Assembly: GCA_019358975.1 (NCBI GenBank)
Contig: JAHHIL010000046.1
Span: 1-46,913, forward strand
DNA length: 46,913 nucleotides
DNA from: Trichocoleus desertorum ATA4-8-CV12
GTDB taxonomy: Bacteria; Cyanobacteriota; Cyanobacteriia; FACHB-46
Direction: 5' to 3'
Of the stretch, positions 1-46,913 are shown one piece after another. A program made the translations under genes and the position numbers. The notes beneath the pieces are model-generated. The model saw only the letters and a list, made by a program, of their open reading frames with translations. It searched no databases and was not told the origin of the DNA. Numbering within the stretch: the first letter of the stretch is position 1; every line of letters starts with the position of its first letter.

Positions 1-93
1 CAAGGTTTGCAAATGTCGAACATCACGCCAGCGGTCTTGGCATTGACTCAGATAATCATGCAACGCATCATAGAGACGGGAAGTAGGAGTCAT
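1..93 (-). CDS. Putative transposase, N-terminal fragment (runs off the left edge)
   Basis: An open frame starts at the ATG whose reverse complement lies at 91-93 and runs unbroken to base 1, giving 31 residues. The peptide has the motifs RLYDALHDYL and WRDVRHLQTL. From memory, these resemble the N-termini of a cyanobacterial DDE transposase group in which a short helix is followed by a D-x-RHL-x-TL segment. The catalytic domain is outside the window, so family assignment is uncertain. No convincing ribosome binding site is visible upstream. If correct, an insertion sequence borders the Uma2 gene on its left. Confidence 0.4.
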   Translation of the reverse strand, partial: MTPTSRLYDALHDYLSQCQDRWRDVRHLQTL

Positions 94-383
94 GGGTTTT
101 GCTAATGGGTGTGGTAACTGATCAGCTCAAACCAAGCTCCTCTTCCCTCCTACCTTTCGTTTCAATCACTCAGACTTTTGTCAGTCAAGCAGCCAATAAA
201 GGTGTCTGATTGGCTAGAGAAGCTTAAAATGAATTAGTTTTTACCTGAGAACGCTTACTTAAGGTCAGCATAAAGAGCTATTACTTTATCGAACAACTTG
301 AAGGGTGATTCCTCTTTACATCCAATTCTTAGGCTACAGGAGACGATAGAAACAGCCATTCTGCTGAGGGAAAGGGCGACGCG

Positions 384-953
384 ATGGTTCAGATACCTAC
401 TAAAGCACTTAGCCTGGAAGAGTTTCTGCAACAGCCTGAAACTGAGCCAGCCAGCGAGTATATCAACGGCCAAGTTATCCAGAAACCAATGCCGCAAGGA
501 AAGCACAGTAAACTCCAAGGCAAACTTGTGACTGCTATCAATCAGGTCGTGGAAGAACAGCAAATTGCCCTAGCCTTTCCAGAATTGCGATGTACATTTG
601 GTGGACGCTCCACTGTTCCTGATGTCGCCGTCTTCACTTGGGGCAGAATCCCCCTAGACGCCAACGGGGAGATTGCTAACACCTTTAATACTCATCCCGA
701 TTGGACAATTGAAATTCTTTCCCCTGATCAAAGCCAAACTAGAGTGACAGGCAACATTCTGCATTGCCTCAAGCATGGGACTCAACTCGGTTGGCTGATT
801 GACCCAGCAGAGCGCTCCGTCTTGGTTTATCCTCCTGGACAACAACCAGAGTTATTACAAGAGCCGCAAGATCCCCTACCTACTCCAAACTGGGGCGCAG
901 ATTTGCATCTCACCGTGGAAAATTTGTTCGGCTGGTTGAAAATAGGCCCGTAG
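384..953 (+). CDS. Uma2 family endonuclease (DUF820)
   Basis: This 189-residue protein matches the Uma2 (DUF820) family, a PD-(D/E)xK nuclease fold that is greatly expanded in cyanobacteria. Visible family signatures are an N-terminal LSLEEFLQQPE helix, a GGRSTVPDVAVF strand carrying the conserved PD, the WTIEILSPDQS strand, and the closing GWLIDP motif near residue 140. Length is normal for the family. A purine-rich GAGGGAAAGGGCGACG tract precedes the ATG. The true cellular role of Uma2 proteins is unknown; they are often found near mobile DNA. A tail fragment of a second family member lies at 12258-12440. Confidence 0.85.
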   Translation: MVQIPTKALSLEEFLQQPETEPASEYINGQVIQKPMPQGKHSKLQGKLVTAINQVVEEQQIALAFPELRCTFGGRSTVPDVAVFTWGRIPLDANGEIANTFNTHPDWTIEILSPDQSQTRVTGNILHCLKHGTQLGWLIDPAERSVLVYPPGQQPELLQEPQDPLPTPNWGADLHLTVENLFGWLKIGP

Positions 954-1082
954 CACAGCTTTTACCTCAGCCGCTCCACGACTCCCAATAGTTAAGGTTT
1001 GCTGACTTGTGTATCGAGTCAACCCCCAGAAAAATTTTTCTTGGTAGACTTTCCGAGGAGGAGTATTTTTTTACCATAAGAA

Positions 1083-1871
1083 ATGAATTACAAAAACATA
1101 AAGCGAATTAGCTGTGCCCTGCTGTTTGCCGCTACCGTCAACGCTGGGACAGGTTTTGGAGCCGCTACCAACGCGATCGCAGACCAAAACTCAAACCAGC
1201 AGACGGATCAACTTCTAGCCCAAGCTGCAAGCCCAACTCCCAGCCCTGCCCCTAGCCCAACTCCCAGCCCTGCTCCTGCCCCTGCTGCCGCACCTACCCC
1301 TGCTGCCGCACCTGCCGCAACCACCTCCCTGAGCGAAAGGCCAGATTACATTGGCACTTGCCGTCGCACCACTGCCGCAGTCAACATCTATGAAGACACC
1401 CAGCTCACCCGCAGAGTGGGGACTGTAGCTGCTAGAAGCAGTGTCACTCTCACCGGGGTAATGGGTAACGGTATTGCCCAAATCAGAACGCCGAGTGTGG
1501 GTTGGATTCAAACCACCAACCTTGTCACCAACTGTACAGGTGGCAATCCTGGTAACGGTACACCTCCCGGTAATGCTCAGCGGGGCGAATGCCGCAGACT
1601 GCGTGACCCAGATGTAGATGGTGCAGGATATGAGTCGCTACGCTTTGGGTTAAGAGCCTATGAAAACCCTGGCACTACGCCTCAGATTTATCAAGGCAGC
1701 TCTGACGGGCCTGCCAAGGGAGCTAGAGTCTACCTCACCAACCCCAGCCAGACCAATGGCAAGTGGATTCGAGTCTTCTACACCAGCGTATCTGGTCGCG
1801 ATCGCCTTGGTTGGATTTCAGCGGGTACAGGCACTACTAACAACTTGGCTAACTGCCCTGCCACCCGTTAA
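1083..1871 (+). CDS. Secreted SH3-like domain protein with Pro/Ala-rich linker
   Basis: This 262-residue protein begins with an export signal: a basic MNYKNIKR start, then a hydrophobic Ala-rich stretch to about residue 33. A low-complexity linker of Pro-Ser-Ala-Thr repeats follows (about residues 47-80), encoded by tandem CCCAGCCCT/GCTCCTGCC-type repeats. Two folded regions follow, each bounded by cysteines. The first (about 90-150) reads like a bacterial SH3 domain, with a central VNIYED...GTVAARSSVTLTG and a closing GWIQTTNLV. The second (about 165-260) ends in a similar KWIRVFY...GWIS motif. A GGAGGAG ribosome site lies upstream. It probably acts in the periplasm or cell wall; the ligand is unknown. 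A hairpin terminator lies downstream. Confidence 0.75.
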   Translation: MNYKNIKRISCALLFAATVNAGTGFGAATNAIADQNSNQQTDQLLAQAASPTPSPAPSPTPSPAPAPAAAPTPAAAPAATTSLSERPDYIGTCRRTTAAVNIYEDTQLTRRVGTVAARSSVTLTGVMGNGIAQIRTPSVGWIQTTNLVTNCTGGNPGNGTPPGNAQRGECRRLRDPDVDGAGYESLRFGLRAYENPGTTPQIYQGSSDGPAKGARVYLTNPSQTNGKWIRVFYTSVSGRDRLGWISAGTGTTNNLANCPATR

Positions 1872-1928
1872 TTAGACTCGATGAGTTGAGATGGGTTCTG
1901 CCGACTGCAACTAAAAGTGAATACAACG

Positions 1929-1979
1929 AAGCGATCGCTCTACACAGGTCTACACAGGACAGAGGGCGATCGCTTTTCT
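1929..1979. terminator. Hairpin built from two HIP1 sites, probable bidirectional terminator
   Basis: AAGCGATCGC at 1929-1938 is exactly complementary to GCGATCGCTT at 1966-1975, giving a 10-bp stem with a loop of about 27 bases, followed by TTCTT on the plus strand. It lies between the convergent genes ending at 1871 and 1988, as expected for a shared terminator. A direct repeat TCTACACAGG occurs twice in the loop. Confidence 0.55.
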
Positions 1980-1987
1980 TAGGACAA

Positions 1988-2734
1988 CTAAAAGGGCAAG
2001 ACTAACAACCGCAAGAGCGTGAATTCTTGGTTAGCTCCAGGTATCCCTAGCTTGATCGCCTCTGGCACCGCTGGATATCGGGCCGAGTAAAAAAGGATAT
2101 CCCACAGGGTCAACAAGCTGGCATAGTTAGAACGCATTCCACTCAGTAGACGAGCGTGATGGGCGCGATGATAGTTGGGAGTCACAATCACATAGCTTAA
2201 AGCTCGATCTAGGTGCAGAGGCAAAGCCCAATTGCTGTGATGAAAGATTAGCTCAGCTGCAAAGATCACTTCGTAAATCAACAGATGGGTTGGCGTAATG
2301 CCAAATAGCCAAATTAGAGATAATTTCGGCACATTGGATAACAGCACTTCGATGGCGTGGAAACGATAAGCCGTAGAAGTATTCATGGCGCGATCGCTGT
2401 GATGGACTTGGTGCAATCGCCACCCCCAAGCGGAGTTGTGCATCAAACGATGCCAAGCATACATATAGGCATCTAACAGCAGAAAGGAGAAAATAAACCG
2501 GATCCAAGGCCAAGGAATGGCTAGAAAATAGCCTTGCCAAGTAGTTTGCTGCCAAATCCAGCTCAACCCTGTGATGACTGTCAAACTAGTTAAGCCTGTG
2601 TTGAGTAATCCCAGCGCTAAGTTGATGGTGACTCGGCGGAGAAATGCTTGCTTAAATTGAAAAAAAGGAAATAGATTTTCTAAACTGCCAAATATCAATA
2701 AACTGCCCAGGATTACCAACAGCTTCCAATTCAT
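1988..2734 (-). CDS. Sterol desaturase / fatty acid hydroxylase superfamily membrane protein
   Basis: This 248-residue integral membrane protein carries the histidine clusters of the di-iron fatty acid hydroxylase superfamily: HRLMH at residues 95-99, HQVHH at 108-112 and HRAHH at 189-193, with an extra HH at 165-166. Several hydrophobic helices lie before and between them. It probably hydroxylates or desaturates a lipid, carotenoid or sterol-like substrate at the membrane. The frame extends further upstream, but the ATG chosen here overlaps the TGA of the preceding rhodanese gene as ATGA, which implies translational coupling and argues for this start. The actual substrate cannot be read from the sequence. 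Confidence 0.85.
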   Translation of the reverse strand: MNWKLLVILGSLLIFGSLENLFPFFQFKQAFLRRVTINLALGLLNTGLTSLTVITGLSWIWQQTTWQGYFLAIPWPWIRFIFSFLLLDAYMYAWHRLMHNSAWGWRLHQVHHSDRAMNTSTAYRFHAIEVLLSNVPKLSLIWLFGITPTHLLIYEVIFAAELIFHHSNWALPLHLDRALSYVIVTPNYHRAHHARLLSGMRSNYASLLTLWDILFYSARYPAVPEAIKLGIPGANQEFTLLRLLVLPF

Positions 2735-3138
2735 GTAGAGATGCCCGACTCTGCCTGAGCATGAGCTGATTGAGCGAAGCGATGCCAAGCGCGGATGCCA
2801 CCCCGCAGATTCAGACCAGAGATTCCCGCTGACTTTAAGAGATGCAGGGCTTTTTGCGATCGCTTCCCCACCGTGCAGTAAGCAATGAGTTGCCGCCCCC
2901 TCAGAGCAAGTTGAATTTGCTCAAGCCCTTTTCCTTGTTCAATCTCGGTTAAGGGCATCAGAATTGCATGAGGGATATGGTCTTGTTCGTACTCTATTTG
3001 GTTGCGAACATCAATCAGCAAAAAATGATCAGTGTGGTTTTGGATAAAATCATGCAGTTCTTTAGCGGTAATTTGGCTTGAAAATAGATCAAAAAAAGAG
3101 AAAGCTTGAGAAAATGGAGTTAGTTTTAGATTGATCAT
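2731..3138 (-). CDS. Rhodanese-like domain protein
   Basis: A 135-residue single-domain rhodanese. The sequence shows LLIDVRNQIEYEQDHIPHAILMP, the usual CH2A-type entry (IDVR...H.PxA), and the active-site loop YCTVGKRS with the catalytic cysteine at residue 88. It would carry a persulfide or transfer sulfane sulfur. No signal peptide is evident. Its stop overlaps the start of the hydroxylase gene downstream, so the two are cotranscribed. It is clearly related to the membrane-anchored rhodanese just upstream (both have IEQGxG and YCTxGKRS), which suggests a tandem duplication. Confidence 0.9.
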   Translation of the reverse strand: MINLKLTPFSQAFSFFDLFSSQITAKELHDFIQNHTDHFLLIDVRNQIEYEQDHIPHAILMPLTEIEQGKGLEQIQLALRGRQLIAYCTVGKRSQKALHLLKSAGISGLNLRGGIRAWHRFAQSAHAQAESGIST

Positions 3139-3176
3139 AAAAACTGTTGAAATGGAGGTTCGCTGAGGCTGCCGAT

Positions 3177-3725
3177 TTATATCTCTGGCATACTTGGGTC
3201 AATCTGCTTGCGCCAAGCCCTAATGCCCCCATTCACATTACTGCCCCGAATTTCTGCCTTTCGTAAAAGCTCTAAAGCTTTATGGGAGCGTTTCCCTGCG
3301 GTGCAGTAAGTAATCACCTGACGCTCAGCTGCTAGAGCCTTAATTTTAGCAATGCCACTGCCTTGCTCAATCTCAGCGATCAGAATAGAGACAGCCCCCG
3401 GAATGTGAACATCGCTATATTCCTCAGGAGTCCGGACATCGATCAAGATAAAATTTGTGGCCTTGCTGTCAATTAACTGCTTTAATGCTTGGACACTAAT
3501 TTGTGGTGCCTCAGCCGCTCGAATCGAGTCCCCAATTAGGGGAATGTTGGAGAGCGAACCTAGGGGTAGACCTGTCTGAATCAGCGGTTTTAAGGCATCT
3601 GGATGATAGATCACATAAGCCAAAAGACTAACTGCGATCGCACTTGTCCAAAGTTCTATTTTGAGTAGAAAGACTATGGTGGAAATATGCTTGTTATTTG
3701 AGTGCTGAGTGGGAGAACTGTTCAT
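3177..3725 (-). CDS. Membrane-anchored rhodanese-like protein
   Basis: This 182-residue protein has an N-terminal membrane segment (about residues 16-42, VFLLKIELWTSAIAVSLLAYV), a short linker, then a rhodanese domain from about residue 73. The domain shows FILIDVRTPEEYSDVHIPGA and the active loop YCTAGKRS with cysteine 141. The domain is likely tethered to the inner or thylakoid membrane. It is the first gene of a three-gene minus-strand run ending with the hydroxylase, separated from the second rhodanese by 38 bases. The two rhodaneses are paralogues. Sulfur transfer is the family function; the partner is unknown. Confidence 0.88.
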   Translation of the reverse strand: MNSSPTQHSNNKHISTIVFLLKIELWTSAIAVSLLAYVIYHPDALKPLIQTGLPLGSLSNIPLIGDSIRAAEAPQISVQALKQLIDSKATNFILIDVRTPEEYSDVHIPGAVSILIAEIEQGSGIAKIKALAAERQVITYCTAGKRSHKALELLRKAEIRGSNVNGGIRAWRKQIDPSMPEI

Positions 3726-3820
3726 GATGATTAATTCTTTAGGTTTTTAATATTCATTCGCAGTTATAACCCGTAAAAACGTTGTCTATCAGGGTCTGCA
3801 ACAAAGGTGCAACTCTACTG

Positions 3821-4378
3821 TTAGTACTCCCCCATCTTTGTCATGCCCTTGCCACAGGCGATTACTCCTTGCTTGTAAGTTGGAGCAGGAAGATGAATCA
3901 TATCTGGGGAGTCGCTTTGGCATAGAATGCCAACGGTAACAACTTCCCCATCTTTCTTCTGAGAAGTTGAGAAGACCGCACCGATATAACTTTTGTTATA
4001 AGTTTTGGCTGGTGGGTTAGGCCGATCAGCGATCGCATAGCTCAAGGCAGCGTTACCAGTACTTTTAGTGGCGAGTAGATATTTCTTTGTGGTTTGAGCA
4101 TGGATGCCAAGCCCCAGATCTGCCACGCTGTGTGAGAATTGACGATTTTCCAAATAGTAAGCTTGTTGAGCTCGATTCATCGAACGTAAGTGGTTTCTTG
4201 CTTCTGAAGCTGGTGTAGGACCACAGCCTCTGCCTACTCCTAAAACAAAAGGCAATGTAATTAGACCAAGACCTCCTAGACCTAGCAAGATCACGATCGC
4301 TCTCCACAAAGCAAAGCCTTGATCCTGGCTGTTACAGCCCAAAACTAGCAACCGTTGAATTAAAAATAGCAGCTTCAT
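3821..4378 (-). CDS. Degenerate type IV pilin-like protein
   Basis: This 185-residue protein resembles cyanobacterial general-secretion or type IV pilins. There is a short leader ending in DQG-F (Gly21/Phe22, prepilin peptidase site), a hydrophobic helix (about 24-48), and then the hallmark SMNRAQQAYYLENRQF. A pilin C-terminal region follows, with two cysteines in ILCQSDSP and VIACGKG. The leader helix is unusual: the normal FTLIELLVV is replaced by FALWRAIVI, so mature residue 5 is Arg rather than the conserved Glu. This may impair assembly. Its ATG overlaps the stop of an upstream pilin remnant as TGATG. Confidence 0.8.
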   Translation of the reverse strand: MKLLFLIQRLLVLGCNSQDQGFALWRAIVILLGLGGLGLITLPFVLGVGRGCGPTPASEARNHLRSMNRAQQAYYLENRQFSHSVADLGLGIHAQTTKKYLLATKSTGNAALSYAIADRPNPPAKTYNKSYIGAVFSTSQKKDGEVVTVGILCQSDSPDMIHLPAPTYKQGVIACGKGMTKMGEY

Positions 4379-4572
4379 CAGCGTGGCTCCTTCTGGCTGT
4401 TGAAAATTTCTTTAGTGCCATTACCGCACGCCAAAACATCTGCTTGGTAAGTGGGGCGGGCAGGACGAATGATGCCAGGGAGATTGGCTTCACAGAGGAT
4501 AGTGATTAATTTAGTTTCACTGCGGTCATTGCCCCTAGGTTCCAGCTTTATCATGCCCAGGCAAAGTATCAA
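4378..4572 (-). pseudogene. Remnant of a second pilin gene (C-terminal part only)
   Basis: The 64-codon frame contains LITILCEANLPGIIRPARPTYQADVLACGNG. This aligns with the end of the neighbouring pilin (VGILCQSDSPDMIHLPAPTYKQGVIACGKG). No leader, hydrophobic helix or NRAQQAYY segment is present, and an in-frame TAG lies just upstream of the possible TTG start. It is best read as the surviving 3' end of a tandem pilin copy. Its stop overlaps the ATG of the intact copy, so it may still be translated or help coupling. Confidence 0.6.
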
Positions 4573-4796
4573 AAAATACTAGGGTTACCAGGTGCGATAT
4601 CAAAATTTATAAATATGAACTCTTTATAATCTTTATCAAGAGAGGGACTGGAGAACTGGTGTCCTAGAGTTGGTCTAGGCAGCAGTAGGTTGTCAGTGAT
4701 GCCCTGAAGAAAGCTACACCTTGGCGATCGGGTAATCCGTAGATTGAGTTGTTTCAAGTGAAGCGATAATAGAAATAGAGCTAAATAAGGCTGAAT

Positions 4797-4967
4797 ATGT
4801 CTATCGTCACCTCTAGTGGTTGCGCGGCTGCTCTAGATCAGCAACAGCAACAGATCCAACAGGCAGAACAGTGTGCCGAAGAAGCGACAGGCGATCGCTG
4901 CAAAAATTTGTCTCAGCGTTGCACCGTGGTCGAAAATGGCCGAGTTGTGGTCAAACCCTTACGGTAA
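4797..4967 (+). CDS. Small cysteine-containing hypothetical protein
   Basis: A 56-residue frame with an AAGG ribosome site six bases before the ATG. It encodes a Gln/Glu-rich helix (LDQQQQQIQQAEQCAEEA) followed by CKNLSQRC and a basic end. Four cysteines in a short soluble protein suggest disulfides or metal binding, but I do not recognise the family. Its stop codon lies in the first copy of a 15-bp tandem duplication whose second copy holds the stop of the convergent potassium channel gene. Confidence 0.45.
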   Translation: MSIVTSSGCAAALDQQQQQIQQAEQCAEEATGDRCKNLSQRCTVVENGRVVVKPLR

Positions 4968-4985
4968 AGGCCCTTACGGTAAAGG
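4956..4985. repeat. 15-bp tandem duplication at a convergent gene junction
   Basis: CCCTTACGGTAAAGG occurs twice head to tail (4956-4970 and 4971-4985). The first copy supplies TAA to the plus-strand small gene. The second supplies the TAA of the minus-strand channel gene (4974-4976). The duplication therefore separates the two convergent genes. Confidence 0.85.
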
Positions 4986-5894
4986 CAGTACATCATGAAA
5001 GTGGTTGTAGTCGATGTAGCGATGCCCATCGGCTGTCTCATGAAAGATATCAACAAAGCAGTAATTCCATAAAATATCTTGAGCGCTGTAGGTGTGGCGT
5101 GCATGGATGACTTGAGATACTGTTTCATCAATGCCGCTGAGGGAGACTACCACTGAGGCGCGCATTTGAGCTAGAGACTCCGGTGTGGCTCCATAAAAAG
5201 GACTGTATTGATCAATGGGATGGAGCACCGTCCAACTGAGGGTAAAACTGGGAGTACGGCTTCTCAGTAGCTTCAGTTCATAAAAACGGCGCATAGAGTG
5301 TCCCTCAATGCTCATTTCATCCCGCATTAAGTACAGCCGGAGTTGGGCTTCCAAAATTTGGTTGCGTCGTTGATTAGCAGTCCTAAATATGAAGGTGGGT
5401 ACTCCTTCGTAAGGACCAATGACGGCAACATGGCTAAAAGAAACCCGCGCCGTAGGCCGTGAAAAGCGAGCAAAGGCTAACCCTGTCAGGAGGGCAATCC
5501 CGACTAAACTGACCATCGCCTCAATGGTGACTAATGTGTTGGCATAGACTGTTTGGGGATACAGGGCTCCATAGCCAATAGAGGCGAGAGTTTGCACACT
5601 AAAGAAGAAAGCATCTAGAAAGGACCCAGGTTTGGCGTTGGCGATGCTACCGGGTTGAGCCAGATACAGCAGTGCAAAGACTGCATTAGTGACCACATAG
5701 GAGAGAACCGCCAGGGCTAGAAAGCCAATCCAAGGAATGGTTAGCAGCAGATGGTAAGGCTCTCGCCAGTAAGAGTGCCAAACTCCATTGCCTAAGATGT
5801 GAAACTGTCCGTCTCGAATCTTGATGTGTACGACGGGTTGCGGTTGCGATCGCCGCTTCGTTCGCCAATTCCTGAAGATCGTTAGCTGCCTCAT
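4974..5894 (-). CDS. Inward-rectifier (KirBac-type) potassium channel
   Basis: This 306-residue protein (from ATG at 5894) has the layout of a KirBac channel. An amphipathic WHSYWREPYHLLLTIPW slide-helix region precedes TM1 (about 50-78). A pore helix and selectivity filter TLASIGYG follow (filter 105-109), then TM2 (about 117-140), and a C-terminal immunoglobulin-like cytoplasmic domain with VPTFIFRTANQRRNQILEAQ, a typical Kir motif. It should conduct K+ passively across the membrane. The frame continues upstream to a TTG at 5960; I prefer the internal ATG because it leaves a normal-length cytoplasmic N-terminus. It converges with the small gene at 4797-4967. Confidence 0.9.
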   Translation of the reverse strand: MRQLTIFRNWRTKRRSQPQPVVHIKIRDGQFHILGNGVWHSYWREPYHLLLTIPWIGFLALAVLSYVVTNAVFALLYLAQPGSIANAKPGSFLDAFFFSVQTLASIGYGALYPQTVYANTLVTIEAMVSLVGIALLTGLAFARFSRPTARVSFSHVAVIGPYEGVPTFIFRTANQRRNQILEAQLRLYLMRDEMSIEGHSMRRFYELKLLRSRTPSFTLSWTVLHPIDQYSPFYGATPESLAQMRASVVVSLSGIDETVSQVIHARHTYSAQDILWNYCFVDIFHETADGHRYIDYNHFHDVLPLP

Positions 5895-6217
5895 GACTAA
5901 TGCCGCTGCCCTTGAGAAACCATTCACGCCAATTGTCTGTGGCTCCTCAAAATTGCACAACCGAATCTCAGGTGCAGCTCATGCAGCACAATTCACTCTA
6001 ACTCCACAGTTCTTGTATAAACTCTTCATAGACTTCTTGATGTGAACCTGAAAAATTATCCATTCCCCTGTGCGTTCGTAGTAAGGGATAAAGGATGCCA
6101 CAACAATACAGACAGTTGCACCCATATATCCGTTACCATCGACCTAACTCTTCTAAAGCTTTGACTGTTTGGGGCTGTCTTATAGAAGTCTCTCTAGTGA
6201 GCGGTATGCTCCAAACC
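5895..6217. other. Spacer without a supported gene
   Basis: About 320 bases lie upstream of the channel gene and downstream of the DUF4336 gene. The stretch contains an apparent plus-strand frame from 6095, but it overlaps the end of the DUF4336 gene, has no ribosome site and no recognisable protein pattern. I see no clear promoter or terminator. Confidence 0.5.
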
Positions 6218-7444
6218 TTATATCTTTTCCTTGGGTGGTGGTGTGATGCTACCCCGATTCAACAACTCATCGATTTCTCGCAAGAGCCCAAAATCTTCTT
6301 TGGGTAAAGGCCGTCCTTCCGAGAAGTTTTCACCTATAGCAGGGTATTTCTCTAAGAAAGAGAAAGCTTGGCGAAATTGATGCGGGCCTGCTGCGACTGG
6401 AGCATCTAGGTGGCAGGGGATAACCTGATGGAAGTCCCATTTTGCAACCTGATCAGCCCACTTAAGAGTGATCTCAGGGGCGCGGTTGAGAATCAAGGTT
6501 TGTAGCACCGGAGCTACAAATAAACGCCCCCCGCCTCGCAGAGCCTCAAACGATCGCTGCCAATCCTCTTCCCACTTAAAGGGAAACAACCCAAAATAGG
6601 CTTTTTTCGAGCGATCGGGAGCGTTACGAGCTTCTCGCCATGCGTCTCCTAACTTCACGGCTTCTAAAGCACTGGGACGAAAATAGAACGCGAAGAGGGC
6701 AATGCGCTTCCATCCTTTACGTCGATTCTCTATGTTGTCCTCTACTACTTCAGAACCGCTGTCTTTGGCGTGAAAAAGTAAGGCATAGGGATCTAGCTGC
6801 ACGATCGCGGGTGGGTCTTCGGGCACCGACATCACAGAATCGGTGACGAGCAGAGTGCGCGATCGCTTGTGGAAACAGGCAATTTCTCCAAACGACCCCG
6901 CACCGAGGTCGATGTCTAGTACGGCATAATCTATCTCTTTGGCAAACGGTGCTTGGCTGCTATCTTCTGGAATGACGTGGGTGCGATTCATCGGGAACCC
7001 CAGCCAACTCAGCGGCAAGTTGATCGGGAAGCTCCACTGGTGAGGCGCAACGAAGACTTGGGCATTGGGAAAGCGTCTAGCGAAAGGCCCGACAAAAACT
7101 TTGTGCTCCAGACCAGAACTCGTGGGCAGGATGATGTATTTCACTTCACCATGCGCTGCGACCAGTTCCTCGACTAGGCGGATACATTCTGGTGTCGGTG
7201 CAACGGGTGCATAAACCAGCAATCCCCCAGCTTCTAGCCTGACGACAGTCATGCGGATAGGCACGATCACGTAAAAGACGCCTTGGATCTGGTCAAAGGT
7301 CCAAATCGTGTCTTTGACCACTTCTTGCCGCAGTGTGCGTCGCTTGCCAAATGGGTAGAGTGGCACGGCAGGCCAAAACCGCCACGTCCAGTCTTTCGGA
7401 TTGCTTGTCTCAATCGGTTGTCCTTCCATACTCTGTCCGCTCAT
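6218..7444 (-). CDS. DUF4336 domain-containing protein
   Basis: A roughly 408-residue soluble protein matching the DUF4336 family, common in cyanobacteria and plants. Visible are the TIWTFDQIQGVFYVIVPIRMTVVRL entry and LLVYAPVAPT. The central ILPTSSGLEHKVFVGPFARRFP and the GEIACFHKRSRTLLVTDSV segments have the sequence rhythm of a metallo-beta-lactamase fold (PTxxxEHK...GxxxxxHxxSxTLLVTD). Whether it binds metal or has hydrolase activity is unknown. Starts at GTG 7459, ATG 7444 or ATG 7429 are all possible; none has a strong ribosome site. Confidence 0.8.
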   Translation of the reverse strand: MSGQSMEGQPIETSNPKDWTWRFWPAVPLYPFGKRRTLRQEVVKDTIWTFDQIQGVFYVIVPIRMTVVRLEAGGLLVYAPVAPTPECIRLVEELVAAHGEVKYIILPTSSGLEHKVFVGPFARRFPNAQVFVAPHQWSFPINLPLSWLGFPMNRTHVIPEDSSQAPFAKEIDYAVLDIDLGAGSFGEIACFHKRSRTLLVTDSVMSVPEDPPAIVQLDPYALLFHAKDSGSEVVEDNIENRRKGWKRIALFAFYFRPSALEAVKLGDAWREARNAPDRSKKAYFGLFPFKWEEDWQRSFEALRGGGRLFVAPVLQTLILNRAPEITLKWADQVAKWDFHQVIPCHLDAPVAAGPHQFRQAFSFLEKYPAIGENFSEGRPLPKEDFGLLREIDELLNRGSITPPPKEKI

Positions 7445-7459
7445 CGTGGTTTTATCCAC

Positions 7460-7780
7460 GCCACGACCCCCATCTCGAAACCTTAATACTACTTAAGTCT
7501 AGCTTTTGGGATATTAAAAGATTTTTCGCTTTGTATCCACGATCGCTCACTTCATTAAGAATTGCACCTCACTCGAACCGCATCTTGGGCTGAGCTTGGG
7601 CAATTTTGATTTGCGATCGCTACTCCACAAATACTTCTTGAATGAGCCTAATTAACTCCGAGATTTGAGGCTGACTCAATAGGTCGAAAAGACAAAAGAT
7701 TAACTAAGCCTTTCTACCGAAACATGCTGTTCAGGGTTATTCTGCGGAAAGTCAGATTTATGGAAGGATCGAGTTCAGAG
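7460..7780. other. Spacer holding one copy of a 36-bp direct repeat
   Basis: About 320 bases without a supported gene. The main content is the repeat copy at 7613-7648, which on the minus strand ends an open stretch reading ...LIRLIQEVFVE-stop. The remainder is moderately AT-rich with no clear signals. Confidence 0.5.
7613..7648. repeat. Direct repeat flanking the restriction-modification module, copy 1
   Basis: A 36-base segment starting GCGATCGCTACTCC and containing ATACTTCTTGAAT recurs at 9819-9854 with two mismatches. On the minus strand both copies encode the tail LIQEVFxE followed by TAG, so they may be the 3' ends of two related, now lost genes. Confidence 0.75.
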
Positions 7781-8674
7781 TTAATCTAACCAATTCAAAT
7801 TGCGCCCAATAAGTAATTCGCTCATTTCGGCGTGATGGGTGTTTTTCATGGTCACAGGTTTAGTATCAAAACCAAACTTTTCAGCGAGTTCTAAAACTGC
7901 TTGCGTGTTGTCATAAGTCATCAAAAAGTCGCCTTCAAGCTTTGAGGCGATTCTAAACAACTCTTCGTGGTCAAGTTCGTTATAAGTATAAAGGCGCGCG
8001 CCCGCACGCTTTCCCTTTCCTACCGTGTAAGGCGGGTCAATGAAAAAGACCGCATCGGCCCGATTTGCATTCTCTACGAGTACCCGCATCCCGTCACCTT
8101 CAATGAATTGGATATTGTCTCGCTGATTTACAATATCGAGAATACGATTTCGTAATGTTTCAGGATACCAGCGTGATTTGATACCTTTCCCATTCTCACC
8201 GTGTTTTAGAATGCCAACGCCAGACGCTAAAATGCCACCATGATTGATACGATTTTTCAACAATGTGCGAAATGCTATTTCGAGTAAAGTCGGTTCAGGT
8301 TTACAGAGTACTGCATGTGCATTATCCGGTGTTAAATCGAAATTTATAATCCGGTCAGCGAGCCATTCGCCGCCACCTGGTTGTTGCAGAATTACACGCC
8401 AAACGGCTGCTACCTGCTCATCGCATTCCACCATTGTTACCCATTCAGCACGACCCTCAAAAGCTGTTGTCAAACTGGCAATGCCGCCGCCTGTGAAAGG
8501 CTCAATGAATTCGCGTGGTTTTTCTGGCTGGCTTTCAAGCCATCGGCGCAAACGAGGAACAAGCCACGTTTTGCCACCGGGGTACCGGAAGGGACTACGT
8601 TGCGGTACGCTCGCTACATTCACAACCTGGTTTGCAACTTTAGCCGTTACTTCGCCAAACAATGTAGATTGCAT
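7781..8674 (-). CDS. D12-class DNA adenine-N6 methyltransferase
   Basis: This 297-residue protein has the ordered motifs of D12 (Dam-like) adenine methylases: FRYPGGKTW near residue 29 (SAM-binding entry), FIEPFTGGGIAS at 56-67 (motif I) and IDPPYT at 212-217 (motif IV catalytic DPPY). It should transfer a methyl group from S-adenosylmethionine to adenine in a specific site. It overlaps the upstream restriction gene by one base (TAATG), so it is the protective partner of that endonuclease. The recognition sequence cannot be inferred. The internal KSRWYPETLRNRI segment is typical of phage and plasmid D12 enzymes. Confidence 0.9.
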   Translation of the reverse strand: MQSTLFGEVTAKVANQVVNVASVPQRSPFRYPGGKTWLVPRLRRWLESQPEKPREFIEPFTGGGIASLTTAFEGRAEWVTMVECDEQVAAVWRVILQQPGGGEWLADRIINFDLTPDNAHAVLCKPEPTLLEIAFRTLLKNRINHGGILASGVGILKHGENGKGIKSRWYPETLRNRILDIVNQRDNIQFIEGDGMRVLVENANRADAVFFIDPPYTVGKGKRAGARLYTYNELDHEELFRIASKLEGDFLMTYDNTQAVLELAEKFGFDTKPVTMKNTHHAEMSELLIGRNLNWLD

Positions 8675-9597
8675 TAAAATCCCTCCGTGTCGGCGTCTTG
8701 CTCTTCTATCAATCCAAGTGGAGGTTCTACATCTGGCGGCAACTCTGATGCTGGCGGTGTACCCATGATTTTGCCGCGCTTAATTCTTTCTGCCAATGTT
8801 TTTATAAATGTGTTCACGTCTCCAGCATCAGCAATGGTAATTGCACTAAGAGCCTCTCGAAAGCTCGTGTAATATGTCCTTGTAGATTCCAACCTGTAAC
8901 GATTATTTACTGCATCCAAGTTCAAATCGTAAGTCAGCCAAGCTATTTCTGCGCTGGCTGGGGAAACTTCGGGCAATGTTGGTAGCTGCTCAAAAAATGG
9001 AGTATGAACTGCAACCGCCATTTTCTTGCCCCAGTTATTGAGGATACCACCTTTGAAAATCAACTGCGGTGCGAGGCGTTTGCGCGACGAAGATAAATAA
9101 TCAGGTTTAGGATAGCCAAGTGCTGGCCATTCCATATTTGCGTGAGCCTCAGGGTCGCTCATATAGTGTTTGAAAGGCTTCTTTACATTCCCTGAAACAT
9201 AAACGGCTTGAACTTCGAGCGCACCAAAATCAGCGATTTCGTCGTTATCATCCAGTGCAACCAGAACCATATCAATGTTGCCCGCCGATTTTCCGTTTTT
9301 GTCATTCAATCGAACTTCGGTGAGTGCTAAATATCGCGTATTTGGCGGGAAGAAGAAGCGAGCTGCGTCGGTAACAATTAACATATCCTGCCGAAACCGC
9401 ACTGGGCAAGTGATAGCTGGTGCACCTTTATGGGAAACGGTGCAAACCCCTAACGGATCAGTCTTGCTGTCTTTGGTGCAGTTTAACCCGGACGAGTTAT
9501 GAAACGGGCACAATCTTCCCTCGCGGTGTCTTACAGCTTCCAGCGACATATCTGTAGCGTTATAACCAAAAACTTCGACAAGAGGATTTGTAGGCAT
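8674..9597 (-). CDS. NotI-family type II restriction endonuclease
   Basis: This roughly 307-residue protein (from ATG at 9597) resembles NotI. It shows NPLVEVFGY, then CPFHN...C near TKDS, DPLGVC and ITCPVRFRQD. The four cysteines at 30, 40, 52 and 64 fit the iron-binding Cys4 site known in NotI. Downstream, SLTEVRLND-like (here ALTEVRLND) and GNIDMVLVALDD...DFGALEVQAVYVSG provide the acidic PD-(D/E)xK core (D...ExQ). It would cut DNA at a palindromic site protected by the overlapping adenine methylase. NotI itself cuts GCGGCCGC, but an adenine methylase partner implies an A-containing site here. An upstream TTG at 9642 is an alternative start. Confidence 0.88.
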   Translation of the reverse strand: MPTNPLVEVFGYNATDMSLEAVRHREGRLCPFHNSSGLNCTKDSKTDPLGVCTVSHKGAPAITCPVRFRQDMLIVTDAARFFFPPNTRYLALTEVRLNDKNGKSAGNIDMVLVALDDNDEIADFGALEVQAVYVSGNVKKPFKHYMSDPEAHANMEWPALGYPKPDYLSSSRKRLAPQLIFKGGILNNWGKKMAVAVHTPFFEQLPTLPEVSPASAEIAWLTYDLNLDAVNNRYRLESTRTYYTSFREALSAITIADAGDVNTFIKTLAERIKRGKIMGTPPASELPPDVEPPLGLIEEQDADTEGF

Positions 9598-9818
9598 AAG
9601 ATTAAGGATACATCCTTCAACCGACCAACATCCACACAACAAGGCGCTGCACCCGATCGCCTACAGTTTCGCGCCCTTCGCTTTTCCTCGCTTCCTCCGC
9701 TACGCTTCCTCCAGTGGGTGAACTTGGTCGTTACCTTACTTCATTCCCATTTTGAAACTGTACAACGGGTTCGTTTCCCAGTTGAGAGTATGAATTCACT
9801 TAGAGATACTAGGATAGC

Positions 9819-9854
9819 GCGATCGCTACTCCAAAAATACTTCTTGAATTAGCC
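9819..9854. repeat. Direct repeat flanking the restriction-modification module, copy 2
   Basis: Second copy of the 36-base repeat seen at 7613-7648, about 2.2 kb away and in the same orientation, with two base differences. Read on the minus strand it ends LTGLIQEVFLE-TAG. Similarity fades on both sides. Confidence 0.75.
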
Positions 9855-9899
9855 CAGTTAGTGCTGGGACGACTGGCAAAAGCAGAGTGAGATTAGATA

Positions 9900-10322
9900 G
9901 TGAAAATAAACATTTGTGATGAAATCAATGCTGCTCGTGATTGTGGAGTTACACACTGTCACATTATCGAAGTAGAGCCGACGCCTCTCACTGAAATTGT
10001 TCCAAAATTCGGATTGGTTTTTACGCCTGACACATACCAGGAGATTAGTAAAGCTCAAGCAGAGGCAGTTGCTAAACGTGTTCTTCATCGTGACCTAGCA
10101 TATGATGCAGAAATCATGACTGAGACAGAAGCACAAGCATTAGTAAACCAGTTTCTTGACTGTTTTGATGAAGAAAATGCTGAGTACTACACCAATGGTG
10201 ACTACTATTCTGAGGAGGTCAGTCACGGTTGGAATCCAGCTACAGCCGCGACATTTGATACAGGAATTCTTGTCATTGGCAAATCACGAGTAGGATGTCT
10301 TTGGGTGGAAGATGAGGATTAG
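9900..10322 (+). CDS. Conserved-looking acidic hypothetical protein
   Basis: A 140-residue soluble, acidic protein starting at GTG. I do not recognise a named family. It has a middle helix rich in Ala/Glu (YQEISKAQAEAVAKRVLHRDLAY) and a Glu/Asp/Tyr-rich region (DEENAEYYTNGDYYSEEV). The end FDTGILVIGKSRVGCLWVEDED recalls small cyanobacterial proteins ending in a G-x-x-WVEDED strand. It lies just outside the restriction-modification repeats. An immunity or antitoxin-like role would be a guess only. Confidence 0.6.
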   Translation: MKINICDEINAARDCGVTHCHIIEVEPTPLTEIVPKFGLVFTPDTYQEISKAQAEAVAKRVLHRDLAYDAEIMTETEAQALVNQFLDCFDEENAEYYTNGDYYSEEVSHGWNPATAATFDTGILVIGKSRVGCLWVEDED

Positions 10323-10542
10323 ATTTACATCTCAGTTCGTGCTTATTGAGTGCAGGCGGTTTTGCAGTACAACAACTTTGCTGCAGCGGATTGACCGAAG
10401 CTGCTTGGATAAGATGTAAAGGTATTGGCAACCACTGATCAGAACGATGGCTGACTGCGTTTCTGAATTGAGGCTGCGTGACGAGGTTATCGTTCAGGTG
10501 TGAATGTTAAACTCTACTCAAAAACCTAGGAGAGCGATCGCC

Positions 10543-10740
10543 GTGGCTTCTATCACGATTGACCTTTCAGACAGCCAATTGCAAAAGCTACAAGACTTAG
10601 CAACCGTGCATGGAATTGCCCTTGAAGTTCTAGTGAAGGCAAGCTTGGAAGATTGGCTAAATTCTCAAAAGAGCGAATTTGTTGACGCAGCCAACTATGT
10701 GCTGACAAAGAATGCTGAACTGTATCAGCGCTTAGCATAA
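10543..10740 (+). CDS. Antitoxin-like protein (partner of a Doc-type toxin)
   Basis: A 65-residue protein from GTG 10543 (an ATG at 10504 in the same frame is an alternative). It reads ITIDLSDSQLQKLQDLA, VLVKASLEDWL and a closing YVLTKNAELYQRLA. This fits small cyanobacterial antitoxins whose C-terminal YVLxKNxELYxRLA motif is usually followed directly by a Fic/Doc-family toxin beginning MRxLTLxEVLELH. An AGGAG lies ten bases before the GTG. The next gene overlaps as TAATG but is only a stub, so this is probably an orphan antitoxin. Confidence 0.7.
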   Translation: MASITIDLSDSQLQKLQDLATVHGIALEVLVKASLEDWLNSQKSEFVDAANYVLTKNAELYQRLA

Positions 10741-10808
10741 TGCGTTTTCTGACGTTAATCGAGGCGTTTGTAGAGTGGTTACAGCGGCGTACAACGCCTC
10801 ATCAATAG
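10740..10808 (+). pseudogene. Stub of a Doc-type toxin gene
   Basis: Starting at an ATG that overlaps the antitoxin stop, the frame reads MRFLTLIE and then diverges to a stop after 22 codons. MRFLTLxE is the usual beginning of death-on-curing toxins in this genetic arrangement. The Fic-like core (HPFxDGNKR) is absent here and in the following bases. A deletion or insertion appears to have removed the toxin. Confidence 0.5.
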
Positions 10809-10822
10809 CTCTTGATAGTGAA

Positions 10823-11122
10823 TTACTTAAAGAAACCACCAAAGTTAAATTGCAACACACCCAAAATGCTGGTGATGCTGAGGACAGAGAGAATGCTTCC
10901 GGCACTGAAACAACCCAGGATACTACCCGCACTTCCTACACTCAAAATACTGCCAGTGCTGCCAATACTTAAAATGCTTCCAGCACTGCCAATGCTCAAA
11001 ATGCTTCCGCTACTGGCAATGCTGAGAATACTGCGGTGACTGGCCCAGCTTAAAACACTATGGTCTGCAAGTGGCTCAGGTTCACCATTATTTGTCTCTT
11101 TAATAGCGTCTACTTGAGGCAT
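10823..11122 (-). CDS. Small nonapeptide-repeat protein (GSILSIGSA repeats)
   Basis: A 99-residue protein with a short acidic N-terminus (MPQVDAIKETNNGEPEP), then SVLSWASHRSILSIASS, then about five to six repeats of nine residues with consensus GSILS(I/V)GS(A/T), ending in a hydrophobic GVLQFNFGGFF tail. The spacing of G, S and I/L suggests a beta-solenoid or stacked short strands with Ser/Gly turns and an aliphatic core. From memory, small proteins with VLSxGSxGSxLS repeats occur in actinobacteria, with unknown function. The reversed frame on the plus strand is an artefact of the repeat. No strong ribosome site precedes the ATG at 11120-11122. Confidence 0.65.
   Translation of the reverse strand: MPQVDAIKETNNGEPEPLADHSVLSWASHRSILSIASSGSILSIGSAGSILSIGSTGSILSVGSAGSILGCFSAGSILSVLSITSILGVLQFNFGGFFK
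10866..11034. repeat. 27-bp imperfect tandem repeats
   Basis: DNA units resembling AAAATGCTTCCAGCACTGCC, spaced by 27 bases, encode the GSILSIGSA nonapeptides on the minus strand. Copies differ at several positions, mostly at codon third bases, so the array is not a very recent expansion. Confidence 0.7.
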
Positions 11123-11169
11123 GGACGGATTCTAGCACAGAGTATTAGCTCAACTGTGGGATATCAGTG

Positions 11170-11210
11170 GAGCGATCGCTAGGCTTTAACTCCAGGCGAT
11201 CGCTCTTTCA
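11170..11210. terminator. HIP1-pair hairpin, possible terminator
   Basis: GAGCGATCGC (11170-11179) pairs exactly with GCGATCGCTC (11196-11205) around a 16-base loop. It lies just past the end of the minus-strand SnoaL-like gene and upstream of the repeat protein gene. The T-rich side (TTTC) follows on the plus strand only, so terminator function for the minus-strand gene is uncertain. Confidence 0.35.
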
Positions 11211-11225
11211 CCTCATTTGGAGAAA

Positions 11226-11594
11226 CTAGGAACCGTAATAAAACCGTTCGTGGACAACTTTGCCGTCTTGCCACTTCTGTACTGAAACTTGGTCGTAGGT
11301 GCGTTTGCCCCAATCTTGGTGGGTGTAGTCCGCAGACCACTCAGAGATGATCACATCTTCACCAAAGGCCACGCTCTTTAGGGCAATCCCTCGGAACTCC
11401 GTAATCTTGGCAAAAAAGTCTAGCTCTCTTTCGCGGTTAGCATCCTTGCCCACTGTCGCTGGGTTCTCGTTTTCTTGCATCACCACATTCTCGCCATAGT
11501 ATTTCTCAAAGGCTTCCATTGCCTTCCCTTGTAGAACGAGATCATGGATGTCTGCGAAAGCTGCTTTGAGATCGGTGTTAAGAGCAGTACTCAT
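11226..11594 (-). CDS. SnoaL-like / NTF2-fold protein
   Basis: A 122-residue protein with the pattern of the SnoaL-like branch of the NTF2 fold. There is a helix LKAAFADIHDLVLQGKAMEAFEKYY, then GENVVMQENENPATVGKDANRERELDFF, followed by strands ending in SEWSADYTHQDWGKRTYDQVSVQKWQDGKVVHERFYY. Such proteins bind small molecules in a cone-shaped pocket; some are isomerases or cyclases, most are uncharacterised. An AGGAG lies eight bases before the ATG. It is transcribed divergently from a MarR regulator, with palindromes between them, so it is the likely target of that regulator. Confidence 0.85.
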   Translation of the reverse strand: MSTALNTDLKAAFADIHDLVLQGKAMEAFEKYYGENVVMQENENPATVGKDANRERELDFFAKITEFRGIALKSVAFGEDVIISEWSADYTHQDWGKRTYDQVSVQKWQDGKVVHERFYYGS

Positions 11595-11700
11595 GGTTGT
11601 AACTCCTGTAATTGTGAGGATGGAAATGAAGAGGGATAGCCTACGTAGAATGCTCTGCGCCTTGGGCTATGGAAGTAAATATTTTTAGTTTCAGTTGAAA

Positions 11701-11733
11701 TAGTTGCGTTTTTGTTTATTGCATTTGCAACTA
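11701..11733. promoter_or_regulatory. Inverted repeat, possible MarR operator 1
   Basis: TAGTTGC at 11701-11707 and GCAACTA at 11727-11733 are perfect inverted repeats with a 19-base AT-rich spacer. The same half-site occurs in the neighbouring palindrome at 11753-11770. It lies between the divergent SnoaL and MarR genes. Just upstream, TTTCAGTTGAAA (11689-11700) is a further near-palindrome. Confidence 0.5.
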
Positions 11734-11752
11734 AATTCAAGATAACATCGTT

Positions 11753-11770
11753 TAGTTGAAAGTGCAACTA
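11753..11770. promoter_or_regulatory. 18-bp palindrome, probable MarR operator 2
   Basis: TAGTTG-AAAGTG-CAACTA is an 18-base inverted repeat located 20 bases before the MarR start. Length and symmetry fit a MarR dimer site, which suggests autoregulation and control of the divergent SnoaL-like gene. Confidence 0.6.
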
Positions 11771-11790
11771 CTTTCTTGGATACTAGAGGT

Positions 11791-12249
11791 ATGAGTACTC
11801 CACCTAAGCTTGATAATTTACGCAACTCTCTGTGGCGGCTGTTTCTAACCGCCCACGTTAAATTGCTCGATCGTCTGGAAGAAAAAATGGCTGAGGCAGG
11901 TCTGCCCTCTGTGGAATGGTATGACGTGATTTACACGCTCAAAGAAGCACCGGAACATCGCTTGCGTCTGAGTGAACTGGCAGACCGGGTACTGTTGAGT
12001 CGTAGCAACTTGACTCGCTTGGTCGATCGCTTGGAGAAAGCTGGCTTGTTGCGCCGCCAACCTTGCCCTAGCGATCGCCGAGGCACATTTGCTGTCCTGA
12101 CCGAAGCAGGATTAGCAATGCAGCAGAAAATGTGGCCCATTTATGCCGAAGGAATTGCTGAGTATTTTGGCGCTTATATGGATGACGAAACGGCCACTGC
12201 CATGAAGCAATCCTTTCAACAAATGTTGGCCGCTCTAGAACAACATTAA
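11791..12249 (+). CDS. MarR family transcriptional regulator
   Basis: A 152-residue winged-helix regulator. Visible are LPSVEWYDVIYTLKEAPEHRLRLSELADRVLLSRSNLTRLVDRLEKAGLLRR, the MarR helix-turn-helix, and the wing PSDRRGTFAVLTEAG with the conserved DRR. Terminal helices would form the dimer. A TTG at 11776 is in frame, but the ATG at 11791 gives the usual N-terminus. It is divergent from the SnoaL-like gene and has matching palindromes in front. MarR proteins normally repress and release DNA on binding a phenolic ligand or on oxidation; cysteine 91 (RRQPCPSD) is the only cysteine visible. Confidence 0.9.
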   Translation: MSTPPKLDNLRNSLWRLFLTAHVKLLDRLEEKMAEAGLPSVEWYDVIYTLKEAPEHRLRLSELADRVLLSRSNLTRLVDRLEKAGLLRRQPCPSDRRGTFAVLTEAGLAMQQKMWPIYAEGIAEYFGAYMDDETATAMKQSFQQMLAALEQH

Positions 12250-12257
12250 AAAGTAAG

Positions 12258-12440
12258 GTCTACGCTGAAGTTGAGATTCCTGAATATTGGGTCGTAAACC
12301 TTAAAAAGAGGCAACTGATCGTATTTCGCGATCCCCAGGATGATGAATATGCGTCAAAGTCTACCCTCACCGACGGTGCGATTCATCCAGTTAGCTTTCC
12401 AGATGTGGCAGTGCAAGTAAGTTCTATTGTGAGTAAATAA
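12258..12440 (+). pseudogene. C-terminal fragment of a Uma2 family nuclease
   Basis: Immediately after the MarR stop, a frame without a start codon reads VYAEVEIPEYWVVNLKKRQLIVFRDP and ends SFPDVAVQVSSIVSK-stop. The phrase Y-x-E-x-x-IPEYWVVNL is the hallmark of the last third of Uma2 (DUF820) proteins. The N-terminal part, including the PD motif, is missing, so this is a gene relic. Confidence 0.75.
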
Positions 12441-12507
12441 CTGCGATCGCTCCTCCTCAGTTTTGGCCAAGTGCGATCGCTTAAGCTGATTAGAAGGATT
12501 ATCTCGA

Positions 12508-12597
12508 TTGGGCCGATTGCTGGTTGTAGCTCATACCGATCGAGGCGATCGCATCCTTATCATCAGTGCACGCGCGACATACAAGAGTAGAGATTTT
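12508..12597 (+). pseudogene. C-terminal relic of a BrnT-type toxin
   Basis: The frame GRLLVVAHTDRGDRILIISARAT is the typical end of BrnT toxins (RLLVVAHTxRGxxIRIISARxAT). The front two thirds of the toxin are absent. The relic continues without a stop into the antitoxin frame downstream, so the ordinary toxin stop codon has been lost as well. Confidence 0.7.
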
Positions 12598-12819
12598 ATG
12601 AGGAAGGAAACTGACCACGAACTAGAAGATGAGTTGCGCCCTGAATACGATTTTTCTCAGCTTCAGGGAGGTGTACGAGGTAAATATGCAGAGCGGTATC
12701 AAGCAGGGACTAATTTGGTATTGCTAGATCCTGATGTTGCTCAGGCATTCCCCACTTCTGAGGCAGTTAACGAAGCGTTGCGGCTACTCATTCAAATTGC
12801 TCAGCGTCAAAGCACTTAG
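12598..12819 (+). CDS. Antitoxin of a BrnT-associated toxin-antitoxin pair
   Basis: A 73-residue protein beginning MRKETDHELEDELRPEYDFSQL, then GGVRGKYAERYQAGTNLVLLDPDVAQAFPTSEAVNEALRLL. This matches a common cyanobacterial antitoxin that follows BrnT genes. The acidic N-terminus and GVRGKYxxRYxxGTNLVxLxPDVAxxFP core are characteristic. Because the toxin remnant upstream reads straight into this frame, a longer fusion from TTG 12508 is possible, but the ATG at 12598 is the expected start. With the toxin destroyed, the antitoxin is an orphan. Confidence 0.8.
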   Translation: MRKETDHELEDELRPEYDFSQLQGGVRGKYAERYQAGTNLVLLDPDVAQAFPTSEAVNEALRLLIQIAQRQST

Positions 12820-12935
12820 TTTTTTGAGATAAGCGATCGCGCCCCTCAATTTATAAAAACTCCCCAGATACCGAGCAGGGTTGGTAATCTAGAGCTTACT
12901 GGATCATTATTTAAGAACCATCGCTCTGTATTGCT

Positions 12936-15900
12936 ATGACTAGCCCCTTCCTCGCGCGTCTTCACAGTCCCAATCGCCCTGTTCTTGTGTTTGATGGGGC
13001 AATGGGTACATCGCTGCAAACCCAGAACCTAACTGCTGAGGACTTTGGTGGCCCAGAGTACGAAGGGTGCAATGAGTATTTAATCCACACCAAGCCAGAA
13101 GCTGTTGCCAAGGTGCATCGCGACTTCCTGATTGCAGGAGCCGATGTGATTGAGACCGATACATTTGGCGCTAGCTCGTTTGTGTTGGCCGAATACGATT
13201 TAGCAGACAAAGCTTATTACCTCAACAAAGCTGCGGCTGAACTGGCAAAAAGTGTAGCGGCTGAGTTTTCCACACCTGAAAAGCCCCGCTTTGTGGCGGG
13301 TTCGATGGGGCCAGGAACCAAGCTGCCGACGCTGGGCAACATCGACTACGACACCTTAAAAGCGGCTTTTGCTGAGCAAGCTGAAGGGCTGTTTGATGGT
13401 GGGGTAGATTTGTTCATTATCGAAACCTGCCAGGACGTACTGCAAATTAAGGCGGCACTGAATGCGGTGGAGTCCGTGTTTGAGAAAAGGGGCGATCGCC
13501 GTCCGCTGATGGTTTCGGTGACGATGGAAGTCCAAGGCACGATGCTCATCGGCTCTGATATTAGTGCAGTGCTGTCGATTCTGGAGCCTTACCCGATCGA
13601 TATTCTGGGTCTCAACTGTGCCACGGGTCCCGATCGCATGGCCGAGCATATCAAGTATTTGTGCGAATATTCGCCGTTTGTGGTCTCTTGTATCCCCAAC
13701 GCAGGTCTGCCCGAAAACATTGGCGGTCATGCCCACTACAAGCTGACGCCGATGGAACTGCGGATGTCATTGCTGCGGTTTATTGAAGATTGGGGCGTGC
13801 AGGTGATTGGCGGTTGTTGCGGGACTCGTCCCGATCACATTCAGCAGTTGGCCGAAGTTTCCCAAACCCTCACCCCGAAATCTCGTGAGGTGCGCCTTTC
13901 TACTGAGGCTACTGGTCGGGCACCGATCCATTACGTGCCTTCTGCGGCTTCGATCTACAGCGCTCAACCCTACGAGCAAGACAATTCGTTCTTGATTGTG
14001 GGCGAACGTCTCAACGCCAGTGGTTCTAAGAAGTGCCGCGACTTGCTCAACGCGGAAGATTGGGACGGATTAGTGTCGTTGGCGAAAGCTCAGGTGCGCG
14101 AAGGTGCCCATATTCTCGATGTCAACGTCGATTATGTGGGGCGCGATGGTGTGCGAGATATGCGGGAACTGGTGTCGCGCCTCGTGACTAACGTGACGCT
14201 GCCGCTGATGCTCGACTCCACCGAGTGGGAAAAGATGGAGGCAGGGCTGAAAGTGGCGGGTGGCAAGTGCCTACTTAACTCCACCAACTATGAAGACGGT
14301 GAAGATCGATTCTACAAGGTGTTAGAACTGGCGAAGGAATATGGGGCTGGTGTGGTTGTCGGCACCATTGATGAAGAGGGGATGGCCCGATCCGCTGAGA
14401 GGAAATTCGCGATCGCCCAACGCGCCTACCGAGCTGCGGTGGAATACGGCATTCCTGCTCACGAGATCTTCTTTGACCCTCTCGCCTTGCCGATCTCCAC
14501 TGGAATTGAGGAAGACCGCGCCAACGGCAAAGCTACCATTGAAGCCATCCGGCGGATTCGGGCTGAATTGCCTGGTTGCCACATGATTCTGGGAGTCTCC
14601 AACGTCTCCTTCGGTCTCAATCCAGCAGCCCGCGTTGTACTGAACTCCATGTTCTTGCATGCGGCGATGGAGGCAGGGATGGATGCCGCGATCGTGAGTC
14701 CCAACAAGATTTTGCCATTGGCGAAGATCGAACCAGAACACCAAGAAGTCTGCCGCAAGCTAATTTACGACGAGCGACAGTTTGAGGGAGATGTCTGTGT
14801 TTATGATCCGCTGGGCGAACTGACGACACTGTTTGAAGGGAAGACCACTAAGCGCGATCGCTCGGAAGACGACAAACTCCCAGTCGAAGAACGTCTAAAG
14901 CGCCACATCATTGATGGTGAACGAATTGGCTTAGAGGAACAACTCACCAAAGCGCTGGAGAAGTATCCTCCTTTAGAGATCGTCAACACCTTCTTGCTGG
15001 ATGGCATGAAAGTCGTCGGGGAACTATTCGGTTCTGGGCAAATGCAGCTTCCTTTCGTGTTGCAATCTGCCGAAACCATGAAAGCCGCAGTCGCCCATTT
15101 AGAACCATTCATGGAGAAGGAAGAATCTGGGCAGGCCAAAGGCACAGTGGTGATCGCAACGGTAAAAGGAGATGTGCATGACATCGGCAAGAACTTGGTA
15201 GATATCATCCTCACCAACAACGGCTACAAAGTCGTCAACATCGGCATTAAGCAACCTGTAGATAACATCATCGAAGCTTACGAGAAACATCAAGCCGACT
15301 GTATCGCCATGAGCGGTCTGTTGGTAAAATCCACCGCATTCATGAAAGAGAACTTGGAGATATTTAACGAACGCGGTATTACGGTGCCAGTGATTCTCGG
15401 TGGCGCAGCACTCACGCCCAAGTTCGTCAACGAAGATTGCCGCCGCACCTATAAAGGCCAAGTGATCTACGGCAAAGATGCCTTCTCCGATCTCCACTTC
15501 ATGGATAAACTCATGCCTGCTAAGACTGCGGGTGAATGGGACGATCGCCTAGGGTTTTTGAAGGATGAAGGAGGAAGGAGGAAGGATGAATTAGAAGAGG
15601 TGGCTGAAAATGAACGATCAGACGCTACAGACGATACCCTTCATCCCTCATCCCTCATCCTTCATCCTTCCGAAGAAGATACTCAGCGTTCAGAAGCGAT
15701 CGCCAGTGATATCCCTCGTCCTACATCTCCTTTCTGGGGCACGCAAGTTTTGCAGCCTGAGGATATCTCAATGGAGGAGCTGTTTGGATATCTCGATCTA
15801 CAAGCGCTAATCGCCGGACAGTGGCAGTTCCGTAAGCCCAGAGAGCAATCTCGTGAAGAGTATGATGCGTTCTTGCAGGAGAAGGTCTATCCGGTTCTAG

Positions 15901-16535
15901 AGCAGTGGAAACAGAAGATTGTCGAGGAGAAACTACTCCATCCCCAAGCCATCTATGGATACTTTCCTTGTCAGGCGGAAGGAAACTCTCTCCATCTATA
16001 TGATCCTGCTGTCGGCACCAATAGTTCTCCTCAAGATCCGATCGCGACTTTTAAGTTTCCTCGTCAGCGATCGCTGCGCCGCTTCTGTATTGCCGATTTC
16101 TTTGCACCGAAGGAATCTGGGCATATTGATGTTTTTCCCATGCAAGCGGTGACGATGGGCGAGATTGCCACGGAGTATGCCAAAAAGCTGTTTGAAGCGC
16201 ACAACTACACCGACTATCTCTATTTCCACGGGTTAGCAGTGCAGATGGCCGAAGCTTTGGCCGAGTGGCTTCATGCTCGGATTCGTCGCGAATTGGGGTT
16301 TGGCAACGAAGATCCCGAAAACATCCGGGATATTTTGGCCCAACGTTATCGTGGCTCCCGGTACAGCTTCGGCTATCCCGCCTGCCCCAACATGCAAGAT
16401 CAGTACAAATTGCTGGACTTGTTAGGCAGCGATCGCATCCATTTACACATGGACGAAAGCGAACAACTCTATCCAGAGCAATCGACCACAGCGATGATTG
16501 CCTACCATCCAGAGGCGAAATACTTTAGCGCTTAA
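12936..16535 (+). CDS. metH: Cobalamin-dependent methionine synthase
   Basis: A 1199-residue enzyme that methylates homocysteine from 5-methyltetrahydrofolate through cob(I)alamin. Modules appear in the usual order. The homocysteine-binding barrel holds zinc cysteines in LNCATG (about 227) and GGCCGTRP (about 294-295). The pterin-binding domain follows ([20 protein letters not shown] onward). The cobalamin domain carries DVHDIGKN, with the cobalt-ligand histidine near 748. The activation domain is at about 955-1199 (RPSxSYGYPACP-like [17 protein letters not shown]). Between the last two lies a low-complexity insert (about 874-915) translated from a purine-rich then pyrimidine-rich repeat. A HIP1-type hairpin terminator follows. 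Confidence 0.97.
15560..15672. repeat. Dispersed-repeat-like insert inside metH
   Basis: GAAGGATGAAGGAGGAAGG-type purine repeats (about 15561-15590) are mirrored by the complementary CATCCCTCATCCCTCATCC-type pyrimidine repeats (about 15642-15672), so the segment can fold into a large hairpin. It stays in frame and encodes [11 protein letters not shown] ... [10 protein letters not shown]. Similar TTCATCCTTCATCC motifs occur in the spacer near 46.2 kb. Confidence 0.7.
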
Positions 16536-16564
16536 ACTTTAGCGCCTAGGTGGACACCAGCAAA

Positions 16565-16612
16565 CGCGATCGCTAAGCTTTTTATCTTCTATTAGCCGCT
16601 TTAGCGATCGCG
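16565..16612. terminator. HIP1-pair hairpin after metH
   Basis: CGCGATCGCTAAGC (16565-16578) pairs with GCTTTAGCGATCGCG (16598-16612), giving a 14-bp stem with one bulged T around a 19-base loop. It lies about 30 bases after the metH stop. The following tract (ATTTATC) is only moderately T-rich, so it is a plausible but imperfect intrinsic terminator. Confidence 0.5.
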
Positions 16613-16639
16613 ATTTATCATCCAGGGAAAAGGCACTGG

Positions 16640-17107
16640 ATGAACCCTATGAAACTTGAAAGTTCTGCGTTTGAGGCTGATAGCTTAATTCCCGCGAAGT
16701 ACACCTGCGACGGTGCCAATATTTCTCCGCCTTTGAGTTGGGACGCACCGCCAGCCGAAACGGAAAGTTTGGCGTTGATTGTGGATGATCCTGATGCCCC
16801 AGTCGGCATCTTTGTGCATTGGGTGGTTTATGACTTGCCACCAGAAACTCTCCAAATAGCTGAAGGCATTGCTCCCCAAGCCACGCTCCTCAAAGGCGGC
16901 ACCCACGGTAAAAATGACTTTGGCAATCTAGGGTACGGAGGCCCCTGCCCGCCTAATGGCACTCACCACTATGTCTTCAAGCTCTACGCGCTCGATCGCA
17001 CCTTATCCTTGCAGCCAGGAATCACCAAAGCGCAATTGGAAGCAGCGATGAATGGACATATCCTAGCGGCGGCGGAATTAGTAGGTCATTACGCCAGATC
17101 ACGCTGA
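16640..17107 (+). CDS. YbhB/YbcL family Raf-kinase-inhibitor-like (PEBP) protein
   Basis: A 155-residue protein of the phosphatidylethanolamine-binding fold. Signatures are IPAKYTCDGANISPPLSW, LALIVDDPDAP, FVHWVVYDLPP and YGGPCPPNGTHHYVFKLYALD, which form the conserved ligand pocket. The bacterial members' function is unsettled; no signal peptide is present, so it should be cytoplasmic. An AGGGAAAAGG tract precedes the ATG; a second ATG three codons later is also possible. It converges with the DUF3685 gene, whose stop is only 10 bases away. Confidence 0.92.
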   Translation: MNPMKLESSAFEADSLIPAKYTCDGANISPPLSWDAPPAETESLALIVDDPDAPVGIFVHWVVYDLPPETLQIAEGIAPQATLLKGGTHGKNDFGNLGYGGPCPPNGTHHYVFKLYALDRTLSLQPGITKAQLEAAMNGHILAAAELVGHYARSR

Positions 17108-17117
17108 AGCCCTGCCG

Positions 17118-19070
17118 TTATTGTTTAGGACGCTCACCGTTTTTACCAAACTTGGTGGTGTCTTGCCAAGCGCTGCCAATGCCCTGCAAGATGCCGCGAC
17201 CCACTAACCCAATCCCTCGCCCTACCACTTCAGTGAGGACGTAAACTAAACCACTGCCAAAAAACGCGATCGCAGAGCGAAACCGGGGCGCGATCGCATC
17301 TCTAGTTTCTAGTACCAACGTGACCGCAAGTTGCAAACCTGACAGTTCTCTGAGTTCTTGGTTGCGAGGTGCATAAATTGAGATTTTAGCAATTCCTCGA
17401 CTATCTAAAACCAACAATTCATATTGACTTTCAAAAATTGCTTTTGGTTCATCCACAAACTTTTCCAGTCGATATTTCCAAGACAAACTATTTCTAAATC
17501 GCTCAATTTCACGAGTAGAAATGAGACGGCGATCGTAAAAAGCCTGCTTGATTGCCTCTACATCAGCAAAGCGATTTAGCAGCGGTTGCATGACCGAGGT
17601 GGCGACTTGAACCAATAAATTTTGCAGCAAGCATTCCGCTCGTGCTAAGGCTTCAGGGGTATCAGCGGCATAAGCCACATTATCCACAACCAACGGTGTC
17701 TGAAACAGTAAATAGGCAAATAGTTCTAAGCTGAGAGGAATTCGATTAAGCATCTCACTTTGAACGGTTGGCGCATCTTGCAGCAGAACGCTCACAACTT
17801 CTAAATTCAGCGATCCCAACCGCAACGTATAGTATTTACCAAAAAAATCCGTGGTTGTTGCTACCCACAAATCTCGAATAATTGCAGTGTGTTTCTCTAG
17901 CAATTGTGCGGGTTGCACCTGGGCAAATCGCAGTTCATCTAGCGTTTCTTCCAATTTACGTAGAATGATGTAGAGCAGTTCTCGCTTCTTTTCCTCCCGC
18001 AGAATATCGATTTCCAAAGGATGATTCGTGAGATTTTGTAGAGGAGATTGCAGCTTGCTCACGGTGCGATCGAACAGCCGCGATTGCAAAGGTCGCACTG
18101 CCAATTCTGATGCAGAAGATGAACTGGCTACGAGATTGGAGCGGGTCGGTGGCAGTGAGTTAGATGCTGGCAACCCAGAGGCTGGCAACCTAGAGGCTAC
18201 AGGCTGGGCGAGACGGCGAGCGCTGGCAGCAAATCGGGCTGATGTAGAAACCAATGGGCGATCGCGTGGTGAGGCTGAGGGACGATCTGCCGGAGCTAGC
18301 AGCCGATTCACAAGCCAGCGAGCCGCTCGCAGTTCTCGCCACCGTCCAGCTAAAACGGCGCGATCGAGGACGGGCAATCCGGGTCTTCGCAGTTGGGCCG
18401 TGACTTCTGCCAAAGCTAAATCAATTTGCTGTAAGCCTGCTAAGCGTTGACTTTGCCAAAGGCTCAGCAGGGGATTGAGGGGAGTAGGGATGGGTGCAGA
18501 GGTGCGATCGCTGGTTGATACGCCAAGAGGTTCAGCTGCGATCGCCTCAGTTGCAAGCTCGGCTGGCCAGTAAGGTTGCCCCGTCGCTACCTGACGGATA
18601 GCGGTCAATAATTCTGAGGCTTTCGTTCCTTTGGTGCAATATCCTTCTACGCCGATTTGTCGGGCTGCGGCCACCATTGCATCGGGCTGGGAGGCACTGA
18701 AAAGCAGAATCGGAATTTGCGGATGCTGTTGTTTTAGGACTTGGCAGAGTTGCAACCCTACTGATGAACTTTGGCTTTCTACCTTTGGTGCTGCGGCCTC
18801 CTCTAACCCCAAATTCAGAATGATCAGGTTTACCGTTGGGCTATCTGACAACGGTTTTTGGGGATCGGGTGGCGGTAGATTGGTTGGCTCAAATACGGCT
18901 GACGCGAGATCTGGGGGGGGAGACGCTGCCAAAATCTCTAGTGCGGCTGTGCTTGTCTCTGCTTCACCAACCACTTGCAGATCAGGAAACTGCTCCAGCC
19001 AAGTACGCAATCCCAGCCGGAACACCAAATCGTCATCAATGAGTAGCAACTTCACTAGCAATTCTGTCAT
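17118..19070 (-). CDS. DUF3685 protein with N-terminal pseudo-receiver domain
   Basis: A 650-residue cyanobacterial protein. Residues 6-165 form a response-regulator receiver: acidic pocket LLLIDDD at 9-14, then IPILLFSAS with the conserved Thr/Ser and GYCTKGTKASELLTAIRQV with Lys. The phosphoacceptor strand reads LIILNLGLE, with Asn86 where Asp is expected, and an extra Pro-rich loop precedes it. A disordered Ala/Ser/Arg/Pro-rich linker (about 270-330) follows. The DUF3685 (Ycf55-like) domain occupies about 350-600 (REEKKRELLYIILRKLEETLDEL onward), ending with a hydrophobic tail. Function is unknown; phosphorylation at the usual site looks impossible. Confidence 0.82.
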   Translation of the reverse strand: MTELLVKLLLIDDDLVFRLGLRTWLEQFPDLQVVGEAETSTAALEILAASPPPDLASAVFEPTNLPPPDPQKPLSDSPTVNLIILNLGLEEAAAPKVESQSSSVGLQLCQVLKQQHPQIPILLFSASQPDAMVAAARQIGVEGYCTKGTKASELLTAIRQVATGQPYWPAELATEAIAAEPLGVSTSDRTSAPIPTPLNPLLSLWQSQRLAGLQQIDLALAEVTAQLRRPGLPVLDRAVLAGRWRELRAARWLVNRLLAPADRPSASPRDRPLVSTSARFAASARRLAQPVASRLPASGLPASNSLPPTRSNLVASSSSASELAVRPLQSRLFDRTVSKLQSPLQNLTNHPLEIDILREEKKRELLYIILRKLEETLDELRFAQVQPAQLLEKHTAIIRDLWVATTTDFFGKYYTLRLGSLNLEVVSVLLQDAPTVQSEMLNRIPLSLELFAYLLFQTPLVVDNVAYAADTPEALARAECLLQNLLVQVATSVMQPLLNRFADVEAIKQAFYDRRLISTREIERFRNSLSWKYRLEKFVDEPKAIFESQYELLVLDSRGIAKISIYAPRNQELRELSGLQLAVTLVLETRDAIAPRFRSAIAFFGSGLVYVLTEVVGRGIGLVGRGILQGIGSAWQDTTKFGKNGERPKQ

Positions 19071-19147
19071 CGCGCTTTTGAGCGCCCCACGCTCCCAATG
19101 GCCGAATCCAAGATTGACGCTAGCATACTTAGGTGACTTCCGAGCGT

Positions 19148-21382
19148 TTAATTGGCGGGAGCAGAGTCTATAGGTGGAGCAGGTTCTCCAGAATCGACTG
19201 GGGGGGCGCTATCCTCAGGGGGAACCGCAGGCTCTAAAGCTTCATCCGTTGGGACAGAATTTTCTGGTTGTGCGGGAGGCTCACTAGGAGGCTCACTTTG
19301 AGCGGCGGCTTGTCGGGCTTCAGCTTCACGAGCAGCTATAATCGCGTCTCGCTCAGCAGTCCAGTTAGCGATCGCGCCTTGAGCTTCTCCAGAGAGGGCT
19401 CGACCATAACCAATTTGTGACGCTAGATTAATCGCTTGGCTCAAATTCCCTTGGCTTGCTAAGGCATAAGCATCATTCAAAATCGGTCTGTCTTCTGCAA
19501 TCTGGATTTGCGCCACCCAATCACTAACTGCACCCTGAGCTTCCTCATGCAAAGCTCGCCCCGAACGAATTTTGCCTGCCACTTCAATGGCTTTATTCAG
19601 ATTTCCTTGTGTCGCTAAGGTTCGGGCTTCATCTAAGATGGGTTGGTCTTCAACAACCTGAATTTGGCGCTGCCAACTGGCGATCGCGGTTTGACCCTCA
19701 ATCCGTAAGGCTCGACCTTGAGCAATTTGGCTAGCCGCTGCGATCGCTTGCCGCAAGCTACTCACGGTTCCCGCTTTAGCCAACTCCTGAGCTTGAGCGA
19801 GATAAGGCCGATCTTCTACGCGCTGAATTTCTTTTTGCCAATGGGCGATCCAGGTTTGGGCCTGCAATCGCTGTGGGCGACCGGGAGCTACTAACTTGGC
19901 TTGATCAATCGCCAGTTTCAACGCTGGCACTTGCCCTAAGTTGGCTAAGGTATGGGCAAATTGCAAATTGATCAAGTCTTGTCGTTGCATTTCCCAACGC
20001 TGTCTCTGAGCTTGCGCGGTCTTATAGAGGGGACGCTCTGGGTCAATTTGCCGTAATACTTCCAGCGCCGTCACCAAGCTCCACAGTTGTTCGTGTAGCG
20101 GTTTGCCTGGAATTTTACCCAATGCCGCTGCTTGGTAAGCTCGACTGAGGCGAATCACGTCTTGAGCTTCTGCAATGGCTGGCCCACCTTTCGGCACTCT
20201 ACCTGCAATGGCGATCGCAGTATCCCACTGCTGTTGTTGGAGTTGCGCCGCCGCTAGCTTGAGTAAGGCTCGGCTCCAATTAGTTTTCTCGGTTTCCGCT
20301 TCTGCCTGAGCGTAGGTTTTGGGCGTCACCTTCTGCAACAACGCGATCGCCTGTTCTAAATCTTCTGGAGTATTCGTCTGCGCCAAGTTTTGCGCTCGCT
20401 GCAACTGTTGCCGAGCCAATCTCTCGACCGCAATCTGTTGCCTCAGACCCGTGGCTCGTTGCCGCCAATGGTCGTTCGCTAGACTGGACAGAGTCTGAGA
20501 GTGTTTCCAAGCGTCTTGCCACTTCTGGGCTTTAAGAGCCGCTTGAGCTTGGCGATAAATTCCTTCTCCTCGGTTCCAGTCTTGTTTCCAAGCGGAGATT
20601 TCTGCCTGAGCGTCGGCATAGAGCGGGCTACTGGAGGGAATTTTTTGGGCAATCTGTACGGCTGCTTCTAACTGATTCTGAGCGATCTTCTGGTTGGCGA
20701 TCGCGAGTAGGCCACGGGACCAGTCCGCTAAGGAGCTTTGAGCGCTGCTATAAAGTGGATGCTCGGGGGACCAGTGCTTCACCAAGTCGATACTGGCAAT
20801 CAACTGCTTTACTTCGCCAGATTGAGCTGCTTGTTGGGCACAGTACAATCGTTCCGCATCGGCAGCCAAAGGAGAAATTTGCTCGCAATTGGGGGGAGGA
20901 GGCAGCATGGTCATCCATACCAGTGCCATTGCCCCCGTACCGCTACAAACCAAAACCACACTTAACCACAGCAGAGACCAGCCCCACCCCCGCTTCCGAG
21001 GAGTTTCTGGTGGAGCATCCGGAGACGGAGCTTCGGGCAATGGGGGACTCGTTTCTGGGGGGACTGCTTCTCCTCTAGCTTCAGGCATCTCTACATCCCG
21101 TCTAGCAGCAAAGCCAACAGAAGCGATGACCTCGGAGAGACGAGTCCTTTCAGGCCGAGGAGAGTCAGGTGGAATAGGTGCTTCAACCCCCTGAGCGGCG
21201 ATCGTGGCATCCTCTGGAGGCTTAGATTCTGGTTTCAACTTCTCACTCCTGGCTCCTCTCTCCTCACTCAAAATTTCTGCCAATTCAGTTTTTGGCTGCG
21301 AGCTAGGTTGACGCCCCCGGTGCCAAGGTCGGAACTGAGGCCCAGCTTGAATACGGAATCGGTAGAATTGTCTTCTCGCCAT
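19148..21382 (-). CDS. Membrane-anchored helical-repeat (TPR-like) protein
   Basis: About 744 residues from ATG 21382 (the frame extends to a TTG at 21502). A basic start, MARRQFYRFR, is followed by a low-complexity acidic/Pro-rich region and a single membrane helix (about 134-160, WSLLWLSVVLVCSGTGAMALVW). A long helical domain follows. Its last third has repeated units of about 60 residues of the form EDRPILxxAxxLAxxGNLxxAIxxAxxIxxGRALxxEAQxxIxxW. The C-terminus is Pro/Glu-rich. It probably sits in the membrane as a scaffold; cyanobacterial relatives are sometimes labelled chromosome-segregation-like, which I cannot confirm. Residues 39-50 (SEERGARSEKLK) look repeat-derived. Confidence 0.7.
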   Translation of the reverse strand: MARRQFYRFRIQAGPQFRPWHRGRQPSSQPKTELAEILSEERGARSEKLKPESKPPEDATIAAQGVEAPIPPDSPRPERTRLSEVIASVGFAARRDVEMPEARGEAVPPETSPPLPEAPSPDAPPETPRKRGWGWSLLWLSVVLVCSGTGAMALVWMTMLPPPPNCEQISPLAADAERLYCAQQAAQSGEVKQLIASIDLVKHWSPEHPLYSSAQSSLADWSRGLLAIANQKIAQNQLEAAVQIAQKIPSSSPLYADAQAEISAWKQDWNRGEGIYRQAQAALKAQKWQDAWKHSQTLSSLANDHWRQRATGLRQQIAVERLARQQLQRAQNLAQTNTPEDLEQAIALLQKVTPKTYAQAEAETEKTNWSRALLKLAAAQLQQQQWDTAIAIAGRVPKGGPAIAEAQDVIRLSRAYQAAALGKIPGKPLHEQLWSLVTALEVLRQIDPERPLYKTAQAQRQRWEMQRQDLINLQFAHTLANLGQVPALKLAIDQAKLVAPGRPQRLQAQTWIAHWQKEIQRVEDRPYLAQAQELAKAGTVSSLRQAIAAASQIAQGRALRIEGQTAIASWQRQIQVVEDQPILDEARTLATQGNLNKAIEVAGKIRSGRALHEEAQGAVSDWVAQIQIAEDRPILNDAYALASQGNLSQAINLASQIGYGRALSGEAQGAIANWTAERDAIIAAREAEARQAAAQSEPPSEPPAQPENSVPTDEALEPAVPPEDSAPPVDSGEPAPPIDSAPAN
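21233..21268. repeat. Dispersed-repeat-like sequence inside a coding region
   Basis: The plus strand reads CTTCTCACTCCTGGCTCCTC then TCTCCTCACTC, the pyrimidine-rich pattern of cyanobacterial intergenic repeats such as CTGACTCCTAAATCCTGGCT at about 46193-46212. On the minus strand it is translated in frame as SEERGARSEKLK. Confidence 0.5.
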
Positions 21383-22055
21383 GATTGCGGCTATTTTACG
21401 ATTACCTAAGGAATCTCCTGTAACACCTACAACTTTTGCCAGAGGTGAAATCGATACAGGAGAACGGTCAAGATGTAGTGAGGAGCGAAGAATAGCAGTC
21501 AAACTGGCCTGCGTACAGGCAATCTAATCCAATACCCTAGTTATAAAGCAGGTATCCGGATCATTGAAGTCAAAAGTCGTCAAAAATGGGATAAGCCATA
21601 GAAATATTACGCTACATAAACTTTTGCCCCTGCCTTACTAAAAGGTGAGCGAGCTGTAGGAGTGTCACCCGACAGGCTTCATTAACTCTAACTTTAAGCA
21701 TTTTGACCTCCCTGCAACCGAAATCGAATCATTAGTTCATCTATTCCGATTGCCTCCTTGAATTGTAGAAGCTGCTCCTAGCGATCGCGAAGCTTGACTC
21801 TTTCAATTAACCCAATTTGGCACCCATACTATCAAGCTAGGAGCGAGTAATCGCCTCAGTGGAGTTCAGCTAGCGAGAGCAAATCTGCTCATAGGAAGCA
21901 CCGAGAGAGAACCCTTTTCTTCTAGATCCTTTCTCGGTGTAAAAGTGATGATGAGACAGCCTTACTAGACCAGAGCAATCAGGACAGACCTTTCTGCAAA
22001 GCCTGCCAGCGTTCCTAAGCTAATCTACAAAGAGCTATTGAAAATCAAGTGAGAA
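21383..22055. other. Long spacer with hairpins but no recognised gene
   Basis: About 670 bases between the Fur gene end and the helical-repeat gene start. Two inverted repeats stand out: GGTGA/TCACC around 21641-21670, and CACCGAGA (about 21899-21906) with TCTCGGTG (about 21933-21940). No frame has a convincing start, ribosome site or protein pattern. The hairpins could belong to a small RNA or to the leader of the repeat-protein gene, but nothing known was recognised. Confidence 0.4.
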
Positions 22056-22517
22056 TCAGGAGGCTTGAGTGGCAACCGCTTCAGTGCCACGATAACCAAA
22101 GAAATCAATCCGATAATCGGTGATTTTGACCCCAACTTGGGCTTCAATCTGCCGAATGATGTCTTCAGGTAGCTCGATATGAATATCTAAAATCTGATTT
22201 GTATCCAAGCAATTCACATGACTGTGAGAATCGCTGATATTGCCATAAAGACGGCCATCGGAGCGCTCAATACATTCAATAATGCCCTGGGCCGAAAGCG
22301 CTTCTAAGTTTTGATAAACCGATGTGTGCCCGATCGCCTTACCCTGACGATTGAGACGGTCATAGATTTCCCTAGCCGACAAGTGCTCCTGAGCCTGCCA
22401 CAGCAACTCTAAAATGAAGCGACGTTGACGACTCAGACGCATTCCTAAAACCTGGCAACGGTTTAAGGCATCGTCTAGGGAGCGAATGGGTTTTGAGACT
22501 GCCACTTCATTTTGCAT
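22056..22517 (-). CDS. Fur family transcriptional regulator, PerR-like
   Basis: A 153-residue Fur-superfamily repressor. The winged helix reads LGMRLSRQRRFILELLWQAQEHLSAREIYDRLNRQGKAIGHTSVYQNLEAL, with recognition helix GHTSVYQNLEAL. Metal-site residues appear in YGNISDSHSHVNCLDTNQILDIHIELP. The sequence matches my recollection of cyanobacterial PerR/FurC proteins, which sense peroxide by metal-catalysed oxidation. No CxxC structural-zinc motif is present; the three cysteines are isolated. It is transcribed alone, with a possible TATAAT box about 230 bases upstream. The exact branch (PerR, Zur or Fur) is inferred from overall resemblance only. Confidence 0.88.
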   Translation of the reverse strand: MQNEVAVSKPIRSLDDALNRCQVLGMRLSRQRRFILELLWQAQEHLSAREIYDRLNRQGKAIGHTSVYQNLEALSAQGIIECIERSDGRLYGNISDSHSHVNCLDTNQILDIHIELPEDIIRQIEAQVGVKITDYRIDFFGYRGTEAVATQAS

Positions 22518-22743
22518 ACTTCGTGCCCTTAGCCTATCTGATGCTCACTCAGGTACCCTCGTTGATCTTACTCACGACCTCAAGCACTGAATGTGCAATC
22601 GCGGCAGAGAGGCGGAGTAATTCTATCCGAATCTAACACCCACCAGCCAAAATGGCGATCGCAATTCTGAGATCTTTGAACCCAGAGGCAAATGACCAAC
22701 GGTGGATGAATAATTAGTACTGAGATTGGCTTGTAATCTTCTG

Positions 22744-22777
22744 AGTCTATTATAGGCTAAATTTAAGCTAACACAAA
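22744..22777 (-). promoter_or_regulatory. Possible promoter of the Fur-like gene
   Basis: Reading the minus strand, TATAAT (22749-22754) sits in the near-palindrome AGCCTATAATAGACT. A weak TTGTGT lies about 16 bases upstream. This would leave a leader of roughly 220 bases before the Fur start. The palindrome around the -10 box could be a regulator site. Confidence 0.3.
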
Positions 22778-22781
22778 CTCA

Positions 22782-23603
22782 CTACAACTTTACTTTAACG
22801 ATCGGTCGTCGGACTCGCGCTGTAGCATACTTCACAGTGGGGGCAATAGCGGGGGCAATAATAGTGGCGGCAGAGGCTGCAGGTAGTTGAGCCTGGGTCA
22901 TGCGGTGAGCTTTGTCTAAGGCTTGTAAACTAACGAGCACGGCATTACGCACGACAGGTTCTGACTCTCGACTCAGCAACAACCGGAGATAATCAACCAC
23001 TGCTCGCCGCTGGGCACGATCGGCCCCTGGAGTGGTGACCACTTGGGTTAGCTGACGCACCGCGATCAAGCGCTTCAGCGCATCTGAATCAGTTAAATCA
23101 CTCACCAGCTGGTCAAACCGAGTGGTTGCTGGTTCCCTGTGATGATCTAGCAAGTGCCCAACCAACAGCACCAAAACCATCAATGTACCTAAGCCCTGGC
23201 AGATAGCTCCTGTGGCGCTCCAAAAGCTCTTGGCCTCGCTCCAAATGGCTAGCGAGATATAAGTGCTCAGAGTGGCAATGCTTCCGCTCGCTACTGCCAA
23301 AGCAAAACGCTGCTTTGCCCCACCCAACCTGCGACGCAGTTCGGCCCAAGGAATTTGCCAATTTCCCGCTTGCAGAGAGTCAGTGAGGATCATAATTAAA
23401 AGGCCGATCCCTAGAGCAAACAGTAATTTCCAGTGCCAAATTAGCAGCACGGTCATTACTGCCATACCCCACAGCCAACTTCTAGACCCTTGATCCCCAG
23501 AGCCGAGCCAGAACAGCTGCTTCAACGCTGCAACTGGAAACTCTGGCAGAGACGCCTGCATTTCGTTGAAGAGTTGCTGCCATCGAGATGAAGCCTGTGC
23601 CAC
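22782..23603 (-). CDS. Armadillo-type membrane protein, function unknown
   Basis: About 273 residues from GTG 23603, chosen because AAAGGTAAG lies just upstream; an upstream TTG at 23681 is in frame. Two hydrophobic hairpins occur: LWGMAVMTVLLIWHWKLLFALGIGLLIMIL, and a second pair around FALAVASGSIATLSTYISLAIW and GLGTLMVLVLLVGHLL. A helical region (SDALKRLIAVRQLTQVV...VVRNAVLVSLQAL) like HEAT/armadillo repeats follows, then an Ala-rich linker and a basic tail. It resembles proteins annotated as armadillo-type fold-containing in cyanobacteria. It lies between Fur and the caspase/WD40 gene, 97 bases or more from each; no functional link is evident. Confidence 0.65.
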   Translation of the reverse strand: MAQASSRWQQLFNEMQASLPEFPVAALKQLFWLGSGDQGSRSWLWGMAVMTVLLIWHWKLLFALGIGLLIMILTDSLQAGNWQIPWAELRRRLGGAKQRFALAVASGSIATLSTYISLAIWSEAKSFWSATGAICQGLGTLMVLVLLVGHLLDHHREPATTRFDQLVSDLTDSDALKRLIAVRQLTQVVTTPGADRAQRRAVVDYLRLLLSRESEPVVRNAVLVSLQALDKAHRMTQAQLPAASAATIIAPAIAPTVKYATARVRRPIVKVKL

Positions 23604-23777
23604 GTTGCTTACCTTTACCTGCCCTACGCAAATTGAAGCATGAAGTTTGATCCACGAATCATTGAAGCATTCAAACTTCAAATCCGATTAGTTTGACCCT
23701 TAAGTTTTACTATCAGCATACTCAATTTGCCAAGGGAATACTGGGTTCTCCCGCAGAGGTTCCTGATTTAGCCTGAT

Positions 23778-26700
23778 TTAGTTAGGGCTTTGAACGGCGA
23801 TCGCCCCCTTGGGTGCTGTTCCTTTAACTTCTTGAACATCTGCTTCTGGAATTGAGAGCGCTGGGCAATCGGTGGAGCCAAGGCGTAAGTAGCGAATACA
23901 CTCTTCAGGTGTTAGTTGGCGCAAGGTGCGATCGCGAGCCAACTTGAGTAGAATGTCCCAAGTTGCAGCCCACAGCCTCACTTTGCCATCGTCGCCTAAG
24001 GTCGCAACGTACTGGCCATCAGGGCTAAAGAAGGCTCGACGCACCCGGACGGGTTCGCTGCTAGTGCCAGAGGGCCGCAGTTGAGCTTGTTCAGTGCCCG
24101 TTTGGGTCTCCCACAGGCGAGCCGTACCATCCGCACTGGCCGTCACGAGCGATCGCCCATCTGGACTAAACTCAGCGTCTAACACAGGACCACGATGCCC
24201 TGTGAGAATGACCCGCAGTGTTCCCGTAGCAGCGTCAAACACTCTGGCTGTACCATCCCAGCTTGCGGTCACAACCAGTTGATTGTCCGGGCTAAAAAAG
24301 GCACTACTGACTACGTCTTGGTGCGGCAGCAAACGGACTAATCTCCCCGATGCCACATCCCAAATGCGGGCGGTGCGGTCCCAACTTGCGGTGATTACTC
24401 GTTGATTGTCGGAACTAAAGTGTGCCTGCTCAATGGTGGCATGATGCCCCTGCAAACGCTGCAACTGTTGCCCTGAAACGACATCCCATAACCGCACTGT
24501 TAAATCGTCCCCCAGCCCCAACAGTTTCTGGCTGTCTGGGCTAAAACTCATTTGTCGGATCGCCACAGGTCTATTAGCGATTGCTTTGGCATCCACCTGG
24601 GCCTTTAACGCCTCTAAACTTTGAAACCGTCTTAACAATCGCGGGTTCTGGTCACCTGGCATCTGCAAAATTTCAATCCAACCATCACTCTTAGCCACCG
24701 CCAAAGTTTGACCATCAGGGCTCAGAGCCAGAGCACTTAAAGTTGCCCCAGAGGCAAAGCGGCTCAACAAAGTCTGGGCCAATTGCATCTGAGATTGAGT
24801 TGCCTGGTTGGTGATTGACACCCCAAATCGCTCCTCACTCGTTGTTTTCAAAGCATGTCCCGTGATGGGGTTGCCAGACAGATGCCAAGCTTGTAAGCTG
24901 CCTTCGGCGCTAGCCGTCACCATCCGACTGAGCAAGTTAGGAACGATTGAGGTCGAGCTGGCAGGATTACGATTGAAACCAGACTGAACATCGGGAGAAA
25001 AAGCTGCATTTGTCAGGCGAGAGTTTAACCGCGAAGGCAACGACCACAATAGTTCCAAGGTTCCGCGTGGCTCAGCTTGAGCGCTCAGTATCCCATTTTT
25101 CACGTTGGGTATTGAGGGTTGTAGAAACGTGGCCCACTGAATCGGTGCTTCTGGCATGGCTAGAGTCGGCAGTTCGCCGCCGGGTTGGGTAGCCCACAGG
25201 CGCACGACACTATCCTCACTCGCTGTGGCAATATAAGCGCCATCCGGACTAAACTGCGCCGCACCAATCGCGCCTTGATGCCCTCGCAATACGCTCACTT
25301 CTCGTCCGGTATAGACATCCCACAAATGTGCGGTATAAGCCGTAGTGCGATCGCCAACCTGATTCCGAGTCGTCGTCAGAATATAGTCGCCATCCGGGCT
25401 AAAGGTAATCGGCTCTGGCCCTGCATAGCGAATCATGGTGGGTTGGTCTTGAGCAGGCACTAACTTGGTTGCTGCCTGTCCAGAACGGAGGTTCCAAAGT
25501 CGCACTTGCTGGCTGGGATCAGCCGTCGCCAGCAATTTCTCATCGGGGCTGAAAATCACTTGAATGATGGGGGCCGACTGCGTTTGATGCGGTACTGGAT
25601 GAGGCGTTGCCTGCGACAGCTTAAATCGGTGAGACCAAGGGCGATCGCTTTTACCTGCTGGTTTAGCTGTTGATTTATTGATTGATTTGTCTGTTGACCC
25701 GGAGACCGCGTTTGCGAGAGGCATTGTCGCCACTGGGCCTCGCTCCAATTCACTGGCCACATCCACTGTATGAGGCGCATCCCCTGTATGAGAGAAAGCT
25801 CGTTGCAGTTGACCCGTTTTGGCATTCCACAAGCGGGCCTGACCATCATCGCAGGCAGTAGCAATCCACTGTCCACCCTGGCTAAAAACAGCTTGGTTCA
25901 CCGATCCTGGATGCTGTAACGCTTTCTGCACTCGCCCAGTCACGACTTGCCAAATTTGCGCTTTACCATCCGCACTGGCCGTCAGGAGCGATCGCCCATC
26001 GGAGCTAAATTGAATACTGTTAATCGGGCCTTGATGTCTGATTTGGATTTGCAATTTCCCAGTTTCGAGTTGCCAAACTCGCACCATTTGGTCAGCACTC
26101 GCAGCGGCAAACCATTGCCCTTGAGGACTAAAGGCAATTCGTCCCACTTCTCCGGTAAATCCTGTGAATTGCAACACAGGGGCTCCAGAGTCAACCGCCC
26201 AAATTCTGACTTGCCGCGTCCCTTTAGCGATCGCTGCCAACTGCTTACCGTCGGGGCTAAAAGCTAACGCTGTAATCGCGGATGGAGCAGAGGTTGCTGA
26301 GGCTGCTGGATTTGCCTTGCTGGGGCGGGCAGCAGGGATGCTCCCATCCCATTGCAAGATGCGTTCGGTAGTTTGAGATTGCAGCGACCAAATGCGAATC
26401 GTGCCATCTGCTCCGGCGGTGGCAATTCGGTTTTGACTGGGGCTAAAGGCGACCTGATGCACCGCCCCTTGGTGGCCTCGGAGTTCAACTTGTAGCTGCA
26501 ATTTTTGCAAAGCGGCTCTCAAGCTGGCTTCTGCTTCATAGGTAGGTTTGCCGACTTCCGCAGCTAAGCGACTAATCAGCAGGGCAGCAGTGGGATCTCC
26601 ATCTGATTCTTGCAAAATGGTTTGGGCGATCGCCGCTCTTTGCCGCGATGTGGCTACTTGAATTTGGTAGTCTTTCTCGGCTTGATTACTCACAGCCGTA

Positions 26701-29207
26701 CGGTATTGATTAAACGAAACTGTCAGTGCCACCAATAGCGCACAAGGCACGGCAATTTGCAGAACCCTGGACTCCTTTTGCGCCTTATGGCTTTCCTCCT
26801 GACTCACTGCCACATACTGTTGCGCTAAAGCAGACAGTTCATCTGGGTAGCTGTGCAAAAAGTCTTCTGCATCAATGAGTCGGCCACCTCGGAGCAAATA
26901 CTCCGCCTCTAGGGGTTGTTCAGCTCGTTGCCATTCACGAGTTGCTTGTTCAATGCGCCGCTGTCGCCGTAACATTTCGCGGTTTTCATCTAACCACATT
27001 CGCAACAAAGACCAGTTACGAATCAACGCTTCATGGGCGACATCGACCGTTTCGTAATATAGGGCTGAAGCTAAGCTGCCAGAGGGTGGCCAAGCAGAGT
27101 TAGCGCTAGTCAAGTTTCGTTCTACTGGCAAATTCGATCCGGTGATGCTTGAGTAGGCTGACCTAAGCGAGCCAAGTGCAGCGTTGGAATTCCGAGTCCA
27201 GGGTTTAGATGCGTCTTGGTTAGCTTGGGCAAACCGTAAAGCAGTTGAGAGAGGTGGATTGGGGTGCAGAAGGGTCAATGGGGCTCCCGTCTCATCCACC
27301 TGGGAGGTGCTAGCTGGGACTTGATTCGTCACGACCAACTTGGCAACTATCAACTTTTCTAGGACTTGTTCTACTAGCTCTGCAGGAAACCGAGGGCTGA
27401 TCAGTTCTGCTTTCAGAATGCGACGACGGGTATCTTCTGTGCCTTCGCCCAATTGAGTCAGCGCCAGAAAAATCCGCTGGGCCACTCGCTGTTCTTCTGG
27501 AGCAAGACTACAGAAAATTTCGGTGGCTCGTTTTTGCAAGGTGCCCCGAACCCCACCTAATTCGGTGTAAGCATTGAGAGTTAGGCGAGATGGCTCCCCG
27601 TTTTCACCTTCTTGTCGCCGCTCCCATAGCTCTAGCAGCGTGTACTGGAGCAGGGGCAACTCCCCTGGCGCACCTACCACATCTAACAACATGGTGTAAA
27701 TCAAATTAGGCTCACAGACCAGCCCAACTTTTTGGGCCGGACGCACAATCGTCGCCTTGATTTGTTCGTAGGTCAGCGGAGTGACAGTCACTAGATTTTG
27801 CTCAATTTTCTGCGCCAGCTGATTGTAGAGGGAGCATTTGCCAAAAAAGTCAGCCCGCAGGCCAATCACAATACTGAGATAGTGTCCTGCGTCTTGCAAT
27901 GCCCCAACCAAGCAGTTGAAGAAACGGTAACGCTCCTGCTCGGACTGTGGCCCCTGACCCAGGGTAAAGACTTCCTCAAACTGATCAATGATCAAAACTA
28001 AGCGAGATCTAGCAGAGCTATGAGTCTCTGTATCCTTTTGGCTGGCGATCGCACTGGCTTGAGCCAATTGGGCTAGACCAGAGCCACCATCTTTGAGGAA
28101 GCCTTCGGCTCGGCGCAACTGCTCGGCCCGCTCCAGACCTGTAGCTTGCGGGTCAATGAACGCATGAGCCAAACTTCTCAGCGGATGCTCGCCAGGGGTA
28201 ATCAGCTTAATCTGCCAGCGATCGCTCCCCGAAAACTTATTGCCCTTGCGTAACTCATGGATTAAGCCTGCTCGTAGCAGCGACGATTTACCGCTACCCG
28301 ATGCCCCCACCACCGCCACAAACTTGCCATGCCGTAGCTTGTCAATCAGTTGATCGGTTAAATCTTCGCGACCAAAAAAATACTCCGCGTGAGATTCATC
28401 AAAAAACTCTAAACCTCGGTAGGGGCAGATCGTTTGAGATTTAATGCTGAGTATCGTTGTGGGGGGTCTGGTACAACGCGTGAGAATAATCTCGCTACCA
28501 GAGTTTTCAAATAGCGGTTGTTGCACTTCTGTTTTTAGCGCATTGCTCACCGCATGGGTCAGCGAATAATTAGTGACGACCCCAGTCTCATTCCTTTTCG
28601 GATCAAGCCCATTTAAGACTGCTTGGGTAAAAACACTGTAGGCACTATCGAGCGACTCATAGGCTGTTTCGTATTCTCTCGAAGCTGCCATAAATAGGCG
28701 ATCGGTACCCGCATAAGCCCCGGGATCAGCCTCCAACATGTTGAATAGTTCACCACTATGGCAGCAGTCGAGCCAAATGATGCGCTGTCGTACAGGGCTT
28801 TCTTGCAGAAGTCGTCGCAGCCAAAACAGAGATAAACCGTAAAACCCTACCTCTGGATTAGAGTCACCTAGGGCTAAGTATCCTTCCTGAATCCCTGCAT
28901 CTTTTTGTAAACCATGCCCCGAAAAGTAAAACAAGGCCGTGTGAGGAATGTTGTTACCTTTGGGCTTAAAAAGTCGAATCAGAGCTGCCTCTAACTCTCG
29001 CAGAGTCACTTGAGTTTTGAGACCCACTTTCGTCTGCACCGTTCCAGAAACATTGTCAGTTGCCACGATTTCTGGTAGACGTGTAACTCGGAATTCACCA
29101 TAAGTTTGCAATTGTTGAGCGATCGCCTCGGCATCTCGCGCTGGAGCATTAAGGCTAGGCAAGTATTGATAGGCATTAATTCCGACAACTAAAGCATCCC
29201 GCGACAT
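23778..29207 (-). CDS. Caspase-like / nSTAND NTPase / WD40-repeat protein
   Basis: A 1809-residue multidomain protein. Residues 1-245 are a metacaspase-like protease: MSRDALVVGINAY, FYFSGHG with His98 and WLDCCHSG with Cys149. An nSTAND-type ATPase starts at CPYRGLEFFDESHAEYFFGRE (261-281), with Walker A VGASGSGKSS (about 300-309) and Walker B LVLIIDQFEEVF near 400. A transmembrane helix (about 815-835, AVPCALLVALTVSF) is followed by a helical stalk and roughly 15 WD40 units (about 910-1770, e.g. FSPDGRSLVTASADGTARLW). This is the STAND layout: a WD40 sensor, ATP-driven oligomerisation and a caspase effector. It is probably a defence or cell-death protein. Confidence 0.93.
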   Translation of the reverse strand: MSRDALVVGINAYQYLPSLNAPARDAEAIAQQLQTYGEFRVTRLPEIVATDNVSGTVQTKVGLKTQVTLRELEAALIRLFKPKGNNIPHTALFYFSGHGLQKDAGIQEGYLALGDSNPEVGFYGLSLFWLRRLLQESPVRQRIIWLDCCHSGELFNMLEADPGAYAGTDRLFMAASREYETAYESLDSAYSVFTQAVLNGLDPKRNETGVVTNYSLTHAVSNALKTEVQQPLFENSGSEIILTRCTRPPTTILSIKSQTICPYRGLEFFDESHAEYFFGREDLTDQLIDKLRHGKFVAVVGASGSGKSSLLRAGLIHELRKGNKFSGSDRWQIKLITPGEHPLRSLAHAFIDPQATGLERAEQLRRAEGFLKDGGSGLAQLAQASAIASQKDTETHSSARSRLVLIIDQFEEVFTLGQGPQSEQERYRFFNCLVGALQDAGHYLSIVIGLRADFFGKCSLYNQLAQKIEQNLVTVTPLTYEQIKATIVRPAQKVGLVCEPNLIYTMLLDVVGAPGELPLLQYTLLELWERRQEGENGEPSRLTLNAYTELGGVRGTLQKRATEIFCSLAPEEQRVAQRIFLALTQLGEGTEDTRRRILKAELISPRFPAELVEQVLEKLIVAKLVVTNQVPASTSQVDETGAPLTLLHPNPPLSTALRFAQANQDASKPWTRNSNAALGSLRSAYSSITGSNLPVERNLTSANSAWPPSGSLASALYYETVDVAHEALIRNWSLLRMWLDENREMLRRQRRIEQATREWQRAEQPLEAEYLLRGGRLIDAEDFLHSYPDELSALAQQYVAVSQEESHKAQKESRVLQIAVPCALLVALTVSFNQYRTAVSNQAEKDYQIQVATSRQRAAIAQTILQESDGDPTAALLISRLAAEVGKPTYEAEASLRAALQKLQLQVELRGHQGAVHQVAFSPSQNRIATAGADGTIRIWSLQSQTTERILQWDGSIPAARPSKANPAASATSAPSAITALAFSPDGKQLAAIAKGTRQVRIWAVDSGAPVLQFTGFTGEVGRIAFSPQGQWFAAASADQMVRVWQLETGKLQIQIRHQGPINSIQFSSDGRSLLTASADGKAQIWQVVTGRVQKALQHPGSVNQAVFSQGGQWIATACDDGQARLWNAKTGQLQRAFSHTGDAPHTVDVASELERGPVATMPLANAVSGSTDKSINKSTAKPAGKSDRPWSHRFKLSQATPHPVPHQTQSAPIIQVIFSPDEKLLATADPSQQVRLWNLRSGQAATKLVPAQDQPTMIRYAGPEPITFSPDGDYILTTTRNQVGDRTTAYTAHLWDVYTGREVSVLRGHQGAIGAAQFSPDGAYIATASEDSVVRLWATQPGGELPTLAMPEAPIQWATFLQPSIPNVKNGILSAQAEPRGTLELLWSLPSRLNSRLTNAAFSPDVQSGFNRNPASSTSIVPNLLSRMVTASAEGSLQAWHLSGNPITGHALKTTSEERFGVSITNQATQSQMQLAQTLLSRFASGATLSALALSPDGQTLAVAKSDGWIEILQMPGDQNPRLLRRFQSLEALKAQVDAKAIANRPVAIRQMSFSPDSQKLLGLGDDLTVRLWDVVSGQQLQRLQGHHATIEQAHFSSDNQRVITASWDRTARIWDVASGRLVRLLPHQDVVSSAFFSPDNQLVVTASWDGTARVFDAATGTLRVILTGHRGPVLDAEFSPDGRSLVTASADGTARLWETQTGTEQAQLRPSGTSSEPVRVRRAFFSPDGQYVATLGDDGKVRLWAATWDILLKLARDRTLRQLTPEECIRYLRLGSTDCPALSIPEADVQEVKGTAPKGAIAVQSPN

Positions 29208-29616
29208 GATCCATTATTCCTGGCAACACCCTGACAGAGAGAGGTAAGAACCTGGCTTAACTCCCCCGCTCAATGGACAGTTTCAAACCGAACCTAAAAT
29301 ATAAACCCGTAAAAGATTCGCAACTTCAATCTCAAGCTTTCAATTACCAAAGCCATAGAAGAAATCACGACTTACTTGAAGTTTTTTCCCAACTTTCCAG
29401 CCCTTTTCCCAATAGCTATGAGATTAATTATTTCTTCTCTAACTAGGGTTTACAGCTAAAGAAAATAACAATATCAACTATCTAAAGTTGGATTTAGAGC
29501 TTAAGGCTATACAAGTTAGATCTTTTAGGTTTTCAATCCATCTCATTTATCAAAACCAGGTTGAGACGCTTATTAAATTTCAATATTGTCAAAATATCGG
29601 AATGTAGAGTTCTTGT
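29208..29616. other. AT-rich spacer without a supported gene
   Basis: About 400 bases upstream of the caspase/WD40 gene. Base composition is visibly more AT-rich than in neighbours. No open frame with a ribosome site and no repeat was recognised. The promoter of the giant gene should lie here, but no clear boxes could be picked. Confidence 0.4.
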
Positions 29617-29636
29617 AAAAGGGGGTGATAACCCCT
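29617..29636 (-). terminator. Intrinsic terminator of a small minus-strand gene
   Basis: On the minus strand GGGGT-TATC-ACCCC forms a 5-bp stem with a tetraloop, followed by CTTTTAC. The stem starts within the TAG stop codon at 29635-29637. Confidence 0.5.
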
Positions 29637-29895
29637 ACTTCAGGTTGATTGAATTTAACAAGAAATCTGACTCACAAGTACCTGTAGGCAAGGATTGTAG
29701 AGAGCTAAACTCCAAAATTAATCGTGTACTATACCCTTGATCAGGTCTAAAAAAGATATGCGCTTTTTGGCTATCAAGTGAAATTACGGAGACTAAGTAA
29801 TAACTCTGACTAGGAAAAACCCCTACCAAAAATACTGCCGTATAAATGCTGAGAAGCAACAGTTTTAGCGATCGCAACGCTTCTAAGAACAACAA
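29635..29895 (-). CDS. Small hypothetical protein with hydrophobic N-terminus
   Basis: An 86-residue frame starting at TTG. The first 30 residues (LRSLKLLLLSIYTAVFLVGVFPSQS) look like a signal peptide or membrane anchor. A short region with SVISLDSQKAHIFFRPDQGYSTRLILEF follows, then one cysteine (GTCESD). I know no family. A terminator-like hairpin directly at its stop supports its being a gene; the rare start and lack of a ribosome site argue against. Confidence 0.35.
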   Translation of the reverse strand: MLFLEALRSLKLLLLSIYTAVFLVGVFPSQSYYLVSVISLDSQKAHIFFRPDQGYSTRLILEFSSLQSLPTGTCESDFLLNSINLK

Positions 29896-30105
29896 TTGGT
29901 CAAAGGAACTGTTATCTCAAGTCAACGATCTAAATCACATTTAAAATCTATTCAGATCACAAATAACTTAAAGACAAGAATTAAAAAAGTTTTCACTTAA
30001 CTAGAAAGACTACAAACTGCTTTACAAAACTTAAAACAATACTAAGTTCTATCCTAGCGATCGCCGTTAGCTAAGCTTCGTTTTACGCTTTCAGCGCCTA
30101 AAACT

Positions 30106-30741
30106 TCAACGACTAAAACTGATGTCATCCACAGTAAGATGACCACCAAAGGCATAAAAGACAACTCGGTGAATATTGTTAGCGGTTAAGAACAGTTCAG
30201 CATTGGCAGGAATACTCGCGTGAGAATTAGCCAGATTGGCTGTTGCTAGTTCAACTTCGGCAATCAATTGATTGTTATAGTCGTAGGCTGACAAGACAGT
30301 GCGGCGAGAACCCGTAACAAACCCACCAACCGCAGACATAGGATGCAGAAATCTAGCTTCTATCACACCAGGCTTGGGGGCTCCCATCAAAACATTTCTG
30401 CCAGAGCGGGGTGGAAAGGCAGGATTCGAGGGATGTAGCGCGATCGCATTCTCAAAAACCACCCCTTGTCTCTGAAATTGATGGTTGACTACTTCAAAGC
30501 AAGCTAAATCTTCTAAATCAAGCTGCACCTGGGATGGCTGAGCCACTGCCAAACTCGACTCAGACCAAGGCTGAATCGGCAGAGCTGCTGTCACGGGCGA
30601 TCGCTCTAATAGTTCTGGCACCAAGATTTCTGGTACCGATAGCTCTGGCACCGAACCCGTTGCTGCTAGGTCAGCCAGAGATGATTGATACTTTTTACAG
30701 GGGCTACTGTTATGAGTTTGGAAACCAAATGATTCTGCCAT
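30106..30741 (-). CDS. Hypothetical protein with PEP-CTERM-like beta-sandwich domain
   Basis: A 211-residue protein from ATG 30741, chosen because AGAGG lies five bases upstream; the frame itself extends to 30825. The first 80 residues are low in structure (repeated VPEL/VPEI). The C-terminal 130 residues read LDLEDLACFEVVNHQFQRQGVVFENAIAL, then ARFLHPMSAVGGFVTGSRRTVLSAYDYNNQLIAEVE, and HRVVFYAFGGHLTVDDISF. This is the pattern seen in many PEP-CTERM-type exported proteins (VGGFVTG...LxAYDxxGxLIxE...GxxxVDDISF), a probable carbohydrate-binding-like sandwich. No signal peptide or PEP-CTERM tail is present, so location is unclear. Confidence 0.6.
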   Translation of the reverse strand: MAESFGFQTHNSSPCKKYQSSLADLAATGSVPELSVPEILVPELLERSPVTAALPIQPWSESSLAVAQPSQVQLDLEDLACFEVVNHQFQRQGVVFENAIALHPSNPAFPPRSGRNVLMGAPKPGVIEARFLHPMSAVGGFVTGSRRTVLSAYDYNNQLIAEVELATANLANSHASIPANAELFLTANNIHRVVFYAFGGHLTVDDISFSR

Positions 30742-31348
30742 AACACCTCTTGGCGTGCCTGATGTATCGTGGCTGGGCGATGCATGCTGTGCAAGGTCAA
30801 AGCAAGACCTGCTCCAAGCCGCCACTCTGATAAGAGAGCGAGAATAAAGATCCCGGGACGGTAGTAGACACCCTGCCCCAACTTCCCAAAAAATTTCTTA
30901 TCTGACTTCACTCGAATGGGTAAACCTAGAGGTTTGTAGCATTCTTTAAGTTTTAGTGAGGCCAAGGCTGCTTCGATCGCAACCGTTTCTTAGAGATGAC
31001 TCTTAGGTAATTGATTTCAAGACCCCCTGCTTATGACTCATTGGGGTCAATCAACTATACCTAGGTCTTTTAACTCCGTAACACACCCTGATTCAAACCT
31101 GAAAGCACCCTTATTAAGAAAGGTAACGCAATATTCTCAGAAAGGCGAGAGATTCAACTGGATCAAGATTTTTACATCTTTTAATTTCCCTGTTTTTTCA
31201 GCGGTTAGATGTTTCCTACAGTACAGTTCTACTGCGTCGATAGGTTATGGCTATTTAGGCCGAGATTTGCTCAAATATAAACAAACTTTGTCAACACTTG
31301 ACAAAATCTTCATATCTACACCAGCTCTAGGACGAGGTTGACCGAGTT
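30742..31348. other. Divergent spacer with a palindrome near its right end
   Basis: About 600 bases between the divergent sandwich-domain and alpha/beta hydrolase genes. Apparent frames on both strands show no protein pattern. The only clear element is the TTGTCAA/TTGACAA palindrome at 31288-31304. Confidence 0.45.
31288..31304. promoter_or_regulatory. Palindrome upstream of the alpha/beta hydrolase
   Basis: TTGTCAA-CAC-TTGACAA is a perfect 7-bp inverted repeat with a 3-base spacer, 44 bases before the hydrolase ATG. TTGTCA or TTGACA could serve as the -35 box with ATATCT about 18 bases on, so a bound protein would block the promoter. The regulator is unknown. Confidence 0.45.
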
Positions 31349-32254
31349 ATGTTTCTACCACCTGGCTTTCGCCAACATTCCATCCTGACCAGGTTGGGCA
31401 GAATGGTTTACTACACTGCCACCGCCGAGCCTTGGGTTACTGGCGAGACAGAACCCTCTAGCGATCGGGAAACCTTAGTGTTTCTACATGGGTTCGGGGG
31501 CGGTTCTTCTGCCTATGAGTGGTCCAAAGTCTACCCAGCCTTTGCTAGCGACTACCGGATTTTAGCTCCCGACTTAATTGGCTGGGGTCGCTCTGAGCAC
31601 CCTGAGCGCAACTATCAAATTGACGACTACCTCACGACTATTACGGAGTTTTTGGAGCAAACCTGTTCTGGACCGACGACTGTCATTGCTTCGTCACTCA
31701 CCGCAGCCTTCACGATTCGAGTGGCGATCGCTCGCCCAGAACTGTTCAAGTCTCTGATTTTGACGACCCCTGCGGGTCTCTCCGACTTTGGTGAAGACTA
31801 CACCCGCAGCTTTTTCGCCCAACTGGTTAGTACTCCCATTCTCGATCGACTCCTTTACAGTGCTGGAGTTGCTACAACTGGAGGGATTCGTAGCTTTCTG
31901 GAGCAACGCCAATTTGCCCGTCCAGAGCGAGTGTACTCAGAAATTGTTGCCGCTTACCTAGAATCCGCGACACAAGCGAATGCTGAATATGCGGCACTGG
32001 CTTTTGTCCGGGGCGACTTGTGTTTCGATCTATCCCAGTACATCACCCAACTGACCGCTCCCACCGCAATTATTTGGGGTCGCCAGTCTCAATTCACTGG
32101 GCCAGAAATTGGTCGCCGCTTAGCAGACTTGAATCCTCAAGCCATTCGAGTGTTCAAGCAGCTAGATGAGGTGGGCTTAACACCACAACTAGAGCTACCG
32201 GGCGTTACGGTTGGGTTAATTCGGCAGTTTCTCCAAGACCCCAGGCTTAAATAG
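31349..32254 (+). CDS. Alpha/beta hydrolase fold protein with atypical active site
   Basis: A 301-residue alpha/beta hydrolase. LVFLHGFGGGSSAYEWSKV holds the oxyanion HGFGGG. DLIGWGRSEHPERNY is the typical D-x-x-GxGxS segment. PTAIIWGRQSQFTG carries the region where the acid residue sits, with Gln replacing the usual Asp. The nucleophile elbow is ASSLTA (Ser116) rather than GxSxG. The late GH-x-P motif reads VGLTPQLELP, so no catalytic His is seen there. The fold is certain but ester hydrolysis is doubtful; it may be a non-enzymatic member or use another mechanism. It converges with the DUF4330 gene, which starts one base after its stop. Confidence 0.85.
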   Translation: MFLPPGFRQHSILTRLGRMVYYTATAEPWVTGETEPSSDRETLVFLHGFGGGSSAYEWSKVYPAFASDYRILAPDLIGWGRSEHPERNYQIDDYLTTITEFLEQTCSGPTTVIASSLTAAFTIRVAIARPELFKSLILTTPAGLSDFGEDYTRSFFAQLVSTPILDRLLYSAGVATTGGIRSFLEQRQFARPERVYSEIVAAYLESATQANAEYAALAFVRGDLCFDLSQYITQLTAPTAIIWGRQSQFTGPEIGRRLADLNPQAIRVFKQLDEVGLTPQLELPGVTVGLIRQFLQDPRLK

Positions 32255-32785
32255 CTAGTTATTGTTCAGTCTGATGTCAACCACGCTGGCATTGAAGTCG
32301 TACAAAGTACCTTGTAGCTGGACAACACTGCCAATCTTGATCTTGCTGTTTCCTAAAACAGGACCATCCTTGTTAACTTGGGCTCTACCACCAACCGTAA
32401 TCAGCAAATCCGTGCTGTAAGACAACTCTGAACGAGGATCGGGGATCACTTTAACCGAGCCGTCTGGTTGGGTAATGAGAACATTACGAGGTAACACCTG
32501 AACCGACTTGAGATCCACTTCACCATAAGGCTGATTGCGGATCACAAGGCTGGTTTTCTTGGCACTTTGAAAGTCTTGAATAAATCTTTGGGGATTGCTG
32601 ACACTCAAGCCTTTGGCAATGAGGTCAACCTCAATCGGCTTCGTTGCGTTGTTGATCTGAGCCACGCTTCCGGTACCGGGAACCAAAAAGATGCCAATGA
32701 CCACCAGCAAGATCACGAGAGCGGCACCCACATCAAGAATGCTAACTTTGCCGAATAAACGACCTTGAGAGTCCAAAATAGCCAT
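32255..32785 (-). CDS. DUF4330 domain-containing membrane protein
   Basis: A 176-residue protein of the DUF4330 family, widespread in cyanobacteria. The start MAILDSQGRLFGKVSILDVGAALVILLVVIGIFLVPG has the family hallmark D-x-x-GRLFGKxSILD leading into one transmembrane helix (about 19-36). It continues with a soluble beta-rich part (VRNQPYGEVDLKSVQVLPRNVLITQPDGSVKVIPDPR) that would face the periplasm or lumen. Function is unknown. Transcription is toward the alpha/beta hydrolase gene. Confidence 0.88.
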   Translation of the reverse strand: MAILDSQGRLFGKVSILDVGAALVILLVVIGIFLVPGTGSVAQINNATKPIEVDLIAKGLSVSNPQRFIQDFQSAKKTSLVIRNQPYGEVDLKSVQVLPRNVLITQPDGSVKVIPDPRSELSYSTDLLITVGGRAQVNKDGPVLGNSKIKIGSVVQLQGTLYDFNASVVDIRLNNN

Positions 32786-33146
32786 ACAAGCTTACCTTGC
32801 TGATATCGGAGAAACGAATGAAAGAAATGACTAGGAATTGGCTCTAACAATTCCACGGGAAGCTGCCGCAACTCTGTGTCAGATTACCATAACTTGCAGG
32901 CCAAGAATTTATGCACCTGAAACGGTTGGGCTGGCTGAAAAGCCGTGATTTTGAGTTGGGAGCACAGCGGTCTAGCTATCCCGGCTGTAGCTCAAGCAAT
33001 GAAATTTGTTGTCTTGATCCAGTGCAACTTTGAGCCTTAGATCTACGTCTAGAATCCTCATAAGGCTCTCAGACTAGGTCTGATATTTCGAGTTCCCTTA
33101 AAATTCAGCTTTTTTCTATTCTCCTCACATATCTATTGATCTGACC
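32786..33146. other. Divergent spacer without recognised elements
   Basis: About 360 bases between the divergent DUF4330 and M48 protease genes. It should hold both promoters. Short AT-rich stretches occur near 33100-33130, but I can pick no clear boxes, repeats or RNA. Confidence 0.4.
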
Positions 33147-34043
33147 ATGCTCAACCGCTTTTCTCTTCCCTTTCGGCGTTCTGCTCGCCGCTGGCTTTAT
33201 CCCTTCATTTCCTTTGCGATCGCCTTAGGGCTAGTTGTGGGTTCTCCGAGTCCGAGTCCTGCTCTGCCTTGGGCCGACTTAATCTTCCGAGGCGTGCAAA
33301 TTATTCAGCTCTCCAAGATATCCGATCGCGAAGAGGTAGCTATTGGTCGCCAAATTAATCAGCAGTTGTTGAATAGCGAGTTTCGGCTCTATCGCAATCG
33401 AGCTATCAACGAATACGTTGATCAAATTGGTCAGCGATTAGTGGCTAAGAGTGAGCGCCCTCAGATCCGTTACACATTTCAAGTGGTAGAGGATGACCGG
33501 GTAAATGCTTTTGCCACAGCAGGCGGCTACGTTTATGTCACCACAGGTTTGATGAGAACCGCAGATAATGAAGCCCAGCTAGCCAGCGTCTTGGGTCATG
33601 AAGCGGGACATATCGAAGGTCGTCACCTCTTACAACAAATGCGGCAAACGGCGATCGCTCGTGGTGTAGCGACAGCAGCGGGACTCGATCGTAGTACCTT
33701 GGCAGCGATCGGTGTCGAACTTGCCCTCAAGCGTCCCAACAGCCGCCAAGATGAGTTTGAGGCTGACGAAAGAGGTCTGCGGATTTTAAGTAGAGCAGGC
33801 TACGCCCCATCTGCGATGGTCGCCTTTATGGAGAAACTCCTCCGAGGCGGATCGCTTCCCACCTTTTTGAGCACTCACCCCAACACCAAAAACCGTATTG
33901 AGGCACTCAAGCGCAGTATCAACACAACCAATACCACCACAAGCACTACCACCAGCACCACTGGCAGCACTATCAGCTCTGGCAATGGCTTAGATAATGC
34001 GACATACAGAGCTAAGATCCAGCCTCTGCTCAGTCGCTCTTGA
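33147..34043 (+). CDS. M48 family metalloprotease, exported
   Basis: A 298-residue zinc protease resembling BepA/YfgC- and Oma1-type M48 peptidases. A signal peptide (about 1-40, YPFISFAIALGLVVGSPSPSPAL) is followed by the domain starting REEVAIGRQINQQLL. The zinc motif HEAGH is at 151-155 and the third ligand lies in EFEADERG (about 203-210). VNAFATAGGYVYVTTGLM is the conserved strand preceding the site. The tail (about 257-275) is Thr/Ser-rich, encoded by ACCACC/AGCACT repeats. It should act in the periplasm on misfolded envelope proteins. A strong terminator follows. Confidence 0.93.
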   Translation: MLNRFSLPFRRSARRWLYPFISFAIALGLVVGSPSPSPALPWADLIFRGVQIIQLSKISDREEVAIGRQINQQLLNSEFRLYRNRAINEYVDQIGQRLVAKSERPQIRYTFQVVEDDRVNAFATAGGYVYVTTGLMRTADNEAQLASVLGHEAGHIEGRHLLQQMRQTAIARGVATAAGLDRSTLAAIGVELALKRPNSRQDEFEADERGLRILSRAGYAPSAMVAFMEKLLRGGSLPTFLSTHPNTKNRIEALKRSINTTNTTTSTTTSTTGSTISSGNGLDNATYRAKIQPLLSRS

Positions 34044-34094
34044 ATCTGGCACCCCTTTCCTTCAGAGGTAGGCTTGTATGAAACCACCCTGCTT

Positions 34095-34120
34095 CCCTTC
34101 AAAGGAAGGGGGTTTTGTTT
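34095..34120 (+). terminator. Intrinsic terminator after the M48 protease
   Basis: CCCTTC-AAAG-GAAGGG forms a perfect 6-bp stem (34095-34110) followed by GGTTTTGTTT. It lies about 50 bases past the protease stop and before the convergent phosphatase gene. Confidence 0.75.
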
Positions 34121-34135
34121 CTAGGATCTACATTC

Positions 34136-34894
34136 CTAAGAGCGGAGCATTTGGTGGCGAGCAATAATTTGGGAAGGCTCCACTTGGGTAATGGCTTCAT
34201 CCAAGGGCATTGTTCTCACTTCTGGCTGCCAGACATTGACTTGATAAACCCGACGATTGGTAATATCGACTCCAGTAAGCCAGCCGCTCTTTTGGTGATA
34301 GGCTCCCGTGTCAATATCTAACCATCCTCTCCCTTGGGCTACTGCGCCAGGAGACACCCCTGGCAACGTGAAGGTAATTGTGTGTCCCGTCACAATTAAT
34401 TTATCAGGGAAATAAGGCTTAGTAATGCTGTGAAATTCTTCTCGAATCCAGCAAAACTCATGAGAGGTTTGGTCTGCGAGAGGCAATTCCGGATGTACAC
34501 CCGCATGCACCAACCAAATATCTCCCAAATCCATGTACATGGGCAGGGTCTTGATCCACTCCAAGTGCTCTGCCAATAAATCCATGTTCTTGTAGCTAGC
34601 CACCGTCGCTTGGCCGCCGCTATAGAGCCAAGCCTGTAAGCCTGGTCCAAACGCCCGTCCTTTGGGAAAAGCATCAATCATCAGTTGCTCATGATTTCCC
34701 AGCAGGCAGTGGTAGTCGCTTTTCTGCACAAAGTCAACCACTTGGGCGCTGCGTGGGCCGCGATCGATGAGGTCGCCCAGAAAATAAACTTGGTCATCTC
34801 CATCAGGAGCGATCGCCTCCAGCAAAGTCATCAAGCCATCATAATGACCATGCACATCCCCGATGAAAATGCGGCGGCGGGTAGATTCGCTCAT
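34136..34894 (-). CDS. PPP-family metallophosphatase (serine/threonine phosphatase-like)
   Basis: A 252-residue enzyme with all PPP motifs: GDVHGHYDG (12-20), GDLIDRGPRS (40-49), GNHEQ (66-70), LVHAGVHP and VTGHTI for the metal-binding histidines. This arrangement fits bacterial PrpA/ApaH-like phosphatases that remove phosphate from Ser/Thr/Tyr or cleave dinucleoside polyphosphates. The GPGLQAWLYSGGQAT segment is typical of the cyanobacterial group. The enzyme is likely cytoplasmic and Mn-dependent. It is a single gene; its start is the ATG at 34892-34894. Confidence 0.92.
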   Translation of the reverse strand: MSESTRRRIFIGDVHGHYDGLMTLLEAIAPDGDDQVYFLGDLIDRGPRSAQVVDFVQKSDYHCLLGNHEQLMIDAFPKGRAFGPGLQAWLYSGGQATVASYKNMDLLAEHLEWIKTLPMYMDLGDIWLVHAGVHPELPLADQTSHEFCWIREEFHSITKPYFPDKLIVTGHTITFTLPGVSPGAVAQGRGWLDIDTGAYHQKSGWLTGVDITNRRVYQVNVWQPEVRTMPLDEAITQVEPSQIIARHQMLRS

Positions 34895-35068
34895 CCAGTC
34901 CTCTCAATGCAAACAATTCAGCAAGGCTTCAGAGCTAGCCTGGATAGCTTCTACTTGTCAGTAAAGAGGAGCTATGGGAAGCACTGAACTTCTTCATATA
35001 GTATGCCCTGACTCCTCTTGGCAATCGCACCATGATTGTGCTCAAAAGTACCCTTTCTCATGCCCACG

Positions 35069-35782
35069 CTACTGGGTTAAAGCCTTGAGAAATCGCTGAA
35101 GCTCAGTCATAAAGCTGGTTTTAGGAGCAGTTGCAGGAGATTCAGGAGTTCCAGTGGATTGTCCTAAAAGGCGATCGATTTCGTCGCCAGCAGGCTTACT
35201 CGTAACTTCAGCAATCAATTTGTAATCATCTTCCTGCTCTAGCCAGACCTGCCAAGGATCAGGGTAGCAGCGCAGCAAAGCACCGTTTTCCAGGGGACGC
35301 AGATAATAGCAAGACTCAAACGTACTGAGGAACCGGGTGCGTAACTGCCGCCCAGCATAGCCTAAGCCTACAGTAGCGATATCTTCTAGAACAGGATTTA
35401 AGAGAATGAAGGGACGCTCTCCCGCTTCGTCGGCCATTTTTTGCACATCACCGACTTCTACAGAAGTGGGAGCAACTACAAGAAAGGCGCGGTCTTCTGG
35501 TAGCATCTTGCCCTTCAGCTCACCAATGCCCCGAATTTCAAAGGGTTTTTCTCCCCAGTCTCGTCGAGCCAAAGCAGCGGCTCCAGCATCGGAAAAGAAA
35601 ACTTTGAAGTTGGCACCCAAATCTTCAAAAATACTCAAAAACTGCTCGGCGATCGGCATGGGTTTGAGTTCGGGGAAGTTGAGTTCCACCTGGATACGGC
35701 AAACGCCAGCTTCTAGGGCTGCCTGGGTTGCGACTTTGGCTTGCTCGATCGCGTCTTCAAGGGTTTTAGGAAGTTCAGCCAT
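35069..35782 (-). CDS. DUF1995 family protein
   Basis: A 237-residue protein of DUF1995, conserved in cyanobacteria and chloroplasts; plant members include factors for photosystem assembly such as LPA3. Visible are LPKTLEDAIEQAKVATQAALEAGVCRIQVELNFPEL at the N-terminus, FSDAGAAALARRDWG, AFLVVAPTSVEVGDVQKMADEAGERPFILLNPVLED and a C-terminal PWQVWLEQEDDYKLIAEVTSKP. No signal peptide is seen. Biochemical activity is unknown; a role in photosynthetic complex assembly is inferred from plant homologues. Confidence 0.9.
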   Translation of the reverse strand: MAELPKTLEDAIEQAKVATQAALEAGVCRIQVELNFPELKPMPIAEQFLSIFEDLGANFKVFFSDAGAAALARRDWGEKPFEIRGIGELKGKMLPEDRAFLVVAPTSVEVGDVQKMADEAGERPFILLNPVLEDIATVGLGYAGRQLRTRFLSTFESCYYLRPLENGALLRCYPDPWQVWLEQEDDYKLIAEVTSKPAGDEIDRLLGQSTGTPESPATAPKTSFMTELQRFLKALTQ

Positions 35783-35836
35783 TGCTAATCAAATTTCTTA
35801 GGGCCTATGGGTTGGGAGGCAAAGGTAGCTAGCCAG

Positions 35837-37006
35837 TTATGCACGGCTCCCCACTAATTGTACGGGCATGAGTCGCTCTAAAACCTGCTGAAACACAGTT
35901 GCAGTCCAATCAATATCTGCTGCGGTGGTGTCTCGGCCCAAGGTGAACCGGATGCCGCCTTTCGCCAAGCGATCGCTATACCCCATTGCCAACAAAATCG
36001 GGCTGGGAGTAGTTTTGCCGCTATGACAAGCAGAACCAGCACTAATGGCAATACCCGCTAAATTCATTTGGCGCACCAAAGTTTTGCCGTTCAAGGTTTC
36101 GCCATCGGTGCCTTGCAGACACACGCTGACATGGTGCGGCAAACGATTCCAACGATCGCCCGTAGGAGTCACGCCTGGAATGGCAAGTAGTTGATCAAAT
36201 AAGCGATCGCGCAGTCGGATTAAGCGAGGCGTTTCGGTAGCGAGTTCCACGATCGCCAGTTCTGCGGCTACACCAAATCCTGCGATCGCGGGCACAGCTT
36301 GAGTCCCAGAACGCAGCTTAAATTCCTGTCCCCCGCCCCCCATCAGTGGCACTAACTCCACCCCAGGGCGAACATATAAAGCGCCAGAACCTTGCGGCCC
36401 ATACAACTTATGGCTAGACAGCGACAACAAATCCACTGGAAGCTGCTGTACATCTAACTGCAAGCGACCTGCGACCTGCACTGCATCGGTGTGAAACAAC
36501 GCCCCATGATTGTGAGCAATTTCCCCTAGCAACTGAATCGGCTGCAAGGTACCGATCTCACTCTGGCCGTAAATGATGGAAACCAGAACCGTATTACTTT
36601 GCAAGGTATTACGCAAATCTTGAGGGTTCACCCGCCCCTGAGCATCCACAGGTAAACGAGTCACCTGCCACCCCCACTGCTCCAGTAAGCGCACAGGCTC
36701 CGCGATCGCCGAATGTTCCACGCTAGAAATAATTAGATGTTGAGGCGTGGGGTACTGCCGAGCGACTCCCAAAATCGCCAAGTTATCCGATTCAGTGCCC
36801 CCCGACGTAAACACGATCGCCTCAGGAGGAGCATTAACCAAACTAGCGACCTGAATGCGGGCTCGTTCTACCAAGGTCGCAGCTCGGCTGCCCCACTCAT
36901 GCAAACTAGAAGGATTGCCCCACTGTGCCGTCAAAGCCTGCTGCATCACAGCGATCGCTTCGGTACGAGGGGGAGTTGTCGCACTGTAATCCAAGTAGAT
37001 TTGCAT
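35837..37006 (-). CDS. Cysteine desulfurase (NifS/IscS-like)
   Basis: A 389-residue PLP enzyme that takes sulfur from cysteine for iron-sulfur clusters and thio-modifications. Sequence marks: YLDYSATTPPR at the start, TSGGTESDN, VEHSA, LLSLSSHKLYGPQG with the PLP lysine at 200, and the active-site SAGSACHSG loop with Cys327. The long loop around the cysteine groups it with class I (NifS/IscS) enzymes rather than SufS. It is a single gene, 54 bases from the DUF1995 gene in the same direction, so cotranscription is possible. Confidence 0.95.
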   Translation of the reverse strand: MQIYLDYSATTPPRTEAIAVMQQALTAQWGNPSSLHEWGSRAATLVERARIQVASLVNAPPEAIVFTSGGTESDNLAILGVARQYPTPQHLIISSVEHSAIAEPVRLLEQWGWQVTRLPVDAQGRVNPQDLRNTLQSNTVLVSIIYGQSEIGTLQPIQLLGEIAHNHGALFHTDAVQVAGRLQLDVQQLPVDLLSLSSHKLYGPQGSGALYVRPGVELVPLMGGGGQEFKLRSGTQAVPAIAGFGVAAELAIVELATETPRLIRLRDRLFDQLLAIPGVTPTGDRWNRLPHHVSVCLQGTDGETLNGKTLVRQMNLAGIAISAGSACHSGKTTPSPILLAMGYSDRLAKGGIRFTLGRDTTAADIDWTATVFQQVLERLMPVQLVGSRA

Positions 37007-37288
37007 GAGGTAATAGCGTTCTAAAACTCTAAGTAAAAGCGTTGCTTTCTTCCAGCATACCTTTCAATCTAGAGCCCACCTGTTGACGAACAATATCCTG
37101 CCTTTGGTCTGGCATTAAAAACGGTTTGCAGAAAAATTTGTATCGCTGATGACAGAAACGCTTCAAGGTGGCTGCACCTTGGGATAGACCTAGCTAAGCA
37201 GCTTTATTTACTTCTAGGCTGAGGAACTTCTATCCGGCGCTGCATAGGATGATCGCAAGTCTCAGGATGAAAACGGAGCTTATTTAAT

Positions 37289-37525
37289 ATGGCGCAAGAA
37301 CAACAAAGCTTACCTCAAGAAGCCCAACAACTTCCCGAATCAGCCCAGAAGATCTTCCAAGCTGCGATGCAGAGTGCTCAATCGGATGGCATGTCGGAAG
37401 AGGGAGCGATGAATGTGGCTTGGACCACCGTCAAGCATGATTACATTCAAGGCGACGATGGTAAGTGGCAGCGCAAGCCCGAAGACGAGCACAGATATAA
37501 GTCAACGGTTGTCAGCGGCAACTAA
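37289..37525 (+). CDS. ChaB-like small protein
   Basis: A 78-residue protein similar to ChaB. It shows LPESAQKIFQAAMQSAQSDGMSEEGAMNVAWTTVKHDYIQGDDGKWQRK, which matches the ChaB pattern LPxxAQxIxxxAxxSA...AxxxAWxxVKxxYxxxDGKW. ChaB is a presumed regulator of cation transport in E. coli, but the role in cyanobacteria is unknown. GGAG lies ten bases before the ATG. A terminator follows at 37592. Confidence 0.88.
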   Translation: MAQEQQSLPQEAQQLPESAQKIFQAAMQSAQSDGMSEEGAMNVAWTTVKHDYIQGDDGKWQRKPEDEHRYKSTVVSGN

Positions 37526-37591
37526 AAAGTGTGGCTCTGGAGCGACGACGAGAACCACAACTAAATGCATTCCAGAATCCCAGATTACCTT

Positions 37592-37626
37592 TAACCCCTC
37601 ACAGAACGTGCTAGGGGTTATTTTTA
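37592..37626 (+). terminator. Intrinsic terminator after the ChaB-like gene
   Basis: TAACCCCT (37592-37599) and AGGGGTTA (37613-37620) form an 8-bp stem with a 13-base loop, followed by TTTTTAATTC. A textbook Rho-independent terminator. Confidence 0.8.
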
Positions 37627-37695
37627 ATTCTTGTCTGAGACTAAGCCGATTGATTGCGAGACATTGCCACTCAAGTTGCAAGTGGGGCCGAAAGA

Positions 37696-37905
37696 ATGGA
37701 AAACAATGCGATTTTAGAAATCCGTGTACAGAACTTGCTACTGAAACTAGAAGACATGGAGCGAAGACAAGACTCTACGGTCAAAGCAATTTTTCAGCTT
37801 TACGAAGCAGTGCGCTGGCTGAATGCAGGCAATCACGAACGAGTAGCCAGTGAACTGGAAGACGCCATTATGACGTTACAGGAAGCCGCGAAAAAACCTC
37901 ATTAG
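37696..37905 (+). CDS. Small helical hypothetical protein
   Basis: A 69-residue protein, MENNAILEIRVQNLLLKLEDMERRQ onward, predicted to be almost all helix with a heptad-like pattern of Leu/Val/Ile. It includes IFQLYEAVRWLNAGNHERVASELEDAIMTLQEA. It is probably a short coiled coil. I do not recognise a named family. The frame extends upstream to a TTG at 37654, but the ATG at 37696 with GAAAGA in front is preferred. It is 90 bases ahead of the lipoprotein gene in the same direction. Confidence 0.6.
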   Translation: MENNAILEIRVQNLLLKLEDMERRQDSTVKAIFQLYEAVRWLNAGNHERVASELEDAIMTLQEAAKKPH

Positions 37906-37996
37906 GCAAGTTTGAGCTTGGGCTGGATGGTGAGGATGCCATAGGCTAGGGGCAACCTCTAGACATGCATTCTTCATTGCCGTCAGGAGCGCTATT

Positions 37997-39625
37997 TTGC
38001 TTTTCCGGGTTCCCTTCCAATCGCGTTTTTGTTTGAGCCTGCTGCTGATTTTGAGCTTGACCGCTTGCCAACAAGTCCAGTCTCAGCCCCAGCAATCTGT
38101 ACCTGCACCACTGCCCCAAGACCCGTTAGTTCAGACTTACTTCAATCATGAACCTGCTGCCGAATACACCGAGCCTTACCGCCAACAAACTCGGCCTGGT
38201 GACAACTTAGAGCAGCAAATTATTGACGCGATCGCCTCGGCTCAATCTACCGTAGATGTCGCGGTGCAAGAGCTGCGGTTGCCCAAGATTGCTCAAGCTG
38301 TGATTGAGCGGCAAAAAGCCGGAGTAAAGGTGCGGGTGATCTTAGAAAACACCTACAGTCAACCTTGGAGCGCCATCACCGAGGCTGAACTGGCGAAGCT
38401 GCCCGAACGAGAGCGCGATCGCTATGAGGAATACCAAAAACTCGCGGACCAAGACCGTGACGGCAAACTCACGCCTGAGGAAATCAATCAAGGCGATACC
38501 TTAGTGATGCTGAAGCAGGCCCAAGTGCCTTGGATTGATGACACCGCCAATGGCTCTGCTGGCAGCGACTTGATGCACCATAAGTTTGTGGTGGTGGATG
38601 GACAGCGATTGGTCATCACTTCGGCCAATTTCACGACTAGTGACATTCATGGGGATTTTTCCCGCCCTGCCAGCCAAGGTAACGCCAATAACATGCTGCG
38701 GATTACCAGTGCAGAATTAGCCAGCTTATTCACTCAAGAGTTTAATGCCATGTGGGGAGATGGCCCTGGAGGCAAACCTGATAGCAAGTTTGGTCTGAAA
38801 AAACCATTTCGGGCTCCCCAAACAGTGGTTCTAGGCAGTACTTCGGTCACCGTACAGTTCTCACCCACCAGTCCCTCTCGTCCTTGGAGTCAAAGCGGCA
38901 ACGGCCTGATTGGCAAAACCCTAAGTACTGCTCAGCGATCGATCAATTTGGCCTTGTTTGTATTTTCCGAACAGCGCTTAGCGAACGTTCTGGAAAAAAA
39001 TCATGAACGAGGCGTACAGGTACAGGCTGTGATCGATCCGGGTTTTGCCTATCGTTCTTACAGTGAAGCCTTGGACATGCTGGGCGTTGAGCTTAAAGAC
39101 AAGTGTCGCACTGAACCCAACAATCATCCTTGGCAAAACCCTATCAGTACGGTCGGAGCACCACGACTACCACCTGGAGATTTATTGCACAACAAGTTTG
39201 GCGTTGTTGACCAAGCAACTGTGATTACGGGTTCCCACAACTGGACTAATGCTGCCAACACAGGCAATGACGAGACTCTGCTCGTAATTGAAAGCCCAAC
39301 GGTAGCCGCTCACTACGAGCGGGAATTTGAGCGACTCTATACCAATGCCATTCTGGGCGTGCCTCCTGCGGTTCAACGCAAAATTGCCGCCCAGGCTAAA
39401 CAGTGTCCGTCGGTTCAGCTCCAGCCCCCAACTAATCCAGTAGTGAACCTAAACACAGCTAGCCTGCAAGAAATAGAAAGTTTGCCAGGTGTCGGCCCCA
39501 CTCTAGCCCAGGGAATTATCCAAGCGCGTCAGCAAAAACCATTTACTTCACTAGCTGATCTCGATCGCGTGTCCGGTGTAGGGCCAAAACTCCTCAATCG
39601 TTTAGAGCCTTACGTCACTTGGTAA
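37997..39625 (+). CDS. Phospholipase D-like lipoprotein with EF-hand and HhH domain
   Basis: A 542-residue exported lipoprotein. The start is TTG with AGGAG seven bases before. The signal peptide ends in LTAC, with lipid-modified Cys24. Two HKD motifs make the phospholipase D/nuclease core: HHKFVVVD (His194, Lys196, Asp201) and HNKFGVVD (His398, Lys400, Asp405). An EF-hand-like loop DQDRDGKLTPEE (151-162) is inserted before HKD1. The C-terminus (about 473-542) is a ComEA-type double helix-hairpin-helix (LNTASLQEIESLPGVGPTLA...VSGVGPKLLNRL). It is probably a calcium-influenced surface or periplasmic nuclease. Its end overlaps the convergent acetoacetate decarboxylase-like gene by 11 bases. Confidence 0.9.
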   Translation: MLFRVPFQSRFCLSLLLILSLTACQQVQSQPQQSVPAPLPQDPLVQTYFNHEPAAEYTEPYRQQTRPGDNLEQQIIDAIASAQSTVDVAVQELRLPKIAQAVIERQKAGVKVRVILENTYSQPWSAITEAELAKLPERERDRYEEYQKLADQDRDGKLTPEEINQGDTLVMLKQAQVPWIDDTANGSAGSDLMHHKFVVVDGQRLVITSANFTTSDIHGDFSRPASQGNANNMLRITSAELASLFTQEFNAMWGDGPGGKPDSKFGLKKPFRAPQTVVLGSTSVTVQFSPTSPSRPWSQSGNGLIGKTLSTAQRSINLALFVFSEQRLANVLEKNHERGVQVQAVIDPGFAYRSYSEALDMLGVELKDKCRTEPNNHPWQNPISTVGAPRLPPGDLLHNKFGVVDQATVITGSHNWTNAANTGNDETLLVIESPTVAAHYEREFERLYTNAILGVPPAVQRKIAAQAKQCPSVQLQPPTNPVVNLNTASLQEIESLPGVGPTLAQGIIQARQQKPFTSLADLDRVSGVGPKLLNRLEPYVTW

Positions 39626-40256
39626 AGTTAGCGACCCGTTTTTGAGGCGCATCCACTCGCAATTCCATCTCTGCATGGCTCACGGTTAACCAAGGCTGCC
39701 CGAAATTAATCTGAGCCAGTAGACTATTTGGCGGAACTTCTAAGTGACCCTTAACAAAGCCCAAACGTGAATCTAAATGGGCTCCAAAAGAGAGCAAAGC
39801 TGAATCTAATAGGCTAAAGCTAGTGGCCGAGAAGGGTTGTCGCCAAAGCGAAAAAGGTGGTTCGTAGCGTAACGAGCAAAGCAGGCGATCGCCCTGTTTT
39901 ACGCTCACTCGCTGAGTTTCTCCTGACTCCCATGTGAAGTCTGCCAGTTCTTTAGGCAACCCCCAAATTTCTCGACCTCCCGCCACCGAGTCAAGATGAT
40001 CGACATAGATATGCGTCACCCAGCCGCCAATATTGCCACTCTGACGGATCAGCGTAGCCACAATTAGCTCGTTGTACTCCAAGGCTGACCCCGCCTGATA
40101 AGCGCTGAGATAGACACTGCTAATGGCTTTTCCAGGCCACGGCTCTACCACCTCTAAACCCAATGGCAGTAGCGATCGCACGGAGGCACTATCTACGAGG
40201 TGCAATGTTTGTAAAGCGTGGCCTCGCAAAGTCCAGGGCGCAGGTGGATAAGGCAC
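39615..40256 (-). CDS. Acetoacetate decarboxylase-family protein
   Basis: A 213-residue protein of the acetoacetate decarboxylase superfamily. It shows LPLGLEVVEPWPGKAISSVYLSAYQAGSALEYNELIVA and the key segment GGREIWGLPKELADF, where Lys102 matches the Schiff-base lysine of the family. Family members decarboxylate acetoacetate or act on other keto acids; cyanobacterial ones are uncharacterised. The start is GTG at 40254-40256 with AGGAG nine bases upstream. It converges with and slightly overlaps the lipoprotein gene. Confidence 0.87.
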   Translation of the reverse strand: MPYPPAPWTLRGHALQTLHLVDSASVRSLLPLGLEVVEPWPGKAISSVYLSAYQAGSALEYNELIVATLIRQSGNIGGWVTHIYVDHLDSVAGGREIWGLPKELADFTWESGETQRVSVKQGDRLLCSLRYEPPFSLWRQPFSATSFSLLDSALLSFGAHLDSRLGFVKGHLEVPPNSLLAQINFGQPWLTVSHAEMELRVDAPQKRVANFTK

Positions 40257-40408
40257 GGTATTGTTCTCCTAAGGAAATCAGCGGAAATCGATCACACTGT
40301 AGAAACTCCTACACTCAAATCACTCTCTCTGGCGCCAGACTTACTTGCGGGCTCTGGCTTGCTATCCTGTAGACAGTTGCTCTGCTACAATCGCCTGCGC
40401 TCCCAGCT

Positions 40409-41608
40409 ATGACCCAACAACCAACCCGTATTTGCATTCTCGGTGGCGGCTTTGGGGGACTCTACACCGCCCTCAAGCTCAGTCAGCTACCTTGGACTAA
40501 GCTGGAAAAGCCTGAAATTGTTCTGGTAGACCAGCGCGATCGCTTTTTGTTCTCTCCCCTCCTCTACGAACTCGTCACCGGAGAGCTGCAAACCTGGGAA
40601 ATTGCACCTCCCTATACCGAGCTGCTTGCCAACACAGACATTCGCTTCTGTCAAAACGCGATCGCTGAGATCAATACGCAAGGGCAGCAGGTGCAACTAC
40701 AAGACGGCCCTACCCTTAGCTACGACTACCTGGTGCTAGCGATGGGCGGTGAAACTCCCTTAGATATGGTTCCTGGGGCGGCAGAGTATGCCCTGCCATT
40801 CCGTACCCTGGCCGATGCTTACGCTCTCGAAGAAAGATTACGCCTCTTAGAAGCCTCAGAAGCCGACAAAATTCGAATTGCGATCGTCGGGGCAGGCTAT
40901 AGCGGTGTGGAATTGGCTTGCAAACTGGCTGATCGCTTGGGCGATCGCGGTCGGTTACGCCTTGTAGAACAAGCCGATCAAATCTTGAGAGCTTCGCCAG
41001 AGTTCAATCGAGAAGCGGCTCAAAACGCTCTGGAAGAACGCGGCATCTGGTTAGATTTAGAGACCAAAGTCGAGTCATTGGGGCCAGAAACAATTTCATT
41101 AGAGTACAAAGGGCAGGTTGATACCATTCCAGCCGAGTTGGTGTTGTGGACGGTGGGCACTCGCATCAACCCCATCGTAGGCTCTTTACCTCTGAAGCAA
41201 AATCAGCGGGGGCAACTCGTCACGACTCCGACCTTGCAAGTGATGGATCACACCAAAATTTTTGCCCTTGGTGATCTAGCAGACTGTCGAGATGCCGAAG
41301 GTAAGCAAATTCCTCCAACCGCTCAAGCCGCCTTCCAGCAAGCTGACTATACCAGTTGGAACCTATGGGCCTCGATCACAGGACGACCGCTTCTACCCTT
41401 CCGCTATCAGAATTTAGGCGAAGTCATGACCCTGGGCACTGACAATGCCACCTTCACCGGAATGGGCCTCAAACTGGAGGGCACGTTAGCTCATCTAGCC
41501 CGTCGTTTAGCTTACCTCTACCGTTTACCCACCCTAGAGCACCAATTAAAAGTGGGCCTAAACTGGATTGCCCACCCTGTCTTGGAGTGGTTAACCCCAT
41601 CTTCATAG
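40409..41608 (+). CDS. ndbB: Type 2 NAD(P)H dehydrogenase, NdbB-like (demethylphylloquinone reductase)
   Basis: A 399-residue flavoprotein. ILGGGFGGLYTALKL (10-24) binds FAD, IAIVGAGYSGVELACKLADRL binds NAD(P)H, and VLWTVGTRINP with IFALGDLADC closes the second FAD motif. The length of about 400 and the sequence resemble Synechocystis NdbB and plant NDC1, which reduce demethylphylloquinone during vitamin K1 synthesis; NdbA and NdbC are longer. It is peripheral on the membrane. It is transcribed divergently from the acetoacetate decarboxylase-like gene with a spacer of about 150 bases. The subtype is inferred; the NDH-2 family is certain. Confidence 0.87.
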   Translation: MTQQPTRICILGGGFGGLYTALKLSQLPWTKLEKPEIVLVDQRDRFLFSPLLYELVTGELQTWEIAPPYTELLANTDIRFCQNAIAEINTQGQQVQLQDGPTLSYDYLVLAMGGETPLDMVPGAAEYALPFRTLADAYALEERLRLLEASEADKIRIAIVGAGYSGVELACKLADRLGDRGRLRLVEQADQILRASPEFNREAAQNALEERGIWLDLETKVESLGPETISLEYKGQVDTIPAELVLWTVGTRINPIVGSLPLKQNQRGQLVTTPTLQVMDHTKIFALGDLADCRDAEGKQIPPTAQAAFQQADYTSWNLWASITGRPLLPFRYQNLGEVMTLGTDNATFTGMGLKLEGTLAHLARRLAYLYRLPTLEHQLKVGLNWIAHPVLEWLTPSS

Positions 41609-41731
41609 GTAGTTCACCCCAAGTACTTGCTATTGCGAGATCGCACGGATAGCAAATTGCCCTATAGGTTGGGAACATTAGGACTAGTATCAGGCGTGCT
41701 CCCTGGCCAAAATCAGAATCAGGAATTGTTT

Positions 41732-41755
41732 CCCTGACCCACTCAGGGTCTTTTG
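41732..41755 (+). terminator. Intrinsic terminator after the NdbB-like gene
   Basis: CCCTGA (41732-41737) and TCAGGG (41743-41748) form a 6-bp stem with a 5-base loop, followed by TCTTTTGC. Confidence 0.65.
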
Positions 41756-41808
41756 CTGAGACGCCCCAGCTGAATTTAATGGCTAACGGTATCGAGAGGT
41801 AGACGAAT

Positions 41809-42660
41809 ATGAATGCTGCTGAGCTTCTAAGGCGTTATGCGGCAGGGGAACGGGATTTTAGCAAAACCGACCTGTGGGGGATTAATTTAAGCAAAGCCAG
41901 CCTTAACGGCATTAACTTCAGCAAATCAGATTTGAGTGGGGCCAATCTGCAAGGACTTAACCTGAGCCAATCGGATCTGAGTGGAGCTAATTTAGACGAG
42001 GTGGACTTGAGCGGGGCCAACCTTCAAGGGATCAATTTGAGCCGAGCCAACCTCAGTAGTGCTAATCTTCGCTGGGCCTTACTCAACCGCGCTAACTTAA
42101 GCGGCACTAACCTCAGTAAGGCGATTTTGAGTAAAGCCAACTTGAATGGAGTCAACTTGAATGGGGCGAACCTCAATAACGCTAATCTCTGGGGAGCCAA
42201 TTTGTGTGAAGCGCTCTTACAGGAAATTGACCTCAGCGGGGCCAACCTCCGAGGGGCTTACCTTTGTGGTGCCACCATCAGCGGTGATTTGAGTTGCGCG
42301 AATTTGAGCGGGGCTAACTTGAATGGAGCGGTGCTGTCAGGGGCTAACTTAGCGGATGCAATTTTAAGTGAAGCCATTTTGAGCAGTGCTAATCTGTGGG
42401 GAGCCAACCTTCGCGGTGCCAAGCTCCGAGGGGCAGACTTAGGCAGAGCCGACTTAGGCCATGCTGACTTAACTGAAGTGAATCTCAGCAAAGCGGACTT
42501 AGCAATGGCTAAGCTGATCAAGACCAATTTGACAGGTGCAGTCCTTAGCGGCGCTAACCTACGCGGCACAAATCTCAGCGAAACAGACTTGAGTACTGCC
42601 AACTTGATGGGTACGGATTTGCGGGGCGCGATTATGCCCAATAACACCATTCATAGTTGA
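41809..42660 (+). CDS. Pentapeptide-repeat protein
   Basis: A 283-residue protein consisting almost wholly of A(N/D)LSx pentapeptides (for example SGANLQGLNLSQSDLSGANL), which fold into a right-handed quadrilateral beta-helix. The first 18 residues (NAAELLRRYAAGERDF) form the usual capping helix. About 50 pentapeptides are present. No signal peptide or membrane segment is visible. Such proteins are very common in cyanobacteria and most have no known function; DNA-mimic activity against gyrase occurs in only a few. A terminator precedes the gene and the HAD gene follows in the same direction. Confidence 0.95.
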   Translation: MNAAELLRRYAAGERDFSKTDLWGINLSKASLNGINFSKSDLSGANLQGLNLSQSDLSGANLDEVDLSGANLQGINLSRANLSSANLRWALLNRANLSGTNLSKAILSKANLNGVNLNGANLNNANLWGANLCEALLQEIDLSGANLRGAYLCGATISGDLSCANLSGANLNGAVLSGANLADAILSEAILSSANLWGANLRGAKLRGADLGRADLGHADLTEVNLSKADLAMAKLIKTNLTGAVLSGANLRGTNLSETDLSTANLMGTDLRGAIMPNNTIHS

Positions 42661-42744
42661 TGAAGATAAAAGTTGATGAACATAAAACCAATGCGTTAAG
42701 GTCTTCAGCAGCGTATTGGTCACTAACACCCTAATTTGCCTGTG

Positions 42745-43506
42745 ATGGAGCAACCTAGAGTAATTTTTTTGGATGCCGTGGGGACTTTGTTTGGCATCCA
42801 GGGCAGCGTGGGGACTCTTTATAGCCAACTCGCTCAGCAATTTGGTGTGGAAGTGTCTGAAGCTGAGTTGAATTTGGCTTTTGGTCAGAGTTTTCGACGC
42901 AGTAGCCCAGCCGCTTTTCCCGACGCTGAGCCGAGTGAAATTCCAGTTCTAGAGTTTGAGTGGTGGCAGGCGATCGCGCAGCAAACTTTTGCCCAAGCGG
43001 GAGTTCTGCAACAGTTCTCAGATTTTGCTACCTTTTTTAAGCAGCTTTATGCCTACTTTGAAACGGCAGCTCCTTGGTTTGTGTATCCAGAAGTGCCAGC
43101 GGTTTTAGAGCAATGGCGATCGCAGGGGATTGAGTTGGGGATACTGTCTAATTTTGACTCTCGGTTGTATTCTGTATTAGACGCGCTCGATCTAGCAAAA
43201 TTTTTTACCTCGATTACGATCTCTACGGAGGTGGGGGCTGCCAAGCCTAACCCCAAGATTTTTGCAGCGGGTTTAAAGAAGCATGACTGTGCAGCGATCG
43301 CTGCTTGGCACATTGGGGACAGTTATCAAGAAGACTATGAAGCAGCACAAGCGGTTGGGATACAAGGCATTTGGTTAAACCGTACCGACAAGTCAATCCC
43401 GATTCGTAGTTACCCGTCAACTTCATCCGCTATGCTCATGCCTGATCACAGACCCCGATCGATTCGCAACTTGAGTGAAGTGAGCAGTGGGTGGCTCAAC
43501 TCCTAA
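42745..43506 (+). CDS. HAD family hydrolase
   Basis: About 253 residues. It shows the HAD motifs: FLDAVGTLFG (motif I, nucleophile Asp), GILSNFDSRL (motif II Ser), AKPNPKIF (motif III Lys) and HIGDSYQEDYEAAQAVG (motif IV). The middle helical cap (ELNLAFGQSFRRSSPAAFPDAEPSEI) fits the HDHD3-like, HAD-IA branch. It is probably a phosphatase on a small phosphorylated metabolite; the substrate is unknown. Starts TTG 42736, GTG 42742 and ATG 42745 are all in frame; the ATG gives the usual N-terminus. It is followed by NurA in the same direction. Confidence 0.9.
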   Translation: MEQPRVIFLDAVGTLFGIQGSVGTLYSQLAQQFGVEVSEAELNLAFGQSFRRSSPAAFPDAEPSEIPVLEFEWWQAIAQQTFAQAGVLQQFSDFATFFKQLYAYFETAAPWFVYPEVPAVLEQWRSQGIELGILSNFDSRLYSVLDALDLAKFFTSITISTEVGAAKPNPKIFAAGLKKHDCAAIAAWHIGDSYQEDYEAAQAVGIQGIWLNRTDKSIPIRSYPSTSSAMLMPDHRPRSIRNLSEVSSGWLNS

Positions 43507-43548
43507 TTCTCTTTGTGGACTGTTCCTAGATCCTACTGACTGACAATC

Positions 43549-44715
43549 ATGGCTCTCAAATCTGCTCAAGTACTAGCCCTACTGCAAGCCAAGCAAGCTG
43601 ACTTCAAAACCTTTGACCAGACTGCACTAAATGCCCTCCAGAAGTATCGCGCGGCCTTAGCTGAAGCCTCTCAAAAGACGGCAGCAGCCCTAGAGAAAAT
43701 GTTAGCTACGGCTCGGCACTCAGGAGCCAGCCCGCTAGAACCTGTGGGCAGTTCTCCTAACTGGGTGGTCGCCTCAAATTTGGCTTGGCAGAACCGAGAG
43801 CAGAGCTTGAGTTGGGTGCGCGATCGCTTGATTGGCATTGCCACCTTTGCCGTGGATGGTTCCCAAATTTTCCCCACTAAAGATTTTTCGATTCCGGTCG
43901 CTCTGGTTCAGATTGGTTGGTTCGAGAACTTGCATCTCCCCAGCGGCACTTACGAAAAGGATGTCGCTGTAGATGTAATGACTCCTGCTGACTTGAAAGT
44001 GAGCCATAGTGGAGAGCCTGTCGATCGGCGCGTCAATATGCGACGGTTTGAGATGGAGACGCAGCGATTGATCCAGTACATGCAGGAACACAAAAACTGC
44101 AATGACTGCTTAGTCTTTTTTGATGGTTCTTTGATTGCGACGTTTGCCGAAGCGTTCGATCCAGACACACGCGCCTTCTATGTCGATTGCCTCCTAGAAC
44201 TACTACAAACTAGCGAAGACTATCGAGTACCGCTGGTAGCCTACATCGACACCTCCTACGCTCGCGACTTGACGGTGATGTTGCAGCAAGGCTTTCACTT
44301 ACCAGAAGCCAACTCGATTCATGATGCTCAGTTGCTGGGTAAGTTCATGAGTTGGGGCGATCGCACTCCCCTATTTCTCTGCCAGCGATCGGGGATTTTG
44401 GCCCAATATCAAGAGCAGACCAATAAAATCGCTTTCACCTATCTCAAAACCACCCATGACGGCTATCCCGCCCGCTTAGAAATGCCTGTCTGGATGCACC
44501 AAGCGGGTATAGTTGATCGCGTCTTAGATTGGGTGCGGGGCGAAGTGATCATTGGCAACGGCTACCCCTACGTGATTGAAACCGCTGACCAAACCGCTGT
44601 ACTCCAAGCCGAAGATCGCCATACGTTCTACCGGATTTTCCAAGACTGGGCGGAGCGAGAAGAATTAAATCTGCGCTTGTCCCGCAAGATGGTAAGCAAA
44701 GCCCGTCGTCGCTAA
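43549..44715 (+). CDS. nurA: NurA-domain nuclease (DNA double-strand break repair)
   Basis: A 388-residue protein with the NurA layout. A helical N-terminus is followed by IATFAVDGSQIFPT, with the metal-binding DGS at 103-105. LVFFDGSLIATFAEAF follows, then VAYIDTSYARDL, and a late acidic segment VIETADQTAVLQAED. NurA is a 5'-3' end-resecting nuclease that works with the HerA helicase. No HerA gene is in the window, so the partner must be elsewhere. It lies 42 bases after the HAD gene, suggesting cotranscription. Cyanobacterial NurA proteins have not been tested in detail as far as I know. Confidence 0.88.
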   Translation: MALKSAQVLALLQAKQADFKTFDQTALNALQKYRAALAEASQKTAAALEKMLATARHSGASPLEPVGSSPNWVVASNLAWQNREQSLSWVRDRLIGIATFAVDGSQIFPTKDFSIPVALVQIGWFENLHLPSGTYEKDVAVDVMTPADLKVSHSGEPVDRRVNMRRFEMETQRLIQYMQEHKNCNDCLVFFDGSLIATFAEAFDPDTRAFYVDCLLELLQTSEDYRVPLVAYIDTSYARDLTVMLQQGFHLPEANSIHDAQLLGKFMSWGDRTPLFLCQRSGILAQYQEQTNKIAFTYLKTTHDGYPARLEMPVWMHQAGIVDRVLDWVRGEVIIGNGYPYVIETADQTAVLQAEDRHTFYRIFQDWAEREELNLRLSRKMVSKARRR

Positions 44716-44852
44716 ACCAAACTGTAGCAGTAGGCGCACTCACTCTCCATTTCTAAGAAATTACATCCATCAGCCTGAATCCATGCCACTGCGTTCTATG
44801 ATCAAGGGGAATTAAAAACGGTGTAGCGCCATCACTTCTGGGACACAGCTGA

Positions 44853-46061
44853 ATGGATACTAAAGCCTTCAAACGGTCACTCAACAGTTCTGAAAACTAT
44901 CATCGCAAGGGGTTTGGGCATGAGGCCGAAGTTGCCAGCCTTTTGGAGTCGGAATATCAGAGCGGTTTGATTCAGCAAATCCGAGACAACAACTATACGC
45001 TACAGCGGGGTGACGTAAAGATTCGGCTGGCAGAGGCTTTTGGCTTTTGTTGGGGGGTGGAACGAGCAGTGGCAATGGCTTATGAAACTCGTCAGCACTT
45101 CCCCACGGAGCGCCTTTGGATTACGAATGAAATTATTCATAACCCTTCGGTAAACCAACGTCTGCGAGAAATGCAGGTAGAGTTTATTGAAGTCAACCAG
45201 GGGCAAAAAGATTTTTCTGGGGTAGCGCAAGGGGATGTGGTGATTTTGCCTGCGTTTGGTGCCAGCGTGCAGGAGATGCAGTTGCTGAATGACCGGAACT
45301 GCACCATTGTAGATACAACCTGTCCGTGGGTATCGAAGGTGTGGAACACGGTGGAGAAGCACAAGAAAGGTACCTACACCTCGATTATTCATGGCAAATA
45401 CAACCATGAGGAGACGATCGCCACGAGTTCTTTCGCAGGGATCTACTTGGTCGTGCTGAATTTAGCTGAGGCTGAGTATGTTTGCAATTACATCTTGCAG
45501 GGGGGCGATCGCGAGGAGTTCTTGGCGAAGTTCCGCAAGGCTTGTTCGCAGGGCTTTGATCCAGACAAGGATTTGGAGCGGCTTGGCATTGCCAACCAAA
45601 CTACGATGCTGAAGGGCGAAACGGAGCAGATCGGCAAGATGTTTGAGCATACGATGCTGAAGAAGTATGGCCCTGCGGAATTGAATCAGCATTTCCTCAG
45701 CTTTAATACCATCTGTGATGCGACTCAAGAGCGCCAAGATGCCATGTTTAAGCTGGTGGATGAGCAAGTAGATCTGATGGTGGTCATTGGTGGCTACAAC
45801 TCGTCGAATACCACTCATTTACAAGAAATTGCGGTGGAGCGGGGGATTCCTTCTTATCACATTGATTGTGTGGAGCGGATTCTGTCACGCGATCGCATTG
45901 AGCATAAGCCACTAAATCGTGAGATTGAGGTGGCTGAAAACTGGTTACCGGATGGGCCTTTGGTGATTGGGGTAACTTCGGGAGCTTCTACGCCGGATAA
46001 GGTGGTGGAGGATGTGATTGAGCGGATTTTTGAGCTGAAGGCATCTGTTGCGGTTGGTTAG
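44853..46061 (+). CDS. ispH: 4-hydroxy-3-methylbut-2-enyl diphosphate reductase
   Basis: A 402-residue enzyme giving IPP and DMAPP, the last step of the methylerythritol phosphate pathway. The three cluster cysteines are in [10 protein letters not shown] (66), [11 protein letters not shown] (157) and [12 protein letters not shown] (288). The 50-residue N-terminal extension and the [21 protein letters not shown] region are typical of the long cyanobacterial/plant form ([19 protein letters not shown] here). HGKYNHEET and [15 protein letters not shown] provide the substrate-binding histidines and serines. It acts in the cytoplasm and takes electrons from ferredoxin. It is a single gene. Confidence 0.97.
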
Positions 46062-46270
46062 TTATCTCAAATAAAACCAGGACTTGAGGGCACCTGCCCT
46101 CAAACTCCCGCTGAGGGACGGCTACGTCCCCCAGACCCCCTCCAGAGGTAACTTTGTTATCTTCCGTGAGCAATTCTTGCCTGCTTTTGTTTTCTGACTC
46201 CTAAATCCTGGCTCCCGATTCCTCTTTCATCCTTCATGCCTCCTCCTTCATCCTTTCCTACTCCTCTCCC
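46062..46270. repeat. Spacer with dispersed-repeat-like sequences
   Basis: Two repeat-like parts occur. About 46080-46145 has GAGGGCACCTGCCCTCAAAC, then GAGGGACGGCTACGTCCCCC, a short palindromic block. About 46190-46262 is pyrimidine-rich (TGACTCCTAAATCCTGGCTC, TCATCCTTCATGCCTCCTCC), the same style as the inserts in metH and the helical-repeat gene. Confidence 0.55.
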
Positions 46271-46271
46271 C

Positions 46272-46802
46272 TCACCCCTCTCTCTCCGTCCTGCTCAAAA
46301 AGCTCCGCAGGCGATCGCTCTGTGGCTGTGTTAACACTTGGCGGGCGGGTCCGGTTTCTTCGATTTGGCCTTGGTGGAGGAAGAGGACGCGGTGGGCGAC
46401 TTCGCGGGCGAATTGCATTTCGTGGGTGACGATGATCATGGTCATGCCGTCTTCGGCGAGTTGTTGCATGACTTGGAGGACTTCGCCGACGAGTTCAGGG
46501 TCGAGGGCGCTGGTGGGTTCGTCAAAGAGGATGATTCTGGGGTTCATGCAGAGGCTACGGGCGATCGCGACTCGCTGTTTTTGGCCGCCGGAGAGTTGGT
46601 CTGGGTAGGCGCTGGCTTTAGCGGCTAAACCAACTTTGGCTAGATAGGTCTGGGCAAGTTCTATGCTTTCGGGGCGGGATTTGCCGAGGGCTTTTTGGGG
46701 GGCAAGGATGAGGTTTTCGAGGACGCTGAGGTGGGGGAACAGGTTGAACTGTTGAAAGACCATGCCGACTTGCGATCGCAGTTGGCGTAAGGGGCTTGCA
46801 AA
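46272..46802 (-). pseudogene. Polar amino acid ABC transporter ATPase, N-terminally truncated
   Basis: The frame begins in the Q-loop (LRQLRSQVGMVFQQFNLFPH) and continues with the signature LSGGQKQRVAIARSL, Walker B RIILFDEPTSALDPE and H-loop MIIVTHEMQFAREVAHRV. It closely resembles GlnQ/HisP-type ATPases. About 80 residues holding Walker A are missing; in this frame a TGA occurs at 46818-46820. Homology appears to end at about 46780-46800. Either an insertion has split the gene and the front lies beyond the window, or it is lost. Without Walker A it cannot bind ATP normally. Confidence 0.85.
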
Positions 46803-46913
46803 TAAATAAGATACCAGTCACTCTAGCAAGAATGGAGCCGGGAGTTCCCTCCCTTGCTCAAGCTTGCTAGTGAAGGAAACCCTCCAACGATGTTCAATGA
46901 CACGATTAAAGCA
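46803..46913 (+). mobile_element. Possible end of an insertion element in the ABC ATPase gene
   Basis: Right of the ATPase breakpoint the DNA changes character. A new frame starts at ATG 46890 after AAGGAAACCCTCCAACG and reads MFNDTIKA to the window edge. This could be the start of a transposase whose element split the transporter gene. No terminal repeat could be verified because only one end is visible. Confidence 0.3.

Follow-up and report, generated by a model that had tools for sequence, protein, structure and literature searches.

Bacterial amyloid signaling motifs, which are reported mainly from filamentous bacteria, are short motifs of aliphatic residues and glycine. Collagen-like Gly-X-Y repeats (PF01391) are built on a strict period of three residues, one of which must be small. 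The RTX nonapeptide repeats, which form a calcium beta-roll, have a period of nine residues with glycine at the presumed turn, and passages of PMC3034196 describe them as glycine- and aspartate-rich and calcium-binding. Passages of PMC9062424 describe His-Xaa-Ser motifs as well as HxsB and HxsC; the serine-triplet repeat that is the subject of this study does not appear in those passages. This repeat makes up most of a protein of 99 residues encoded on the minus strand of the window, that is, the whole stretch of 46,913 nucleotides from Trichocoleus desertorum ATA4-8-CV12 that was analyzed here (Table 1).

The serine-triplet protein shares single traits with these systems. Like the collagen-like repeats, it has a strict period of three with a small residue required at one position; however, this residue is serine rather than glycine and proline is almost absent. 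Membership in the collagen-like group was rejected on this ground and because Pfam gave only below-cut-off matches for the window protein, none of them collagen; Pfam on 25 relatives returned one weak Collagen match (E 5.6e-4). The nine-residue period and the glycine at the presumed turn recall RTX repeats, whereas the array is nearly uncharged: in the array regions of 91 relatives (5074 residues) there are 77 charged residues (K, R, D, E) and one proline, and the window protein has no aspartate after residue 20. RTX membership was likewise rejected, since so few charged residues do not fit Asp-containing calcium-binding turns. With HxsA4, to judge from its name, the protein has in common a serine in a three-residue repeat, but histidine is not the repeated residue. 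HxsA4 (NF038313) was the sole NCBIfam match of the window protein (E 1.9e-5, residues 8-67), and HxsA-type membership was rejected because the score of 25.5 bits falls short of the 55-bit cut-off and HxsB (TIGR03978) exceeded its cut-off in none of 25 carrier genomes (0/15 and 0/10); HxsA4 itself was over its cut-off in none of 15 genomes. Weak HxsB-profile matches were obtained in 18 carrier genomes (11/15 and 7/10), yet 12 of 14 control genomes gave such matches too, as general radical-SAM enzymes would. The bacterial amyloid signaling motifs differ in that no NLR or effector family recurs beside the repeat gene and in that the protein has one long array.

The window protein reached none of the curated family cut-offs of Pfam, NCBIfam, PHROG and PADLOC, and PHROGs and PADLOC returned nothing for it at E<=0.1. 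A literature search with the repeat motif strings gave, judged by titles, no biological paper on such a protein, the matches being presumably chance letter strings, and among the matches listed no title or abstract start dealt with a serine-triplet repeat. The serine-triplet repeat family is so far unnamed in the protein-family libraries searched. These outcomes agree with an earlier description of the locus made from its letters alone (hereafter the sequence-only reading), which knew of no described function.

That reading had placed a 99-residue ORF on the minus strand, which ORF reading confirmed, and had described it as five to six near-identical nonapeptides encoded by 27-bp units. Five GS[IV]L[SG] starts at a spacing of nine residues, the first at residue 39 and preceded by an HRSILSIAS unit, together with a 27-bp array of 3.5 copies, bear out this description in part; however, the base period is three residues, x-x-Ser, and the nonapeptide is composed of three triplets (ILS-IGS-AGS). 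Read in triplets from residue 20, the array runs DHS VLS WAS HRS ILS IAS SGS ILS IGS AGS ILS IGS TGS and continues ILS VGS AGS ILG CFS AGS ILS VLS ITS. Its longest unbroken run of serine at every third residue is 16, which was equalled in none of 20000 shuffles of the same protein. A comparison of synonymous and nonsynonymous differences between the repeats, which the sequence-only reading had proposed, gave a pS of 0.93 (synonymous sites saturated) and a pN of 0.16 (few replacements) among four units of the window protein, indicating that the array is not a recent duplication.

Table 1. Features of the serine-triplet repeat gene and its leader (positions in the window).
Feature	Position	Strand	Basis or remark
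Serine-triplet repeat protein ORF, 99 aa	10823..11122	-	Stop codon 10823-10825; ORF reading and homologues
Serine-triplet array, residues 20-85	10868..11065	-	Ser at 21/22 third positions; Gly at residue 70
27-bp tandem repeat at DNA level, 3.5 copies, 77% matches	10940..11034	-	Tandem Repeats Finder
Hydrophobic C-terminal tail, residues 86-99	10826..10867	-	Within predicted helix 67-97 (block pLDDT ~51-75)
Residues 1-12 (MPQVDAIKETNN), part of the "acidic head"	11087..11122	-	Upstream of start codon in two sister species; three-congener alignment
Upstream leader; two GCGATCGC octamers	11123..11208	.	Conserved to 11208 with one sister, to ~11182 with the other

The start of the gene differs from that of its closest relatives. 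An alignment of three congeners shows that, in both sister species, an ATG lies immediately 5' of a conserved GEPEP/GEHEP stretch, with a purine-rich stretch upstream, and that the repeat protein of the sister species has ~88 aa. The window is one base shorter than both sisters in a G run at the normal start codon (11085-11092, minus strand), which may reflect either a real deletion or a sequencing error. The counterpart of the sister start ATG (11088-11086) is out of frame in the window, whose ORF begins instead at an ATG farther upstream. One sister has this farther ATG too, but there it starts just a short frame, closed by a TGA that overlaps the start of the gene; in the other sister the same position is ATA. 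Because the one-base difference from both sisters puts the normal ATG out of frame, residues 1-12 of the window protein are probably leader sequence fused in frame, and translation here may rely on the upstream in-frame ATG. The "acidic head" of the sequence-only reading is accordingly doubtful, since part of it is probably 5' leader and the heads of the relatives (up to 28 residues before the array) are net negative in only 9 of 91, as opposed to net positive in 59 and zero in 23. A promoter scan of 10300-11700 gave no promoter-like site where 1.3 would be expected by chance, an uninformative outcome.

The gene had also been assigned to an accessory zone. Within the genus this assignment does not hold, as all three genomes carry one copy each and both sisters have the gene in the same order and orientation to a DUF4336 gene (window 6218-7459), at a distance of ~2.4 kb (G040), 3.4 kb (window) or 4.3 kb (G025). 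The variable part is the stretch between the two genes, which in the window holds a restriction module: a NotI-like restriction endonuclease (7781-9642, minus strand; Pfam NotI, E 3.6e-56) adjoins a D12-class adenine methyltransferase, the best PADLOC match of which is PD-Lambda-5_B (E 9.8e-40). The region of these two genes (7736-10370) had no nucleotide match within the fetched 18-kb sister regions. As far as these regions go, the repeat gene is likely a stable resident and the restriction module a newcomer. A small gene of 78 aa stands beside the repeat gene on the plus strand (10504-10740); the block that contains it (10371-10764) is 92% identical and nearby in one congener and unmatched in the fetched region of the other, and its product has no Pfam or NCBIfam family over the cut-off and only weak PHROG matches. 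The toxin-antitoxin relics mentioned in the same reading are plausible, because an ORF at 12508-12819 (plus strand) begins with a fragment matching the C-terminus of BrnT-like toxins (below the cut-off, profile positions 51-73) and closes with a weak VapB-like match; this ORF is probably such a relic.

Relatives of the repeat protein extend far beyond the genus. In a search of 388 genomes of the class, which its named relatives mark as cyanobacterial, 38 (own genome counted) had relatives at E<1e-12, with a single strong match in 37 and two in one (G037). At E<=0.01 the number rises to 56, and the 18 additional genomes (E 7e-5 to 0.01, mostly low identity) were left out of the count, although one candidate among them (G257, 54% over 41 residues) is possibly a genuine relative. 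A pattern-limited scan of the genomes of 84,980 species yielded 543 pattern matches, from which 161 relatives were confirmed and 80 loci kept; the confirmed relatives belong to cyanobacteria, Chloroflexota, Actinomycetota, Dormibacteria-type MAGs and a few outliers, for example one Nitrospirae MAG. Profile searches found a relative in at least 21 of 296 Actinomycetota genomes and at least 17 of 251 Chloroflexota genomes (seed genomes included), both being minimum figures because no more than 15 or 20 candidates were scored per genome; among 148 Nitrospirota genomes the seed genome alone matched. Of seven carrier genomes scanned with the pattern, four had one match each and three had none. An origin from phages, plasmids or viruses was rejected, because the plasmids and phages searched contained no match to the repeat protein and none of nine pattern matches in viral contigs was confirmed. 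A lack of homologues on this strand would have refuted the sequence-only reading; the minus-strand frame has them in three phyla. As judged from these comparisons of sequence, the repeat protein is a real, small and strongly conserved protein of cyanobacteria, Chloroflexota and Actinomycetota.

The neighborhood of the repeat gene was compared across the 80 loci. Clustering of 573 neighbor ORFs by blastp revealed mostly clade-limited synteny and a few small common-family groups in 3-5 loci. Of the 80 loci, 69 contributed their 135 nearest ORFs to a Pfam tally that comprised 116 families, each present in at most four ORFs among the best 25 of the 116; the 11 loci dropped from the tally as close relatives include three (L037, L038, and L039) that are not duplicates of kept loci, and the neighbor ORFs came from a greedy ORF caller whose frames may be wrong in G+C-rich contigs. 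A conserved partner gene was thus rejected, the neighbors being clade-limited and no Pfam family occurring in more than four of the nearest ORFs. A TIR domain was found in two of the 135 neighbor ORFs. In nine loci (L043, L044, L045, L046, L048, L049, L050, L051, and L055), all from the Nodosilinea group or allied filamentous cyanobacteria, recF is located 68-234 bases upstream of the repeat gene on the same strand.

Purifying selection on the gene is strong. The window gives dN/dS values of 0.12 and 0.056 against its two congeners, which compared with each other give 0.119 (genus range 0.056-0.121); for 15 Nodosilinea-clade sequences, compared in 105 pairs, dN/dS has a median of 0.047 and reaches 0.17 at most, with a median dS of 0.50. 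The unit number is identical in all 15 sequences of this clade, with neither gain nor loss. Serine codons of the AGY and TCN classes are both present in every Ser column listed, which argues that the residue, rather than the DNA, is conserved.

The architecture of the array was examined in the 91 relatives, which derive from 109 phmmer relatives after removal of those identical after trimming and of one with an unreadable residue. Together with the window protein (92 in all), the longest run of serine at every third residue is 14-30 in 87 proteins, 12 in one and at most 8 in four, and 84 have runs of at least 15 consecutive Ser triplets. The 28 exceptions in Ser columns (alignment columns 41-98 with at least 80% Ser) are Cys in 10, Gly in 9, Ala in 2 and other residues in 7 cases; as these are mostly Cys, Gly or Ala, smallness at the third position seems to matter. 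The other columns are mainly Gly, Ile, Leu, Ala, Val, Phe, and Thr. When 525 units are phased by nine residues, Gly is commonest at positions 1 and 7 and aliphatic residues at positions 3, 4, and 6; however, the hydropathy moment is 1.18 at 120 degrees as against 0.16 at 180 and 0.19 at 100, so that the strongest period tested is three residues. Mean hydropathy in nine-residue blocks from residue 23 onward (42 sequences) is -0.21, 1.12, 1.27, 1.25, 1.38, 1.49, 1.49, and 1.11; it thus rises from 1.12 at residues 32-40 to 1.49 at residues 68-85 and goes down to 1.11 at residues 86-94, past the array.

The C-terminal end of the window protein is hydrophobic, as had been noticed from the sequence, and the usual extra feature in relatives is a basic tail. 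Over the final 12 residues the net charge is positive in 80 of the 91 relatives, zero in 7 and negative in 4; the corresponding numbers for 360 neighbor ORFs of more than 200 aa, used for comparison, are 150, 92, and 118. A separate transmembrane-like hydrophobic segment follows the array in 14 of the 91, all under Actinomycetota-lineage record titles, and the flanking charges of these segments are more positive on the C-side (C-side-in) in nine, on the N-side in three and equal in two. Insertion sums over 19 residues, computed on an approximate hydrophobicity scale, are below zero in 3 of 91 and between 0 and 2 in 26, with a best value of +1.37 for the window protein; because only these three fall below zero, most relatives are, by hydropathy alone, not clear transmembrane proteins. 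Signal-peptide-like heads are rare, a hydrophobic 12-residue window above 1.6 being present in 5 of 84 heads (cut to at most 28 residues). In one Chloroflexota frame (L150) the array follows a stretch of ~140 residues that appears helical by eye and has no Pfam match over the cut-off, a possible natural fusion.

Structure prediction left the array unfolded. The AlphaFold2 model of the window protein (42 sequences) has a mean pLDDT of 53.6, with residues 21-55 below 50 and a helix at residues 67-97 of low to moderate confidence; that of an actinobacterial relative, L101 (25 sequences), has a mean pLDDT of 52.5, with residues 4-71 below 50 and a C-terminal helix at residues 85-114 (block pLDDT 74-82). 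Neither of these low-confidence models contains a strand. A sequence search of solved structures returned nine sequences at E up to 10, the best of which (E 3.6e-4) were kinesin fusion constructs; none is a relevant relative, and the matches are probably to serine/glycine-rich linkers. The beta-solenoid that the sequence-only reading had suggested is therefore unsupported, although a strandless model of low confidence is no refutation either; its proposal that the protein assembles with itself is a reasonable inference.

The explanation that we tentatively prefer, as a possibility and no firmer than that, is that the repeat protein is a membrane-associated, self-packing structural peptide. It is suggested by the strict small residue, by an array with hardly any charge or proline, by a unit number that is fixed within the lineages examined and by a C-terminus that is both hydrophobic and basic. 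The small residue at each third position would let neighboring turns or chains pack closely, copies would self-associate into a rod or sheet, and the C-terminus would hold the assembly at the membrane, for which the minority of 14 relatives would use their separate transmembrane-like segment instead. Because the repeat gene stands alone, the assembly would be a homo-oligomer rather than part of an operon-encoded machine. Against this explanation count the array left unfolded by AlphaFold2, the insertion sums, by which most relatives are not clear transmembrane proteins, the drop in hydropathy after the array and the ambiguous topology of the hydrophobic segments. Membrane attachment would be its weakest step for the cyanobacterial members, and the basic heads could equally be compatible with contact to nucleic acid. 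An unlikely alternative in the light of the same data is a soluble beta-solenoid, beta-sheet rod or amyloid-like fibre, in which SILSI of each nonapeptide would form a short strand and GSAG the turn, the units stacking inside one chain or from chain to chain. The nine-residue phasing of the 525 units, with its glycines at positions 1 and 7 and aliphatic residues at 3, 4, and 6, the single proline in 5074 residues and a unit register that is fixed within lineages all accord with such stacking, but the three-residue period dominates the hydropathy moment and both AlphaFold2 models, at low confidence, are strandless. Moreover, with aliphatic residues at positions 3 and 4 alike, both faces of the notional strand would be hydrophobic, and for this reason a self-packing or membrane-facing array would fit better than a soluble solenoid.

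The hydrophobic C-terminal part of the array, the basic tail and the small stand-alone gene would also suit a membrane-active peptide, whose Ser-lined hydrophobic segments oligomerise to a pore or disturb the membrane in the manner of a stress peptide or toxin. We consider this quite improbable, since the nearest neighbors show no recurring antitoxin or regulator family (best 25 of 116 families), the gene is usually a single, strongly constrained chromosomal copy (37 of 38 genomes with a single strong match), the insertion sums are mostly unfavorable and the array exceeds a single membrane span in length. The serines could instead be a substrate of post-translational modification resembling HxsA (His-Xaa-Ser), by an enzyme encoded elsewhere, as the HxsA4 profile being the sole NCBIfam match and the weak HxsB-profile matches in 18 of 25 carriers might suggest. 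This possibility is very slight: the latter matches occur also in 12 of 14 controls, the HxsA4 score is far under its cut-off, HxsB exceeds its own in none of the 25 carriers, no enzyme family recurs among the nearest neighbors (best 25 of 116 families), and the tolerated replacement of Ser by Gly or Ala fits smallness better than a reactive hydroxyl. It is scarcely credible that an RNA or a product of the opposite strand is what functions, with the peptide as a by-product. Of 42 distinct sequences (the window among them, from loci up to L061), 30 keep a particular opposite-strand frame open across the array, probably as a by-product of the codon pattern, but this frame is broken in the other 12, whereas none of the 42 interrupts the minus-strand frame (partly by construction, as they were found through that frame); an Rfam scan of 9800-12900 found no RNA family, and dN/dS on the minus strand is far below 1. 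The low dN/dS, the mixed serine codons and the conservation of units at the residue level indicate that the minus-strand frame is kept as a protein.

Returning to the self-packing, membrane-associated peptide, it is conceivable but doubtful that the (x-x-Ser)n array represents an undescribed protein architecture, in which a chain with scarcely any proline or charge and a mandatory small residue at each third position packs into a homopolymer or bundle at the membrane, encoded by a long-kept stand-alone gene in three phyla. A strict and simple sequence rule is maintained at a dN/dS of ~0.05 in the Nodosilinea clade and is found in three phyla, yet it is unnamed in the libraries searched and left unfolded by AlphaFold2. 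The serine-triplet protein would be either a new mode of self-assembly for a short peptide, with a bearing on membrane organization and materials, or a widespread and overlooked small component of the cell.
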